Part shown: piece after piece, positions 1-64,000 of the stretch
Position numbering within the stretch: the first letter of the stretch is position 1
How the letters are laid out: every line of letters starts with the position of its first letter
NCBI RefSeq assembly: GCF_018623055.1
Contig: NZ_CP076019.1
Coordinates: 1,426,001-1,490,000, forward strand
Length of the DNA: 64,000 nt
Origin: Halorubrum sp. 2020YC2
Lineage (GTDB): Archaea; Halobacteriota; Halobacteria; Halobacteriales; Haloferacaceae
Direction of reading: 5' to 3'
Notes under the pieces: model-generated
What the model was told of the DNA's origin: nothing
Seen by the model: only the letters and a program-made list of their open reading frames with translations
Databases searched by the model: none
Program-made: the position numbers and the translations under genes

Positions 1-510
1 GCGCTCGACGCCTCGGCGGAAGGACTCCGTATCGTGCGCGAGCGCGCCGCGGAACGCGGGATCGGAGACCGGATCGAGACGGTTCGGGGCGACGTCTCGA
101 CGTACGGCTTCCCGGCGGAGACGTACGACCTGATCGCGATGAGCTACTTCCACGCGCTCGACCGGTTCGCGGACCTGATCGCGGCGCTCGCGCCCGGCGG
201 GTACCTCTTCGTGGAGGGACACCTCCGGTCGGCGCCGCCCGCGGGCTCGGGACCGAGCGGCGACCGCTATCGATTCGCGGCGAACGAACTGCTCCGCGCC
301 GGACTCGGGCTGAGCGTGCGCTACTACGACGAGACGACGACGGAGCGGCCCGACGGCCGCGAGCGCGCCACGGCCCGGCTGCTCGCGCGGAAGTCGACCG
401 GCGGCCGCCAGTCGTACCCGCCGCGTCCGGAGCCGGCGGAGCGGTGGGAAGACGGCGGCTCCGGCTCGGCCGACGTCGAATCGACCGCCGCGGACGGGCG
501 GGACGCGTGA
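1..510 (+). CDS. Class I SAM-dependent methyltransferase, 5' end outside window
   Basis: The reading frame is open from base 1, so the start and the SAM-binding glycine motif lie off the left edge. What remains fits the second half of a Rossmann-fold methyltransferase: a GDV motif after strand 3, an acidic strand-4 segment (YDLIAMSYFHALDRF), then LAPGGYLFVEGH, the usual post-strand-4 'PGG' turn. The C-terminus is an acidic, low-complexity tail. The substrate cannot be inferred. The stop overlaps the next gene's GTG start by 3 bases (GTGA), so the two are probably co-transcribed. Confidence 0.8.
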   Translation, partial: ALDASAEGLRIVRERAAERGIGDRIETVRGDVSTYGFPAETYDLIAMSYFHALDRFADLIAALAPGGYLFVEGHLRSAPPAGSGPSGDRYRFAANELLRAGLGLSVRYYDETTTERPDGRERATARLLARKSTGGRQSYPPRPEPAERWEDGGSGSADVESTAADGRDA

Positions 511-1109
511 CCGACGACGCTCCGTCGTCGCCTGCCGCGGCCCTCCGGTCGCTCGTCGCGACCGCGGTCGGCGCCGACCTCGCGGACCTCGACGGCCGGA
601 TCGAGGTCGTCGAAGCCGGGAGCGGGTCCGAGGGCGACGATGTGGCCGGGAGCGACGCCTCGGCCCCCGCGGAACGGCTCGCTGAAATCGTCGGTCGGGC
701 CGACAGCGTCGTCGCCGTCGTCCCGCGGTTTGACGCCGACCTCGCGCGCCGACTGAACGCGGCCCTGTCGCCGTCCGCGACCGGGGCGGACGGGGGCGGC
801 CCCGCGGGGGACGCGGCCGTCCCGGGGGAGGTCCGGGTCGTGTTCACCGACGCCGCGAGCGACCGGCTCTCCGGAGCGACCGGGGCGGTCGTCCGGCGCG
901 CGCTCGCGGACCGCGGCGTCGACGCGTACCGCCACGCCGGCGAGTCGCCGGTAGCGGTGGTCCTTGCGGACGACCGCGCCGCCGTCGGGTCGGTCGACGG
1001 CGACGGGGTCGCGGCGCTGCTGTGGACGGACGCGCCGCCGGTCCGCGAGTGGGCGGCCGCGACCTGCCGGCGCTACCTCGACGCCGCCGAGCCGGTGGAC
1101 GGGTCGTGA
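507..1109 (+). CDS. Conserved haloarchaeal hypothetical protein
   Basis: This encodes about 200 residues, Ala/Asp/Val-rich, from a GTG start overlapping the stop of the methyltransferase gene. The frame stays open further upstream, but the overlap and the acidic TDDAPSS start favour GTG at 507. A repeated alternation of hydrophobic strands and acidic loops suggests a small alpha/beta fold; I recognise no catalytic motif. It probably belongs to a two-gene unit with the methyltransferase. Function unknown. Confidence 0.65.
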   Translation: MTDDAPSSPAAALRSLVATAVGADLADLDGRIEVVEAGSGSEGDDVAGSDASAPAERLAEIVGRADSVVAVVPRFDADLARRLNAALSPSATGADGGGPAGDAAVPGEVRVVFTDAASDRLSGATGAVVRRALADRGVDAYRHAGESPVAVVLADDRAAVGSVDGDGVAALLWTDAPPVREWAAATCRRYLDAAEPVDGS

Positions 1110-1178
1110 GCCGGGGTCCTCCCGACCGGCGACGTCGGTCCCCGGTCCGCTTTTGAGGGCCCCCGCCGAAAGACGGGT

Positions 1179-1451
1179 ATGAAACCGCTACTGCTGTTAG
1201 TGGCCGGAATCGGCGGACTGCTCGAAGCCGTCGCGCCGCGGCGCGCCGTCGCGCTCTGGACGCGCGCGCTCTACCGGAACGCCGGCGAGGCGGAGCCGCG
1301 GGACTGGGTGTACGCGGCCGCAAAACTCGAGGGGACGCTGGTCGCGGCGGGCGCGCTGGTCGGGCTGTTCCGGCTCGCGACCGCCGACGACGACCCGGCC
1401 GACGACGACTGGATGACCGCCGACGACGACCCGGCCGGCGACGCAGAGTAG
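1179..1451 (+). CDS. Small membrane protein with acidic tail
   Basis: This is a 90-residue protein starting MKPLLLLVAGIGGLLEAV, a hydrophobic N-terminal segment that could be a signal anchor. A central RDWVYAAAKLEG motif is followed by a second hydrophobic stretch (about residues 53-66), so two membrane passes are likely. The last 25 residues are almost entirely Asp/Ala/Pro, partly as a DDDPA repeat. A plausible leader separates it from the upstream gene, so it may have its own promoter. Function unknown. Confidence 0.65.
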   Translation: MKPLLLLVAGIGGLLEAVAPRRAVALWTRALYRNAGEAEPRDWVYAAAKLEGTLVAAGALVGLFRLATADDDPADDDWMTADDDPAGDAE

Positions 1452-1523
1452 TCCGGCGAACCACCCGCCGAACCGACCGGGGGGACCCGAACGTGTATTT
1501 GTCGCGTCTAGGTATCCTGCCGC

Positions 1524-2318
1524 ATGGAGGGGCTTCCCGCGGACCTCAGGTCGGACGACGCACCGACGATCCGCGTCCTTCACGTCGACGACGACGCCTT
1601 CCTCGACCTGACCGCGACGTACCTCGGACGGATCGACGACGCGTACCGGATCGTCCGGGTGAACCCCGCTGCCGAGGATATCCTCGGCTACGACGAGTCG
1701 GAACTGCTCGGCGGGTCGTGGGTCCCGTTCGTCCCCGAGTCGGAGTATCGACACGTGGCGGCGCTCGAACGCGACCTGCTCTCCGACAAGGGCGGCTACC
1801 AGAGCGTCAACGAGAACGTCCGGAGCGACGGCGAGCGGATCCGCTGCGCGTGGCACAACCAGGTGGTGACCGACGCCGAGGGGGCGGTGATCGGCGTCTT
1901 CTCGCAGTTCGAGGACGTCACCGAAGCGGAGGCCCGGAAACGCGCGATCGAGCGGACGAACGCCGTGCTGTCGTCCGCGCTCGACGCCCTCCCGGTGGGG
2001 ATACTCGTCGAGGACGCGGACCGCTGCGTTATTCAGGCGAACGAGCGGCTGTACGAGTTGTTCGGCGTCGAGGGGGACCCGGAGAGCGCCGTCGGCCGCG
2101 ACTGCGAGGAACTCGCGGTCGAACTGAGCGAGGAGTTCGTCGATCCGGAGGGGTTCGTCGAACGGATCGAGACGATAGTCGCGGAGCGACGTCCGGTGGA
2201 GGACGAGCGGCTCGCGCTCGCGGACGGGACCGCGCTGGTCCGGACCTACCGGCCGATCGACCTGCCGGACGGGAACGGTCACCTGTGGGCGTACCGGGTG
2301 ACGAGCCGGGCCGAGTGA
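1524..2318 (+). CDS. Truncated receiver fused to PAS domains, no kinase
   Basis: The protein has 264 residues. Residues about 13-34 (IRVLHVDDDAFLDLTATYLG) match the start of a response-regulator receiver, including its acidic cluster. The rest of the receiver, with the phospho-Asp and Lys positions, is missing, and the sequence passes directly into a PAS domain (IVRVNPAAEDILGYDESELLG, about 43-135). A second PAS-like domain follows (about 145-262). There is no HisKA or HATPase domain, so it cannot autophosphorylate. I infer a deletion derivative of a haloarchaeal receiver-PAS-kinase. It could still be a PAS sensor acting through a partner, or a decaying gene. Confidence 0.8.
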   Translation: MEGLPADLRSDDAPTIRVLHVDDDAFLDLTATYLGRIDDAYRIVRVNPAAEDILGYDESELLGGSWVPFVPESEYRHVAALERDLLSDKGGYQSVNENVRSDGERIRCAWHNQVVTDAEGAVIGVFSQFEDVTEAEARKRAIERTNAVLSSALDALPVGILVEDADRCVIQANERLYELFGVEGDPESAVGRDCEELAVELSEEFVDPEGFVERIETIVAERRPVEDERLALADGTALVRTYRPIDLPDGNGHLWAYRVTSRAE

Positions 2319-2352
2319 GGGCGGCCCACGAGGGACGGTCCGCGGGGCCGTG

Positions 2353-2991
2353 TCAGTCGTTCGCGGAGTCCGCCTCGGCGCTTTCGAACGGTCGCTCCTC
2401 GGGCCGGTCGCCGGTCAACAGGACGTGGCAGTCGCGACACCGTGCCTCGTAGGACTCCTCGGCGCCGACGAGGATCGTCGGGTCGTCGACGTGGGCCGGC
2501 TCCCCCTCGATGAGCCGCTGGTTCCGGGAGGCGGGTTCGCCACAGACCGAGCAGATGGCTTGGAGCTTGTCGACGTACTCGGCGGTCGCCATCAGCTGCG
2601 GGAGCGGCTCGAACGGCTCGCCGCGGAACGTCTGGTCCGTGCCCGAGACGATCACCCGGCTGCCGCGGTCCGCGAGGGCGTTACAGACCTCGATGAGCGC
2701 GTTCGAGAAGAAGTTCGCCTCGTCGACCGCGACGACCTCGGCGGGGTCGTCGTCGAGGATGTCGAGCGGGCCCTCGCCCTCGTTGTCGACGACGGTCGCC
2801 TCCCACTGCCGGCCGGTGTGGCTGCCGATCGTCGCCTCGCCGTAGCGGTCGTCGATCGCGGGCGTGTAGACGGCGACCGACTGGCCGGCGATTTCGGACC
2901 GGCGGAGGCGCCGGAGCAGCTCCTCCGTCTTGCCGGAGAACATCGACCCGGAGATGACCTCGATCCACCCGGATCGAGTGATGGCGTGCAT
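2353..2991 (-). CDS. tdk: Thymidine kinase, type II
   Basis: The enzyme phosphorylates thymidine with ATP in the cytosolic salvage pathway. At 212 residues it has the normal family length. The N-terminus carries the P-loop GSMFSGKTEELLRRLRR (about residues 16-32). DEANFF is the Walker B-like segment. Two CxxC pairs (CSVCGE and CRDCH) form the zinc-binding lasso typical of type II enzymes. The thymidine-binding region with GTDQTFRGEPF is present. The start, with MHAITRSGWIEVISGSM, matches the compact N-terminus of the family. It stands alone, transcribed away from the downstream membrane gene. Confidence 0.96.
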   Translation of the reverse strand: MHAITRSGWIEVISGSMFSGKTEELLRRLRRSEIAGQSVAVYTPAIDDRYGEATIGSHTGRQWEATVVDNEGEGPLDILDDDPAEVVAVDEANFFSNALIEVCNALADRGSRVIVSGTDQTFRGEPFEPLPQLMATAEYVDKLQAICSVCGEPASRNQRLIEGEPAHVDDPTILVGAEESYEARCRDCHVLLTGDRPEERPFESAEADSAND

Positions 2992-3070
2992 ATCTGAACG
3001 GGCCGGAGCCAGCGACTAAACCGTTTCTCTCCCGGCGCGAAGGCGCCGGCGCGGCGACCGCGGGTGGGAG

Positions 3071-3526
3071 TTAGCTCCCCGCCGCGACCGCGACGACGAC
3101 GGCGGCGACCGCGACGTACGTCGCCGCGGAGACGGCCCAGTCGCGCCGGATCGGGCCGAGCCGCTGGCCGGGGAGGCCGGACGCGCGCGGCAGCGGGACG
3201 AGCGCGAAGAAGCCGACCATCAGCGCGAACAGCGCGACGCCCGCGACGGCGACGGTGAGGAGCGTGCCGGTCCCGAGGAGCCGCCCGGTCGCGGCGACGA
3301 GACCGACGAACAACAGCCCGGAGCCGCCCCCGGCGACGTAGTGGACCCACGTCGCCAGCCGCTCGGGCGCGTCGTCGACGGGGGCGTCCGTGAGCACGCC
3401 CGCGGCGACCCTCGGCGCCGTCTCCCCCTCCGGGAGCCGCGCCATGGCTACGTCCATCGCGAGCGTCGCGACGAGTCCGACGACCGGCCCGAGCGCGAGG
3501 CCGGCAAGCAGCGAGAGCGTCGTCAT
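3071..3526 (-). CDS. Four-helix integral membrane protein
   Basis: The 151 residues contain four clear hydrophobic helices: residues about 5-25, 68-85, 88-110 and 128-149. Loops carry a few charged residues, and a conserved-looking LPEGETAPRVAAG segment follows helix 1. Similar small four-pass proteins of unknown role occur widely in haloarchaea. There is no enzyme motif. It is monocistronic, between thymidine kinase and an amidohydrolase on the same strand. Confidence 0.75.
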   Translation of the reverse strand: MTTLSLLAGLALGPVVGLVATLAMDVAMARLPEGETAPRVAAGVLTDAPVDDAPERLATWVHYVAGGGSGLLFVGLVAATGRLLGTGTLLTVAVAGVALFALMVGFFALVPLPRASGLPGQRLGPIRRDWAVSAATYVAVAAVVVAVAAGS

Positions 3527-3651
3527 TACCGGATCACACGGCCGGAAGGGGCTTCACTCCGTCGCCGGCGGAAGGGGCGACGGGAGTCGCTGGCGGGGGT
3601 CGCCGGCGGAAGAGACCGTGACAGGGCGCGGCGGAAGGGACGGCAGGCGAC

Positions 3652-4716
3652 TCACTCGCCGCGGGGGACGACGGTCTCGCCGCCGATCACGACCCGCGAG
3701 ACGTCTGCGTGACCGGCGCGCCTGACGACCGCGCGGACGAGGTCGCGCGCGCCGGCGAGGTTGTCGGAGTCCCCGTCGAGCACGAGCAGGTCGGCGTCGG
3801 CGCCCTTCCGGACCACGCCGCGGTTCAGCCCGGCGATCTCCGCGCCGTTTAGCGTCGCCATCCGGAGGATCTCCCGGGCGGGGAGATCGGAGAGCTTCGC
3901 CGCGAACTCCATCTCTCGGAACATCGACGGCGAGTCGGTCATCACGTTGTCGGTGCCGAGCGCGACGGTCGTCCGCTCCGTCAGCTCGCGGATCGGCGGG
4001 ACGCCGACATTCGTCACGAGGTTCGACCGCGGGCAGACGACGATCGGCGTCTCTCGGTCCGCGACGCGGTCGAGGTGGATCTCTTCGGCGTGGACCATGT
4101 GGACGAGGAAGTCAGGGTCGAGGTCCATCGCGGGGTTGATGTCGTCCGCGTCGCGCTCGCCCGCGTGGATCCCGAACAGCTTGCCGGCCTCGCGCGTCTC
4201 CGTCCGGACCGCGTCGAAGTCGGCGTCGCGGGCGCCGGAGGCGCCGTACCCGTCCGCGACCGAGAGCACGTCGGGGTCGTCGCGGCCGAAGACGACCGAC
4301 TCGACCGCGCGCCCGTCAAACTCGACACCCTCGCCAGCGAGCGCGTCGCGGAGCGCGGCGACGCCGTCGACGCCGCCCTCGCGGAACTCGAGGAAGGTTC
4401 CGGTCCCCGTCGACTCCATGTACCGCAGGGTGCGCGCCATCGCGGCCACCTTCTCCTCGTGGGAGGCCGACCGCAGGAGACGGTGTTTCAGCCCGTCCGG
4501 GGGGGCGACAAGCTCGTCGAGCGAGAGCCCCTCGCCCGCCTCCTTGGCGATGGAGTCGCCGATGTGGGTGTGAGCGTTGACGAACGCGGGGAGGATCACG
4601 TCGTCGCTGTCCGTCTCGCGCTCTTCTACCCGGGCGATCTCGCCGTCCGCGACGACGACCCGTCCCTCGACCGGCTCGAAGTCGGGACCGACCAGGATGG
4701 TCCCTTCGAGTTGCAT
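3652..4716 (-). CDS. Metal-dependent amidohydrolase (cytosine deaminase/chlorohydrolase-like)
   Basis: The 354-residue protein begins with the small beta-sandwich of the amidohydrolase superfamily (MQLEGTILVG...), followed by the HxH metal motif NAHTHIGD near residue 50. Further ligands are visible in the expected order: GIHAGE (His), HMVHAEE (His), and LGTDN (Asp). The C-terminal ADLLVLDGDS is the usual closing sandwich element. These show a TIM-barrel hydrolase active on a C-N bond in a cyclic amidine, amide or halogenated ring. The exact substrate cannot be read from sequence. The start lies just after a short spacer from the convergent side of the methyltransferase gene. Confidence 0.88.
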   Translation of the reverse strand: MQLEGTILVGPDFEPVEGRVVVADGEIARVEERETDSDDVILPAFVNAHTHIGDSIAKEAGEGLSLDELVAPPDGLKHRLLRSASHEEKVAAMARTLRYMESTGTGTFLEFREGGVDGVAALRDALAGEGVEFDGRAVESVVFGRDDPDVLSVADGYGASGARDADFDAVRTETREAGKLFGIHAGERDADDINPAMDLDPDFLVHMVHAEEIHLDRVADRETPIVVCPRSNLVTNVGVPPIRELTERTTVALGTDNVMTDSPSMFREMEFAAKLSDLPAREILRMATLNGAEIAGLNRGVVRKGADADLLVLDGDSDNLAGARDLVRAVVRRAGHADVSRVVIGGETVVPRGE

Positions 4717-4806
4717 ACCGGAGGCTCGCCGGCCGAGGTTAAAACGTCACGGGAACGGGGCGACGCCGATCCACCGCTCCGCACCGAGAGCGCGTTTCAG
4801 CGGCGC

Positions 4807-5559
4807 TCACGCCGCCGTAGCCCACAGCCGGAGGTCTCGCGGGACCGCCGCGGCCGGCCCGCAGTCGACGTTCGGCGAGTGCTCTATCGGGTCCGGCTCG
4901 ACGACCGCGTCGACGGCGAAGCCGGCGTCCGACAGCGCGCGGTGGAGTTCACCGACCGAGCGGTCGAAGACGACCATCTCGGCGTCGTAGGCGTCGTCGA
5001 TCGCGATCCGTCGCCGCGGGTCGTCGTGGTACCGGCCGTCGAGTTCGCCGGTCTCGCCGTCGATAAGCTCGCCGAACGGGTGCGGCACCGACAGCAGGAA
5101 CGTCGCCCCGTCGCGGAGCGCGCGGCGCGCCTCGCGGAGGGCGGCGTCGAGGTCGGCGACGTGCTGGTACGCCCACTCGGAGAAGGCGACGTCGAACGCG
5201 TCGGCGGCGAGCGGGAGCGCCGCCACGTCGCCGTGGAGGAACGTCGCGTCGGCGCCGTAGTGGTCTCTGAGACGTCGAGCGTGTCGGAGCTGTTCCCGGG
5301 AGAGGTCGACGACGACGACGCGGTCGGCGCCCGCCAGCGCGGTGCCGACGGCTCCCTGCCCGCCGCCGCAACCGAGCTCGACGACCGCCGCGTCCCCCAT
5401 CGCGGGGACCAGCCGCTCCGGGTCGGGACCGTCGGCGTCGAGGTCGAACGGCGACGGGACGGGCGGCGCGTCCGTCGCGGTGTCCGCGTTCCAGCGGGCC
5501 TGAAACGCGTCGCTCCACCGGTTCCAGAGGCGGCGGTTCTCGCGGTGCGCGTCGTTCAC
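4807..5559 (-). CDS. Class I SAM-dependent methyltransferase
   Basis: The 250-residue protein has a complete SAM-binding fold: VVELGCGGGQGAVG (motif I, around residue 58), VVVDLSREQL (motif II acidic end), LHGDVAALPL (motif III), then FDVAFSEWAYQHV and the post-motif PHPFGELIDGE. A bulky N-terminus (RENRRLWNRWSDAFQARWN) is typical of the UbiE/Methyltransferase-11 group, which acts on small molecules. The substrate is not predictable. It is transcribed towards the amidohydrolase and separated from it by about 90 bases. Confidence 0.88.
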   Translation of the reverse strand: MNDAHRENRRLWNRWSDAFQARWNADTATDAPPVPSPFDLDADGPDPERLVPAMGDAAVVELGCGGGQGAVGTALAGADRVVVVDLSREQLRHARRLRDHYGADATFLHGDVAALPLAADAFDVAFSEWAYQHVADLDAALREARRALRDGATFLLSVPHPFGELIDGETGELDGRYHDDPRRRIAIDDAYDAEMVVFDRSVGELHRALSDAGFAVDAVVEPDPIEHSPNVDCGPAAAVPRDLRLWATAA

Positions 5560-5634
5560 GGGGCGACGTTGGCGACCGCCGACTTATCGGTTACGGCGGC
5601 GTGAGGCGCCGTCTCAGGCGTCGGCGCGGGTCGG

Positions 5635-6909
5635 TCAGAACTCGTCGAGCGTCGTCGGCATCGCGCCGCGCACCTCGGTCACGAGGCCGTCTGGGTCGAG
5701 CCCGAGCACGTCGGCTGCCGCGCGGCCGACGCGGTCGGCCGCCGGTTCGGGGGCGTACACGCCGAGCCGCCACTGGTTCCGCTGGGCGGTCCGGAGCGCT
5801 GAGACCAGCGGCGACTGCCGCTCCAACCGCCGGATCTCGCCGTTGACGGTGACGCGCGCGGTCGACTCGCGCATCGACGGCTCCGGGGGCGCGTCTAAGA
5901 TTATGTGGTCGCGGGCGACGCCCGCCTCCGCGGCTATCTCGCGTTCGAGCGCGGTCTCCGCGGCGTGGTCCGCCTCGTGGACGCGGTCGGGGACGTCGTC
6001 GTACTCGGCCCACACCGCCAGCTTGTAGAGGTCGCGCTCGTCGTACCGGCGGGAGAGCTCCGCCGTCTCGCGGCAGTCGCGGATCGCGGCGAGGAAGTCG
6101 TGGTCGTCCATCCGCCGGAGCTCCGCCGCGGTCGTCGCGGTGGCGTCGAGCAGCTCGCTCGCGGCCCGGCGCAGCATCGCCTTCGAAATGCGCGCGACGT
6201 GGTGGGTGTAGACGACCGGGTTCATCAGCGCCCGGGCTAAGAGCAGGCTCTCCGCGGTCTGGACGTTCCCCTCGTCTAAGACGAGCTCCGGGCCGTCGCG
6301 GGCCGTTCCGTCGCGAGCCGCCTCGTCGCCGTCCGCGAGCCCGTCGCGCTCGACGAACGTCAGCTCCCGGACGAACCGCTCGGTGTCGATGGTGCCGTAC
6401 GGGACGCCGGTGTGGTAGGCGTCGCGCACGAGGTAGTCCATGCGGTCCACGTCGAGTTCGCCCGAGACGAGTCCGGCGTACGCCCCCTCGCCGGCGACGA
6501 TGGCGGCGATCCGGTCCGGGTCAAGGTCGTGGTTCCGCAGCACCTCACCGACCGCGCCCGTCGCGAGCAGCCCGCCCACGTCGTCGTGGTACTTCCCGGT
6601 CCGGCGGTGGGTGAGCGATTCGAGGTTGTGGCTGAACGGGCCGTGCCCGACGTCGTGGAGCATCGCCGCCGCCTCGATGCGGTCGGCTCGCTTCCCCTCG
6701 ATTCCGAGGTGGTCGAGCGCGCGGCTCGCGAGGTGGTAGACGCCGAGGCTGTGCTCGAACCGGGTGTGGTTCGCGGAGGGGTAGACCAGCTGGACCGTCC
6801 CGAGCTGTTTCACGTGACGGAGCCGCTGGACGGCGGGGGTGTCGACGAGGTCGGCGGCGACCCCGTCGATCTCGATGTGGTCGTGGACGGTGTCCTTGAC
6901 CGTGATCAT
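5635..6909 (-). CDS. HD-domain phosphohydrolase (COG1078/SAMHD1-like)
   Basis: The start at 6909 was chosen because MITVKDTVHDHIEI is the conserved family start; the frame is open further upstream only because the region is GC-rich. The 424 residues contain the expected HD signatures: RFEHSLGVYHL (first His), LHDVGHGPFSHNLE (HD pair), and DRMDYLVRDAYHTGVPYG. Enzymes of this group hydrolyse nucleotide triphosphates or other phosphoesters with bound metal; the substrate here is an inference. A close paralogue lies at 7492-8694 on the same strand, with a universal stress gene between them. Confidence 0.88.
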   Translation of the reverse strand: MITVKDTVHDHIEIDGVAADLVDTPAVQRLRHVKQLGTVQLVYPSANHTRFEHSLGVYHLASRALDHLGIEGKRADRIEAAAMLHDVGHGPFSHNLESLTHRRTGKYHDDVGGLLATGAVGEVLRNHDLDPDRIAAIVAGEGAYAGLVSGELDVDRMDYLVRDAYHTGVPYGTIDTERFVRELTFVERDGLADGDEAARDGTARDGPELVLDEGNVQTAESLLLARALMNPVVYTHHVARISKAMLRRAASELLDATATTAAELRRMDDHDFLAAIRDCRETAELSRRYDERDLYKLAVWAEYDDVPDRVHEADHAAETALEREIAAEAGVARDHIILDAPPEPSMRESTARVTVNGEIRRLERQSPLVSALRTAQRNQWRLGVYAPEPAADRVGRAAADVLGLDPDGLVTEVRGAMPTTLDEF

Positions 6910-7015
6910 GCGTTCGCCTTCGGCGGCACGGGATAAAAGGCTGTGAGTGTCGGCCGCCGCGGGGTCGGGGAACCGCTCCCGGAGCCGCTGCCGCCGACCG
7001 CGAACCCGCAGCACG

Positions 7016-7023
7016 ATTTATAC
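7016..7023 (+). promoter_or_regulatory. TATA-like box upstream of the uspA-like gene
   Basis: The sequence ATTTATAC lies about 25 bases before the ATG at 7047. That spacing fits an archaeal TATA box driving a nearly leaderless transcript. No purine-rich ribosome binding site is seen in the short leader. Confidence 0.5.
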
Positions 7024-7046
7024 CCCGGCCGCGCGAACCGCCGCGT

Positions 7047-7451
7047 ATGTACGACGTGCTCCTCGGTATCGGACTCGACGACGAACCGCGGGCGGTCGCA
7101 CAGGCCGAAGCGGTCGTCGACCTCCCGGGCGCCGACGGCGACGTGACCGCGCACCTCTGTCACGTCTTCCGGGACAACCCGCAGGGCGCGTCGGTCCACC
7201 AGCTGGGAACGGTGCGGCGCGCCCGCGAGGTCCTCGAAGACGCCGGCGTCGACTGCGTCCACTACGAGGCGAGCGGCGACCCCGGCGACGAGCTGCTCGC
7301 GGCCGCGGAGGACGTCGACGCCGACGCGATCTGCGTGTCCGGCCGCAAGCGGAGTCCGGCGGGGAAAGCCGTCTTCGGCAGCACCACGCAGGCGCTCGTG
7401 TTGAACGCGGACCGCCCCGTGTTGACGGTCCCCGGACCGGACGGGGAGTGA
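7047..7451 (+). CDS. Universal stress protein (UspA family)
   Basis: The 134-residue protein is one Usp domain. It opens with a short beta strand (MYDVLLGIGLDDEPRA) and closes with AGKAVFGSTTQALVLNADRPVL, matching the ATP-binding pattern G-x2-G-x9-G-S/T of the nucleotide-binding subgroup. A central VDADAICVSGRKR strand precedes it. Such proteins are cytosolic, usually dimeric, and linked to stress survival. The gene is divergent from the HD phosphohydrolase at 5635-6909, and the two start sites share a 137-base regulatory gap. Confidence 0.92.
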   Translation: MYDVLLGIGLDDEPRAVAQAEAVVDLPGADGDVTAHLCHVFRDNPQGASVHQLGTVRRAREVLEDAGVDCVHYEASGDPGDELLAAAEDVDADAICVSGRKRSPAGKAVFGSTTQALVLNADRPVLTVPGPDGE

Positions 7452-7491
7452 GGCGGCGTCGACGCGCGGCGGTCGGGAACCCGACCGCGGC

Positions 7492-8694
7492 TCAGACGGC
7501 GGCTCGGTCGGTCGCGCGCAGCCCCAGAACCTCTCGCGCCGCCGTCGAGACGGCGTCGACGTGCTCGGCCGGACAGTAGACCCCGAGCGTCCAGCGGCGG
7601 CGCTCGGCGGCGCGGAGCCCGGTCACCAGCTCCGAGGCGTCCTCCAGTCGCTGGGGGACGCCGTCGACGACGACGGCGGAGCCGGACTCCTTGAGCGCCG
7701 GGCGCGAGGGGATGTCGACGACCACCGCGTCGCGGTCGACCCCGACGGCCTCGGCAATCTCGCGCTCGGCGGCCCGCTCCTCGGCGCGGCCCGCGTCGAC
7801 CGTCCCCGCGGGCACCTCGTCGAGTTCGGCCCAGACCGCCCGCTTGTAGAGGTCGCGGCGCTCGATGCGCTCGCCCAGCGCCGGGACGCGGTCGCGGAGC
7901 TCGACGAGGAGGTCGTGGTCCGCCATCCGGCGGAACGCCTCGACGTCCGTCTCCGTGCGGTCGAGGTACCGCTCGCAGGCGCGCTCCAGCATCGCGCCGG
8001 CGACCCGGGAGACGTGGTGGCGGTAGACGACGGCGTTCATCAGCGAGCGCGCGACGAGCAGGCTCTCGGCGGTGGCGACGTTCCCCTCGTCCAAGACGAG
8101 GTCGGCGGACTTCCCGGACCCGTCGCCGCCGACCAGCCGGAGTTCGGTGACGAGCCGGCCGGTGTCGACCGTGCCGTACGGGACGCCGGTGTGGTGGGCG
8201 TCGCGCACGAGGTAGTCCATGCGGTCCACGTCGAGTTCGCCCGAGACGAGCGGCCCCAAGGCCCCCTCGCCGTCGATCAGGGCGGCGACGCGCTCGGGGT
8301 CTAAGCCGTTCCGTTCGAGGACCTGACAGACTTCGCGGTCCCCGTCGGTGAGGAGCCACCGCACGTCGTCGTGGTCGCGGCCGGTCGCGCGCCGGATGAT
8401 TCCCTCGGTCTGGTGGCCGTACGGGCCGTGGCCCACGTCGTGGAGCATCGCCGCGGCGCGGACGTGCGCGGCGGTGTCGTCGTCGACGCCGAGCCCGTCT
8501 ATCGCGCTGCGCGCGAGGTGGTAGACGCCGAGGCTGTGCTCGAACCGGGTGTGGTTCGCGGAGGGGTAGACGAGCCGGACCGTGGACAGCTGTTTGATGT
8601 GTCGCAGCCGCTGGAACGCCGGCGTGTCGACCAGCTCGGCGGCGACGTCGCCGAGCCGGACGTGGCCGTGGACGCTGTCCTTGATGGCCTTCAT
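7492..8694 (-). CDS. HD-domain phosphohydrolase, paralogue
   Basis: The 400-residue protein is colinear with the HD phosphohydrolase at 5635-6909. It shares the opening MKAIKDSVHGHVRLGDVAAE, RFEHSLGVYHL, LHDVGHGPYGHQTE and DRMDYLVRDAHHTGVPYG. All predicted metal-binding His and Asp residues are present, so both copies should be active. The copies differ throughout, which argues for old paralogy. It probably hydrolyses nucleotide phosphates; the substrate is unknown. The start ATG at 8694 aligns with that of the paralogue. Confidence 0.88.
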   Translation of the reverse strand: MKAIKDSVHGHVRLGDVAAELVDTPAFQRLRHIKQLSTVRLVYPSANHTRFEHSLGVYHLARSAIDGLGVDDDTAAHVRAAAMLHDVGHGPYGHQTEGIIRRATGRDHDDVRWLLTDGDREVCQVLERNGLDPERVAALIDGEGALGPLVSGELDVDRMDYLVRDAHHTGVPYGTVDTGRLVTELRLVGGDGSGKSADLVLDEGNVATAESLLVARSLMNAVVYRHHVSRVAGAMLERACERYLDRTETDVEAFRRMADHDLLVELRDRVPALGERIERRDLYKRAVWAELDEVPAGTVDAGRAEERAAEREIAEAVGVDRDAVVVDIPSRPALKESGSAVVVDGVPQRLEDASELVTGLRAAERRRWTLGVYCPAEHVDAVSTAAREVLGLRATDRAAV

Positions 8695-8766
8695 TACCGG
8701 TGGATCGCCCGCCGGGGAATTGGTCGTTTCGGCTCGGCCGCCGGACGGACGAATACGCGGTCTCGG

Positions 8767-9726
8767 TCAGTGCCGAGACGGCTCGACGACGACCGCACCG
8801 CGCATCCCGTTCTCGCGGTGGCGCTCGCAGGCGTACCGGTGAATCCCCGGCTCCGAGAAGGAGTGCTCGAAGACGTGTTCGTCCTCCTGATCTTCGGGGG
8901 ACTCGGCGGCCTCGACGGCGACGAGGTCGCTCTCGAACGAGCCGTCCTCGGCGGTGACGCTGTGTTCGCCCGCGCCGGGGACCCAGCGCCACCTGACCGT
9001 CGTCCCGGGGGTCACGCGAAGTGCCGGCGTCTCGTAGACGGGGGCGGTGTCCCACTCCTCGGCCTCCGGGTCGTACCCTCCGGGACCGCCGACCCGGACG
9101 GTGACCGCGTCCCTCCGGAGCGGGTTCGCCGTCGTCGAGGCGTTCGGGGTCTCCGCGAACCAGTCGCCGTAATCGACGGGCGTCGTGTCGTACTCCGTGA
9201 CGTACGACTCGACGTCCGGGCCGACGACGATCGCCCCGCGTTCGCCGACGCCCTGATGCGGGCGACAGGAGTACCGGGTGACCCCCTCGTCGGCCTCGCT
9301 CACGGTGACCGCGTACTCGTGGTCCGCCCCGTCGACGAGTTTCGACTCGATCGCCGCGGGACCGTCGTACGTCACCACGTCGTGGACGCCGGCCTCGCCG
9401 GTCCACTCCCAGCGGACCGTCGTGTCGTAGTCGACCCACACCGCCGCCGGGTCGAGCCGGAGCCCGTTGCCGGCGCCGACCGCGATCGTGACTCGGTCGT
9501 CCCCGCGCCGGTCGACCGTCCCGGCGTAGCCGCTGTCGGCGTCGAACCAGTGGCCGTACTCCGGCTCCGGGGTATCGGTCGTGTCGACGAACTCGTCGTC
9601 GGAGCCGTCGTTTCCGTCGTCACCGAACGGACCAAACGACCCGAGGCAGCCGGCGAGCGTTCCGAGCGTTCCGCCCGCCGCCAGCGCCAGCGCGCGGCGA
9701 CGAGAAGTGGAGGGCGTTCGTGACAC
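8767..9726 (-). CDS. Two-domain halocyanin-like cupredoxin lipoprotein
   Basis: I chose the GTG at 9726, giving 319 residues; it is followed at once by a twin-arginine signal (SRRRALALAAGG) and a lipobox ending LAGC, so the mature protein is probably exported by Tat and lipid-anchored. Two blue-copper domains follow. Domain 1 has GVHDVVTY...YSCRPHQGVGERG, with the His, Cys and His ligands but Glu where the axial Met normally sits. Domain 2 has GEHSVTAED...YACERHRENGMRG with all four ligands. Role: electron transfer outside the membrane. It starts 9 bases after the MBF1 gene's stop. Confidence 0.85.
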   Translation of the reverse strand: MSRTPSTSRRRALALAAGGTLGTLAGCLGSFGPFGDDGNDGSDDEFVDTTDTPEPEYGHWFDADSGYAGTVDRRGDDRVTIAVGAGNGLRLDPAAVWVDYDTTVRWEWTGEAGVHDVVTYDGPAAIESKLVDGADHEYAVTVSEADEGVTRYSCRPHQGVGERGAIVVGPDVESYVTEYDTTPVDYGDWFAETPNASTTANPLRRDAVTVRVGGPGGYDPEAEEWDTAPVYETPALRVTPGTTVRWRWVPGAGEHSVTAEDGSFESDLVAVEAAESPEDQEDEHVFEHSFSEPGIHRYACERHRENGMRGAVVVEPSRH

Positions 9727-9734
9727 CGGCGGAA

Positions 9735-10288
9735 TTACTCGTCGACGAGGTCGATCCCGAACCGCTCTTCGAGCGCGCGCACCACGGAGCCGCCGACGCC
9801 GGCGGTCGCGGCCCGCCCGTCCTCGACCGCGAGGAGGTCGTCCTCGTCGGCGTCCAGCTCCGCGGCGACCTCTTCGACCGTCAGCCCGGCGTCCTGACGC
9901 GCCTCGGTCACGAGGTCGCCGTAGCCCGAGACGAGGTACGGGAGGCGGTCCGCCTCGTAGCTCGTCCCCTCCTCCTCCCAGCGCTTCGAGTCGCCGGTCG
10001 CGGAGTCGTACATCTTCGCCTGCTTGCGGGCGATCTCCTTGTTCCGGCTCTCGGTCGCCCCCGAGTCGGCGCCGGCGCCGCCCGGGCTGCCGCCCGAACT
10101 CCGCCGCTCGGTCCGCCCCGGTCGCTCGGGGCGTTCCCGGCGTCGTCGTGGGGACGGCAGTCGGAACACACGAGCAGCTTCGCGCCGGCGACCGTCGCCT
10201 TTCGCAGGTCCGTGGTCTCGCGGCCACAGAGCTCGCACGCGTCGCCGTCGTCGCCGCCGCCGCCGCCGCCCGTCGAGTACTTCGGCAT
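9735..10288 (-). pseudogene. Archaeal MBF1-type transcription factor, frameshifted
   Basis: The N-terminus from ATG 10288 is the MBF1 zinc ribbon: MPKYSTGGGGGGDDG, then CELCG and CSDCRPHDD. The C-terminus, in another frame, is the MBF1 helix-turn-helix: SRNKEIARKQAKMYD, LPYLVSGYGDLV, RQDAGLTVEEVAAELD, and the ending GVGGSVVRALEERFGIDLVDE. The frames meet in the GC-rich linker around 10090-10150, where one base appears to be missing. MBF1 bridges TBP and gene-specific regulators and is near-universal in archaea, so a sequencing indel in the G/C runs is a serious alternative to a true null. Confidence 0.8.
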
Positions 10289-10359
10289 ACCGCGAGTGGT
10301 GGACCCGGACGGTTAAAAAGTCGTGGAGGGGAGCGTCCGTGAATTGAGAAACTATTGCG

Positions 10360-10740
10360 GTGGCGTCGCCGGCGGCTCTGCCGCCGGCTGCAAGAGGCGC
10401 GTCGCGCCTCCCTGCGTGCCGACGAGCGCCCGAAGGGCGCGAGTCGCACGCGCGAGGGAGTCGGCCGACCGTAGGGAGGCCGACGAGGCTGGGGAGGTGT
10501 GAGGTGCGGTTGCTGTGCGGGGTGGGACTCAAAGCAGTCGCGAGGACGAAGCACGGCGTAGCAAGCACCGCAGCGAAGGAGCGAGCAACGCGAGCGACTG
10601 AGCGAGGCGCGCAGCAAGCCGCGCGAGTCCTCGCGACTGGGGCTTTGGAAGTGTTCACCGCCGATCTGCCAGCGTCTATTTATAAGCGAGCGGCTGGGGG
10701 CTTTGGAAGCGTCCACCGCAGACTCTTCGATCCCATATAA
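10360..10740 (+). repeat. GC-rich degenerate repeat region, no gene
   Basis: No convincing coding sequence lies here. The DNA consists of short, imperfect GC-rich repeats (GGCGGC/GCCGCC, and many copies of a GCGAG/GAGCGA theme). Two copies of a 22-base motif (GGGCTTTGGAAGtGTtCACCGC, near 10639 and 10699) lie about 58 bases apart. The stretch ends in AT-rich sequence at 10735-10780. It lies between intact chromosome and a broken PurD gene, so it may mark an old rearrangement point. Confidence 0.5.
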
Positions 10741-10799
10741 AAATCCGATGACAATATCTAATCTCAGCTTATAAACTGCTGCCCCGTCACGGTAATTCA

Positions 10800-11495
10800 C
10801 CCACTCCCGAGCTCGACACGGTCCGAGGTACCCCCACGCCTGAAGCCGGTCGCCGTCGCCGTCGACCCAGCGCTCGCCGATGTCGTCGCGGTAGTACATG
10901 TTCGGCATCACGACGTCGTCGATCCGGTCGTACGCCTGCTCGCGCGCCGCGCCCATCGTCTCGCCTTTCCCGGTAACGACGATCGGCATCCCGCTCTCGC
11001 CGGCGACGCGCCACTGGCCGTCCACCCGCTTCGTGTCCTCTAGGTGGATCCCCTCGCGACTCTCCGTCTCGAAGACCACCGCCGCGTTCCGCGAGTTCTC
11101 GTCGTACGTCTCCTCGTCGTCGAACGGGAACGGCGGGAGGACGACTCTGACGGCGATCTGGTAGCCGCCGTGGACCGCAAGATCTGGATTGTTCCCGTGC
11201 GCGAGGTCGAAGAAGAACTCGGCCGTCGACGACTCGATCGACTCCTCTTGGAGGGCGATGGTCGGATAGCCGAACCGCGGCGTGAACTCCAGCGGGTAGA
11301 TGCCCGACTCGTTGACGATGCAGTTGATGTCGATGCTACCGACGTACCCCTCGTCCGCGAGCCACCCCTCGATCTTCCCGAGCGTCTCCCGGAACAGCCT
11401 GTTTTTCCCCGCCCAGAACATCGACGTCCCCATCTCGCCGGTCGACGGGCCGATGTTCTCCGGGAACAGCTTCTTGTGCTCGTATTTCCAAGATC
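10800..11495 (-). pseudogene. PurD-family ATP-grasp ligase, C-terminal fragment
   Basis: About 225 residues match the C-terminal half of a haloarchaeal phosphoribosylamine-glycine ligase-like protein. The fragment includes FPENIGPSTGEMGTSMFW, YVGSIDINCIVNESGIYPLEF, FGYPTIALQEE, PPFPFDDEETYDE and MPNMYYRDDIGERWVDGD, ending LQAWGYLGP. The N-terminal half with the nucleotide-binding start is absent: homology stops near 11490, where AT-rich unrelated DNA begins. The normal stop is also lost, as the frame continues downstream without one. This break is the left edge of the accessory region. Confidence 0.78.
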
Positions 11496-11541
11496 TATTA
11501 TACAATTTAGACCATGCGACGCTGCCCCGGGTTATTTTTGC

Positions 11542-11558
11542 CTCTCGGAGATTCTCCG
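11542..11558. promoter_or_regulatory. Inverted repeat upstream of small membrane gene
   Basis: CTCGGAG-ATT-CTCCGAG is a perfect 7-base inverted repeat, 7 bases before the ATG at 11565. An AT-rich TTATTTTT box lies just before it. It could be an operator or a translation-blocking hairpin. Confidence 0.45.
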
Positions 11559-11564
11559 AGACAG

Positions 11565-11777
11565 ATGTCTGAGGATTCCGACGACACTAGGGGAGGACGG
11601 GTCGTTTTCGCAATACTAGTTGGAGTGACGTTCGGTGCGGCACTCGGAACGACAGTTCTCCAAGATATCACACAGGGAATTGTTGCTGGTGTCATCGTTG
11701 GAACCCTCGCTGCTCTCGTCTTCCCAGCGTGGACAGACCGTCTCTTCGAAACGGTAACAGACAAACTCGAAGCATAA
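11565..11777 (+). CDS. Small two-helix membrane protein
   Basis: The 70-residue protein starts MSEDSDDTRGG; the preceding palindrome and AT box favour this start over upstream in-frame codons. Two hydrophobic helices (about residues 14-29 and 36-53) are joined by a short turn, and the tail is charged (TDRLFETVTDKLEA). The fold suggests a small inner-membrane protein of unknown role. It is the first complete gene inside the accessory region. Confidence 0.6.
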   Translation: MSEDSDDTRGGRVVFAILVGVTFGAALGTTVLQDITQGIVAGVIVGTLAALVFPAWTDRLFETVTDKLEA

Positions 11778-11947
11778 TCTACGGTACCGATCGATGAGTG
11801 AGTACCCTGTGTTGAGTGATTCGTGAGTCCGCTACAATCAAAAGAGATGGAGTAGATCGTCTTTCAGTAGGCTATTGTGCCTTCAGAGAAAGCTTCCTGT
11901 TTCAGAAGAGGCAGTTCGGATTCAGGTCCTCGACTGTGGCGACTTGA

Positions 11948-12250
11948 TCAGGCGCTGTGGTCGATGTACTCACTTTCCCATTCAGCTCGCGCCTGAATCT
12001 CTCTAGCCCCCCGTCGTGTGGTAGTGTACTCGTTGGTCCGTCTATCGCGTTGACTTTTCTCGACAAGTCCCTTCTCAACCAGCGTGTCGAGATTTGGATA
12101 GAGACGACCATGGTGGATCTCCTTTTCGTAGTAGTTCTCAAGTTCGTCCTTGATTGCGAGCCCGTGCGGATCATCAAGGCCGGCGATTACGTACAGTAAG
12201 TCGCGCTGAAAGCCAGTGAGATCATACATATTACCAGCTTTCGTATTCAT
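11948..12250 (-). CDS. PadR-family transcriptional regulator
   Basis: The 100-residue protein is a single winged helix. LTGFQRDLLYVIAGL, GLAIKDELENYY, HHGRLYPNLDTLVEKGLVEKS and RRTNEYTTTRRG are diagnostic of PadR proteins, which bind DNA as dimers and usually repress efflux or stress genes. A second ATG at 12229 (MYDLTGFQRD) matches the start of many relatives and may be the true start. It is divergent from nothing obvious; the next gene upstream on the same strand is the kinase pseudogene. Confidence 0.85.
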   Translation of the reverse strand: MNTKAGNMYDLTGFQRDLLYVIAGLDDPHGLAIKDELENYYEKEIHHGRLYPNLDTLVEKGLVEKSQRDRRTNEYTTTRRGAREIQARAEWESEYIDHSA

Positions 12251-12351
12251 GATTTGAAATACTACTGATCTCCGAAACGAGATTCTGATATTAGGTCTGT
12301 CGAACTGTTCACTCCGGAAAACTATCTCGTGGAATTCAGCTGGTTCAGAAC

Positions 12352-14614
12352 CTAAGTGCGGCTGTACGAAACAGAACTAGCTCGAATCTGTTGATCGGAA
12401 TTCAAATCGCGCACCGCCTTCCGAACTGTCCGTGAGGGTGATATCCCAGTTGTGAGCTTGGGCGATACGTGAGACAATCGTGAGTCCGACCCCGCTTCCG
12501 CTGTACCGGTTGTGTAGCCATGATCAAACACGGAATCACGTTCTTCAGGTGGAATTCCCTCACCGGTATCTTCGACATAGAAGCCGTGTTCGAGTGGACC
12601 GACGCGAACGGTGACGGCTTCACCACCGTGTCCGACCGCATTCCGGAACAAATTCTCGAAGAGTGCCATGAACTGACTGGGGTCGCCGGTCACTGTACAC
12701 GGTTCCGTCGACAGCGTTGCTGACCGCGTCTCGGTCAACTCCCACGCATCGCGGGCTATCTCATGTACCGACACCGGCTCGTGTGTTTCCGCAGGAGTGT
12801 CATGACGTGCGAGTGTAGTAAGGTCGGTTACAAGGTCTTGGATTCGAGTGAGAGACGTTTCGACCGTCTCAAGGTGTGATTTATCCTCGGTCTCTCGGTA
12901 TAACTCGAGGTTTCCGGTCGCAACAGACAACGGGTTTCGGAGATCGTGTGAGACCATACTGGCGAACTGTTCGAGTCGCTCGTTTGCGCTTCTAATTCAG
13001 ATTCTCGCTCACGTAACGTCTGTTCGGTGGTGACCTGAGAGAGCGCAGTGGTAATGTGACTGGCCAGTATCTCTCCGACAGTCACATCTTGGGTATCGAA
13101 ATTTGAGGGGGTCGGTGATCCGGCCATCAAATCCCGTACTCACCCAGTGGGAGATGTAACTCGCTGCGGATCGGTGATTCTGGGTTATAGATATCTGAAT
13201 CACTCTGTACATCATCAAACCGCTGTCGCAGTTCCGTCTTCGAAGACCCGCCAGGCGATGCTCTCCCCTTGCTGAATGTCGGCGGCTCGCCGATGAGCTC
13301 TAGAACACCATCAGTGTACGCAACCGGAGCCAATGTTTCGCTTTCCGCATCGTACAGATAATTGCGTTTGCTTGGAGGTCTAAAATCTCGCGTGCGGCAA
13401 TAACGCCACGTTCAGCGACTTCTTCGACCGTCTCTGCTGCCAATAGCCGCGGAATGGCCCGATTGAGCCCTTCGAGTTGTTGTTCTCGTTTTTGCGTTCA
13501 GTAATCTCCGTGGACACGCCGAACACACCCTCGGCTTCGCCAGCAGTATCCAACACCGGGACTTTCAATGAGAGATACGTCCGGTCGTTACCATCCACCG
13601 TAATCTGCTCTTCAACTTCAAGTGGTTCGCCTGTCTCAAGCACACGGAGATCGTTCGCTTGGACAGTCTCTGCTACTTCGGGTGGGTGGATGTCCTCATC
13701 ATACTGACCGACGAGGTCCTCCGTATCGACGTCGAACAAGCGCTCATATTCAGCATTCACAAACACGTACCGCCCCTCTGTATCTTTCAGATACATCACC
13801 GCGGTCGTATTTTTGAGGATGAGGTTGAGACGACGGTCTGCTCTTGTAGATCCGAGAGTACGTGTCGCCGATCAAGGTACGCTGTGACGAGCTGTAGAAT
13901 GGTGGTAAGCAATTCCTTTTCTTCCGGGAGAAACACATCGCTGTCCGCCTCAGTCAAAGCGTTAGTCGTGTAACCAATTGTCAGCGTAACTTCGTTGCCG
14001 GCGGTGGTCACATCGTGGACTGTGAACTGTTCGACCGGTGGTTCGTACTCCGGAGAGGTGAACTCAGTTTCATCGATGGTGAGCGACGCTACGGCTTCCT
14101 CAGGAAACTGTAGCGACTGTGGAAGATGTGTGACAACTTGTTGGAGCTGTCCTTCTGACTGACCGTCACTGTCGACAAGGACATCGCTGATTGTTTGAAT
14201 CGCAGTGAGTTCCTTCACGCGTTCTCGCAGGTCACGTTTCGTTTGGTACTCAGCAACTGCGTGGCGGATGCGTGTGGCGAGTCGATCGTACTGTTCTGGG
14301 CCTCGTTTCTGTAGATAATCAGTCACACCGGCAGAGATGGCTTCGCTGGCGATTTCTTCTGAGCCCTTCCCAGTAAAGAGAATAAACGGTAGGTCCGAGT
14401 GGGTTTCACGAACCGTGTGGAGGAACTCAAGCCCATTCTGCTCCGGCATTTCATAATCACTCACCACACACACAATCGGCTCGGTTTCGATGATTTCGCG
14501 CGCGTCGGCGACACGAGTCGCAGTATGAATTGTCGCTGTAGGGAGGTTCCGTTGTAAATACGTGGCTGTGAGATCTAAGAAATCTGCCTCGTCATCGACG
14601 CAGAGAAGATGCAT
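12352..14614 (-). pseudogene. Receiver-PAS-GAF-histidine kinase, multiply frameshifted
   Basis: Starting at ATG 14614, segments in changing frames give: a receiver domain (LLCVDDEADFLDLTATYL, VVSDYEMPEQNG, FILFTGKGSEE), a linker/GAF-like segment, a PAS domain (TAVMYLKDTEGRYVFVNAEY), a second GAF-like region, a HisKA box (SHDLRNPLSVATGNLELY) and the HATPase N and G1 boxes (LFENLFRNAVGHGG, DTGEGIPPEER). The last part (SGSGVGLTIVSRIAQAHNWD) is again out of frame. At least four frame changes occur, near 13800, 13490, 13130-12990 and 12510. A real kinase of about 740 residues has decayed. Confidence 0.85.
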
Positions 14615-14875
14615 GGGCGAGTGTCTGTTACCTTGCTAAATATTCTTTCTGTGAGTGACTTGGGACAGAAGTCGTGGGTTTCCGCAGTACATCTTTGTGA
14701 ACTAAACACAAACAGTAACTGATATTGTTGAATACTAATATTGGCAGACCATCTGACGGAGGGTCGTAGAATCTCATCGATTCGAACAAAACAAAAACAA
14801 GGGATCACTCCAAACTGAGCGCCCCCAACGTTCCGACGTGTACCGCTCGTTTCGGACTCAGTTTCCACCGTCGGT

Positions 14876-15175
14876 ATGGGAATCAAGCGCTTCACACATA
14901 ACATAAAAAATCAAATAACTCTGCGCCAACCCCATACCACCTTCAGCCGCTTCCGAAACCGGTCACAAGACTACCTATCCCCGGGACATTATAGCGGGGA
15001 ATATTCGGATAATTCTGGTTCAGATGAGGATGGAGGTATATTCTTAGCAGATTTAATCACATCTCATGCGATTTTGGGGTGCGTCTCAGCTATCAACCGC
15101 ACCAAATTCGGCCGTAATTTGGAAAAATGTGCTAAGCGCTACTTAGAGAGTCTAAAAAAGCCTATCGACCAATAA
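14876..15175 (+). CDS. Hypothetical protein, doubtful
   Basis: A 99-residue open frame in AT-rich DNA. The middle is acidic and Gly/Ser-rich; the C-terminal half (LADLITSHAILGCVSAINRTKFGRNLEKCAKRY) is predicted helical. I recognise no family, and composition departs from nearby haloarchaeal genes. It is the only plausible gene between 14620 and 15290; the rest of that stretch shows nothing I can name. Confidence 0.3.
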   Translation: MGIKRFTHNIKNQITLRQPHTTFSRFRNRSQDYLSPGHYSGEYSDNSGSDEDGGIFLADLITSHAILGCVSAINRTKFGRNLEKCAKRYLESLKKPIDQ

Positions 15176-15296
15176 TCAATAGAACTGCCTGAAAGAGCAG
15201 TAAATCAGCTAAGACTGATTCTAAGTTGGTTTAATACTGCCCGCAATCTCATCTAAAACAATATATTATTTGAGGTATTCGTTCAAATCGCACCAA

Positions 15297-17540
15297 CTAT
15301 GAGGCTGATGTCCATGCTTTTGCTGGGCGGATTCGGAAGCTTTCTCCGTAAGTTGCGGTACGTGAGAAGAAAATCGAAAGCATCACCAAGAGCACCGCTT
15401 TCAGCAAGTTGAGTCCGAACTTCAGACGGTCGATATCCGTCCTTCTTTCGCCTACTGACATCAATGTCAAACTGTTCGACGCAGAAAGTCGTGATAGAAT
15501 CGCCGGGAGGTGTTTCCCGTTCGGTGTGACGAAGTACCGATCAATGCGATCGGGAAACGCGGCGAGTTTCTCGACTGTTCCCTGGGCCCCATCTGAATCA
15601 CCGGATTCCGTTTCGACTTCGGCAACGACGACTGGTTCGCCCTGAGAAAATCCCACGACGTCTAGACGTTTCTTCGATAGATGTGATACGTTGTCCCAAC
15701 AGGTAGTCGGCTGTAGCCGCCAGACATCACAGTATCGAACAACGCGGTCAACATCAGACCGAGAAGCAACAAAGAGCGCAACGAGGTCAATCCCGACTCT
15801 ATGTAGCGTATTTTCTGAAGGCGATCGTTCGCCCCAGCCGTCGTTGCTGACGTTCGGAATTCCGAGCTGCTTACGGACTTTCCACGGCACCGAGTAATAT
15901 GTTTGAGGAGTATTCGGCTGAGAGAGCAAGCCGAGGCTTTTGAGCCGATCCACATCAACATCAAGTTTCGACCCGTCAGGTGGTCTCGGAATGACGCCAT
16001 GCTCTGCGTTAGTGAATACAAACCGATCCGTCGCTCCATTGCTAACCCGATACGTGTGAGAAAGAGTGCCTCGGCAGCCGATATGTCCTCAATCTCGAAT
16101 GAATCGGTGAGTGGTTGAACATCTTTCACCTCCCTAAATTCGGAGCCCATTTCGCACGCAGCGGCTCGATGTGCGTCTTGGATGGCACTAGCATATTCTT
16201 CGGATTGGAACGGTCGATCCAAATCGGAAAGGCCCACTCGAATTGCGTCTGACGAGGGAAGGCCAACGTCCATCTCTCTCAATATAACGAGTTCGTGTCT
16301 GTATCGCTCCCAAGGAAGTGTCTTTATTCGCGGATAAAATGGAGTAAATTTCGGGGCAGGTACTTCATACGCGTCTCCCGAGTTAGAAGCCGTGAAACCA
16401 TCGTCAATCGCAGCGTCTAATGCGTTTTCGAGTGTTTGTTTATTTTCGATGTTGTTACCAGGTCGATCAGGCGAAGGAAAGAACTGACAGATCTCATCAA
16501 ACAGGGTTGTGAGATATTGATTCGTTGAAATTGAGTGTTGAACTCGCACGAATGGTGTCGGCAACTGTGACGAGGCGCTTGTCTGGCCGAGGAAACGGAT
16601 CCTTGGTATCCGGATCAACTAATGGATTGTCCGAATCCGAGCCGTAATGGGTGCCATAAGCTTGCGTTTTTCTGTATTTCAACTCGCGTCGAATCCATGA
16701 TCGGACTTGGGGTGTGATATCGACATATTGCTGAATGTCGTTTTTAGAAAAGATTGTATAAGCAAGGTTGGCTAGTCGGTGCCACCCGTAATACGCATAA
16801 TTAGCAAGACGCATTAAGACCACATCGTCAGGAACGAAGAGATAGTCACGCTGTCTGGTGAGGTGGGAGGTCGTCAAAATTAGACTTTGGGAAGAATAGT
16901 GGATGATCAAGTGGTCCAATGAAACTCCTCGCACTCACGTGGCTCAACGGGATTTTGTAACCATCATCACATTGAATCACGCGATCCTCGTACTGGGATT
17001 GTTGTGATCCCACAGATATATGATTCGATTGGTATGTTCGGGCAGCGAGGACTGGGCTCGACGAGGCCTGTTCTGAATCCGGTACCAGCAGTATCGCTAC
17101 GATCTCACGTTGTAATGGGCCCGGAATCAGATTTTGAAACGCATACAGTACATCATACACGTATTGTTCTCGAACGTGTTCCACCGTGAAAGACAGCCCA
17201 GGAGAATTCCGGAATGGTCGTGTCATCATCCTGCGTTCAGAACTATGCTCAGGATACTGCTCATACTCATGTGTCCCGCGGAGTGGATCCGCAAATTCGA
17301 CACGAAGAGCGGTTATCGCGGCGAACGTGGCGATTTCGTGAAATGAGTCGATATTGGGTGTGTCTTAATTCCATTCTTTGCTTTCAACGCCTCCACACCA
17401 TACTCATCGAGGCGCTTTCCAAATCCCTCGCCAGTATCATCAAATAACGCGAAGAGTTGCCGCAGCTGCCTTCGCGTACAGTCTAACGGGAGGAGAGTTG
17501 CGCGTTGTACGTCGAGGTGCCGGTCTGGTATCTCAAGCAT
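15297..17540 (-). pseudogene. Large hypothetical with nuclease-like motif (second gene of pair)
   Basis: From ATG 17540 the protein reads through at least four frame changes (near 17350, 16860, 16540 and 15960), adding up to roughly 740 residues. Segments include MLEIPDRHLDVQRATLLPL, DYLFVPDDVVLMRLANYAYYG, FTPFYPRIKTLPWERYRHEL and VDRVVRYCDVWRLQP. Near the C-terminus, LDVVGFSQGEPVVVAEVETE (about 15600-15665) resembles a PD-(D/E)XK nuclease core: Asp, a loop, then E-x-E on a strand. The same pattern occurs in the upstream partner. The start overlaps the partner's stop by 8 bases, so they formed an operon. Family not recognised. Confidence 0.6.
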
Positions 17541-18846
17541 AGGTTGGGACTGAGACTAGGTCGTTTAGCGTATCGACTCCTTCATCGAGGAATCTCCGTC
17601 GAGGGAGAAGTGCCATCCCATCGAGGAGGGGAATCTGTCGAATGAGTTGTTCGTGTAATTTCTGTACGTTCGGAAGCGACCGGTATTTCTCTCTCGACTC
17701 TGGGAAGACCCCAGGGCAATCCGTCAGTTTGCTACACTTCAGGAAGTGGAGAAAGTCATAGATTGACTCTCGGTTCGGCAGAACGAGGAGACCTGTGGCT
17801 GCGGTTTTCCCGATCTGAGCGGCCTGTAGATACGTCTCGAATGGCGACTCTTCCCACTCTGTGACGACTCCTAGGTATCGGAGTCGCTGACCATCGGTAG
17901 TGTATTCGAATCCTGCGACATCAAATCCGAGTACGGGGAGACTCGACGAGGTCTCTTTAGAGGAATCGTAGTCCGAGCGCGAGTAGATGAGGTGTGGCGA
18001 GATCGCCCAGTCAACGTTCGGCAAGCGGAGTAATTGCGTCTTCATCCGACAGGCCACGAGGTTATGATCTCTATGGGCGTCTAGTATGGCCCTTCCATCG
18101 AATGGCTTGAAATCAGAGTACGGGTGAGATGCGTTCTCCGGATACGTATCGACCAATTCGACATCCCATATCTGCCTGAACTCTGCCGTCGTACTGTAGA
18201 CTTTCGAGCGGTCGACACGCCGCTTGACTATCCACTTCGAGTCTAGAGTGTCCGGTTGTACGCCGTAATGATTTGCACAGACCTCACGCAGGTCCTTTGT
18301 GAAACCGCGACGAAGTCCACCGTATCCCGGGATTAACCCGTACTGATCGAGAAACACTACGTGGGCAAACACCCTCGCTGGTGTGACCTCCTTTCTTTTT
18401 TTTGATTCGTTGTTCGCTGGCTTTGATCCCTGCGAGGGGACCGAGAACCAATTCGTCATGTTTCAGCAGTAGGTCTTGGCGGAACGCTTCCGCCAGCCAC
18501 TCTTTAGGTCGAATGTCGTATGGTGTATTGGAAAGATATTCGTCGAAGCCTGTCGATTCAGTCTCAATTAACGATCTGAGTGCCGAATACAGGGGCTCGA
18601 ATGAGAGGCCATCGTTGCCGATGACGTGAGGTGTGATATGTGTCTCAGGAGATCGATGTCTCGGGAGCAGCCATCTCTGCGCAGTAAGTCGCGCTCAAAT
18701 GAGACCGCTTCTGGGGAATGACAAGGAGTTTCGTTCTCACCATACTTGCGGCCACAGACAGAACAAGTTCGCTCTACAAAATCAGTTAGTTGCGGCTGCT
18801 CGTTCTGGTTTCCTCCGTTCTCTTCTCTTTCCGTATTGCTCCACAT
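17533..18846 (-). pseudogene. Hypothetical with zinc motif and nuclease-like core (first gene of pair)
   Basis: The N-terminus from 18846 carries a CSVCGRKYGENETPC zinc-type motif, followed by SPETHITPHVIGNDGLS, which looks HNH-like but is uncertain. Two frame changes are needed, one near 18650 and one at a run of eight T (plus strand, near 18400). The intact 3' part (about 300 residues) contains GFDVAGFEYTTDGQRLRYLG then VVTEWE, an Asp...ExE layout like that of the downstream partner. About 430 residues in total. Together the two genes look like a broken two-component nuclease system. Confidence 0.6.
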
Positions 18847-18934
18847 ACTGACTCTAAATTTGTGATCGAATTTAAAGGTCTGCCCCGAGATATTGCTACG
18901 CTTCTGTTACTGTGTCGTCTATCTAATCGCAAAA

Positions 18935-19288
18935 TTATAAAAATAGATTGAGAGGTCTGTAGGTCCTTAGTGAATCATTGGAAATGGGGTCACGCTCCCC
19001 GAGCCAGCAGTCCTTGCTGTTACTCTCCGGCTTCGTCCCAGTCCGCAGGTTCTCCCGATACTCTCCCCATGCTTGGTACATCTCTGTCCGTTCCGCTTCC
19101 GTCATCGTCTCGTGTTCGGCTTCGTCGTAGAACGGGAGTTCCTCCTTCTCGGGGACCGCCATCACCTGCTTGAGCGGGTAGATTTTCTTGTAGTAGTTCT
19201 CCAACACCCAGTCTTCGCCGTGCTCGTCGACAGCTTCTTCGATGAACGGGGCGGCCTCCGGATACTCCGCGGCGAGTGTGTCAGTCAT
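18935..19288 (-). CDS. Acidic hypothetical protein
   Basis: The 117-residue protein (MTDTLAAEYPEAAPFIEEAV...) is rich in Glu and Tyr and mostly helical, with no cysteine cluster or membrane segment. The C-terminal 25 residues are unlike the rest and may be read-through past an ancestral stop. Its ATG overlaps the stop of the gene at 19285-19620 by 4 bases, so the two form a translationally coupled pair. This pairing is common on haloarchaeal plasmids. Function unknown. Confidence 0.6.
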   Translation of the reverse strand: MTDTLAAEYPEAAPFIEEAVDEHGEDWVLENYYKKIYPLKQVMAVPEKEELPFYDEAEHETMTEAERTEMYQAWGEYRENLRTGTKPESNSKDCWLGERDPISNDSLRTYRPLNLFL

Positions 19289-19620
19289 GGTTGTTGTGTT
19301 GTGGGTGGATTGGATCGCTCCGATACGCGGACAAATCGACGTTCAGGCGTCGGTGAACTCGGCCAGTGAGTGGTTCGAACTGCTACTGTTCCACTTCCGA
19401 TTTGGATGAACTCGAACGTCTCAAGCGAGGCGTCGATCGTCTCGGCGAGCCGCGTCTGAATCGCAGAGGGCAGGCTCTCGATGGGAATCGCCGTGAGCGC
19501 GTGCTGGGTAAGGTGGTAACTCGATGCGAGGTTCGTCGGGGCGACAAGAATCACGCTTGCCCCGTCGACAGCGTCGAGCGCGAGTTGGGCATCCCGATAC
19601 TGGTGGACAGTCACATTCAA
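19285..19620 (-). CDS. Hypothetical protein, first gene of coupled pair
   Basis: The 111-residue protein (MNVTVHQYRDAQLALDAVDG...) shows an alpha/beta pattern with IPIESLPSAIQTRLAETID helices and an FEFIQIGSGTVAVRT strand pair near the end. It resembles small plasmid-borne haloarchaeal proteins in style, but I cannot assign a family. It is the upstream partner of 18935-19288. The 190 bases beyond its start (19621-19809) contain no gene I can support. Confidence 0.55.
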   Translation of the reverse strand: MNVTVHQYRDAQLALDAVDGASVILVAPTNLASSYHLTQHALTAIPIESLPSAIQTRLAETIDASLETFEFIQIGSGTVAVRTTHWPSSPTPERRFVRVSERSNPPTTQQP

Positions 19621-19809
19621 TCATCCACGGGAAAGAGGTAGTCAGCAGCCCCAAATTCGATACTCGCCCCTGCTGACTCAAAATGCCCTTTGAGCATAAC
19701 TATTTACAATATATGTTCTATAGACATTACGTTGTGGTGAATGAGATGGTGATCTGTCCCACTACGGGCCATGCTCCCAATTTGAATAGCCCGCCCGATA
19801 CATCGGACC

Positions 19810-20610
19810 ATGTGTCCCGAGACCTCTACGACTGTACAGCGGCTGAACTCGCAACAGGCTCTGTCGAACACCTCATACGACACACCACCAAGTACTGCTG
19901 CTGAGTGGCTCGAAACAAACGGGTACGACGCCGCGCCGATCCAAAAGCAGGGCGACGCGGTCGGGTTCATCCACGAAGACGACGTCACTGCTGACGATGA
20001 CGGCGATACACTCGAGGAGCATCTCACCCCGCTCACAATTGACTATATGATGAGCGGAGACACCGCGTTTGAGGACGTCCTGGCTGCGCTCATTAAAGAG
20101 CCGGTTTACTTCCTCGGCGGCCAGCCGCATTACTGGGATCCTCACCCGTGCCGATCTCAACACGGCCCCAGTACGCATCTACCTATTCGACCGCATCACC
20201 TACCTCGAAGAGCACCTCCGCGAACTCATTCTCGAGCACGCACCCAATTGGAAACAGACGCCAGTCACTGTTGATGAACTCGACGACATCGAGGACCGAT
20301 ACACAGACGCACAAACTGCTAACGTTGAGTTAGACGAGATCCACTACGCACAGTTCTACGCTAACACTATCATCTCGAACGTCGAAGCTGTTGGCAAACC
20401 TGCGGTTTCTCAACGACAGCGCAAGCCGACTCTCGACTCACGAGATCAACGAGCTTCGTAACGATGTCGCTCACGCCAATCTTCTCGTTGAAAATACCGA
20501 TAGCGAGGGGTTCCTCAATAGCGGTCGTACGACGGAGAACCTGTCCGCCCTCTCGAAAGTATCACCAAGTCCTCACCAACCTCAGGAGCCGGGAACGCTC
20601 CGGGGACAGC
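19810..20610 (+). pseudogene. CBS-domain protein with HEPN-like C-terminus, frameshifted
   Basis: Three frames join to give one protein. The first part resembles a CBS pair (WLETNGYDAAPIQKQGDAVG, DYMMSGDTAFEDVLAAL). After a shift near 20130 comes ITGILTRADLNTAPVRIYLF, the typical end of a CBS domain, then a helical region. After another shift near 20400 comes INELRNDVAHANLLVE, where R-N-x3-H is the HEPN ribonuclease signature. A third shift near 20555 is likely. CBS domains sense nucleotides and HEPN domains often cleave RNA, so the intact form may have been a nucleotide-gated RNase; that is inference. Confidence 0.62.
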
Positions 20611-20699
20611 GGAGGATCGGTTCGAGCACTCAGAGCAGACGGATCAACTGAAGCGGTAGCGCGGAGTCCCGATCCTCAAGGAGCGACCGAAGGGAGCGA

Positions 20700-22045
20700 G
20701 TAGGGAGGGGAGGAGCGCGTTCGTATCTGTCACAAACACTAGCATATAAATAGCCACTTGTCAACATTGAATACGTGGCAGAACGACTACGTGCGTCGGA
20801 CGGCAATCACTCGCCTCTCGGTAGATGATGAGCAACGCGAGTTGCTTGAGGAAACCATCTCCGAGTGGAAGCGTGGGTGCCAACTCGCCACAGACATGGC
20901 GTGGGGGAAGTGTAACGCCAAGAGCGACGTACAACCCCTCGCCTACGACAACGTGCGCGAGGAAACCGACTCGGGAGTCAGCACGCGATCCTCGCAACCC
21001 CCAATCCGCACAAGCCATCACCGGCTGTCTCGAACGCCGCCGAACGGCAAGCAGGTCAGTAAACCCACGTTTACCGCACCCACGGTAACGTACGACACTC
21101 GAACGATGACGCTGTTCGATGACGATACAGTGTCACTCTCCACGACGGAGAGTCGCGTCCGATGTGACCTTGCTCTCCCTGAAGCCGAGGATGGCTACCA
21201 ACGGCAGTACCGACTCCGACCACTGGAGCGTCACGGAAAGCACACTCACCGCTCGTGACGGCGACTACTTTTTACACATCGGCTTCCGCCGACCGAAGAC
21301 TGAAACGGAGCGAGACACCGCCGAGGACGGAACGGTTCTCGGGGTCGATCGGTATTGAAAACCTCGCCGTCACCAGCACAGCACGATTCATCAATGGGCG
21401 CGAACTCTCACATAACCTCCGCGAGTTCGAGAAAGTCCGTGCAGGACTCCAACAGACAGGCACGCGAAGCGCCCACAGAACGCTCGAGCAATTAAGTGGA
21501 CGCGAACTACGATACGTTCGTGACGTGGTTCACCAAGCGTCGAACGCGGTTGTGGATGAAGCACTTCGATACCAGTGCGACGTGATCGCCTTCGAGGACT
21601 TGACTGACATCCGCGACCGCACGGGTGCGTCGTGGGGGCACAAGTGGGCGTTCCGAACGCTGTACGAACAGGTGGAGTACAAAGCCGAAGCAGTCGGCAT
21701 CTCTGTGAAGCAAGTGGGTTCGGCGTACACGTCGCAACGGTGCGCCGAGTGTGGATTCACGGCAGACGAGAATCGCCGAACTCGCACGGACTTCCGGTGC
21801 GTGAAATGTGGGTCGGAAGCGAACGCGGATTACAACGCGGCGAAGAACATCGGGATGCGGTATGTCCGTCGAGGCCAACAGTCGTCTCGGCGGACGGGCG
21901 ACAGTCAACTCGCCCTAAAGTCTGGAACGGTGACGCCAAGTGGCGGATTCACCGCCCACCCGGACGGGTTTGAGGCCGAGCTCACGGACAAGCCCCACCC
22001 TCAACGAGCGAAGTCGGTAGACTGAGCGAAGTAGGGTGGGGTCGT
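20700..22045 (+). mobile_element. IS200/IS605-type element carrying a broken tnpB
   Basis: The element includes a decayed tnpB and ends near 22045. Around 21994-22035 lies a stem with CCCCACCCT pairing to AGGGTGGGG, which fits the structured right end and guide-RNA region of this IS family. There is no tnpA. The right border lies against the coding sequence of an FKBP gene. The left border is unclear: a GC-rich stretch at 20660-20720 shows no match to FKBP, so sequence on that side was also rearranged. Confidence 0.65.
20758..22025 (+). pseudogene. tnpB: RNA-guided nuclease TnpB, frameshifted
   Basis: The N-terminal helix-turn-helix part starts near TWQNDYVRRTAITRLSVDDE. The RuvC-like core follows (GIENLAVTSTARFING, then CDVIAFEDLTDIRDRTG). 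The zinc finger is CAECG...CVKCG and the last RuvC Asp is in ADYNAAKNIGMRY. Order and length match TnpB of about 410 residues. At least four frame changes occur (near 20970, 21040, 21200 and 21350), so the protein is not made. The active-site residues that remain suggest it was once functional. Confidence 0.88.
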
Positions 22046-22332
22046 TGACACTCCTGAATATTCTCGTCAGTGGGCTCACCGTACGCCTTCTCCGGCGGGA
22101 TCGTCAGCGTTTCCGTCTCCCCAGCTTCGAGGCCGATCAGTCCCTCTTCCATCCCGTCGATGACCTGCTCGTCACCGATTTCGACCGTCAACGGCGTGTA
22201 CTCTCGCTCGGGCTGGGCCTCGGCAAGGCCCGTCTCCTCGGCGACAGACTTCCGGGAGGTGTCGAACACTGTTTCGTCGTCGAGTCGGCCCGTGTACTCA
22301 AGCGTCACAGAATCGCCAGTAGCAATCGTCAT
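22046..22332 (-). pseudogene. FKBP-type peptidyl-prolyl isomerase, truncated
   Basis: About 95 residues of a SlyD-like FKBP remain from ATG 22332: MTIATGDSVTLEYTGRLDDE, GDEQVIDGMEEGLIGLEAGE, and TIPPEKAYGEPTDENIQE, where the flap domain should begin. Homology ends at the right border of the tnpB element. Relatives have about 150-160 residues, so the insert-in-flap part and the C-terminal strand are missing. The frame runs on into the insertion sequence for about 20 residues, which are not FKBP. Confidence 0.82.
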
Positions 22333-22522
22333 ACGAGGACAAGAAGTCCTAGACCGAAAGCCTACGTCCTTGAGTGATGACCGTCTGGCGCGTTCTGAAT
22401 AAGGTCACCTTCCTACCGAACACGTCACCAGCAATGTGGTGAAGTCGTACGACTCAAACTCTCAGAATCCCGACCTGATGCACAAGCTATACACGTCATA
22501 ATAGTCTACTCAGCGGTATCGT

Positions 22523-22852
22523 ATGACAGCACTTCGGAAGCATCTATCGAGTCTCACGGATCCCGACGCTGATGCGGCTGCGCAGACGCGTGATACCCTT
22601 CTTTCTGAGGTCGATATTCCGACAGGATGGGACGTCGGTGAGACAGACGTCGAAATAGCACAAGACGGGACGCAAGACTGGTTCCTGGTGGCGTTCGAAC
22701 ATCAGTCGGATCCGGACACGAGAGCATCCGTCTTTCTCCTTGAAGGGTCTCATATGCTCCAACTCTACATCGAATCCGCAGATACTGATGAGTGGACTGA
22801 CCCCACACAGACTCCCGAAGAGATCACAGCAATCCTCCGTCATCACGCATAG
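22523..22852 (+). CDS. Small acidic hypothetical protein
   Basis: The 109-residue protein is soluble and acidic. A DWFLVAFEHQSDPDTRASVFLLEG strand region and the helical EEITAILRHHA C-terminus suggest a compact alpha/beta domain. I recognise no family. It has its own leader and precedes the SOUL-family gene on the same strand at an 80-base interval. Confidence 0.6.
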   Translation: MTALRKHLSSLTDPDADAAAQTRDTLLSEVDIPTGWDVGETDVEIAQDGTQDWFLVAFEHQSDPDTRASVFLLEGSHMLQLYIESADTDEWTDPTQTPEEITAILRHHA

Positions 22853-22932
22853 AGCTGTTTATTTGTCGGACAGCGAAAGAGCTCAACCTTGTTGGGCAGT
22901 TCGTTAATCACGATAGACGACAATAGTGCTGT

Positions 22933-23568
22933 GTGAGATCAATTACGAAAACGATACTCGTTGGTGGTGGTGTGGTACTTGCCGGCTGGGTTGGATGGGG
23001 ACTCTACTCGACTAAGAAGGCAGAGTCAGTCCCGTACGAACAGCTACGAAGCATTAACGGCGCAGACATTCGGCGTTATCCGCAGACAGTTCTTGTTGAA
23101 ACGGCAGCGCCGACGCAACGGATTGCGTTTCAACGCCTCTTCGAGTACATCTCCGGAGCCAACCACGGTGATGAGTCGATCTCGATGACGGCCCCTGTCG
23201 AAACCCAATCTGGGGACTCAATTGCGATGACGGCTCCTGTTCGATCAGAGGCAACCGAGACCGACGCTGAGACGATCCGGATGGCGTTCTATCTGCCATC
23301 ACAGTTCACGCCTGAAACGGCACCGGAACCAACCGACCCAGCTGTTACACTCGTCACTGAACCACAGAAGACGGTCGCTGTGGACCAGTTTTCGTGGTAT
23401 GCGCCGGAGTGGCGGGTCGAACGGCGGACGGAGAAGCTGCTTGCTACGCTCGAAGATGAAGACATCGAACCAGACGGAAATCCCTATCTCCTCCGGTATA
23501 ACGACCCGTGGACACCACCGTTCATGCGACGAAATGAAGTGGCGGTAGAAGTCGTCGAGGGAGAGTGA
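22933..23568 (+). CDS. SOUL-family heme-binding protein
   Basis: The 211-residue protein starts at GTG 22933 with a hydrophobic segment (ILVGGGVVLAGWVGWGLY) likely to anchor it in the membrane. The SOUL domain follows: VPYEQLRSINGADIRRYPQTVLVE, FQRLFEYISGAN, two SIS/AMTAPV repeats (residues about 83-100) and a C-terminal RYNDPWTPPFMRRNEV. The repeated MTAPV motif and terminal N-x-P-F-R pattern are family markers. Members bind heme or tetrapyrroles. The domain is complete. Confidence 0.92.
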   Translation: MRSITKTILVGGGVVLAGWVGWGLYSTKKAESVPYEQLRSINGADIRRYPQTVLVETAAPTQRIAFQRLFEYISGANHGDESISMTAPVETQSGDSIAMTAPVRSEATETDAETIRMAFYLPSQFTPETAPEPTDPAVTLVTEPQKTVAVDQFSWYAPEWRVERRTEKLLATLEDEDIEPDGNPYLLRYNDPWTPPFMRRNEVAVEVVEGE

Positions 23569-23747
23569 CGGTGGGTGACGCGAAACCCTGCTCTGAACTG
23601 AACATCGAGGCGTACGATGATACAGCGCGCACGGGTATGACTCTCCCAGCTCTGTTGAAATTCTTAAGAACTGATGGGATCGGCGTGCGAGATATAGAGC
23701 GTGCAGTCAGCACAGGAGCAACGTTACTTTCTCCATCTGAATCTTGA
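23565..23747 (+). CDS. Short hypothetical, possibly coupled to SOUL gene
   Basis: A 60-residue frame from GTG 23565 overlaps the SOUL stop by 4 bases. The sequence (TLPALLKFLRTDGIGVRDIERAV) looks helical and could be the remnant of a longer protein. Support is the tight overlap only. The next 130 bases show no gene. Confidence 0.35.
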   Translation: MTVGDAKPCSELNIEAYDDTARTGMTLPALLKFLRTDGIGVRDIERAVSTGATLLSPSES

Positions 23748-23882
23748 ATCAGCCGATAGAATGCGCTTGCGTATTGACTATTTCAGAACAAAATTATCAT
23801 GTTGATAATAACCACGAAGATGTGGGTCTCTTAGTAACGACTGTTCGTTATTTTCTCATCAGGTATGGTGTCGTCTCTAAGT

Positions 23883-24701
23883 TCATCTAGGGGGACGACA
23901 TTCAACCACTCTTCCATCCTGGGGTGATTTGTCTTTTTCACCGGTTCGCCTAATAACGTACTCTGTGACATAATATTGGGCGAAAATTTGTCCAAAATCT
24001 TTTGCAGCTGCACCGTTTTCATCTATAGTAAGCAGAACTGGTGTCCCATCGACATTTATATACACCCCTATCTGCCGATCATTGAGTGAAGCATTTGGCG
24101 GGAGCTCTTCAATTAATTCTTCATACTGAGTTGTATGAGCAGCTCTGTATCCTTTATAGCCCGAATCTGCGGCTAATTGTAATACGGATTGTAGTATTTG
24201 ATCTTCAACCTCATCGATCGATATGTACTCAGGATCATCAGGCACTACACTCTCATCGATACGCATATTCTGTTCAGCGTCTGGGATGCCATCAGAGTCA
24301 ACTTCGGATGCTTGTATAGTTAGGTAGCCATCAAGATGTCCTGCTCCAGCAGATCTAACCGTCACGTGAAATCCATCGGCAAGCTTATCTGGGGTTTGAT
24401 CCAGTTCTGCGCTGAAACTATATGATTCGAACCGGTGGTCAGTGTTTCTTTCAACCAGATATGCTTCTTCGTAGGTCTTGACAAACTCTGCTACGGATTC
24501 GTATCCTGTAACGAACCCCTTTATCGAACGTGTGTAAATATCTCGTGGCCACGTTACATCAAGATTAGCAGATGTAGGGCACTGATCTGGTAATTCGTCT
24601 TCACTCGGTGGGTCCGAGTCATCAGAACTTGTACAGCCAGCAAGGCCGACACTGGCGAGAGTCGCCAGTACCGCACGGCGGGGATGAGAACTCACTACCA
24701 A
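23883..24701 (-). CDS. Secreted lipoprotein, hypothetical
   Basis: The 272-residue protein begins with a twin-arginine-like signal (HPRRAVLATLASVGLAGC) in which LAGC is a lipobox; Cys-22 would be lipidated. An acidic linker follows, then a mixed beta-rich domain of about 210 residues. It belongs to a paralogous pair with the broken copy at 25415-26265; they share DDPEYISIDEVEDQILQ and PPNASLNDRQIG-type motifs. No enzyme motif is visible. Probably an extracellular, membrane-anchored protein of unknown role. Confidence 0.75.
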   Translation of the reverse strand: MVVSSHPRRAVLATLASVGLAGCTSSDDSDPPSEDELPDQCPTSANLDVTWPRDIYTRSIKGFVTGYESVAEFVKTYEEAYLVERNTDHRFESYSFSAELDQTPDKLADGFHVTVRSAGAGHLDGYLTIQASEVDSDGIPDAEQNMRIDESVVPDDPEYISIDEVEDQILQSVLQLAADSGYKGYRAAHTTQYEELIEELPPNASLNDRQIGVYINVDGTPVLLTIDENGAAAKDFGQIFAQYYVTEYVIRRTGEKDKSPQDGRVVECRPPR

Positions 24702-24731
24702 AAAATCTCGGCAATTGGTAAGTGTCTTGGG

Positions 24732-25410
24732 TAGTGCTCAGAGAAGCTGATTCCATGCGAAGGCGAACGATCTGAGCCACTCGTCAGCAGTTTCTGCTTT
24801 AGCGTTGCTAAAATAGTTTGTAAAACTGGCAGTTCTACGTTTTACCTCACGAAAAACACGTTCGACGCTGTTCCGATTTCCATGTCGTTCGTATCTGAAA
24901 TCGAGGCCGTGTTTGCGACAGGCTCGCTGAAGTGGAACCGCACCATCAACGAGAAAGATCGCGTCATCAACATTGATTTTATCATGCAGTCCCGCGAATA
25001 ATTGATCCGCAATCACGTTCGTTCTTGCCGTCTCAAGCCGTGTATGTAGCAAATCGTTCGAGACAGTATCGACAGCAGCGTACAGCCAGTATTGTTCATC
25101 GTCGAGTTGAATCACGGTCTCGTCAACCGCGAGTGATCCGGGCTTCGATCAGTTATTGGCTGTAAATCGGCTTTGTGAACCCAGCTACGAACGGTCGATC
25201 GAATTCTATCATTCAAATATTTTAAGAAATAAACAGTATTTGAAAGCGATAGTCCTGACAAATGAAGCTGAATACTGAGCTTCATCAACAGCTTCGGTGT
25301 TGCTTCTCGCCCCCCACAAAATCTAAGTTGATCTCGTCTAGACAGCCGCTAAAGCGGACGTTTTTGGGGTATAAGTCCGCTTTGAAAACGCACCGTCTTA
25401 CCTTTCAAAC
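24732..25410 (-). mobile_element. IS6-type insertion sequence remnant
   Basis: The stretch between the two lipoprotein paralogues holds a decayed IS6-family transposase and little else. Both ends begin GGTA when read inward (24732 and about 25409), but the match does not extend, and no target duplication is evident. The length of about 680 bases fits small haloarchaeal IS6 elements. Confidence 0.5.
24738..25345 (-). pseudogene. IS6-family transposase, frameshifted
   Basis: Read from about 25345, the N-terminal part gives LDFVGREATPKLLMKLSIQL and a helix-turn-helix region (NDRIRSTVRSWVHKADLQP). After a frame change near 25140 comes the DDE core: IQLDDEQYWLYAAVDTVSND (first Asp), DDAIFLVDGA (second Asp) and the C-terminal RHGNRNSVERVFREVKRRT with the catalytic Glu. 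Length and order match IS6 transposases of about 210 residues. The frame break makes it inactive unless read by frameshifting. Confidence 0.82.
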
Positions 25411-25414
25411 CTTA

Positions 25415-26265
25415 TCAGAATATTTCCGTGCGACAGTCAACCACGGTACCATCCTCTGGTGATTCGTTTTCCTCATCGGTTCGCCGAATAACGTACTCCG
25501 TGACATAATACTGAATAGGTCCCACAGTAATCCCATCTATTGAGTTACCACCTTGTCTATCTATAATGAGCAGAACAGATGTCCCGTTGACATCGAAATA
25601 GGCCCCCATCCGCCGATCAGTGAGTGAAGCATTCGGCGGAAGATTATCAAACAATTCTTCGTATCGAGGTGTAAAGGCGGTTCTGTGATTTTCATAGCCC
25701 GTATCTGCGGCTAATTGTAATACGGCTTGTAGTATTTGATCTTCAACCTCATCGATCGATATGTACTCAGGATCATCGGGCACTGCGCTCTCATCGATAC
25801 GCATATTCTGTTCAGCGTCTGGGAGGCCATCAGAGTCAACCTCGGATGCTTGTATATTTAGGTGGTCATCAACACTTCCTCCTCCCCAGATGTGACCGTC
25901 ACGTGAAATCCATCGGCAAGCTTATTTGGAGTTTGTTCCAGCTCTACGGAGAAATCAAGAGAGTGGAATCGTGTATCGTGTATTCTTCAACCAGATACTC
26001 CTCTTCGTAGTTCCATAACGAATCCACCGGCCGTGTCCGCATCAAGCTCTTGCGGCCACTGTACGTCGAGATTGAGCGATTTTGAACACTCGTCTGGCAA
26101 TCTGGCTTCAATTTCTCTCAGTGTTGGTTCTCCGTCTTCACTCGGTGACCCCGAGTCACTACGTTCGCCTTCATTTGATGACTCTGTGTCACTGCGAGTC
26201 ATACAGCCGGTGAGGCTTACGCCAGTAAGCGTTGCCAGCACCGTACGTCGGGAATACGAAGTCAT
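25415..26265 (-). pseudogene. Lipoprotein paralogue, frameshifted
   Basis: The start (SRRTVLATLTGVSLTGC) gives a twin-arginine lipoprotein signal. Two frames are needed: 26265 to about 25995 for the signal and the LPDECSKSLNLDVQWPQEL region, and 25804 to 25415 for the intact C-terminal part (DDPEYISIDEVEDQILQ, PPNASLTDRRMGAYFDVNG). The region between is scrambled by more than one indel. It is a diverged duplicate of the lipoprotein at 23883-24701, now broken. Confidence 0.75.
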
Positions 26266-26289
26266 GATGTGGAATTATAATCAATTTGT

Positions 26290-26540
26290 AAGTATCTTGT
26301 GAGAACTTTTTCTGGATAATTTCGACATCGAATGCTACACGGCCAGTACTGACTGATCAAGGCTCAACCTGTACTGACCGATCACTCTCTCCCGTAGATC
26401 GGCCTCGGTTCGTACCACATTCGCGCTCTGTGTTCAGCACGGCTCCAAGAAGATATCACCGGGTGAGGCTTTCAACAAGGCCAATCCCGTCGAAACCAGA
26501 GTCACCGAACAGTTCCGTGAGACGGGGATAGACTGTGTTT
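26290..26540 (-). mobile_element. Possible insertion-sequence end, no gene
   Basis: No coding sequence is visible. The segment containing GGGTGAGGCTTTCAACAAGGCC (26462-26483) reads on the minus strand as CTTGTTGAAAGCC. A similar TTTGTTGAACTCC occurs at 32393 and TTCGTTGAAATCG at 58696. I read these as related insertion-sequence termini left after loss of the element body, with low certainty. Confidence 0.3.
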
Positions 26541-26565
26541 GTCTATGGGGACTGTAGGCATCCGA

Positions 26566-27169
26566 TTACATCTGAGGCGTCTTCCTATCGAACAGAGATG
26601 TGTATCTGACCAGAAGAACCAACACGATTGCGAGTCCGAGGGTGGGGTATTCGACCGTGACCACCAGCCATTTCGCCGATTGGGTGGTGTTCATCAAGCT
26701 GATGAGAACGGTGGGATAGCTATCGGGTTTGAGTAGATCAGGATAACCCAGAAATTCTCCAATGAATCGAGGAGCCGTGAACAAACAGTCAGCACCATCC
26801 CGACCTTCGGAATTAGCACGAGACGGTCGTCGAACGACAGTCGCTGCATCACGAGTGAATGGAGCGAGAAAAGAGAAAGAACCCAGCGATGATAAAGAGA
26901 TAATCGAGCACAGAGAGGAGAACAACCGAATCCATGACCGGGTCGAATGCCTGTAAGATGGTGTCCACGTCCGTTCGAGTCGTTGACTCTTGTAGGTCTG
27001 CGGTCGAATAACCGGATGTCTCAATTTCCCTCGTGACCGGGACAAATCCGAAAATGATGGTTCCGACGAATATACAGAAGGAGATGATTGCGACAACGCC
27101 ATGCGTTCTAGAAGAGGCGGCCTCCGCGTAGGCTTCGACCGGTCGAAAGACGCTGATATCTCTTTGCAT
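26566..27169 (-). pseudogene. Multi-pass membrane protein, frameshifted
   Basis: The N-terminal half from ATG 27169 holds two membrane helices (GVVAIISFCIFVGTIIFGFV and SVVLLSVLDYLFIIAGFFLF). After about residue 106 the frame closes, but hydrophobic sequence continues in other frames and ends with a third or fourth helix (YPTLGLAIVLVLLVRYTSLF). At least one indel near 26860 is required. No family recognised; haloarchaeal proteins of this type usually have four helices. Confidence 0.55.
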
Positions 27170-27272
27170 GTTTGCGACGGTGCTGGCGGTTATTTAGCGG
27201 CCGCAATGATAAAGTAAAGAGTCTATTCTGCTGGCACCGACTCTTAAGCTACGTCAGATCGAAGAGCGGCGT

Positions 27273-27665
27273 ATGCTACGGCAGTTTCTCGGTGTGCTCG
27301 GCGTTCTCACAACGCTCGTTCCGGATCGGATCGTGGACGTATTCGAGGCGATTGCGGTCGAGAACCCTGAGGAAATCACCGTCCATTCGTGGTTTAGTCC
27401 CCTGATTCGGGCGGAAGGAATCGTCATTACGCTCGCCGCGCTCCGCGGCGGCCGACTTTACGCGTGGCTGCTGAATGTCACCGGAATCTTTGGTGCCGTC
27501 TTGCTTTTCATCCCGCGACTGTACGAGCGCATTGCGGGGCCGCTCGTGTACGAAGACCCTGAGTCAGTGAAGTGGAACGAACACCTCACCGACGGTGTCC
27601 GCGTGATCGGCGCTGTGTATGTGCTCCTCGCGCTCTTGGACCGTCGGCGTCGAAACAGGACATGA
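27273..27665 (+). CDS. Small membrane protein, upstream of SDR gene
   Basis: The 130-residue protein has hydrophobic helices at about residues 2-20, 45-58 and 62-80, and a last one (VRVIGAVYVLLALL) at 109-122. The motif WFSPLIRAEGIVITLAALRGG is reminiscent of a haloarchaeal family of unknown function. It overlaps the dehydrogenase start by 4 bases (ATGA), so both are probably made from one message. Confidence 0.7.
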   Translation: MLRQFLGVLGVLTTLVPDRIVDVFEAIAVENPEEITVHSWFSPLIRAEGIVITLAALRGGRLYAWLLNVTGIFGAVLLFIPRLYERIAGPLVYEDPESVKWNEHLTDGVRVIGAVYVLLALLDRRRRNRT

Positions 27666-28549
27666 CCGACGATCTCTCTGACCGCACGATCCTTCTCACA
27701 GGCGGAACGAGCGGATTCGGACGGGTGGCAGCGGTTGACCTCGCAAACCGAGGTGCGACCGTCGTAGTCGTCGGCCGCGACGAGTCGAAGGGGGCAACTC
27801 TCGTAGAACGGTCCACAGACTTTGCCGGAACAATCGCGTTCCATCAGGCCGATCTCGCGTCTCAATCCACCGTTCGGTCCCTCGCAGCAACCGTGAAACG
27901 CGAGTACGACCGGATCGACGTCCTCGCTCACAACGCCGGACTCTCGGCCGGGTCGCGGCGTGAGAGTCCGGATGGAATCGAACTCACGCTCGCGGTGAAC
28001 CACTTGGCTCCCTACCTCCTGACATACGAATTGCTCGACCATCTCCGCGACGCACCCGATCCCCGTGTTGTCATTACCGCCTCAGACATCCATCGGCGAG
28101 CGACACTCGATTTCGACGACCTCCAACTGACGGACGAGTACGACTCACTCGACGCGTACGCCCGCTCGAAGCTGGCGAACATTGCGTTCACGATCGAACT
28201 TGATGCTCGGCTCCCGGACGACGCCGCAGTCACAGTCAACTGTGTTCATCCGGGGTTCATTCCGTCGACGAACCTGTTCCGCGAGGCGTCGCTCCGAACG
28301 CGACTGCTGGTTCGGATTGCCGGGCTGGTTCCGGGTATCGCCACCTCAAAACAGGTGGCCGCCGAACGCCTCCAAACACTTCTCGTGGACCCTCGGTATG
28401 GCTCCGTAAGTGGCCAATACGTCGGCAGCGATGGTCCCGAAGACCCCGCCCCCGAGGCAACGAACCAAGCGGTTCGACGGCGACTCTGGCAGATAAGTGC
28501 CGAACTGGTCGGCATTACACCCGACTGGCCAGCGTCGACTACGAACTAG
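27662..28549 (+). CDS. Short-chain dehydrogenase/reductase
   Basis: The start at 27662 overlaps the previous stop by 4 bases and gives 295 residues. The Rossmann motif TGGTSGFG occurs at about residues 14-21, the NAG motif in VLAHNAGLSAG, the catalytic Ser in VVITASDIH, and Tyr/Lys in YARSK. The sequence after the active site (VNCVHPGF) is typical of the family. It is similar to retinol dehydrogenase-like SDRs. It oxidises or reduces an alcohol/ketone with NAD(P); the substrate is unknown. Confidence 0.93.
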   Translation: MTDDLSDRTILLTGGTSGFGRVAAVDLANRGATVVVVGRDESKGATLVERSTDFAGTIAFHQADLASQSTVRSLAATVKREYDRIDVLAHNAGLSAGSRRESPDGIELTLAVNHLAPYLLTYELLDHLRDAPDPRVVITASDIHRRATLDFDDLQLTDEYDSLDAYARSKLANIAFTIELDARLPDDAAVTVNCVHPGFIPSTNLFREASLRTRLLVRIAGLVPGIATSKQVAAERLQTLLVDPRYGSVSGQYVGSDGPEDPAPEATNQAVRRRLWQISAELVGITPDWPASTTN

Positions 28550-28655
28550 CAACTGGTAGCATGCTCACTCCCTGCCTCTGACGTGTCTGTACTTCTCAGA
28601 GGAGCGTTGCTCGCGGGACTGCCTAGGCGCACGCAGAGTTGTTCTCGCAGGGAAA

Positions 28656-28844
28656 CTAATGAGATTCAGCTTCGTCCGTCTCAACCCGTCCGTGTCGTCT
28701 ATCGATCTCATCGAGCATGTCGAGTGTTTTGCGGATCGATGCCCGAACTGCGTCGCTTCGGTTGACGAATTTTCCCTCGTCACCGACGTGTTCGTCGAGG
28801 TCATCAAGCAGTTCCTGGGGGATCTCGACGCTGACCTTCGGCAT
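28656..28844 (-). CDS. Ribbon-helix-helix DNA-binding protein
   Basis: The start at 28844 (MPKVSVEIPQELLDDLDEHV) places the DNA-contacting beta strand at the N-terminus, as in known ribbon-helix-helix dimers; longer in-frame starts lack such support. Residues about 24-45 (NRSDAVRASIRKTLDMLDEI) form the second helix. Such 60-residue proteins are regulators or antitoxins. No toxin partner is visible next to it. Confidence 0.8.
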   Translation of the reverse strand: MPKVSVEIPQELLDDLDEHVGDEGKFVNRSDAVRASIRKTLDMLDEIDRRHGRVETDEAESH

Positions 28845-29087
28845 ACGCTCATATTCGCAGAGGAATATCTTCATAGTGTCGCATAGCACACCAGACTAGC
28901 CTACTGATTCCGATACGGCTTGCCCTGCTGTGAACGGCGTGGTATCTCTGAACTGGTGGATTACGAGAGCCACCAATAGATCTGCGCACTCGGTCGATTT
29001 CTGTGGAATGGCCTTCAGAGAGAATTCAAGCGAAAAGTGGAACACACATTTTTAATCGCTACCACATACGATACTCAGGTACATCTT

Positions 29088-29417
29088 ATGCCTGAAAGCG
29101 AAACTGAGGACCTCGATTACTATCCTTCAGGGTGGAGCGAGGAGATTCACGATGAATACTACATCGAGTGGATTCTCGATGACGATCAGACAATTTTCGT
29201 CCGCCTTGACGGGACGATGGGCGACGGGCAGTATTCCGTAACTCCAATCACCGGGGTGAACGCAGATGGTGAGGAATTCGTCACAAAACCAATGTCCGGG
29301 CTGTCACGGACCGACGCGTTCGACGTCGCAGCGACACTCATCTATGCCATGAACGGGGTTGCGGGGCGGCTCAATGGCGAAACTGAATTTACAGGAGACA
29401 TCAGCGACGAATCCTAA
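29088..29417 (+). CDS. Conserved hypothetical protein, copy 1
   Basis: The 109-residue protein starts MPESETEDLDYYPSGWSEE; this matches the start of its paralogue at 45310-45633. Beta-rich middle (EYYIEWILDDDQTIFVRLDG, YSVTPITGVN) and a C-terminal helix (AFDVAATLIYAMNGVAGRL). The stop lies 47 bases from the stop codon of a queC remnant on the other strand, and the same gene-queC arrangement recurs at 45 kb. Function unknown. Confidence 0.72.
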   Translation: MPESETEDLDYYPSGWSEEIHDEYYIEWILDDDQTIFVRLDGTMGDGQYSVTPITGVNADGEEFVTKPMSGLSRTDAFDVAATLIYAMNGVAGRLNGETEFTGDISDES

Positions 29418-29464
29418 CCTCGACAGATCGAATTACTCTCTCCCACGTCGTTTGGACAGACATG

Positions 29465-29560
29465 TCACGAAAACTCCGGTCGCTCAGCATACGTGATTAG
29501 GTCGCGTGACTCGGTATGGCGGAACGTCTCAACTCGGAACGCATACGCATCACCCGTACG
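29465..29560 (-). pseudogene. queC: queC 3'-end remnant a
   Basis: On the minus strand the last about 30 codons of queC are in frame to a TGA at 29465-29467 (AFRVETFRH, then TYAERPEFS). QueC is the 7-cyano-7-deazaguanine synthase of archaeosine/queuosine synthesis; only its C-terminal tail is here. It is one of eight such remnants. Confidence 0.8.
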
Positions 29561-29605
29561 TATGCCTACAGCGGCCTCATGAACTTTGATCAGAAGCGAC
29601 GATGG

Positions 29606-29677
29606 TCACCGGTAGGTTTCGACGCTGACACCGGGAATAGTGGCAAAGTGGCTGTCGCCAGCAAGGACAGACTCGTC
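29606..29677 (-). pseudogene. PIN-domain (VapC-like) toxin, C-terminal remnant
   Basis: On the minus strand the last 23 codons read DESVLAGDSHFATIPGVSV then ETYR and a stop, the usual ending of VapC toxins (x-D-x-HF-x-x-x-P-G-x-x-V-x-x-Y). The rest of the toxin is missing; upstream sequence is the tail of the duplicated module. It lies between that module and queC remnant a. Confidence 0.5.
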
Positions 29678-29786
29678 GCTCTTTGAACTGATCTACTCGC
29701 CTTTACGATCTTTTCCTTGTCGTATAGGTAGCGCTCCAAGGATCTCACGAGTATTGATCGGGACGGTTTCGAGGTCTCACCGGGAG

Positions 29787-30245
29787 TTATGATTCATCGT
29801 TCGCGTATTGGTAGGTGGGACGGACATCCTTGAGAAGTTCCTCGACGATTTCCCAGAGAATCAGAGAGGGAGTTTCGTGTTCGAATGTGATCCCCCATCG
29901 GTCCTCAGTTGTGGTGGTTGAGTACTGAAAATGCGCCTGCCCGAGATCGGGATGGTCCTCGTCTTGGTGCCAGCCGGCGTGAAAGCCCGTGTTCGAGTCA
30001 GTATAGTTGACACGGAACCAATCGTCTGGGTCCTGTCGATACCACTTGACAGTCAGTTCCGGCGACTTAAGGCCTGTCGGGGGATCAAGACGAGCCGGAT
30101 CGAAAATTGCTCGCAGCTGCGTGGCCTCGATATCATCCGGAACGAACTCGACCGTCGAAACCTGTGGCACACGATCGAGGACATCCCGTTTTAGCTGAGC
30201 ATAGAGGTTCGCGTTCGGATCACCACCGGGATGCGGGACAGACAT
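29787..30245 (-). CDS. Module partner protein (TumE-like?), copy 1
   Basis: This is a 152-residue protein, intact here. The core has a pattern shared by all four partners in the window: a VKWYRQDPDDWFRVNY strand, then WHQDEDHPD followed by HFQ. In copies 2 and 3 the same place has W-D-R-H-P...HFH. The His-rich core resembles the TumE toxin family, but that is a suggestion only. It follows the winged-helix gene by 3 bases. I infer a toxin-antitoxin or sensor-effector pair. Confidence 0.65.
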   Translation of the reverse strand: MSVPHPGGDPNANLYAQLKRDVLDRVPQVSTVEFVPDDIEATQLRAIFDPARLDPPTGLKSPELTVKWYRQDPDDWFRVNYTDSNTGFHAGWHQDEDHPDLGQAHFQYSTTTTEDRWGITFEHETPSLILWEIVEELLKDVRPTYQYANDES

Positions 30246-30248
30246 CCG

Positions 30249-30788
30249 TTAGCTGTTGGCCTCGGCAGGCTCGGTCGTCGGAGCGAGGAAGTCCCATTCG
30301 CGGATAGCGAAGCCGACGATCCGGATACGTCGCTGAAGGTGCTCCCACTCACGGGCGACCTCACGGTGATGGTCTTCCTCGTCAGCGTCAAGGGACTCGT
30401 CAGCGAGCGTTCCGCGAAGCTGGTTCGGTGACTCAACGCCGAATTCGTCCTCCCAGTCACGGATCTGCGTCTTCATCTCGGCGAGACGGTCGGTGAGTTC
30501 TTCGACAGTGTGCCCGCTGTCTCGAAGCCGCATCGCCTCCTGTATCGCTTGGCGGCGATAATCAGGGTAGTACGTCGTGTGGGTACCGCTTTCGTCACGA
30601 TGGAGGATGCCATCGTCGACGAGGCGTTCAAGCACGCGTTTGGTTGGCTCGTGTGACCAGTCCGCTTCGGAAGCGACCCAGTTGGCCGTCCGCGGCTCCG
30701 ACAACTGTCTGGCGGTCATCCGCACACGATCTTCACCCGTCGTTTGGCGTTCCATCAGACCCTTCGAATTCGATTCGTCTCCGGTCAT
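30249..30788 (-). CDS. Winged-helix regulator (DUF7342-like), module copy 1
   Basis: The 179-residue protein has a winged helix at about residues 25-85 (ANWVASEADWSHEPTKRVLE, then RLVDDGILHRDE). A coiled helical tail follows (TDRLAEMKTQIRDWEDEFG), as in the haloarchaeal DUF7342 proteins. A TATA-like CTTAATATA lies about 24 bases before the ATG, so the message is probably leaderless. The palindromic AT-rich gap upstream also separates it from the divergent gene at 30940. It is likely to repress its own operon. Nearly identical to 60251-60790. Confidence 0.78.
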   Translation of the reverse strand: MTGDESNSKGLMERQTTGEDRVRMTARQLSEPRTANWVASEADWSHEPTKRVLERLVDDGILHRDESGTHTTYYPDYRRQAIQEAMRLRDSGHTVEELTDRLAEMKTQIRDWEDEFGVESPNQLRGTLADESLDADEEDHHREVAREWEHLQRRIRIVGFAIREWDFLAPTTEPAEANS

Positions 30789-30807
30789 ACTACACCGTTC
30801 GGACTGT

Positions 30808-30820
30808 ATCTTAATATAGG
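30808..30820 (-). promoter_or_regulatory. TATA-like box for module copy 1
   Basis: ATCTTAATATAGG lies about 24 bases before ATG 30788, read on the minus strand. The same sequence is conserved in the inverted copy near 60220. Confidence 0.45.
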
Positions 30821-30939
30821 TTGAGACTATTCGTTCTATATCGAATCAGCTCGTGGGTTGCGAGAACTCCACGACGACGACATCCCGACGCTGCCACTGA
30901 GTAGGAACTTTGAGGGGGAGAAGCGGAGAGTGGAGAGTC

Positions 30940-31224
30940 ATGAGTCCGACCGTCCAAGAACTTCAAAACGCGATTCGAGTGGCGACGGGCCGCTTCGAAC
31001 GGGAAATCAAGGCGTCGTTCACGAAGGAGGAGCTACAAGCTATTTGTGAGGCACTCGGAGTCGATGGCAGCGAGGCGGGGCAATCTTCAACACCGCAGAT
31101 GCGCCGACTCATCCGGGCGCACGTCGGCATCGCAGAGTCGCCCGAGGCGGCCGACGACTCCACCTTCCGGAAGGCCGATCTCCAAGCGATCGCTGACGGA
31201 GTCGGGGCGTCGTTCGAGTCGTAG
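30940..31224 (+). CDS. Hypothetical 94-residue protein, copy 1
   Basis: The ATG at 30940 follows a GGAGAG ribosome-binding sequence; upstream TTG at 30910 is less likely. The protein has two similar halves: SFTKEELQAICEALGVDG and STFRKADLQAIADGVGASF, each a helix-turn-helix of SAP/HeH type, suggesting DNA or RNA contact. Residues identical to the inverted copy at 59815-60099. Divergent from the module regulator. Confidence 0.65.
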   Translation: MSPTVQELQNAIRVATGRFEREIKASFTKEELQAICEALGVDGSEAGQSSTPQMRRLIRAHVGIAESPEAADDSTFRKADLQAIADGVGASFES

Positions 31225-31443
31225 TCATCGATCGCCCGATCAAGCTGGCTACTGTAGTTCCCGACCCGACTCCTCGAATGAGGTTGCCTTTTCTTGACCG
31301 ACCCGCGCCCTGTATCTTGTACCGTTACCAGAACATTTCCCTAAATTGGTAGAAATATCAACGGCCAATTCGCACTCTTCAGCGACGAGCAGTTCGGACA
31401 ATGATCTGTCTGAAGAATACTGAGGTATCCCGAACGCGGCAGT

Positions 31444-31599
31444 CTACTCTGAAATCTGAAAGCGCTCTATCTCATCTGATCCACAGTTGGGACACTCATC
31501 TACGCCCGACGCAAGATTCTCACCGCACTGGCGGCACTCCACGACTACCTCTGTTTCGTCACCAGGCAGTAGCCGAGTAAGTACTGTGCGGACACTCAT
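31444..31599 (-). CDS. Small zinc-ribbon protein
   Basis: The 51-residue protein starts MSVRTVLTRLLPGDETEVV and has two CxxC pairs, CRQCG and CPNCG, 14 residues apart, making a rubredoxin-like zinc ribbon. It is acidic, as usual in haloarchaea. Such proteins may bind nucleic acid or proteins; the role is unknown. The 210 bases before it (31230-31440) hold no gene. Confidence 0.65.
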   Translation of the reverse strand: MSVRTVLTRLLPGDETEVVVECRQCGENLASGVDECPNCGSDEIERFQISE

Positions 31600-31759
31600 A
31601 GGTTCCAACGTTTTGGTGGCTGTGAGTTAATACTACTGGTGATCTGTGTTCTCCGGAAATTCTGTGCGTTCGACCCGCAAAGCCGCCAAAGGCTTAGGTT
31701 CTCTCCCGAATGAAATTCATTTGGAAGGAACACTGTCACACGCTCCTTCCCCCCTTTCC

Positions 31760-31912
31760 ATGAACGCTGACGAATCCTCGGTCGGTCGGTGCCCGGAATG
31801 TGGTGCGGAGATCTCGGAAGCGTGGATTCTTGTTGAGTACGAGAAAAACGACGGCACCGAGGGCGTGTGGACCGAGTGTCCGACATGTGAGGACGTTGTA
31901 GCCCCGGAGTAG
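31760..31912 (+). CDS. Small zinc-ribbon protein (two CxxC)
   Basis: I chose ATG 31760 (MNADESSVG) because the first zinc pair follows directly; the open frame extends upstream without similarity. Two pairs, CPECG and CPTCE, are 26 residues apart with a strand pair between (AWILVEYEKNDG, GVWTEC). This is a compact zinc ribbon like haloarchaeal DUF7837-type proteins. It precedes the TRAM protein gene by 55 bases. Confidence 0.65.
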   Translation: MNADESSVGRCPECGAEISEAWILVEYEKNDGTEGVWTECPTCEDVVAPE

Positions 31913-31967
31913 TCGCAGACAGCAGAATAAAGTGCTCTTCATCGCGTCTACAGTGTAAGGTATTCAA

Positions 31968-32381
31968 ATGGAGATTTCAGAGGAACTTCAGTGTCTGTTC
32001 TCGGGCAAGGTCGAAGAGCATGATGGGTCATATGTGGTTGAGCTACCGGAGCAAGAGCTCCGTCTTGGGGGGCTACAGGTAGACGAGACGTACCGTGTGG
32101 CTGTTCTCCCGGCACCTGCGACCAACGAGGCAAACAACACTGATGCTACTCCGGAGCCCGAGCAAGCGCCACAGACGCCTCCTGTTGAGGAGGGCGAACA
32201 ACGTACCGTCGAAATCGAAGACATTGGCGACCAAGGCGATGGTATCACCCGTGTTGAGCGCGGGTTCGTCGTTATTGTTCCCGACACTAAACAGACCGAG
32301 CGTGTTACTATCGAGATTACCGATGTACGCGAGAATGTTGCCTTCGCGGAAGTTGTTGAGCGCGTCAGTTACTACGAGTAG
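31968..32381 (+). CDS. TRAM-domain RNA-binding protein
   Basis: The 137-residue protein ends in a TRAM domain: VEIEDIGDQGDGITRVERGF, VVIVPDTKQTERVTIEI and DVRENVAFAEVVERV are diagnostic. An N-terminal beta segment (about residues 1-45) and an acidic linker (EPEQAPQTPPVEEGE) precede it. Haloarchaea have several such proteins, which act like cold-shock RNA chaperones. The gene is intact and stands alone. Confidence 0.88.
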   Translation: MEISEELQCLFSGKVEEHDGSYVVELPEQELRLGGLQVDETYRVAVLPAPATNEANNTDATPEPEQAPQTPPVEEGEQRTVEIEDIGDQGDGITRVERGFVVIVPDTKQTERVTIEITDVRENVAFAEVVERVSYYE

Positions 32382-32389
32382 TCTGAAGC

Positions 32390-32530
32390 GCCTTTGTTGA
32401 ACTCCTATTCTTCAGACATATTATCATCTTAAACAGCTGTTGGGTGAAGGGTGCGAACTGATCGCTGTTGTTGCCGCCAGTTTCAGATGGCGTCTTGTAT
32501 TGGTAACGCGGAGCGCCAGAAGATATTCAC
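32390..32530 (+). mobile_element. Possible insertion-sequence end
   Basis: No gene. TTTGTTGAACTCCTATTCTT followed by CAGACATATTATCATCTTAAACAG closely resembles 58695-58740. The two copies probably are ends of related, now lost insertion sequences. Confidence 0.35.
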
Positions 32531-32554
32531 CGACTGAGAGGAGGACATACGGCG

Positions 32555-33313
32555 ATGAATATTCCGCCCTCCATTGAGGAATCGAATCGCTTGACCGTCC
32601 GCGGTCTGATTCGGGTCGCCATGGCGTTGGCCCTCATCGGTCTCATCTTCTCGTACCCAGGAGCCATTTCATCGCCGTACAGCGATACGGGACTTGCCGG
32701 ATACTACGATAATCAGATAGTCGAACGAGCTAACGATATTGAATCGATTGAACACTCTGCGGTTACGGACGAAACGAGCGTTTACCAATATAATGAACTG
32801 TCTCCCGTTGCCAAGGAGGTGTTCGACAAGACACGGTCTGCTGCGGGCGACTCATTTACGATAGTTCTCTGCCATGAGTGGACACTTATGTGCGATGAGT
32901 ACTACGAGTCCGATGTCCCCGACGAATTTCAGTACGGTGCCGTGGGGCACAATGTCGATGAAAGCGAGTTATATACCGTGGTCGAAGACGAGGGAGAAGC
33001 ATATGTTCTTCAAACGGGGGCTCTGGGGCACGCAGACGGGTGGAATCTGGCAGGCCTCCCGCTGGTGATCAGTAGTTCCTTACTGGTGTTATTGGTCTCG
33101 GGAGTCCTCGTACACAATACGATTAGACCCCCGGAGCAGAGCGGTAACGGCTTCGCTGCTTGGGATATCGGTGCCGCCTTTCTGATCGGAACCTTCGCTC
33201 TCGCCGTTCCCTATCTCCATATGTGGGACATCCTCTCCGTGTACTGGTCCCGTCGGTTGATAACAGGGGGCGTCGCTCTCGGTGTTCTGGTGTACTATTA
33301 CAGACTCAGGTAG
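32555..33313 (+). CDS. Membrane protein, hypothetical
   Basis: The 252-residue protein has a membrane helix near residues 20-37 (VAMALALIGLIFSYPGAIS), an extracytoplasmic domain of about 125 residues with two nearby Cys (CHEWTLMCDEYY) that may form a disulfide, then three more helices (PLVISSSLLVLLVSGVLV; AAFLIGTFALAVPYL; ITGGVALGVLVYYYRL). Intact. I cannot name the family; the layout suggests a sensor or transporter accessory. Confidence 0.65.
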   Translation: MNIPPSIEESNRLTVRGLIRVAMALALIGLIFSYPGAISSPYSDTGLAGYYDNQIVERANDIESIEHSAVTDETSVYQYNELSPVAKEVFDKTRSAAGDSFTIVLCHEWTLMCDEYYESDVPDEFQYGAVGHNVDESELYTVVEDEGEAYVLQTGALGHADGWNLAGLPLVISSSLLVLLVSGVLVHNTIRPPEQSGNGFAAWDIGAAFLIGTFALAVPYLHMWDILSVYWSRRLITGGVALGVLVYYYRLR

Positions 33314-33435
33314 TCGATAGCTCGCTATTTTTCCGTCACGGGGCACCGTCCACCTTACTAGATCAATCAGCGTAATACTGACACACAGTGCCCGATCAGA
33401 ACATAGGGTGCTGTCAAATCGAATCGTCTAGGATG

Positions 33436-34176
33436 TCAATCTGTGAGTGTCACCTCCGCTGCGTATTGCATATTCGGGGTTTGAGGGTCGCGGTGTTGGA
33501 CGATCACGACATACAATGCCTCCCTACAGATGTTCCGAATTGTCGTCTGCACGTCTTCATTTACGTCTTTGCGGACGTGCTCGTCGACGAATTGCGTCGC
33601 TGCCTGTTCTGCCTGAAAATAGAAGCCTTCCTCTTCATATGCGGTCCACGCAGTGCGTCCGGTCCACTCGGCAAGCCCCTGGTAAAGCCGTTCCCTGACG
33701 ACGCGGTCAGCTGCGGTTTCCCACGCCGTGATGAGGTCGTCCGCAACATCCGGAGCGTACCGAACCAGGGTAGTGAAGGGTTTTACAGGTCGCCCGACCG
33801 TTTCATGGCTGTCGATCACGTCAAGTGCTCCATTAGCGATCCGTTCAGCAACATCGTCCCCTGCCAGTTCCAAGACTTCTGTCTCAAGGGTTTCACCGTA
33901 ATCTGTGACTGTGAGCCGAGCTTCGTCACTAGGTTCAGACCACGTTCGAACCGCAATCCACTCCTCACCAGCTCTGATGAGGTGATGAGCTACGTTCCGA
34001 TCTGAATCATAATCTCGGTTGTGAGCACTAACCGAGATATTACAATCCATTATCGGGTCATCGTGTCTGAGCGCCTCTTTGGCTTTGGCTTCAATTGTTT
34101 CGAAGCGGCCGCTATATTCATCGCTCTGGTCACTACCGCCGTCGGTTGGTGTATGTTGTCGCGTCATTGGTAGCAC
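33436..34176 (-). CDS. Hypothetical acidic protein
   Basis: The 246-residue soluble protein has an N-terminal Ser/Asp-rich tail, a central alpha/beta part (NVAHHLIRAGEEWIAVRTW, RLTVTDYGETLETEVL) and a helical C-terminus (YFQAEQAATQFVDEHVRKD). A later start at 34167 is possible. No motif recognised. Convergent with the membrane protein at 32555. The gap at 34180-34450 shows nothing I can name. Confidence 0.6.
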   Translation of the reverse strand: MLPMTRQHTPTDGGSDQSDEYSGRFETIEAKAKEALRHDDPIMDCNISVSAHNRDYDSDRNVAHHLIRAGEEWIAVRTWSEPSDEARLTVTDYGETLETEVLELAGDDVAERIANGALDVIDSHETVGRPVKPFTTLVRYAPDVADDLITAWETAADRVVRERLYQGLAEWTGRTAWTAYEEEGFYFQAEQAATQFVDEHVRKDVNEDVQTTIRNICREALYVVIVQHRDPQTPNMQYAAEVTLTD

Positions 34177-34456
34177 GTGCTAACCGCTGTCCGCACCGCA
34201 AACACGCGACGTCCGATGACGCGCAGTTGCGACCCACTCGTCGGGGCTACATTGTGGCGAGCAGTTATGAGATGTGTCTCGTGCATTTCAAAAAAGAAGC
34301 CGGTGGCTCTCATATAGTTCCCAAGGACTATCGGGCAACTCACTCGCGGGTCGATTTCTACAGGTTGTAGCGGTGTCATGCGTACTAGCTACAACGGGGT
34401 AGTGTGGTGTTTGTACCGAGAACATCGTAATCTGATTCCGATTACGAAAAGCGGGA

Positions 34457-34468
34457 TATTTTATATAG
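34457..34468 (+). promoter_or_regulatory. TATA-like box
   Basis: TATTTTATATAG lies about 25 bases before the ATG at 34493, a good archaeal promoter spacing for a leaderless transcript. Confidence 0.5.
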
Positions 34469-34492
34469 ATCTGTTTGTGTACTCTAATTCGG

Positions 34493-35086
34493 ATGAGGAC
34501 TTCACCAGATCGTGACCGGGGCATTCTGACACGAGACGACCGCGACTACCTGACCGGCCGAAAAAATCTGACAGACGGCAGTGAACGGAACACCCGACAA
34601 CGGATCCGAGACCGTACTCGAAACGCGCTGTACGATTTAGAATATCTCACGACGGAGCTTGAAGACCGGGATGTGACACAGCTTGTGGTTGACAATGGTG
34701 AGCAGGACAAAGCAATCTTCGACGCTACAGAAGACCTGATAGCGTTCGCGTTTCGACTCTGTCAACGACTTCCCGACTCAACAGACCACTCGACGGATGA
34801 GTTATTTCGAACGCTGATGTATGATGGCATCGAAAAAGCGCTTGCTGAGGACCACCAGATTCTTGATTTTGATCTTGATCTCAAATATGGAGACCCACGT
34901 ATTGCAGAGGCAGAGATCCTAGAGGGCCTACACAAAGGCAAACCACTGTCGCTGTCACAGCTCCGCGAAGCGGTCAACAATGGGTATCTTGATGATTCCT
35001 ATATTTTCAGACCGCTTGACGGCAATGGGTTTCCGAAAAACGTTGATCCCAAGGAGGAACTATCCCACGACGATTACAGATGGTGA
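34493..35086 (+). CDS. Conserved haloarchaeal hypothetical protein
   Basis: The ATG at 34493 fits the upstream TATA box and gives 197 residues beginning MRTSPDRDRGILTRDDRDYL. The N-terminal 60 residues (RNTRQRIRDRTRNALYDLEYL) look helical and DNA-binding in composition. This layout is shared by a common haloarchaeal accessory-gene family of unknown role. Its stop lies 9 bases from the stop codon of a queC remnant, convergent. Confidence 0.65.
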   Translation: MRTSPDRDRGILTRDDRDYLTGRKNLTDGSERNTRQRIRDRTRNALYDLEYLTTELEDRDVTQLVVDNGEQDKAIFDATEDLIAFAFRLCQRLPDSTDHSTDELFRTLMYDGIEKALAEDHQILDFDLDLKYGDPRIAEAEILEGLHKGKPLSLSQLREAVNNGYLDDSYIFRPLDGNGFPKNVDPKEELSHDDYRW

Positions 35087-35094
35087 CCGCCAGA

Positions 35095-35222
35095 CTACGA
35101 TAACTCCGGCCGCTCAGCGTACGCAATCGGATCGCGTGACTCCCAGCATTCCGAAACGCCTCAAGCCGGAACACACACACATCACACGTCCCGCACGCCA
35201 GCTCCTCCTCCCAATCTCAATC
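35095..35222 (-). pseudogene. queC: queC 3'-end remnant b
   Basis: Minus-strand tail of queC with the zinc-site residues (ACGTCDVC) and VFRLEAFRNAG, then a one-base insertion and the terminal ERPELS-like end with TAG at 35095-35097. It is on the same strand and downstream of HicA. Confidence 0.75.
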
Positions 35223-35327
35223 GTCTGCTGAAACACGTTATAAAAGGCCGAGCGGCAATAGGATATCTGGGGAAATGGTCCGAGTGTGCGAGAATAAACG
35301 GCCGACGAGTCGGTGTCGAGCGGAGCG

Positions 35328-35579
35328 TCACCGATGCTCGTCGATCCACTCACACCACACGTGGAAGTCGTCGGCTCCACACTGGTCAGCAATCGACTGT
35401 AGTGTCCCGGTCGGGATCGCGTCTTCTGACGCCATAGGAACAGTCACGATCCGGACTTCGTCCGTATCTGGTGATTCATACCGCATTTTCAGGTGACTAC
35501 CGACACGACCGACACGCTTGTACCCGAAGTCGTGGAGGACAGACGCAATCTCGCGCCCAGAGAAGTTCGTCCGGACCAT
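35328..35579 (-). CDS. hicA: HicA-family mRNA interferase toxin
   Basis: The 83-residue protein has the double-stranded RNA-binding-like HicA fold: FSGREIASVLHDFGYKRVGR then VGSHLKMRY, where the conserved catalytic His follows G-S. A long C-terminal tail (DQCGADDFHVW) is a variant of the family. HicA cleaves mRNA when free. The ATG follows the HicB stop without a gap, so expression is coupled; the antitoxin-first order is the less common one for HicAB pairs. Confidence 0.88.
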   Translation of the reverse strand: MVRTNFSGREIASVLHDFGYKRVGRVGSHLKMRYESPDTDEVRIVTVPMASEDAIPTGTLQSIADQCGADDFHVWCEWIDEHR

Positions 35580-35840
35580 TCACCGCATAAATTCGGGAAG
35601 CTCCTTGTCACCGGGCTCCGTCTCTTCGAGGTCCCACTCTTCGATATCCTCATCAGTGACGGGTTCGCCGCCCCCTTCGTGAAGTTCGATCGCCTCCGCA
35701 AGCATCCGGAGCGCTTCCGCTTTCGTCTCGCCGAAGGAGGCGACACCGGTCTCGATATCTCTCGCAGTGATCGAGCCGTCATCCTCATGAATGAACTCGA
35801 CGCCTTCCTTGTTGGATGCGTCGCGTGTCGCACTCGCCAT
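35580..35840 (-). CDS. hicB: HicB-family antitoxin
   Basis: The 86-residue protein has the short partial RNase H-like fold of HicB: GVEFIHEDDGSITARDIE, TGVASFGETKAEALRMLAEA. It lacks a C-terminal DNA-binding domain, as is usual in short HicB proteins. It neutralises HicA. The frame is open upstream into queC remnant c, which has lost its stop codon; the ATG at 35840 is nevertheless the best start because homology to HicB begins there. Confidence 0.86.
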   Translation of the reverse strand: MASATRDASNKEGVEFIHEDDGSITARDIETGVASFGETKAEALRMLAEAIELHEGGGEPVTDEDIEEWDLEETEPGDKELPEFMR

Positions 35841-35943
35841 ACTCTTCCTTCGCGGACCGCTCGAATAAGCGTTCTGTCGGATGCGACCGAGAGGGTGGAC
35901 AGACAGCACCGCTACAAAAGCAGAACGCGGACTGGCCGATGAA

Positions 35944-36090
35944 TGCGAAAATTCCGGCCGCTCAGCAGAGCCAATCGGATCACGTGACACGGTATTCCGG
36001 AACGCCTCTAGGCGGAATACACACGCATCACACGTCCCACACGCCGGCTCCTCATCGCGGTAACAAGACCACGTCATTCGTACGATACAC
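35944..36090 (-). pseudogene. queC: queC 3'-end remnant c
   Basis: Minus-strand tail of queC: MTWSCYRDEEPACGTCDACV, then RLEAFRNTVSRDPIGSAERP. The stop codon is mutated, so the frame runs on towards hicB. All zinc Cys residues are kept. It lies between the HicBA pair and module copy 2. Confidence 0.8.
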
Positions 36091-36175
36091 CAAGCTACGG
36101 TAAAACAGAATTAATTCAGTAGACCACAGATATATATCGCTACGAACCGACGTCTGTACTAACGAGGCGACACGC

Positions 36176-36745
36176 ATGGACGTTACTGACATCCCTGAGG
36201 AAGCGTACGACGGTGCGGAATCGCCGCCGGACCTCACCGAACTCGAGTCACCTGAGACGCTTCTCAAAGACGGACCGATCCGCGAACGGCTCCTCGATGT
36301 CATCACCGGGCTTCGAACTCCCACAAAGGTCTCCGAGATCGCTGACCTCGCTGACTGCGGGACTGAGACTGCCCGAGACTATCTCGCATGGTTCAACGAG
36401 ATGGGCATGGTCCATCGTCACGACGCGCGGCCCGTCCGGTACGAGCGCAACGACGCGTACTTTCAGTGGCGACGCATCGATCGTATCCGCGACGAATACT
36501 CCGAGCAGGAAATCGTTGACCTCCTTACAGACACACTCGACAAAATCGAAGCGTACAGAGCGCAATTCGACGCAGACGATCCGAACGACGTCTCTCTCGT
36601 CGACGCCAGTCAAGACATAGCAACTGAAGACGCGTGGGAGGCGCTCTCTGAGTGGAAGACACTCGAACAGCGAGCAGCGCTCCTCGACGCGGCGCGACGT
36701 GACCACCCGGCCTCCGGTAGCACTCCCAGTCACATCGATGCCTGA
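36176..36745 (+). CDS. Winged-helix regulator (DUF7342-like), module copy 2
   Basis: The 189-residue protein has a winged helix at about residues 35-95 (LDVITGLRTPTKVSEIADLA, CGTETARDYLAWFNEMGMVH) and a helical tail (YSEQEIVDLLTDTLDKIEAY). AT-rich GATATATATC lies about 40 bases upstream. It overlaps its partner by 8 bases. Sequence is well diverged from copies 1 and 3, so the modules are not recent duplicates. Confidence 0.78.
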   Translation: MDVTDIPEEAYDGAESPPDLTELESPETLLKDGPIRERLLDVITGLRTPTKVSEIADLADCGTETARDYLAWFNEMGMVHRHDARPVRYERNDAYFQWRRIDRIRDEYSEQEIVDLLTDTLDKIEAYRAQFDADDPNDVSLVDASQDIATEDAWEALSEWKTLEQRAALLDAARRDHPASGSTPSHIDA

Positions 36746-37175
36746 GCAGCCGGGCGATCCACCCAGTACTGGCCCAATCGATGCTGCAGTTCTCGACCGA
36801 ATTGCTGCTCACCTACTCCGAACCGCCCGATTCGAGAGTGTCCATACACGGCCTTCGTATGCGCCAAACGCTATCGTTGCTGACTACGACCTCGGGTACT
36901 TCCCTAGTGGGGTCACGCGCGCGTCGCTTCGAATCCGATGGTTCGAGACCGACGACTTCAGCATCCACTACGCCGAGCAGTATCAGACGAACAATTCGTG
37001 GGAGTGTCGATGGGATCGCCACCCTAACGACCACAATACCCGCGAGCACTTCCACTCGCCTCCGGATGTAGCAACACCAGGCGACGATGCTGAGTATCCA
37101 CCCGAGTGGCGCGACGTGCTCGCCTCCGTACTCTCTCGTCTTGACGAACGGATCGAGGCATTCTGGGCCAAGTAA
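36738..37175 (+). CDS. Module partner protein (TumE-like?), copy 2
   Basis: The 145-residue protein starts MPEQPGDPPST. It has the core shared by the partners: LRIRWFETDDFSIHYAE, then W-x-CRWDRHPNDHNTREHFH. These spaced His, Trp and Asp residues look functional. A helical C-terminal part follows (RDVLASVLSRLDERIEAFW). The stop lies about 14 bases from a queC remnant end on the opposite strand. Confidence 0.65.
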   Translation: MPEQPGDPPSTGPIDAAVLDRIAAHLLRTARFESVHTRPSYAPNAIVADYDLGYFPSGVTRASLRIRWFETDDFSIHYAEQYQTNNSWECRWDRHPNDHNTREHFHSPPDVATPGDDAEYPPEWRDVLASVLSRLDERIEAFWAK

Positions 37176-37189
37176 AATCGACTCGTGGA

Positions 37190-37362
37190 GTACGAAAACT
37201 CCGGCCGCTCAGCATACCCGATCGGATCGCGTGACCCAGCGTTCCGGAACGCCTCAAGCCGGAACGCACACAATCACGCGTCCCGCACGTCGGTTCCTCG
37301 TCGCGGTAGCACGACCACGTCACGTCGTACGGCACGCCAAGTTCCAATCCCCGCTCGCAGGT
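37190..37362 (-). pseudogene. queC: queC 3'-end remnant d
   Basis: Minus-strand tail of queC: ERGLELGVPYDVTWSCYRDE, then one indel in the CGTR-DC zinc region, and the terminal AERPEF. The stop codon is lost, with TAC in its place. It lies between module copies 2 and 3. Confidence 0.8.
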
Positions 37363-37492
37363 CGCCCCCCGTTCGGGCACGGGCTCTGCCATCGGCCTGC
37401 CTGTCCGAGCACCAATGAAACGCACCCTACACGAAATCGCACATATATGATTGATACAAAGATATATTGAGACTCGTTCCGTAGAAGCTTCT

Positions 37493-38020
37493 ATGAGCGA
37501 GTTTGACCCGGCTCCTGACTCAGCAGCAGAGACGCCACGCTGGCAGGACAGAACGGATACATTCAGCCGTGTCTACGATGTCGTCCTCGGTCTCACGTCA
37601 CCAACGACGTACACGAATGTCGCAGAGCTCGCAGACTGCTCTCCGAACGCAGCAAAAAAGCACCTCGATCGCCTCGCAGAGATGGGTATTGCCCGCGCCG
37701 ATACTGACAGCCGCCCGGCCAGGTACCAGCGACACGACGGATATCTCGAGTGGCAAGAGGCGAGTCGGATCGCCACGGACCTTTCTGTCGATGCGATTCT
37801 CAACCGCGTCGAAGCGCTCGAACAACGACGGACAGAATACGAAACCGAATTCGGCACCACCGACCCAGACACCGTTGCGGTGTTCGACGCCAAGGACCAC
37901 GAGACGATCCACGACCGCATGACCGCAGTAAGCGACTGGCAAGGAGTCATTCGAGATATTCGGCTTTACGAACTCGCCCGGCAACTCTCACAGAACGACG
38001 GACACCTGATCCCCGCCTGA
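37493..38020 (+). CDS. Winged-helix regulator (DUF7342-like), module copy 3
   Basis: I chose ATG 37493 (MSEFDPAPDS), 175 residues. The winged helix is clear: YDVVLGLTSPTTYTNVAELA, CSPNAAKKHLDRLAEMGIA and RPARYQRHDGYLEWQEA. The helical tail follows. An in-frame ATG at 37451 is possible, but the two upstream AT-rich boxes (ACATATATGA, AGATATATTG) suit the later start. It is followed after 1 base by its partner. Confidence 0.78.
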   Translation: MSEFDPAPDSAAETPRWQDRTDTFSRVYDVVLGLTSPTTYTNVAELADCSPNAAKKHLDRLAEMGIARADTDSRPARYQRHDGYLEWQEASRIATDLSVDAILNRVEALEQRRTEYETEFGTTDPDTVAVFDAKDHETIHDRMTAVSDWQGVIRDIRLYELARQLSQNDGHLIPA

Positions 38021-38021
38021 G

Positions 38022-38462
38022 ATGAGCCCGCCCCCAGAGGATTCAGCGGCTGGCTCAACGGGTCCACCCGACCGACAAACGTTACGCCTGCTTGAACAAC
38101 AGTTGACGACGGACCCACTCGTTGCTGCCACCCGGTTCGACCCAGATGCGTACGAACCACGATTGCTCACCGCAACCCTTGACACTGAACGGTATCCCGA
38201 CGCGGTGGCCACCGCCAGAGTCGATATCCGGTGGTTCACAACCGGTGATTTTTCCATTCACTACGTCGAGACCCGGGGAAATAACACCCACTGGGAGTGC
38301 CGCTGGGATCGGCATCCAAACACACACAACACTCGGCTCCATTTCCACGAACCACCAACCGGGACGAACATCTCAGATCTCGACCTTCCTTCGGATCATC
38401 CACTCGATGTGTACTCAACGGTGTTCGAAGCAATCGAGCAGCATATCGAGTCGCTCTGGTGA
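38022..38462 (+). CDS. Module partner protein (TumE-like?), copy 3
   Basis: The 146-residue protein has the partner core: VDIRWFTTGDFSIHYVETRG, then W-ECRWDRHPNTHNTRLHFH. It is closest to copy 2 in this core. The C-terminus (VFEAIEQHIESLW) is helical. Its stop faces queC remnant e, 39 bases away. Role inferred as effector of the module. Confidence 0.65.
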   Translation: MSPPPEDSAAGSTGPPDRQTLRLLEQQLTTDPLVAATRFDPDAYEPRLLTATLDTERYPDAVATARVDIRWFTTGDFSIHYVETRGNNTHWECRWDRHPNTHNTRLHFHEPPTGTNISDLDLPSDHPLDVYSTVFEAIEQHIESLW

Positions 38463-38501
38463 GTGATCTTTCCAACCGAACTGACCACCAGTGGCAATGG
38501 A

Positions 38502-38590
38502 TTACGAAAACTCCGGCCGCTCGGCATACCCGTCGGATCGCGCGTGTGCTAGCGTCTCGGAATGTCTCTAGTCGGGACGCACCCATCATT
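38502..38590 (-). pseudogene. queC: queC 3'-end remnant e
   Basis: Minus-strand tail of queC, the most decayed copy: ASRLETFRDASTR then a shift and the terminal AERPEFS with TAA at 38502-38504. Confidence 0.7.
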
Positions 38591-38994
38591 ACGTGTTCGC
38601 ACGAGGTATACAGCACACTGCCACCAACCTCGCTGAACCTGATAGAACACTCAGAGACTAGCAAGCCGAAAGAGTGAGACTCACTCCTCGATGCTACCAA
38701 CGGCTAACCGTGCGACTGACCGGACATCCTCATCAGAATCAGTTGTAGCAACTTCACGTAGCTTCTCTAATCTTTGCGTTCCACCCCACGTTCTGCGATC
38801 TCTGCTGCTATCATCGACGAGACACCACGTTCGTCGTTGGCGACACAACATTCACTGTTGCCAGAGACCCAATTAAAAATAACCCGAGAGACGCCGCGAG
38901 AGAGATTTTATCAGCTATTGCGGGGGAGACCACTGAAAATGATCCCAACGGGAGCATGAGGAGACTGTGCGCCACTCAGCGCGTCTTGGGTGGC

Positions 38995-39309
38995 CTACTC
39001 TGACGTGTCTACAATCTCGTCGTAGTACGCGTCCTCCCCAAGCACGACCTGAATCTCACCCGACGGCGCGTACTCGTAATCAGTCCCGTTGAGAACGTAC
39101 ACCTTCCCCTTGTCTAAACGGAGGTCCGCATCGTACACCACGAACGGCCGGACCTCATCGTCACTCATCGACCGATCACGCAGCAAGCCCTTCTGGTACG
39201 GCTTGTGACTGTCGAGGTCTTGGATGTGAGTGACAAGCGCCTTCACGAGGACGTTGTCGCCAGAGCCGCTCAGATCGGTGAGGTGGGTGAGACCCTCTCG
39301 AACCGCCAT
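38995..39309 (-). CDS. Hypothetical protein, second gene of pair
   Basis: The 104-residue protein starts MAVREGLTHLTDLSGSGDNV. It has DDEVRPFVVYDADLRLDKGK and VYVLNGTDYEYAPSGEI strands, a beta-rich compact fold. Its ATG overlaps the upstream stop by 1 base (TAATG), so they are coupled. Such pairs occur on haloarchaeal plasmids. Function unknown. Confidence 0.6.
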   Translation of the reverse strand: MAVREGLTHLTDLSGSGDNVLVKALVTHIQDLDSHKPYQKGLLRDRSMSDDEVRPFVVYDADLRLDKGKVYVLNGTDYEYAPSGEIQVVLGEDAYYDEIVDTSE

Positions 39310-39695
39310 TATCGACCCTCCGTGTAGCGCACAGTAATCGTCCCAGTTGTCCGCCCCTCGGGCGTCTCTGCGCCACACCACGGGCAGGCGTCCATCAGCG
39401 CTGCCTCGTGCGGCTTCTCACACTCCGGGCACTGTACGGCACCAGGCGTCCGGACACGAGTCGCAGCCGCATCGAGTACGGTCACAAGGGCGTTGCCAGT
39501 TCGGCAGATAACGACATCGGCAGGCGGGTAGTAGCGAGCACCGTCGAAATCCTTGTCAGGGAGCTCTGCGGTTACCCCGTCGTTCCAGAGTGTCTGGACG
39601 GAGTGGTCAGTCTCGGGGGAGCGCTCAGCGAGGCGCAGCGTGGCGTGAGTGGTCGTGAGCGGCTGGTGCGTCGTCGGGTGGGGTGTGACGGACAT
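39309..39695 (-). CDS. Zinc-ribbon protein, first gene of pair
   Basis: The 128-residue protein has a C-terminal zinc ribbon, CPECEKPHEAALMDACPWCG, with pairs 12 residues apart. A central strand region (YYPPADVVICRTGNALVTVL) precedes it. The upstream region has no close promoter match. It may bind DNA or a protein partner. Coupled to the following gene. Confidence 0.6.
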   Translation of the reverse strand: MSVTPHPTTHQPLTTTHATLRLAERSPETDHSVQTLWNDGVTAELPDKDFDGARYYPPADVVICRTGNALVTVLDAAATRVRTPGAVQCPECEKPHEAALMDACPWCGAETPEGRTTGTITVRYTEGR

Positions 39696-39829
39696 TTGTT
39701 GTGGTGTTCGGCCGGCGGTGAGCGAGCAGTTCCTCAGTGACTTCCAGGCTCGGGGAGCACAGAACTACAAAATCGGGGGAATGATAAATAACTTTCTGCG
39801 ATACTTTTACTTATCCTCGGTTTTCGCGG

Positions 39830-40110
39830 ACGTATGTGCGTATATGGGCGCATACGCAGCGCAGATGCGCACATATGGGCGGCTGGGCGGCCGGGTACAG
39901 GCACGCTCGGCTGTGTGCCCCGGGTGCGCTCGGCCCCGGGTGCGCTAGCGCATTAATTGACGCGCGTGGTAACCGCGCGGGCGCGATTAACGCACGCGGG
40001 CGCTATTAATGCGCGCGCGTTTCGGCGTTATCATAGATAGAAGGTTCTACTGTAAGGGGGCCGAAGGGGGTCCTGCTGTAAGGGAACTCTCTACAGGTGG
40101 ACCTCTGCTC
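39830..40110. repeat. Palindrome-rich intergenic stretch
   Basis: No gene. Multiple GCGC-rich inverted units surround ATTAA/TTAAT cores (for example GCGCATTAATTGACGCGCG at 39947, GCGATTAACGCACGCGGGCGC at 39987, TATTAATGCGCGCGCG near 40003), preceded by tetranucleotide-like ATATGGGCGCATACG repeats. Two copies of CTACTGTAAGGG/CTGCTGTAAGGG follow at 40047 and 40070. This could be a replication origin or partition site of an integrated plasmid, or a regulatory region. Confidence 0.45.
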
Positions 40111-40219
40111 CAGAAGAACAGCTCAAAACATTCGATATCAAATTCCGCACAAGGTGGTTACGGAGGAGTTGACATAATCTCGGCAAACAAGACATATAGA
40201 CGGGTTTCCGGATTTAGAG

Positions 40220-40530
40220 AATGGACGCACTACTCGATCAAATTCAAGAACTGACTCTTGGTAATGTCAGCGGTGATTACTAGCTTGATCCCACCGAGGT
40301 ACTCGGTTGAGGGCCTCCACGCCTCTGACCACTTCTCACGGAACGGGTCGTGCGTAAGTTCGATATCTGAATGTCGACAAGACCTACACGCTACGCATCA
40401 ATGGTCCGGACACAGTTTCTGAATTAGGGGCCGGACCGGTATACGAGACTGTTGAGAAGCGTAAACCATCTCCACTGGGAGCCCTCGGTTGGATCACACT
40501 CATCATCTTAGGCCACTCCTCGTAACAATA
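40220..40530. other. Gap with two gene-end remnants
   Basis: On the minus strand 40230-40345 holds an open C-terminal fragment (FREKWSEAWRPSTEYLGGIK, VITADITKSQFLNLIE and a stop). On the plus strand 40372-40525 holds another (NVDKTYTLRINGPDTVSELG, ending in a hydrophobic LGWITLIILGHSS segment). Neither has an intact start; I think they are leftovers of former genes. Confidence 0.4.
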
Positions 40531-40565
40531 ATCTTATTTGTAGGGATATAGAGGTGGTGAAGTAG

Positions 40566-42845
40566 ATGGTATCTATTGATTTGGATTCAATGGTAGATGA
40601 ATTTAATTCTAGCCGTAACCCTCAGCTGTTTGAAGCAGACAAGCAGAAATTAATTGAAAAAGACGACTGGCGAGTTGATAGCGGAGTTGATGTTCAGGCG
40701 ATTCGAAGCACACTTTCACAATACAGTGCGCTGTACACGTCAGGGGAACTGCGAATACCGCTACACGAAATGGATTCGCCGGAACTCACGGCGGAGTACA
40801 TTATTTACAAAAAGACCCGATTCGGGCCAACATACGCATATTACGATACTGACCGTGACAGGCGGAATCGGATTAGCGTCAGCGACGTGGGACAAACTTT
40901 GTGCGGATGGCGACTTCGATTCTGGCATCCAGATTTTGAGCCAGATTCTGAACCATCGTTTCAAACATTGTCTGCGGAGGACCAACAACTCATAGAAACG
41001 CTACCGGAATCTATCTCCCCGTCATCGTGGTCTAAAAGCCGTGCTGATGATCTTTATGACCATCTACATGACTTCATCAGATCTCAAAAAGATGAAAAGA
41101 AACAAACGAAGTTGGAAGATTATCGAGTCCTAAGCCAATGGGAATACAAGCGGAGTCATGGAGGGGTACATGAAGTTGTTCCAGTAGTTAGTACGTCGTC
41201 AAACTCGGGGGCAAAACAATGGTATGTTCAGATCCCAGAAGACAGCGATATTCTGGAAAATGATGAGTTTATTTCCGTAGCAACGGACATCTGGATCGAC
41301 AATGATGTGCTGATTGATTCTCCGCCCGGTGACGAGTCACCAGATACTTTCCCAGTTGAAGCGACCGTAAAAGAAGTTGATTCTAAGGGCTTTACTGTTA
41401 CACTCCAAAGCGGAACCAATCGAACAGAGAAAGCAGAGCTTCAACGGAGATTTGCGGGAAAAGATGCGCTCCTTGCCATCTACCCGTTGTTCAATCCCGT
41501 CCCTCATGATCGTAAACTCAACGGGATTTGCACAGTTCGTGATTCTTCGTCAGAACGAGCGGCGATTACTGGGAATGATGACCTTGAATTCACCCCAGAA
41601 CGTGCCTTGCGACCCAATTTTCCGGAGTTGAATGAATCTCAGCGGTTGGCTGCGAAACAGGCAATCGCAGCCGATGAAGTTGCATTGATTCATGGTCCCC
41701 CTGGTACTGGAAAAACTCGGACACTAATTGCGCTAATCCGGTACTTCGTCCAGCAAGATATGGACGTACTTGCTTGCGCTCACTCAAACCAAGCGACAGA
41801 CAACCTGTTAGTTGGCGGTTCAACGCAAGAAGACCCGGAAGAAGGGAGTCTACACGAAGCAGCATTGAATGGTGATATGGAGATCGCCCGGATTGGTTCT
41901 GGGTCAGAAAATCCGGTCGTTCGTCAACACTACGCCAACATTGCACGTTCGAACGCCGATGTAATAGGGGCGACCATGAGTTCAACAGCGGAGCTTAATC
42001 GTAACGAGTTCGATGTTGTAGTTGTGGACGAAGCTTCACAGGCGACAATGCCTGCCACATTTCTCCCGGATCTCGCTGCAGAGAAGATAATTTTGGCTGG
42101 AGACCACAAACAGCTCCCGCCGTACGGTTCCCAAGAGCTGCGAGAACGAGAAATGGAGGTATCCTTATATGAGCACTTTGTTGAGCGATACGGTCAAGAC
42201 TTGCCCGTGATGCTGACTACACAGTACCGAATGCACGAACAGATAGCCGAGTTTCCCAGCGACCAATTTTATGACAGTAACGTAGTCACAGCTAAGAGAG
42301 ACAGCGACTACACGATGTTTGATTTCTCCCCAGTAGTCGCACATCAAGTCGCCGGTGATGAGGAGAAGGTCCATGGGCGGACGTATACGAACGAACGTGA
42401 AGCAGAAGTCGTTGCCCACCACGTCTACGAACTTCGGGAAGCAGGGGTCCCGGAGTCGGAAATAGGAATCATCACCGGATACACAGGCCAAATCCAGACA
42501 ATACGACAGGAGTTAGATAGACTTGACACGCGTACTGCTGATATCGTCGTGGATACAGTTGATTCGTTCCAAGGGGGTGAACGAGCGGCAATCATCATGT
42601 CCTTCTGCCGGTCGAATGAGAGTGGGAACTCCGGATTCCTCTCATTCCCAGATGAAGGACCTCGACGATTGAACGTCGCATTAACCCGCGCGAAGTACAG
42701 ACTAGTGCTTATTGGCAACTGGGACACGCTCTGTGCTGAAGAACCATCCGGCCGAGCAGATTGTAGCCAGCTCTATAGGGGTTTCAAATCATGGCTCATA
42801 GAGCAGGATTGTTTTGAGCCAGCCCCTACATCAATTGTTGACTGA
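40566..42845 (+). CDS. Superfamily 1 (Upf1-like) DNA/RNA helicase
   Basis: The 759-residue protein is intact. All SF1B motifs are present: GPPGTGKT (Walker A, near 377), VVDEASQ (Walker B, near 488), GDHKQLPP, QYRMH (near 552), TVDSFQGGE (near 664) and NVALTRAK (near 702). The first 370 residues are a family-specific domain with no known motif. Such helicases occur in repair and in several phage defence systems (for example as single-gene or multi-gene partners). No nuclease is fused. It stands alone near a palindrome-rich stretch and queC-bounded cargo, so a defence role is plausible but unproven. Confidence 0.92.
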   Translation: MVSIDLDSMVDEFNSSRNPQLFEADKQKLIEKDDWRVDSGVDVQAIRSTLSQYSALYTSGELRIPLHEMDSPELTAEYIIYKKTRFGPTYAYYDTDRDRRNRISVSDVGQTLCGWRLRFWHPDFEPDSEPSFQTLSAEDQQLIETLPESISPSSWSKSRADDLYDHLHDFIRSQKDEKKQTKLEDYRVLSQWEYKRSHGGVHEVVPVVSTSSNSGAKQWYVQIPEDSDILENDEFISVATDIWIDNDVLIDSPPGDESPDTFPVEATVKEVDSKGFTVTLQSGTNRTEKAELQRRFAGKDALLAIYPLFNPVPHDRKLNGICTVRDSSSERAAITGNDDLEFTPERALRPNFPELNESQRLAAKQAIAADEVALIHGPPGTGKTRTLIALIRYFVQQDMDVLACAHSNQATDNLLVGGSTQEDPEEGSLHEAALNGDMEIARIGSGSENPVVRQHYANIARSNADVIGATMSSTAELNRNEFDVVVVDEASQATMPATFLPDLAAEKIILAGDHKQLPPYGSQELREREMEVSLYEHFVERYGQDLPVMLTTQYRMHEQIAEFPSDQFYDSNVVTAKRDSDYTMFDFSPVVAHQVAGDEEKVHGRTYTNEREAEVVAHHVYELREAGVPESEIGIITGYTGQIQTIRQELDRLDTRTADIVVDTVDSFQGGERAAIIMSFCRSNESGNSGFLSFPDEGPRRLNVALTRAKYRLVLIGNWDTLCAEEPSGRADCSQLYRGFKSWLIEQDCFEPAPTSIVD

Positions 42846-42914
42846 AGTAGGCTAAAAGAATAGAGCGGTATCTCAATATAGAGCATTGATTCTACCTAAG
42901 ACTATCTTTCTTCG

Positions 42915-43290
42915 AGGAGAGAATCCCGCCGTTCACGGCGGGCGTGAATCCGACATCGCCTCCACAACCTACGTTCAGCAACAATACGGATATTTAACTA
43001 ATAGTGTATCGTAGCATGACGTACACCGAGGCGGTCACACCGCCCACTCAAATGCACAATATCGGGACTCCGAGGCCCAGAACGTTCGAGACACACTCTC
43101 GAACCGCTGTGGTGTCTCGGTCAAGATAACTCCGAGTCCCCTGCCGGGATAGGAGTAACGGCGGTGTGGCCCCGCCATCGGCCTGTCATGCCGACAGGCC
43201 GTGAACCAGCAAATATCCCAACCCAGCGGTGTAGTGCCGTGGGAAGCCTCGCCGTTTACGGCGAGGAGGAGGTCACCTGAGATGTGTTTT
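42915..43290 (+). mobile_element. IS200/IS605-type right-end remnant (guide-RNA region)
   Basis: Two perfect hairpins, CCCGCCGTTCACGGCGGG (42927-42944) and CCTCGCCGTTTACGGCGAGG (43248-43267), resemble right-end stems of haloarchaeal IS200/IS605 elements. The region also has inverted stretches such as CATCGGCCTGTCATGCCGAC. There is no tnpB or tnpA gene here, only the terminal, non-coding part. An open minus-strand frame (43035-43301) is not supported. Confidence 0.55.
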
Positions 43291-43319
43291 GTAACTAGCA
43301 ATACGCTATGAATGAATGA

Positions 43320-44819
43320 TTAAATAATGTCACGATTGCTCAACACGTATCCTAACAAAACGGTGAGCGCCGTCCCGACATATGTCTGTAATAGCACAAT
43401 GAATTCAGTTATATTCTGCTTGCTGATATCAATTAATTGGATTTCTCCTTGTACTCCTGATATCGGATGTGGCGGCGCAGTTACAAATGTGACTACACTA
43501 TAGTACACTGAGTCTCCCTCAATCGGCTGTTGAACCTGTGTACTATACCATAGAGCCGGAAATAATACAAATATTAATGACCATAAAAAAACCCGGGATA
43601 TCATTACCCCGTGCCCTGTCAACACCCTCGATAAATAGCTACCTAGCCACTGAAATGGGTGCTTGCGGCGCAGCGCCTCTTTCGCTCTGGCACGACGTTG
43701 ATAAGAGTATAGTTTTTTATGATGATCATCCATCCCTTTTTCCTGAAATACCTTCCGTAGTTTTTCATAGCCCCGTGCTCTATGTTCCCAAAGATTACTT
43801 TGAGTATTAATTGGTCTGTGACGGAAACCGGTCCGTAATGGCAACAACATCCCCACAGTCGTATCTGAATTTACTTGAACTTCATTTGGGTTGGCGATCT
43901 TGATATGATCTATCGCGGTTTTTGCCAAATTAACATTTCTCAAGTCCGCATCGGAAAGATTAGCACCGCTGAGGTCTGCTCTCGTCATGTCTGTACCATT
44001 TAAGATCGGACCTGCAAGATTCTGCTCAGAGAGGTCAGCACCACGGAGATTTGTGTCTGAGAAATCGGCACCATCTAATTGAGCATTTTTTAATTGAACT
44101 TCTTTACAATTAGCATCAGTAATATCCGTCTTACAGAATCCAACTTGAGTTCTAGGACCGATAATAACTGGTGGGTGATTCAAACGGCCTGATTCAATAT
44201 TTGCACCCGTCAACACGGCGTCGTGGAGAGTAGCGCTTCGTAGGTCTGCTTCGACGAGGCAAGCGTCTGTAAGATTAGCGCTTGATAAATCGGCACCTGA
44301 AAAAGGTCTATCAAAAAGAGAAAGCCCGTACTCTTTAAGTACACTTTCTTCATCCCATCCTGCAAAAGTTCCATCAACAAATTCATGAGAGAAGTCTGCG
44401 TCTCTTAGGTTCGCCTGCCGGAAGTTTGCGTCTGTTAGGTCCGCCTGCCGGAAGTCCGCGTTTCTTAGGTCCGTCTGCCGGAAGTCCGCTTCAGAAAGGT
44501 TTGTGTTCCGAAAATCGGCATCACGTAATGCAATATTTCTGAAACAGATAGCGTCTTGAAGCTCAATCCCGTTGAGTTTTGCACCGTCAAGTAGCTCATA
44601 CGGTTTGTTATCACTCCTTCTATCTGATTTCACCCGATTGTTTTTAAGATTGGTAACAGTTTTATTTGTCTCTTCAGGATCAGCATGCCACCAACATCGG
44701 TCTATACCCTCAGTGTCAACAGTTCTTCGCCAGCAACAGCTTTGATTATTCGCCACATTATCATCATAGTTTTCTTCCCATGTGTATTCACAGCGCTGGG
44801 CAGTGTGACCTTCTCCCAT
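43320..44819 (-). CDS. Pentapeptide-repeat protein with channel-like C-terminus
   Basis: The 499-residue protein has a Cys/Trp-rich N-terminus (CEYTWEEN, SCCWRR, CWWHADPEE). Next come many A(D/N)Lxx repeats from about residue 80 to 330 (for example LRDADFRNTNLSEADFRQTD), which form a square helix. A basic linker follows. The C-terminus has two membrane helices (ISRVFLWSLIFVLFPALWY and TEFIVLLQTYVGTALTVLLG) around VYYSVVTFVTAPPHPISG. This resembles the pore helix of two-helix potassium channels, but the GYG filter is replaced by APPHP. I infer a membrane effector or ligand-gated channel. Confidence 0.85.
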   Translation of the reverse strand: MGEGHTAQRCEYTWEENYDDNVANNQSCCWRRTVDTEGIDRCWWHADPEETNKTVTNLKNNRVKSDRRSDNKPYELLDGAKLNGIELQDAICFRNIALRDADFRNTNLSEADFRQTDLRNADFRQADLTDANFRQANLRDADFSHEFVDGTFAGWDEESVLKEYGLSLFDRPFSGADLSSANLTDACLVEADLRSATLHDAVLTGANIESGRLNHPPVIIGPRTQVGFCKTDITDANCKEVQLKNAQLDGADFSDTNLRGADLSEQNLAGPILNGTDMTRADLSGANLSDADLRNVNLAKTAIDHIKIANPNEVQVNSDTTVGMLLPLRTGFRHRPINTQSNLWEHRARGYEKLRKVFQEKGMDDHHKKLYSYQRRARAKEALRRKHPFQWLGSYLSRVLTGHGVMISRVFLWSLIFVLFPALWYSTQVQQPIEGDSVYYSVVTFVTAPPHPISGVQGEIQLIDISKQNITEFIVLLQTYVGTALTVLLGYVLSNRDII

Positions 44820-45095
44820 GGAGTCTATTACAGTATTCTACGTATCAACTCTTATCATGTTTTTTAATCCAACTAAAATTGTGTGATAGGATCGACACAT
44901 TGAGTCTACTTTGATCTGCTGTGCTTTGTGCGCTGTTGAATAGCGCCGCCTAAACGAGATGTGAGCAACCGCGATTCTATGATTGCGCGGCCTTCACCAG
45001 TATCGGAATGAAAATAAACCGGCGAGTCGTCATTACGTTATCGTCTCGTGATCATCATGGGACACCTGTGCTGTCCGAATCACTAGCTCTCTGGT

Positions 45096-45257
45096 GAGTT
45101 AGAATTCGGTGTGCCGTATGAGATGACGTGGTCGTGCTACCGGAACGAGGAGCCAGCATGTGGGACGTGCGATGGGTGTGCGTTCCGGGTTGAAGCGTTC
45201 CGGATTGCCGGATCACGTGATCCGATCGCGTATGCTGAGCGGCCGGAGTCCTCATAA
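45096..45257 (+). pseudogene. queC: queC 3'-end remnant f
   Basis: Plus-strand, in frame over 53 codons to TAA at 45255-45257: ELEFGVPYEMTWSCYR, EEPACGTCDGC and AYAERPESS. All C-terminal zinc Cys residues are kept. It opens a 13.4-kb block that ends with remnant g in the same orientation. Confidence 0.85.
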
Positions 45258-45309
45258 TATCCTCTTCAACAGACAAAGAAACCGCCGCTGTACCTTCTTT
45301 TGATTAGGA

Positions 45310-45633
45310 TCAGTTGCTGGTATCGCCCGTAAACTCATCCTCTCCGTTGAGTCGTCCCGTGACCCCATTCATAGCATAGATGAGTGTTGCTGCGACGTCG
45401 AACGCCTCTGGTCGTGACAGTCCCGAGATTGGCTTGGTCACGAACTCTTCACCATCCACATTTACACCAGTGATCGGAGTTACTGTATAGTCGCCATCGC
45501 CCATCGTCCCGTCAAGGCGGACGAAGATTGTCTGATCGTCATCCCATATCCACTCAACGTAGTACTCGTCATGAATCTCCTCGCTCCACCCTGACGGGTA
45601 ATAATCAAGATGCTCAGTTTCGCTTTCAGGCAT
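45310..45633 (-). CDS. Conserved hypothetical protein, copy 2
   Basis: The 107-residue protein starts MPESETEHLDYYPSGWSEE, aligned with copy 1 at 29088-29417, and is about 85-90% identical by eye. The same beta-rich body and C-terminal AFDVAATLIYAMNG helix are present. Its stop faces the stop of queC remnant f at 52 bases, the same arrangement as copy 1. Function unknown. Confidence 0.72.
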   Translation of the reverse strand: MPESETEHLDYYPSGWSEEIHDEYYVEWIWDDDQTIFVRLDGTMGDGDYTVTPITGVNVDGEEFVTKPISGLSRPEAFDVAATLIYAMNGVTGRLNGEDEFTGDTSN

Positions 45634-45757
45634 GAGACGCACATTGATGTCGTCTACAGCAACAAATAAATCTGGTTGCGCGTCACTCCGTAGGATGGTT
45701 CCAAAATAGTAGCGTACGTGACTTACACAAGGTGAGCTACCCCTTCTACAGAATGGG

Positions 45758-46111
45758 TTAGAACTCGTCCTGTAATTTGTCCATCTTACATTGGACACAG
45801 AGGTCATCGAAAAAGCAGGAGATGTTATCGTACGGGCAGTCGCGGTCCTCGACGTTGACCGATTGGCGACACTTTTCGTTTTTCCAAATCGACTCCCAGA
45901 CGTCGATGTCCATGTCGGCTGAGCTGAAGACCACGTCTTGCTCTCGGTCGATGATTTTCGCGGTGGTGACCTCGTGTTGATGTTCTTTGACGAGCGTTAT
46001 CGCCTCCGTGTAGGATGAACACGGGATCGCTCGTGTCTCAGCATGGTCATCAAGGAGTTTCACTCTGATTCGCCCGTCATACTCCTCGGTTGGCTCTAAG
46101 TGATTTGTCAT
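45758..46111 (-). CDS. Hypothetical protein with Cys-rich C-terminus, copy 1
   Basis: The 117-residue protein starts MTNHLEPTEEYDGRIRVKLL. It ends DCPYDNISCFFDDLCVQCKM, with four Cys that could hold a metal. The body is beta-rich with an EHQHEVTTAKIIDREQDVVF segment. It lies in a 400-base direct repeat with 63256-63609. Function unknown; it starts 157 bases from the divergent phosphoesterase gene. Confidence 0.65.
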   Translation of the reverse strand: MTNHLEPTEEYDGRIRVKLLDDHAETRAIPCSSYTEAITLVKEHQHEVTTAKIIDREQDVVFSSADMDIDVWESIWKNEKCRQSVNVEDRDCPYDNISCFFDDLCVQCKMDKLQDEF

Positions 46112-46267
46112 GACGCGTGAGTTCTCAAACCCCACGCAAAAGCATTTGTGTCTGGGTGCTCGCCTGTCACCGGTCACATCAACCTTCTCTCGAAGAATTC
46201 GACTGCTTTTGAGGAGGGCAACGTCAGAAGCCAATTGCTATCACGTGGAAGAGAGGGTTTGTATACG

Positions 46268-47584
46268 ATGAGTGCTGGGAATGAGTTAACTGAGTTCTAC
46301 GACTGTCTGGCTGTCCTCTATCGATCACTTCCTTCCGAGGCGGATTCGGAATGGCAGGAGGCGGTGAAGTCCGTTCTGTACGGTGGAGAGTTGTTGGCTG
46401 ACGAGGCATCTTGCTACGGGTCGCAACAGAAAGACCGGAATCTGGGGAAGCGGAAGGAGTACGCACAACGACATGGGAACGGGAAGCGAGTAACAGAGTT
46501 TTCGGCGATTACGGTCGCGGAGCCACGTGCGTCGGATCGCCGCTACGTACCCTCGGATGAGAAACTCCCGGTTGCGCCGGAGTCGGGGGACGTGCTTCCG
46601 GTGAAGGTGACGAGCGAAGAGGTGGACCGGGCAATTGCGTTACTGGCGGAGTTCCCGGCTGAACCAGCGGCTGATCGGCCTGGAGTGGGTGTCGATGTGC
46701 TGCTTGACCCAGCGCGGGTTCGAGAGGCGCGGCAAACCGCGAGTCAGGGTGCCGGTGATGAGGAGACGACGGTGCTGTTTGTGAGTGATACCCACCTCGG
46801 GTATGAGAACCGCGCAGAGACAGGGAGTGGGAAGGCAATGTCGTGGATCGACGAGATTTCGAGTCGAGAAACAGTACACCGTATTCGAACGATTGCGATC
46901 GAGCAAGACGTTGATGCGGTACTCCACACTAGGGATGTCTTGGACCACGAGGTGGATCCGGTGACGCTTGATGCGGCAGCATCGAATTTAGATATCCTGT
47001 CGCAACTCGGAATCCCGGTGTACTGTATCATCGGTACACACGATCATAATGCAGCAAATCCGCAGCATTCGGGATCTGTCGATGGGATTGCGTGGCTGAA
47101 AGAGCAGGTGAGCGATGGGACTCTTACGGAGCTGTCCGCGACTCCGACGACAGTTGCTGGTAGATCGCTTGATGTATATGGTGTGTCGGCAGAGAACGTC
47201 GGAATCGACGATGTCGGGACCTACAAATCGCGGGGGTGGCGACCATCTGAGATCACGTTCGGCAAGGCGTCACCGGGGCCGAACGTATTGTGTCTACACG
47301 AGGGGATGACACCGTACCGGTCCCGAAGCGTTGCGGATGTTGATCTTGATGAGTTACTTACAGAGTCTCACGTGTTATTTGATTGCGTGCTAGTCGGAGA
47401 TGAGCACCGACCGAAACACGATGATTTCGAGAATGGGTATGCGTTCGAGACCCAGGATGGAACGCCAGTTCTGTACACAGGGCCTGCAGCCCGAGTGAGC
47501 TGGCCGTACCGTGACCGCGACGCGTTTGTAACAGTCCTTACAATCAGTGACAGCGGTATCACCACGACGCGGCACACAGTGTGA
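46268..47584 (+). CDS. Mre11-like metallophosphoesterase with altered motifs
   Basis: ATG 46268 gives 438 residues. The first about 165 residues are a separate, acidic helical domain. The phosphoesterase domain begins at TVLFVSDTHLG (Asp174/His176). Motif II is HTRDVLD instead of HTGDLFD, and motif III is GTHDHN instead of GNHD/E, so the metal-bridging Asn is Thr. CLHEG and GDEHRPKHDD are present. Metal binding is probably weakened; it may be an inactive or re-purposed partner of the intact Mre11 at 50902, as in pseudo-enzyme pairs. Intact, and expressed towards the MBL gene. Confidence 0.8.
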   Translation: MSAGNELTEFYDCLAVLYRSLPSEADSEWQEAVKSVLYGGELLADEASCYGSQQKDRNLGKRKEYAQRHGNGKRVTEFSAITVAEPRASDRRYVPSDEKLPVAPESGDVLPVKVTSEEVDRAIALLAEFPAEPAADRPGVGVDVLLDPARVREARQTASQGAGDEETTVLFVSDTHLGYENRAETGSGKAMSWIDEISSRETVHRIRTIAIEQDVDAVLHTRDVLDHEVDPVTLDAAASNLDILSQLGIPVYCIIGTHDHNAANPQHSGSVDGIAWLKEQVSDGTLTELSATPTTVAGRSLDVYGVSAENVGIDDVGTYKSRGWRPSEITFGKASPGPNVLCLHEGMTPYRSRSVADVDLDELLTESHVLFDCVLVGDEHRPKHDDFENGYAFETQDGTPVLYTGPAARVSWPYRDRDAFVTVLTISDSGITTTRHTV

Positions 47585-47696
47585 GCACTATTCGGTGAGT
47601 GTTGAGCCGATGTCAGTTAAGATGAGCGGGGTGCCAGATGGACTCCGTGTGTGAGCTTCTAGTCTCCTGATGTTGCTTCACTCTCGTTCCCGATAG

Positions 47697-48059
47697 TTAC
47701 TCTTTCAGTTTCCAACCCATTTCTTTAGAAGAAACATCATGTTCTCTGAGGAACCGGCGTTTTCGGTCTTCTGGCCACGAATTGCCGTACTTCTCGGCGT
47801 ATTTCATCCGAGTCGATTTTTCTTGTGAATCTACCGATTCTTTGTCCGATTCAAATGTTTCATTATCATCATGCCGACTTGATTCACTCTTTCCCTGTTG
47901 TTTTGAGTGACTACTAGAGGGTTCGGTCGCCGCCACGTCTTCAGGAGTAAACGTAGGCCCATCTTCCCCGTCATGAGTGGTTCCGTCACTGTCGCCGACA
48001 GTCCCTGGCATTGAATCGCCCACATCGTGGTTCTTATCTTTCCGTCGGCGTTTGCCCAT
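47697..48059 (-). CDS. Short acidic hypothetical protein
   Basis: The 120-residue protein has a basic start (MGKRRRKDKNHDVGD), a long low-complexity Ser/Asp/Glu region and a conserved-looking C-terminal helix (AEKYGNSWPEDRKRRFLREH). The last part resembles small haloarchaeal proteins encoded next to repair nucleases. It lies upstream of nothing obvious on its strand; about 180 bases separate it from the end of the MBL gene. Function unknown. Confidence 0.55.
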   Translation of the reverse strand: MGKRRRKDKNHDVGDSMPGTVGDSDGTTHDGEDGPTFTPEDVAATEPSSSHSKQQGKSESSRHDDNETFESDKESVDSQEKSTRMKYAEKYGNSWPEDRKRRFLREHDVSSKEMGWKLKE

Positions 48060-48240
48060 GCTAAATAGAATACATATTTATGTGATAATACTTTGGGAAA
48101 GATCGAATCGCATCAGATATTTCCAGATATTGTAAGTTCCTTCATCGGGGGAGTTCACGTTAACTATATTCAGAGGTATTGTTTTACGACCCGATTAGCA
48201 GATCTAATTTTCAACCTGTAGTTCAAAACTCAGATGTAGA

Positions 48241-50630
48241 CTACAACTTACTCCCAACGTACCATTGAACCGCGGTAGCAATGACGTCTTCACGTGATTG
48301 AGCAGGCGATGAAGGATGCTCGGTAACGGCGTCGACGAGTGCGGGGTCAACGCGGATCGTCACAGTTGGTGTCTGGTCGTCTGTGTCGAGTCCGACAAGA
48401 TCTCCAAGCAGTTCTCCGTAGGCAGTGGTTTTGAACGAATCAAGATCACTGAACTCATCGGAATCCGCAACTACGCCAGCTAAGGCCTGATCCATTATCG
48501 ACGATTGTGAGGTGGCACTGGTCTCCGGTTCAGTCTCTGTTCCACGAAGTCGGTCACCAAGGTATGCTGTCGTCGCGTCGGTAGCAACATCAGCGATGGT
48601 CATCGGACCTTCGTCAGTCTCTGCTATGAGGTGAGTGGCAAGTGTAGTTGTTAGCGGCTCTAACACAACGGAGAATGCCCGGTGGTCTTCCTGCTCAGGC
48701 GATGTAGTGGGCGATTCTGGTGCGGGTTGAGACTTGGTCGTTTCTGTTTCCGGAATTTCCGACGTAGATTGAGTGTCGGTTGTTTCTGTTTCCGGCTTCG
48801 AATCCGACGACACGGATGGAGCACCAGGAGAATCCACATCCTCCTCACTGTCTGCTGACGTAGTAGCGTCCGAATCATCAGACTCAGCGGTTGAACGAAC
48901 TGAATCAGATTGTGATGTATTGTGATCGGCATCACCAGCGCCATCGGTATTTTCATCATCAGGTGACTCGGTTTCGTCTGCCAATGTCGCTGACTGCTGA
49001 CTACGCCGTGCGATTTCTTTGAGATCTCCTTTTGAGAGTTCTCCGGATTGTATTGCGGAGACAACCCAGTCATCAAGTTGGTTGAATGATGCGCCAGTGG
49101 TGCGAACAAGCCCTACGGATTCGGTTGGTGAGCCTTGCGAGTCGGATGTAGCGTCGTCTTGATTGTCATCTGAGGTCGTCATGCTGGGTGAGTCTGATTT
49201 GCGGGCAGTTGCCGTCGAGGAGCCAGGATCGCTATCAGAGGCCTCTGTTGTGGTCGGGCCGGTATACGCCGTCTCCTGGGCCAGTACCTGTTTCACGTGC
49301 TCGATATCAATGCCTTCAGCCGCAAGATCGGCCTTTGAGGAGCGTGCTAGACTGGGAAAGTCGACATCGGAAAAGAGGTCTGTTTCAGTTAATGCACCGA
49401 CGCTTTGGGTCGTGGCTTGCGTTGGGGTCCGACCGCCGTTGGGATCCCATGGCGGTGCGCGCCACTGTCCGTTCGCGTACAGCGTGTACTCGCCAGCATC
49501 CGATGGTGACCACACGCTACTATCGAGATAATTGAATTGGTTACCAGCCCCGCGATGTGTATGCGTGATAACGGTGTGCTGTGGGTTAGCCGACTCATGT
49601 ACCGATTCTAGCGCGTCGTATTCCGGATGGTTCACGATGCGGAAGTCATGAACGGTACACTGTCCGCTCCGAATCGGAGATTGCCCGGACCCAATCAGCT
49701 GTACGACACACGCGTCTGGCTGGTCCCGTAACACGCCATATAGTCGGCCAGAACTACGTTCACTCGGAACATCTGGGCCTGCGATCGTGATTATCCCGCG
49801 TCCTAAGGCCTCATCGGTATGCGAAAACTCCGGGACAGGTTGGACAGCGTCAGCCTCGTACTCCAATCGCTCATACAACTTTGCAGCCTGCCCAACGACG
49901 CGTACTCGGACTCCAAGTTCTAATTGCTCAATCAACGCGCCCAATAGATACGCAACGTGAACACCCACAATACCGCTTGTCGTGACGAGTGTCTGCATTC
50001 CACTATGTGCTTGCTGTAGCGCAATACCTAGCCCCTCAGACAACTCTGAAGAGAAGTTGCTGCTCGTCGCCACAGTGAGAAAGAGGACATCTACGTCTTG
50101 AATCGACTCAAGTGGGAGTCCCGGATAGCCGCCCGCCCGGGTGAGTGTAAAATCACCCGTCGCAAGAATATACCCGGTGTCGACACCTTGATCCTTCTCA
50201 AATCTGAATAGGTACCCACTGCCCCTGGGACGTGGCCGGCAGGAACCGGATGAAACGCTACGTCTGATCCGACCGACGTCCACTCGTCGACCGGTTCGAT
50301 CGCCGCTACCATCGAATCATCCGCTTCAACGCCTGTCTGTTGTGTGGCGATATCGAACACATCGCCGATGATTTTCGCCGTTGCTGGCGAGGTGTATACT
50401 GACGTGTCGGGGTCTACACACTGATTTAGAGACTGGTAATGATCCGAGTGCGCGTGAGTGAGACAGACAGCGTCAATTGTTTCGCCGGGACTCAGTATCC
50501 GATCAAGCTCAAGTTCTGCCCCGGCATCGACTAAGATGGTTGTCGGACTATCGGTGTTTGCAGATTGAAATCGCAAGAGGAAGGACTCATTTCCCCCGCG
50601 CGGGTTCGCATGATGATAAGAGAGATTCAC
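48241..50630 (-). pseudogene. MBL-fold (beta-CASP-like) hydrolase, single frameshift
   Basis: GTG 50630 starts a metallo-beta-lactamase fold: CLTHAHSDHYQSL (HxHxDH) and FHPVPAGHVPGAVG. One base is missing near 50216 in a GGG run; in the other frame it continues with YLFRFEK, ILATGDFTLTRAGGYPGLP and the beta-CASP motif THTHRGAGNQFNYLD. An acidic Ser/Thr/Glu linker of about 180 residues follows, and the last 45 residues (TVTIRVDPALVDAVTEH...SREDVIATAVQWYVG) resemble a ribbon-helix-helix. The intact form, about 795 residues, would be a nucleic-acid nuclease with a DNA-binding tail. The frameshift may be natural or a sequencing error. Confidence 0.78.
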
Positions 50631-50870
50631 CTGAACTTCTACTCTATTCGCAGGTCATAATGATGTGTCGGTTTACATATGCTCCCATAGATGGTTATTC
50701 ATCGCAACAAGAGGGATTCCAAATACAATTTCATCGAACAAACGCCGTCAACGAGTAATCTAGAGGGTAGAAATTGCCGCTGTAAAGAGTATAACAAGTC
50801 ACTCTACACTCTACTGCGATCACGACGGTAGAGTCGCCGCAGTCGTCCACTTTCACTCCGGTTACTCGAC

Positions 50871-50879
50871 TTTTATATA
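50871..50879 (+). promoter_or_regulatory. TATA-like box for the mre11-rad50-nurA-herA operon
   Basis: TTTTATATA lies about 23 bases before the GTG at 50902, giving a nearly leaderless transcript. It is the only good promoter before this four-gene operon. Confidence 0.55.
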
Positions 50880-50901
50880 GCCACGCTAACATCTACTGGT
50901 A

Positions 50902-52095
50902 GTGCCTAGAACACGTATCCTCCACATCAGTGACACCCATCTAGGGAAGCGACAGTATGGATCGGATATTCGGCGTGAGGACTTTGCAAAAGCCTTCGAG
51001 CAGGCGATCGAGGTCGCGGTCGATCGGAACGTTGATGCCGTGATTCATACGGGCGACTTGTTCGACGATCCGGTTCCGTCGCTCCCGACGGTGATGCGGG
51101 CCGCTGATGCGTTAAAGCCGCTTGAAGAACACGGGATTCCGTTTTACGGGATCGTGGGGAACCACGAACGGAAAAACGACGAGCAGTGGCTTGATCTCCT
51201 CCGGCGGACGAGCGCTGCTGCTCGCCTCGGCAAAGAGCCGACGATGGTCGGTGAGGTTGCGCTGTACGGGATCGACGCCGTGCGGCCGAGCGTGTGGGAC
51301 AATATCGACTTAGAACTCGAAGAACCGCCTGCAGAGGCGGCGTGGACGGTTCTGTGTATGCACGAACTCCTCACGCCGCTTGTTCACGGAATGGGGCGTG
51401 TCTACCCAGCCTCCGAGGTTATTGACCGGGCTGGGATCGATCTTGATGGGCTCGCGCTAGGGGACCTCCACCAGCCAGCGAGTTCGGTCGTGGACGGAAC
51501 TGATGTCTGGTACGCGAGTGCGACAGAACGCGGCGGGAAAGATCAGGAAGAGACAGGCGTTGTACAGCTGCTCGATATCGATAACAGCGGGATTCACCGT
51601 CGACAGATTGAGTTGGAGACGCGGCCGTTCGCGGTGTTCGAGATCGCTTTCGGTGAGGATGACGGAGCGACCCACGCCCGCGACGTGCTTGAGAGACACG
51701 ACCTCGAGGGGGCTGTGGCGAAGATCGAGTTGAGCGGTGAGCGGGCCGCGGTCACTGCAAACGAGGTAACGCAGATGGCACGCGAAGCCGGTGCTGCTGT
51801 CGTGAGCGTCGACGACAATCGTGGGCGCGTCGATCTTGACGTCGAGTCAATCGAGGCCATGTCGCTACAGGGACTCGACGGGGCCATCGAAGAGAAACTC
51901 GCCGATGAGGACTTTTCGACGGTTGCGCTCGACGTCGATCAGCAGGTTCGAAAAGCGGACGAACTCGACACGAACGTGAATCGTGTCGCGGACACTTTCG
52001 CTGAGTCGCTCCGTGATGCCCAGCGCGAAGCGTTTGACGATGCCGGACCGGAAGAGACGCCGGAGGGCGTCGAATCGATGGAGGTTGACGAATGA
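50902..52095 (+). CDS. mre11: Mre11 DNA double-strand break repair nuclease
   Basis: The 397-residue protein is intact and starts at GTG 50902. All five phosphoesterase motifs are canonical: DTHLG (11-15), HTGDLFD (49-55), GNHER (86-90), CMHE (152-155) and GDLH (187-190). The capping domain and a Rad50-binding helical C-terminus follow. Mre11 trims broken DNA ends with Mn2+ and pairs with Rad50. The stop overlaps the Rad50 start by 4 bases. This is an island copy, presumably in addition to a chromosomal one. Confidence 0.95.
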   Translation: MPRTRILHISDTHLGKRQYGSDIRREDFAKAFEQAIEVAVDRNVDAVIHTGDLFDDPVPSLPTVMRAADALKPLEEHGIPFYGIVGNHERKNDEQWLDLLRRTSAAARLGKEPTMVGEVALYGIDAVRPSVWDNIDLELEEPPAEAAWTVLCMHELLTPLVHGMGRVYPASEVIDRAGIDLDGLALGDLHQPASSVVDGTDVWYASATERGGKDQEETGVVQLLDIDNSGIHRRQIELETRPFAVFEIAFGEDDGATHARDVLERHDLEGAVAKIELSGERAAVTANEVTQMAREAGAAVVSVDDNRGRVDLDVESIEAMSLQGLDGAIEEKLADEDFSTVALDVDQQVRKADELDTNVNRVADTFAESLRDAQREAFDDAGPEETPEGVESMEVDE

Positions 52096-55000
52096 AAGTC
52101 ACTGATCTACACCTACAGAACATCCGGAGCTACGAGGACGAGTCGATCGCGTTCCCCGAGGGAACGATGCTCGTCCATGGGGAGAACGGTGCCGGGAAGA
52201 CGACACTGCTGATGGGGATTTTCGGCGGACTCTTCCTCTCGAATATCCGGAATGTCGGGTCGAACGATTTCAATCTCGACGATATCGTCAGGCGAGGTAC
52301 GAGAGAAGGCGAAATCGTGTTGACATTTGAGGTGGCAGAGACACCGTACACCGTCACGTGGTCGATCGATACGGAGGGGCAAAACAGCGCAGAGCTTGAC
52401 TCGCCCGCACTCTCGGAACCCATCTCAGGGATTCGTGATGTCAGCTCGGAAGTCGTCGATGTGGTCGGGATGGACGAAGACAGTTTCTCCCGGTCAGTGT
52501 ACGTACAGCAGGGTGAAGTCGATAGCCTGTTTGACGACGACGCTCGGGCGGAACTCATCGATGACTTGCTCGGACTCGATCGGATCGATCGCTACGAACT
52601 CCGGGCAAAGGGTGCCCGTCGTGCGATGGGTCGCATTGCGAGTGAGAACGAACAATCTGCTGAGAATCATCGTGAGACCATCGACGAGCAGTTCGATCAT
52701 GACATCGAGGGCTACGAGGCTGCCATCGCCGACAAAGAAGCGGAGATCTCGGAGCAACAGGCAGAGATCGAGGACGTAGAGGAGTTCCTACAGGAGCTTC
52801 GAGACGCGAAAGAGGACGTCGAGCAACGACTTGAGAATCACGACGAGTTGCAGACCGAGCTTGAAGAAGCCGAAGATGAGCGCCAGGACCTCATCGAAGA
52901 GCGAGCGGCGAAACAACGGGAAATTGAGGAGGCCGAGACAGCAATTGCGGAGGCTGAAGCGGAGATCGATACGTGCCGCGACGGTATCGACGAGAAGCAG
53001 GAGGCACTCGACCAACTCGATGACCCATCGACAACAGACCCGATAGATGCCGATCTGTCGACGGAAGAGCGTGCTGAGGAGGCGCTGAGTGCCGCACAAA
53101 ACGCGGTCGAGACAGCACAGATCGAACACACAGATCGAGAGGGAACGCTCGGCCAGGCGGAGGCAGAGCGAGACCGACTCATCGACGAACGAGATGCGTT
53201 ACGCGAGGAAGCCGAAGAGCTCGAAGCGGATCTTGACCACCTGCTCGCGGAGAAAGGGGACATCGTGGATGACGTTGAGGCTGCGGAGGAAGAGGTTACA
53301 GCTGCCGTCGAGAAGCGAGAGGCTGTAACCACTGAGTTCCTCCCAGACGACTCCTGTCCGGACACAATCACTGACGAGACGCGTGAGGCCGTCGACACAC
53401 GCATTGAGGCGTTGACGACAGAGAAAAATGAATTGTCGGAAGAGCGTGCCGCTGCTGAGGCGTCTCTCGACGCAGCCGAAACGACACGCGAGGAAGCGCA
53501 GGCGGCTGTCACGGACGCACATGACGAGATAGACCAGTTGTCGGACGACCTCGCAGAGGTGGAGTCGGAACTCGAAGATGCCCATGAGGCGAAATCGGAG
53601 GCAGAAAATCAATTCGAGGAAGATCTTGAGACTCTCGATGCCGACCTCGACACCGTTGACTTGAGCGTATCTGGCGACACGCTACAGAGCCTCATCGACG
53701 AACGGATCCCGGAAGCGAAAGGGGAAGTACAGGACGCAATCGAGACGGCGAACACGACGGTCACCGAACTCGAAGCGCGCAAAACGACGCTTGAGGAGGA
53801 CCGCGAGGAGCTACAGGCACTCGATGGAGTAGCGACGTGCCCGAAGTGTGGCCAAGACGTCGATCCGTCTCACGTCGAAGACGAGCTCGCGGATATCGAC
53901 GCCGAACTCACTGAGGTAGAAGCCGAACTGGCCGAGGCGAGAGAAGAACGCGATGCGCTCGTCGACCGGCGAGACGCTCTCGACGATTGTCGTGAAGATG
54001 CGATTGAACTGCGGGGCTTCCGTGACGACACGGTCAACCTAAAAGCTGAGCGCGTGAGTACGCTCGAAGACGAGCGTGAGTCGTTACAGGACGATCATGC
54101 CGAGGCAGAGTCCGAGCTCACCGACGCTGAGGCCAAGCTCAAATCTGCGGAGTCGGAGGTCGACGACCTCGAACACACGATCGCTGACCTCGAATCGGAT
54201 ATTGAGTCGCTCGAAGCGGAGATTGAGGACGGCAAAGAGGTTGTGGCGGCCTTCGAAACCGTTGAGAAACGTCGGCAGGAACGGGATGACCTTGCGGATG
54301 AGCTTGCTGATCTCGAAGCTGAACAAGAAGAACTCGAAGCGGAAATCGCTGACGCGAACGCAGAGCTCGACGAATACGACGAGCAGATTGAAGCCCAACG
54401 CGACGCAGTTGCTGAGGCCGACGCAGCCCTCGAAGACGCTCAGCAAGCAGTTGACACCGCAACGGAACAGCGCGAACTCGTTGCCGACGTGGTTGACGCA
54501 TACGAAGCGATCGCCGAGTTGGAGACCACGATCAAAGGCCACCAGAAGGATATCGGGCACGCACAGGACACGATCGAGACCCTCAACGGGCAGATTGCTG
54601 ACGTTGAGGAGGAAATCGATGCGCTCAGCGATGAACTCGGATCGATCGACGTCGAAGCCCAGCGAGAACAGTTGGAAACGGCGACACAGAAGATCGAGGA
54701 GCGCGAGGCCACGCTTGAGGAACTGACCGCGGAACTAGACTCGCTCAAGGAAGCGCGGACAGTGCTTGTAAACGACCTTGAGAATCTAGAGTACTTCCGC
54801 GACCAGCTCGCACTCGAGGAAGAAAAGCGCAAGTGGGCCGAAGAGCGGTCTGACGAGTTCGATCGAATGATGGCGGTGTATCGAAGTACGAAGGCGGACC
54901 TCCGTGAGCAGTACCTCGCCTACATCAACCAATACACGAACGACATCTTCAGCGACATCTACAAGAACAGTAGCTACCAGCAGGTGCGCATTCTTGAGGA

Positions 55001-55400
55001 GGGGCCCGATGGCACGCCATACGCGATTCAGTTGCTTCGTGACGACGGGACGCTCGAACACCCGAGTAACGCCAGCGGCGGGGAACGTGCCATCGTCAAT
55101 CTCGCGCTCCGAGCCGGCATCTACAAACTCATCGCCGAGATGCGCGAGGGCGACAGCGGTCGCCTCCCGCCGTTCATCCTCGATGAGCCGACGACGTTCC
55201 TCGATAAGGGCCACATCGGGCGTCTCGAACAGATGCTTGACAGCATCTCCGAGTGGGACGTCCCGCAAGTGATCGTTGTCTCCCATGACGAGCGACTTAT
55301 TCAGGGGGCTGAACACGAGATCGAAGTCTCGATCGACGAAGACACGAACGCCAGTAGAGTTGACGTACATCGAGGTGGACGCATCCTAGGTGACGAGTAA
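52092..55400 (+). CDS. rad50: Rad50 SMC-like ATPase
   Basis: The 1102-residue protein is intact. Walker A is HGENGAGKT (29-37), the Q-loop is YVQQGE near 137, the zinc hook CPKCGQDV is near residue 583, the signature SGGERAIVNLALR near 995 and Walker B FILDEPTTFLD near 1028. Between them run about 850 residues of Glu/Asp/Ala-rich coiled coil. Rad50 uses ATP to clamp DNA ends for Mre11. The order mre11-rad50 with overlap matches the archaeal operon. Confidence 0.96.
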   Translation: MKVTDLHLQNIRSYEDESIAFPEGTMLVHGENGAGKTTLLMGIFGGLFLSNIRNVGSNDFNLDDIVRRGTREGEIVLTFEVAETPYTVTWSIDTEGQNSAELDSPALSEPISGIRDVSSEVVDVVGMDEDSFSRSVYVQQGEVDSLFDDDARAELIDDLLGLDRIDRYELRAKGARRAMGRIASENEQSAENHRETIDEQFDHDIEGYEAAIADKEAEISEQQAEIEDVEEFLQELRDAKEDVEQRLENHDELQTELEEAEDERQDLIEERAAKQREIEEAETAIAEAEAEIDTCRDGIDEKQEALDQLDDPSTTDPIDADLSTEERAEEALSAAQNAVETAQIEHTDREGTLGQAEAERDRLIDERDALREEAEELEADLDHLLAEKGDIVDDVEAAEEEVTAAVEKREAVTTEFLPDDSCPDTITDETREAVDTRIEALTTEKNELSEERAAAEASLDAAETTREEAQAAVTDAHDEIDQLSDDLAEVESELEDAHEAKSEAENQFEEDLETLDADLDTVDLSVSGDTLQSLIDERIPEAKGEVQDAIETANTTVTELEARKTTLEEDREELQALDGVATCPKCGQDVDPSHVEDELADIDAELTEVEAELAEAREERDALVDRRDALDDCREDAIELRGFRDDTVNLKAERVSTLEDERESLQDDHAEAESELTDAEAKLKSAESEVDDLEHTIADLESDIESLEAEIEDGKEVVAAFETVEKRRQERDDLADELADLEAEQEELEAEIADANAELDEYDEQIEAQRDAVAEADAALEDAQQAVDTATEQRELVADVVDAYEAIAELETTIKGHQKDIGHAQDTIETLNGQIADVEEEIDALSDELGSIDVEAQREQLETATQKIEEREATLEELTAELDSLKEARTVLVNDLENLEYFRDQLALEEEKRKWAEERSDEFDRMMAVYRSTKADLREQYLAYINQYTNDIFSDIYKNSSYQQVRILEEGPDGTPYAIQLLRDDGTLEHPSNASGGERAIVNLALRAGIYKLIAEMREGDSGRLPPFILDEPTTFLDKGHIGRLEQMLDSISEWDVPQVIVVSHDERLIQGAEHEIEVSIDEDTNASRVDVHRGGRILGDE

Positions 55401-56681
55401 ATGGACGAACGCGCTTTCGACGTGGTGCGACAGCTCGCCGAACGAGTCGACGCTGGCATCCCACGCGAGGTGGACGATCAGGCCGCACACGCCCGCGACC
55501 TGTTCAGCCTCCTCACCCATGACGGGGGAACGGTCGAACCGATCGGCGAGCCGGAATATTTCAAAACGCGCAAGGCGGAACTCGGGACGTGGACTGATGA
55601 CCCGTGGACCGAGCCGACGTACGGTGTCGATGCCAGTACGACCCGGCCGTTGGAATACAACAACGGACTCGTCGTCGACACAGCACACGCAAAACTCGGG
55701 GTGAGCGGCGCTGACAGCGATCGAAGTGCCGAGCGCCGAGGGACTGTGGTTACTGGGGTATACCTCGAAGACGACGATGTGACACTCCACCACGAACAGA
55801 CCGAACGTGGGAGTGTCGAAGGCGAAATCATTCGCATCCCCGAGATGCGCCAACGGGCGAACGTCACCTCGATTCTGACGTCCACCGTACAGCGGCTCGC
55901 AGAGGGGAAACACGCGCGTCGGTGTCTCGACGTGGTCGACGGGCCACTGTTCCTCGACGGCTCTGTGTACCCGCTCAGCGTCATCTATTGGACGCTACTC
56001 GACCGTGCCGGGCGAGGCGCACCGATCGGCAACTGGGATCTTCCCACTGACGTCATCGAGAACTACGTCGCAGTCGTCGATGCGTGTTTTGAACGCGACA
56101 TCCCCGTGTTGGGCGTCGTGAAGACCTCCTCTATGGGTGAGCTCACAGACTCACTCAGAACAAAGATCACACAACACGATCTCCGAGGCCCACACGGGAC
56201 GCTACATGACGTTCCGTGGCTCCGCGACCACCAGTTCATCGGGGAAGTGCTCCGCGATGACAGCCTTGACCACCTCACGTACACCTCCTGGTTCGTCCAA
56301 ACAGACGTCGAACTCCGGGGCAACTCGTTCGACCTGCTGACAGCCGTGTCTGATGAACTCAGCCACGGTCAACCAGACGCGTACCGGCGTGCGTTCGCGT
56401 ATGTTCGCACACCAAAAACGGGGAACGTGTTCCGAATCGAGACGCCCGTACTGTTCCTCACTGATGAGGAGCGTCGAGAACAGATCCTCCTGAAAGCGCT
56501 CAAAGAAATTGCCCGTCAAAGCGACGTGCCGCGAGCCGTCGCGCGCGCCGACCGCATCGCACGCATCAGTCCCGACAACCGCGAAACGATCCGCGACGCG
56601 CTCCAAACGGTCGAGTCCGCGTTCGACTATAACCGCGACGGCCGTTGGAGCCACCTCGAAGATTCCCGAAGCTATGAGTGA
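55401..56681 (+). CDS. nurA: NurA 5'-3' nuclease
   Basis: The 426-residue protein has the NurA RNase H-like core: TYGVDASTTRP (first Asp, residue 77), LFLDGSVYPLSVIYW (second Asp near 193), then a GVVKTSS strand and a conserved C-terminal part with AYVRTPKTGNVFRIETP and VARADRIARIS. NurA works with HerA in end resection: the nuclease sits on the HerA ring. It starts immediately after the Rad50 stop and overlaps HerA by 8 bases. Confidence 0.93.
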   Translation: MDERAFDVVRQLAERVDAGIPREVDDQAAHARDLFSLLTHDGGTVEPIGEPEYFKTRKAELGTWTDDPWTEPTYGVDASTTRPLEYNNGLVVDTAHAKLGVSGADSDRSAERRGTVVTGVYLEDDDVTLHHEQTERGSVEGEIIRIPEMRQRANVTSILTSTVQRLAEGKHARRCLDVVDGPLFLDGSVYPLSVIYWTLLDRAGRGAPIGNWDLPTDVIENYVAVVDACFERDIPVLGVVKTSSMGELTDSLRTKITQHDLRGPHGTLHDVPWLRDHQFIGEVLRDDSLDHLTYTSWFVQTDVELRGNSFDLLTAVSDELSHGQPDAYRRAFAYVRTPKTGNVFRIETPVLFLTDEERREQILLKALKEIARQSDVPRAVARADRIARISPDNRETIRDALQTVESAFDYNRDGRWSHLEDSRSYE

Positions 56682-58555
56682 CAACGTCGACGACATTCTC
56701 GACAACGACCCGGTCGCAGACGACTCCGAAGAGTCCGAACAGACACCAACCGACGAACCAGGTGCGACAGACGCTGAGTCTGACAGTACTGAAATGCCGG
56801 AGCGAACGGTCCCGAGTGGCGTGTCCACACCCGCTGATGACGAACTTGGCCACGTCCTCGCAAGTGAGGAGATCCACGTCAGCAGACGGGACTATCAGGT
56901 GAACGCGTTCATTCGAACGGGTGCGAGAGAGGGGATCCGCCTGGGCGATTACGTACAGATTCCGTACCCGGACGATAGTAGCGAGTTGTTCGCAGTAACC
57001 GATTCGCTGCGCTACGAGCCGTACACCGATCTCGACGACAAATCCGACGCTCACAATCAGATCAGCGCGCACGTTGAACTCGACGAGTCAGAGTACGTCC
57101 AAGTCGCAGAGTTGGAGCCGCTAGCGATTCTCAAGAACGTAGGGTCGGATGATATTGAGAGCGGCATTGTCAATCGGATTCCGAAGCCAAACTCCCCAGC
57201 ACGGCTTGCTCGGGACGAAGACTGCCTCCGAACTGGGCTGAACATTCCGGGCAAGGGAATCTTCACCGGGTGGCTCTCTGTCGGCGGCGAGCCGATGACC
57301 GTGAACAACGAGAACTTCCCATACTACCTCAGCAACCCCGGAATCGATCGGGACCGGAGACGTTGAAGACGGTGAGCCCGCCGTGTTCAGACACGCTCTC
57401 GTTGCGGGCTCGACCGGGAAGGGGAAGACCCACTTCACGAAGAACGTCTTACGACAGTTCGTCTCTGAGAAGCGCTATCCGATTCGTCACCACGATACAG
57501 GTGAAGAGGAACAGCGACGGCTCAATCTCGTTATCATCGACCCCGAAAACGAGTACTGGGAGATGCGTGAGGACAACGACGCTGTCGTGAACAATGACGC
57601 GGTCCAACACGAGCTCCGCCGACACAACATCAAGCACGGTGGCGTCGACGACCTGAATGTTTTCGTCCCGCAGGTTGCTGGCACGAATGCCCCCTCGACG
57701 ATGGAGAGCCGTGAACTCTCTATCCCCTTCGAGATCGTTCGTGGCCGGCCTGAAATGCTGATGCCGTACAAGCCGACAGAAGTAACACGTGGCGCAATCG
57801 AAGACTGTATCAACGCGTACTTTTCGTGCTTCGATTCACAGGGTGGCTACCCGGATCGCTCCGTGAACCGTCCGAAGTACGTTGATTTCCTCGAGTTCCT
57901 TGACGAGCACGATCACGACGAGAGCCGGCTACGCGAGGAGAACAATATTGCCGGAGGAACGTGGAGTGCAGTGAATCGGCGTGTTGACCGTGACACATTC
58001 CGGCAGGTGTTCGATCAGGGAACTGCGTTCCTCCCGGACATCTCCGATAGGGTGTTCCGCGAAGGGCAGGTGACGGTGATCCCAACGAGTCACCTCAACG
58101 GCGGGAAAGAGAGTCTCACCGTACTGTCGATCCTCTCGTACATCATCGAGAACAAGATCGATGATTATCAGGTCGACCCGGCGGTTCGTGACACGCCGAT
58201 GCTCGTCGCGGTTGACGAGGCGCACAATTACTTAGCGAGTGCGAGCAGCCTCCGCGAAGAATACATTCTCCGACGGGCGCGCGTCGCTGTCAAGCAGGGC
58301 CGGAAGTACAAGCTTGGACTGTGTCTCATCACACAGAATCCGGATGACATTGACGACGACGTGATCAAGCAAATCAATACGAACATCTTCCTCGGCCTGA
58401 AGGCGGAGGTCGTCGATGACGTGCCCTCGATCCCTTCCGAGTTCAAGAAAGATCTTCCGAACTTCGGCAAAGGACAAGCCGTCGTGAAAGCACCGGATGT
58501 AGAGGCCGTTGAAGTGAAAGGCCTCCCATACTGCGTAACCAGACACGGTAACTGA
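56674..58555 (+). pseudogene. herA: HerA bipolar DNA helicase, single frameshift
   Basis: ATG 56674 overlaps nurA. After an acidic N-terminus comes a HAS-barrel-like region (EEIHVSRRDYQVNAFIRTG, LGDYVQIPYPDD). Near 57351 the frame breaks in GGAATCGATCGGGACCGG, where one extra base interrupts what would read NPGID-GTGD. In the next frame comes the ATPase: GSTGKGKTH (Walker A), LVIIDPENEYW, VAVDEAHNYL (Walker B) and LCLITQNPDDIDDDV. The length of about 627 residues fits HerA. Either a recent mutation or an assembly error; the rest is intact. Confidence 0.9.
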
Positions 58556-58565
58556 CGATTCCGAC

Positions 58566-58665
58566 GTGCGGGACGCGTGATACGTGTGCGTTCCGGCTTG
58601 AGGCGTTTCGGAATGCTGGGTCACGCGATCCGATTGGGTATGCTGAGCGGGCGGAGGTCTCGTAG
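58566..58665 (+). pseudogene. queC: queC 3'-end remnant g
   Basis: Plus-strand tail of queC, in frame: RDTCAFRLEAFRNAG, SRDPIGYAERAEVS then TAG at 58663-58665. It begins about 10 bases after the herA stop. Confidence 0.8.
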
Positions 58666-58689
58666 TCTATCGGTCAATACGAGTCCACC

Positions 58690-58850
58690 CTCCTGGCTTC
58701 GTTGAAATCGTGTTCCTCAGACATATTCTCGTCTGAAACAGTCGATTACTGAACGGTGCCTATTAGCCCTGATAACCCTACCGGCTCAAAATAATATTCT
58801 GAAGGCTGTGCGAGATACAGGGAGGGCATGCAGTACACGACCTGCTTGGT
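58690..58850 (+). mobile_element. Possible insertion-sequence end
   Basis: No gene. TTCGTTGAAATCGTGTTCCT and then CAGACATATTCTCGTCTGAA match 32393 onward with about 10 differences in 44 bases. Probably a remnant end of the same insertion-sequence group. Confidence 0.35.
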
Positions 58851-58852
58851 AC

Positions 58853-59104
58853 TTATGCGACTGTACTGGATTTTCTAGCGGCGAATTGGCGGCCCCGCCG
58901 GAGGATGACGCCGGTCCCAAACGCGATGACGCCAAGTACTAGCGCCAACGGAACCCACATCTCCCACGCGCCGACTCCGCTAAATGATAGCGGAAGTGTA
59001 ACGGGAGATGGCTGATCGAGGTGAAGCCACCAGTGGTACGCCAGTCTGGCGATTACTGGTGCCAGTATGAAGATTACGCTGATCACGAGCCCACTACAGA
59101 GCAC
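58853..59104 (-). CDS. Small two-helix membrane protein
   Basis: The 83-residue protein has hydrophobic helices at about residues 5-20 and 50-68 (WVPLALVLGVIAFGTGVIL) with a WWLHLDQPSP loop between and a basic tail. Its 3' end faces queC remnant g at 188 bases. No family recognised. Confidence 0.55.
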   Translation of the reverse strand: MLCSGLVISVIFILAPVIARLAYHWWLHLDQPSPVTLPLSFSGVGAWEMWVPLALVLGVIAFGTGVILRRGRQFAARKSSTVA

Positions 59105-59199
59105 GTATTGACTATCGATTGACTGGCATGATCACTCAATCTATCGTTCAGCACGACCTCGTTCTGGCTTACGCAGAATGTAGCTGTAGGGTATGTTAT

Positions 59200-59505
59200 C
59201 TAAGAAATTTTTGATATATAATTAACTGAGTCATAGCTTTTTTCGCTTATTTTCTGTCCCGTGTAGTTTTCGCCATCGTACACTCGAATCATAAGGGACG
59301 CTCCGGAAGTCGGACTATCAAGCGCAAATTCAACTTTAGTATAATGCCCTTGTTCTGGATGATTTTTCTTTTCAGCAAAAATATTGAGAGCACCGTCAGT
59401 TGGAATCACCTCGGTTACAGTTAATTCGACATCCAACTGCCCTATTGTGATTTTATCGCCTGTTTCAATTGACTCTCCGACCTTGCGTAACTCACTATCG
59501 TTCAT
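59200..59505 (-). CDS. Hypothetical protein
   Basis: The 101-residue protein starts MNDSELRKVGESIETGD; upstream codons give a short Cys-rich extension that I discard. The body is beta-rich (KITIGQLDVELTVTEVI, YTKVEFALDSP, LMIRVYDGENYTG). No motif. Its AT-rich codon use contrasts with neighbours and suggests foreign origin. Confidence 0.55.
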   Translation of the reverse strand: MNDSELRKVGESIETGDKITIGQLDVELTVTEVIPTDGALNIFAEKKNHPEQGHYTKVEFALDSPTSGASLMIRVYDGENYTGQKISEKSYDSVNYISKIS

Positions 59506-59814
59506 ACAACAGCGCAAACATTCCACTAAGGATGTATAAACCCATATCTTGACTGAGAGAGGCGTAGATCATTCAAATCACTCTCTCTGTATATACAGGT
59601 GAAACCTATCGGCTGATTCAGATGCCATTTTGAAGGAAATAACGTAGTTCCCGTGCTGACTACACCCTCTGTATCGGTTAGCCCGCTACTGACAGCTGTC
59701 TGGGAGTTTGTTGATACCATGCTGGATAGATTGTGCGAGACAGTCAGCAAAAGGTGACCTCACTTGAGGAGTCAGGTCGGGAACTGCAAAGGCAGATTGA
59801 TTGGGGATTGATGA

Positions 59815-60099
59815 CTACGACTCGAACGATGCTCCGACTCCGTCAGCAATCGCTTGGAGATCGGCCTTCCGGAAGGTGGAGTCGTCGGCCGCCTCGGGCG
59901 ACTCTGCGATGCCGACGTGCGCCCGGATGAGTCGGCGCATCTGCGGTGTTGAAGATTGCCCCGCCTCGCTGCCATCGACTCCGAGTGCCTCACAAATAGC
60001 TTGTAGCTCCTCCTTCGTGAACGACGCCTTGATTTCCCGTTCGAAGCGGCCCGTCGCCACTCGAATCGCGTTTTGAAGTTCTTGGACGGTCGGACTCAT
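59815..60099 (-). CDS. Hypothetical 94-residue protein, copy 2
   Basis: Protein identical to the 94-residue gene at 30940-31224, with the same GGAGAG ribosome-binding sequence. Two HeH-like halves. Divergent from module copy 4 regulator. Confidence 0.65.
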   Translation of the reverse strand: MSPTVQELQNAIRVATGRFEREIKASFTKEELQAICEALGVDGSEAGQSSTPQMRRLIRAHVGIAESPEAADDSTFRKADLQAIADGVGASFES

Positions 60100-60250
60100 G
60101 ACTCTCCACTCTCCGCTTCTCCCCCTCAAAGTTCCTACTCAGTGGCAGCGTCGGGATGTCGTCGTCGTGGAGTTCTCGCAACCCACGAGCTGATTCGATA
60201 TAGAACGAATAGTCTCAACCTATATTAAGATACAGTCCGAACGGTGTAGT

Positions 60251-60790
60251 ATGACCGGAGACGAATCGAATTCGAAGGGTCTGATGGAACGCCAAACGAC
60301 GGGTGAAGATCGTGTGCGGATGACCGCCAGACAGTTGTCGGAGCCGCGGACGGCCAACTGGGTCGCTTCCGAAGCGGACTGGTCACACGAGCCAACCAAA
60401 CGCGTGCTTGAACGCCTCGTCGACGATGGTATTCTCCATCGTGACGAAACCGGTACTCACACGACGTACTACCCTGATTATCGCCGCCAAGCGATGCAGG
60501 AGGCCATGCGGCTTCGAGACAGCGGGCATACTGTCGAGGAGCTCACGGACCGTCTCGCCGAGATGAAGACGCAGATCCGTGACTGGGAGGACGAATTCGG
60601 CGTTGAGTCACCGAACCAGCTTCGCGGAACGCTCGCTGACGAGTCCCTTGACGCTGACGAGGAAGACCATCGCCGTGAGGTCGCCCGTGAGTGGGAGCAC
60701 CTTCAGCGACGTATCCGGATCGTCGGCTTCGCTATCCGCGAATGGGACTTCCTCGCTCCGACGACAGAGCCTGCCGAGGCCAACAGCTAA
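60251..60790 (+). CDS. Winged-helix regulator (DUF7342-like), module copy 4
   Basis: The 179-residue protein differs from copy 1 (30249-30788) at only three positions (Ser to Thr in the DES/DET motif, Ile to Met, His to Arg). Same winged helix, tail and upstream TATA box. It probably still functions, but its partner gene is frameshifted. Confidence 0.8.
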   Translation: MTGDESNSKGLMERQTTGEDRVRMTARQLSEPRTANWVASEADWSHEPTKRVLERLVDDGILHRDETGTHTTYYPDYRRQAMQEAMRLRDSGHTVEELTDRLAEMKTQIRDWEDEFGVESPNQLRGTLADESLDADEEDHRREVAREWEHLQRRIRIVGFAIREWDFLAPTTEPAEANS

Positions 60791-60793
60791 CGG

Positions 60794-61250
60794 ATGTCTG
60801 TCCCGCATCCCGGTGGTGATCCGAATACGAACCTCTATGCACAGCTAAAACGGGATGTCCTCGATCGTGTGCCACAGATGTCGACAGTCGAGTTCGTTCC
60901 GGATGACATCGGGGCCACGCAGCTGCGAGCGATGTTCGATCCGGCTCGTCTTGATCCCCGACAGGCCCTGAGTCACCAGCACTAACCGTCAAGTGGTATC
61001 GACAGGACCCAGACGATTGGTTCCGTATCAACTATACTGACTCGAACACGGGCTTTCACGCCGGCTGGCATCAAGATGAGGATCATCCCGATCTCGGGCA
61101 GGCGCATTTTCAGTACTCAACCGCCACTACTGAGGACCGATGGGGGATCACATTCAAACACGAAACTCCCTCTCTGATCCTCTGGGAAATCGTCGAGGAA
61201 CTTCTCGAGGATGTCCGTCCTACCTACCAATACGCGAACGACGAATCATG
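60794..61250 (+). pseudogene. Module partner protein, copy 4, frameshifted
   Basis: Matches copy 1 at 29787-30245 except for one missing C in a run (CCCCCG to CCCCG, near 60958) that truncates it after 63 residues. Downstream sequence keeps the rest of the homology in another frame (WYRQDPDDWFRINY, then WHQDEDHPDLG). Confidence 0.78.
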
Positions 61251-61394
61251 ACTCCCGGTGATACCTCGAAACCGTCCCGATCAATACTCGTGAGATCCTT
61301 AGAGCGCTACCTATAGGACAAGGAGAAAGATCGTAGAGGCGAGTAGATCTGTTCAACGTGAGGTTCGAACATGTGACCAGAAACTGGCTGTGAA

Positions 61395-61715
61395 TTGGCA
61401 GCGTACTCCAAGACTTTCTCCGGATGCCCTGATTGTTGCCCGAAGTTTTTCGATGCGTTTCAGAACGTGATCGATGTCGGGACAAAACCGGAGACGGAGA
61501 TTGAGTTGAAAGCGCCGTTCGTTGAGTGGTCGAAAACGGAGATCGCAGAGCGCGGCTTGGAGCTCGGCGTGCCGTACGAGATGACGTGGTCATGCTACCG
61601 CGACGAGGAGCCGGCGTGCGGGACGTGTGACGCGTGTGCCTTCCGGCTTGAAGCGTTCCGGAACGCGGGGTCACGCGATCCCATCGAGTATGCTGAGCGG
61701 CCGGAGTTTTCGTAA
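61395..61715 (+). pseudogene. queC: queC 3'-end remnant h (longest)
   Basis: Plus-strand, in frame over 106 codons to TAA at 61713-61715: AYSKTFSGCPDCCPKFFDAF, APFVEWSKTEIAERGLELG, VPYEMTWSCYRDEEPACG, CDACAFRLEAFRNAG and YAERPEFS. This covers the QueC C-terminal third, including the zinc site. The N-terminal ATP-binding half is missing. It shows the other seven are QueC. Confidence 0.9.
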
Positions 61716-61877
61716 TTCATACGCTAAGAACCACATCAGCTTCATATGCCCAATTTTAGACGGTCAAAATTATTTTCTATAAATCGTTAATTCGGTCCTA
61801 CAGTTTCCTGCTGGCAGGTATGACCGCAAGTTATACCAACCGTGTTGATTGCTACTATACCTGGTGTATTTCTAATA

Positions 61878-62501
61878 TTAAAAAAAGCTAATAAGAATCG
61901 ATCTGATCTTCTCCCAATAGTATCCAAATAAAATCAAGCTAAGAACGCCAAAGACTGCTCGTAATATCCATGGAGCCCACTGTTCCTGTTTAATCACGCT
62001 GATAAAAGAGTCTATAGTGTCATATTTTTTGTCAAGTTCATAGTCAATAATAAGTCTCTCAATCTGCCACCAAATCACCATTAGACTAATACTTAGCACT
62101 AACACAGGAATCTCTTGCTCAGCTACAACTGACCGATCTGGAGGATTCAAAATCAAATAAGATATTGATAGAAATGAAATAAGTAAGATATTACCAATAT
62201 ATGAAAACTTTTTGCGACGTCGATTTATTTTGTTGTTGACTTCTAGTTCTGTCTCAACGCTATCTTCACTAGCACGAGCTAGCTTTTCAACCTCAAATAC
62301 AAGCGGATCATCGTTACCAATCTCTTCTTTCAGCAATTCTCTTAGCCTTTCATTCTCCTCTCTCTTTCTCTCAAGATCCTCCTCGATTCGATTAAGGTGA
62401 TCTGTCAGTCTGCTGATCTCACCTTCTACAGACTTGTTCTTGCTCTTGAATTCAGATGAAGACTCGTCAGAATTCTCTTCACTTTCTGAGAATTCGTCCA
62501 T
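61878..62501 (-). CDS. Coiled-coil membrane protein
   Basis: The 207-residue protein has an acidic Ser-rich start, a coiled coil (about 28-66: EISRLTDHLNRIEEDLERKR) and three hydrophobic helices (SYIGNILLISFLSISYLIL; IPVLVLSISLMVIWWQIER; ILRAVFGVLSLILFGYYW). It is AT-rich. Such proteins often pair with a cytosolic sensor in defence loci. Its stop faces queC remnant h at 163 bases. Confidence 0.6.
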   Translation of the reverse strand: MDEFSESEENSDESSSEFKSKNKSVEGEISRLTDHLNRIEEDLERKREENERLRELLKEEIGNDDPLVFEVEKLARASEDSVETELEVNNKINRRRKKFSYIGNILLISFLSISYLILNPPDRSVVAEQEIPVLVLSISLMVIWWQIERLIIDYELDKKYDTIDSFISVIKQEQWAPWILRAVFGVLSLILFGYYWEKIRSILISFF

Positions 62502-62526
62502 AAAAGAGACAATCTGCGAACAGTTG

Positions 62527-62993
62527 TTAGTTTGATGGACGAGGAGCCTCTTGGTATTTTTGTATTTCAGAATCTTTCTTTACTTTGGAGTACTGCCGCT
62601 TGATTTCTTCCTGATCATCAATAAGAATATCATGCTCTTCAAGAAAAACTCTCCCGGCGGGACTCAATTCATAAAAAGTGTAGGGTAAGTCACGACGGCG
62701 ATCGGACATTGGTAGTTTATTCTTCTCAACAACCCCTGCATCAACTAGTTTGCGTAAATGCTCATCTATTGTTGCCTTCTTTTGCTTGGGTTCATATACT
62801 CAAATTCACTCATAGAAACGCTCTCCCCAGGGTGGCCAATTATATCTTGGATAAGGTTCGCACGCGTCTTTTGGGTAACAAGACGCATGATTTCTCGCTT
62901 AGTTCCTTTTAGATCCTGCATGTAATCTTTAGTCTCTATTTGCCCGTTCTCGTCTTCGTCTTTTCCAAGAATTTGGTGTGACGTGATGACCAT
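62527..62993 (-). pseudogene. Winged-helix protein, single frameshift
   Basis: From ATG 62993 the protein has TRANLIQDIIGHPGESVSMS, then breaks near 62788. In another frame it continues ATIDEHLRKLVDAGVVEKNK and RRRDLPYTFYELSPAGRVFL, a winged helix like haloarchaeal ArsR/MarR-type regulators. One base seems to be lost in an A-rich run. It lies upstream of the coiled-coil gene at 62501 on the same strand and could have controlled it. Confidence 0.68.
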
Positions 62994-62999
62994 TATGGG

Positions 63000-63249
63000 A
63001 ATAGCGCTATGGTTTGGTCTATAGTCACTTATTCTTTTGGCCTAGACCAAACTGGTTGTAGCCGATTTGGTCTGGCCCATGATAAGATATAATACTTCAC
63101 TCATAATTAAAATTTTTAGGTGAAATGTGTGGCCGATGGTGATGGAGGCTCTGAACAAACAGGACAAATAAGTCCTGAACAGTATGAAAAAGAAAAAACA
63201 GAGCGTTCTGAAGACCTTTGACTGACAGCGTTGTATGAGCTGAAATCAG
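63000..63249. promoter_or_regulatory. AT-rich gap with inverted TTTGGTCTA-type repeats
   Basis: No gene. The motif TTTGGTCTA occurs at 63011 and 63069 (as TTTGGTCTG), and TAGACCAAAC at 63043. These form an inverted set just upstream of the broken winged-helix gene's start and could be its operators. Confidence 0.4.
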
Positions 63250-63255
63250 AATGGG

Positions 63256-63609
63256 TTAGAACTCCTCCTGTAATTTGTCCATCTTACATTGGACACAGAG
63301 GTCATCGAAAAAGCAGGAGATATTATCGTACGGGCAGTCGCGGTCCTCGACGTTGACTGATAGGCGACGCTTTTCGTTTTTCCAAATCGACTCCCAGACG
63401 TCGATGTCCATGTCGGCTGGGCTGAAGACCACGTCTTGCTCTCGGTCGATGATTTTCGCGGTGGTGACCTCGTGTTGATGTTCTTTGACGAGCGTTATCG
63501 CCTCCGTGTAGGATGAACACGGGATCACTCGTGTATCGGCATGGTCATCAAGGAGTTTCACTCTGATTCGCCCGCCATACTCCTCGGTGGGCTCTATGTA
63601 ATTTGTCAT
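63256..63609 (-). CDS. Hypothetical protein with Cys-rich C-terminus, copy 2
   Basis: The 117-residue protein starts MTNYIEPTEEYGGRIRVKLL and is nearly identical to 45758-46111. The four C-terminal Cys (DCPYDNISCFFDDLCVQCKM) are kept. The surrounding direct repeat spans about 63249-63650. Function unknown. Confidence 0.65.
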   Translation of the reverse strand: MTNYIEPTEEYGGRIRVKLLDDHADTRVIPCSSYTEAITLVKEHQHEVTTAKIIDREQDVVFSPADMDIDVWESIWKNEKRRLSVNVEDRDCPYDNISCFFDDLCVQCKMDKLQEEF

Positions 63610-63797
63610 GACACGGGAGTTCTCAAACCCCACGCAAAAGCATTGGTGCCCGGATGTCTGTCTGTTACGGGACTTATGACTAAGAGATTGGGCTAAAACG
63701 GGAAGGTTCAGTCTTGCGACTTTACGACTAAGTGTACTGTTACAGTGGATCGATTTACAATAGTTTAAGTCAATACATGAGGGCTAGCTTCAGCGCA

Positions 63798-64000
63798 ATG
63801 AATCAGCACGATCAGTTTACAGAACAGGGCAAATATACAATGCATCTTCAGGAACACACACCACTCTCTGAGCAGCAAGCAAAGATACTTGCGCTCCGGA
63901 AAATGGGAAACACTACCGAAGAAATAAGCGATCAGCTCGGTGCGCATCCAGAAGTCGTTGAAACAATTTGGAATGACGTGCTTGAACAGTGGAATCTTGC
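63798..64000 (+). CDS. Helix-turn-helix protein, cut by window edge
   Basis: The frame is open to the right edge. An upstream ATG at 63777 is also in frame. The segment LSEQQAKILALRKMGNTTEE then ISDQLGAHPEVVETI is a sigma-region-4/LuxR-like helix-turn-helix. The rest of the protein lies outside. Confidence 0.5.
   Translation, partial: MNQHDQFTEQGKYTMHLQEHTPLSEQQAKILALRKMGNTTEEISDQLGAHPEVVETIWNDVLEQWNL

Follow-up and report, generated by a model that had tools for sequence, protein, structure and literature searches.

An overlapping haloarchaeal gene pair related to the nuclease-like tails of conjugation-type ATPases and to a primase-associated protein family

A gene pair of Halorubrum sp. 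2020YC2, here termed A-B, was analysed within a stretch of 64,000 nucleotides (the window). By profile comparison, gene B consists of an N-terminal domain resembling a primase-associated protein (PAP) and a C-terminal winged-helix/restriction-nuclease-like module, and gene A carries a second, homologous module. With intermediate confidence, A-B is read as encoding a translationally coupled DNA-processing complex derived from haloarchaeal conjugation-type elements, namely from their replication/transfer block. The features of the pair are located in the window as follows.

17533..18846, minus strand: gene A, 438 aa when intact, with two frameshifts in the window copy
18718..18765, minus strand: zinc-binding motif of A, CSVCGRKYGENETPCH, of the C2-CH type (C-x2-C-x10-C-H)
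17536..18372, minus strand: C-terminal module of A, with winged helix, HN, FDVAGF strand and LLVLPNRES strand
15283..17540, minus strand: gene B, 754 aa when intact, with five frameshifts in the window copy
16150..17540 (end approximate), minus strand: N-terminal part of B, distant relative of NF038197 (hhalign)
15283..16090, minus strand: C-terminal module of B, winged helix plus restriction-nuclease-like domain, homologue of the ATPase tail
15552..15818, minus strand: putative catalytic residues of B, namely E in SENTLHR, D in RLDVVGF, ExE in AEVETE and K in VEKLAAF

The start codon of B falls within the 3' end of A, with an overlap of 8 bases, and in the window both genes are broken, each being spread over several frames; a first-pass annotation of the same DNA had described the overlap and the breakage, and B ends slightly beyond the range given there (15297-18846), at 15283. 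The two strings quoted in that annotation were found at 17925-17851 in A (FDVAGFEYTTDGQRLRYLGVVTEWE) and at 15668-15606 in B (RLDVVGFSQGEPVVVAEVETE), and the strands LLVLPNRES and YFVTPNGK at 17790-17737 and 15536-15486, respectively. The zinc motif ascribed to the first gene is present at 18765-18718 and is conserved in all five of the A alignment rows that cover it. In its intact form, A comprises the zinc motif, a helical region, a winged helix (marked by VFAHVVFLDQYG ... SKVYSTTAEF) and a restriction-nuclease-like module without catalytic acids. Intact homologous pairs, for which a search had been suggested, do exist: in Halorubrum cibi the genes encode proteins of 438 and 754 aa and likewise overlap by 8 bases, and Halomicroarcula rubra has both genes unbroken, with approximately 60% identity. 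The host genome has a size of 3.06 Mb, and the window is placed in a part of it with a G+C content of about 50%, beside a part of 73% G+C.

A search with intact B matched about 90 genomes, mostly with the last ~250 residues of B only, and most of these matches sit at the end of proteins of ~1300 aa, which in the clusters read bear a P-loop HerA/VirD4-like ATPase domain. In profile comparisons the tail of B matched the ATPase tails at 99.8% (E 6.5e-30, 230 columns) and stand-alone proteins of ~292 aa at 98.2% (E 3.6e-14), with all hhalign E-values being those of single comparisons of shallow alignments, to be taken as guides and not as database E-values; three unrelated profile pairs, compared as a control, scored 0.2-0.5%. 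A model made from the ATPase tails only retrieves the B proteins of H. cibi (1e-16) and of the window (3e-8) as well as the A-like protein of genome G010 (4e-12). The C-terminal half of A is collinear with the ATPase-tail module (69%, E 4.4e-5), and the module of A matched that of B at 65% (E 6e-5). On the same kind of evidence, the A-like gene of G010, located directly upstream of B in that genome, is a bridge joining A to the ATPase-tail module: its product matched the other A proteins at 93.2% (E 3e-7) and the ATPase tails at 97.8% (E 1.1e-12), and with the G010 orthologue added the comparison of A with the ATPase tail reached 97.1% (E 5.8e-11) and that of A with B 95.3%. Judged by these profile scores, the likeness of the A and B cores exceeds chance. 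The homologous restriction-like domains that had been suggested for both genes are thus retained as homologous winged-helix/nuclease-like modules, with a fold that is still deduced from motifs, whereas the nearest relatives of the module, the tails of conjugation-type ATPases, had been omitted from that reading. A was also considered as a PriS-like primase, a candidate that was rejected as no similarity was found.

Regarding the surroundings of the ATPase genes, the one in genome G006 comes after a VirB4-like gene (1e-36), and in G006 and G002 it is followed by genes for a PriS-like protein and a primase-associated protein. In the locus L050:4357-12809, VirB4-like, VirD4/HerA-like (1274 aa), PriS-like and primase-associated genes are tightly ordered, and the tail of the ATPase encoded there, a winged-helix plus nuclease-like module, lies outside every Pfam model. 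The stand-alone ~292-aa proteins (L055:7195-8070, L057:7950-8828 and L044:1387-2259) are unannotated and consist almost wholly of the module.

The first ~380 residues of B matched the primase-associated protein family NF038197 of NCBIfam (prim_adj_arch) at 98.5% (E 2.4e-15, 318 columns, hhalign). A PAP gene is also present in Haloferax volcanii. The NF038197 model itself matches B of G067 at 7e-5 and B of G114 at 9e-5, both below the cut-off: the B proteins reached by the model score about 22 bits, and the curated threshold is 100 bits. On these scores B is a distant relative of NF038197 that stands outside the membership of the family. Since the tail of B corresponds to the ATPase-tail module and its N-terminus matches PAP, B can be read as a PAP-like domain fused to the ATPase tail module. 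NF038197 was named solely from its gene neighbourhood, and homology to it therefore tells no activity. The earlier view of B as a nuclease applies to its C-terminal nuclease-like module, but not to the roughly 60% of the protein that represents the distant PAP domain.

Within the module, the ATPase tails show an invariant set of residues, namely E (GEKTPH), H, D (FDV), ExE and K (DYDK) in 11 of 11 sequences. In the B proteins E, H, D and K are each conserved in eight of eight sequences, the first E of ExE in five and the second in seven, so that three of the eight are without one ExE acid. The A proteins keep the D (8/8) and the H and no other residue of the catalytic set, nearly all of their ExE positions being occupied by hydrophobic or small residues; the WE of A that had been quoted as an ExE counterpart is displaced in the alignment, which puts the ExE of B on a V and a T of A. 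Because only Asp and His are retained, A is probably a pseudo-nuclease. The proposed nuclease pair is accordingly modified to an apparent pattern of nuclease plus pseudo-nuclease: B mostly keeps the putative catalytic set, A does not.

The arrangement E-D-ExE, followed by a K in the helix that comes next, would represent a variant of the D...(D/E)xK-type catalytic pattern, and a PD-(D/E)XK-type nuclease fold of the module is likely, as predicted from these motifs. The core of this fold has the order alpha-beta-beta-beta-alpha-beta. AlphaFold models of the B module and of A (two-sequence input) had a pLDDT of 36 and were excluded from fold searches; both show the order helix-strand-strand-strand-helix-strand, which at this pLDDT is a hint only. 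Comparison of PDB sequence profiles with the module gave chance matches only and no solved structure, and no PD-(D/E)XK family of Pfam was found in it, intact homologues included. An alternative reading gives A and B a role in mobile elements as structural factors or as regulators that bind DNA, with a nuclease-like fold that is inactive in both proteins. It would account for the loss of the acids and the lysine in A and of one acid in some B proteins, and the winged helix is indeed the part closest to known domains (weak PadR matches); however, B keeps its helix E, its D and its K in eight of eight sequences down to very low identity, a retention for which a purely structural role has no need, and the alternative is considered unlikely.

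Relatives of the pair are rare and spread across the Halobacteriales, nearly always with the two genes adjacent. A single-protein search detected A in 9 of 391 genomes of Halobacteria (a profile search in 9 of 392), and full-length B occurs in about the same genomes. The expectation that the homologues occur as pairs was confirmed in seven genomes, in which full-length B directly adjoins a relative of A (G015, G368, G344, G267, G283, G114 and G010), and in G067, where a transposase is inserted between the two genes (L016:6311-10676). In G113 no recognisable A accompanies B, and G102 has an N-terminal part of A alone (L069:6810-9802), not far from a gene that, read by eye, seems to encode an Mrr-type restriction endonuclease. 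For the B genes of G283 and G067 a dN/dS of 0.27 was obtained, which indicates that B of this pair is under purifying selection. In G010 a third gene (L053:9323-12904, ~1190 aa, with a zinc motif) overlaps after A and B, with no clear relative beside A-B elsewhere among 242 genomes searched. This gene was considered as a degenerate VirD4-like ATPase and rejected, as it showed a local motif likeness without a P-loop (hhalign 0.1%); a tail module proposed in it was not supported by profile comparison.

The genes flanking A-B vary between loci (in G267 tyrosine integrases adjoin B), and no primase, VirB4 or ATPase gene adjoins the pair in H. cibi or in the window. The main competitor of the conjugation-derived reading is a role in defence: A would sense foreign DNA and B degrade it, the pair being kept in genomic islands. 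Rarity, patchy occurrence in islands and the lack of fixed element genes around the pair are in line with such a role, and a nuclease-like module with a zinc/winged-helix partner recalls many defence pairs. Against it stand the nearest homologues, which are conjugation-type ATPase tails and PAP and not defence proteins, the lack of any match of A or B to the PADLOC protein models (two species scanned), and the neighbourhoods: contrary to the defence setting that had been anticipated, the relatives read showed no recognised defence genes immediately around A-B. The probability of a defence role is put low.

The claim that the pair is undescribed is upheld in so far as neither A nor B is covered by a curated family. 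Scans of the A and B fragments against NCBIfam, of the fragments and intact homologues against Pfam and of the intact homologues against PHROGs gave nothing significant; by tblastn, B was not found in plasmid or phage records and A not in plasmid records, and viral contigs scanned with the B and ATPase-tail alignments yielded no matches. No description of the pair or of the module was found in the literature searched, which covered papers outside subscription journals. The parts of A-B are nevertheless recombinations of known kinds.

Regarding the broken frames, the window was compared with the H. cibi contig. From 11.5 to 18.5 kb of the window, the two differ by 17 substitutions in 7.0 kb and by 18 small indels of 1-2 bases, 17 of which are deletions in the window, in genes and spacers alike; from 22 to 34 kb the sequences are far more diverged, with almost no indels. 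Breakage of the kind seen in A and B also affects two neighbours, a response-regulator/histidine-kinase gene and a CBS-like gene. Across positions 11500-20650 the small indels relative to H. cibi are concentrated and nearly all deletions, and this part is probably a low-quality assembly patch; the profile of differences fits consensus error better than slow decay. The degraded state assigned to the pair by the first-pass annotation is doubtful because the frameshifts, with few substitutions and many deletions of 1-2 bases, have the profile of sequence error. That A and B are genuine recent pseudogenes in this genome, a question independent of what the intact pair does, is fairly improbable: in its favour are the broken frames of the sole assembly, the otherwise 98.5% completeness of the genome and the presence of long uninterrupted frames in other parts of the window, but the excess of deletions in genes and spacers, the similarly broken neighbours and the almost indel-free diverged region all point the other way. 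A copy misread by the assembly appears more likely than one recently inactivated. Elsewhere in the window (50902-58555), genes for Mre11-like, Rad50-like, NurA and HerA proteins stand in a row and make up a cluster for DNA end processing; the HerA frame has a late start, just past a 2-base deletion relative to H. cibi, and may be broken likewise.

While homology, the order of the domains, the pairing of the genes and the conservation of residues are established, we infer for the proposed DNA-processing complex the binding and cleavage of DNA, the association of A with B and the biological process. The winged helices and the zinc motif would recognise a DNA site, e.g., the origin or a junction of a mobile element, B would cut or nick this site by metal-dependent chemistry of the PD-(D/E)XK type, and A, itself non-catalytic, would serve to position or regulate B. 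With named residues and a small two-gene system, the nicking or cutting of archaeal mobile-element DNA becomes open to a direct test. An anonymous family of primase-associated proteins gains a first remote relative whose domain architecture differs from its own, and a conserved nuclease-like module, otherwise fused to a coupling-type ATPase, is seen recombined in A-B with a primase-associated domain.

Among known systems, the closest is the haloarchaeal VirD4/HerA-like ATPase, the last ~230 residues of which form the same module with the same E-D-ExE-K pattern. The order that defines this tail, a winged helix followed by a domain with H, D, ExE and K, was found in B; A is homologous to it but lacks ExE and K and has thus, unlike the ATPase tails, lost catalytic residues. 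A and B also differ from the ATPase in that they have no ATPase domain and form a separate two-gene unit. The primase-associated protein NF038197 is alike to the N-terminal part of B, but has no nuclease module and adjoins a PriS-like gene, a neighbour that A-B does not have. HSDR_N of Type I restriction enzymes (PF04313) was the best sub-threshold Pfam match of the B fragment, in the D...ExE region (E 0.31); this match is not significant and was absent with the intact homologues of B.

A further step would take the module as the missing relaxase of haloarchaeal conjugation and A-B as a mobilisation unit, with the PAP-like domain bearing the nickase and A recognising the site. This is very unlikely to hold; the module, which in the main elements is fused to a VirD4-type ATPase beside a primase, is a candidate relaxase and not a demonstrated one. 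PMC6563490 is cited beside this argument for thaumarchaeal elements and Sulfolobus plasmids. The MOBC relaxases (TraX of pAD1 and MobC of CloDF13) are relatives of PD-(D/E)XK enzymes (PMC12857230). They are bacterial, no oriT is known for A-B, and the likeness is one of concept, namely a restriction-nuclease-like domain that works with a VirD4-type coupling ATPase.
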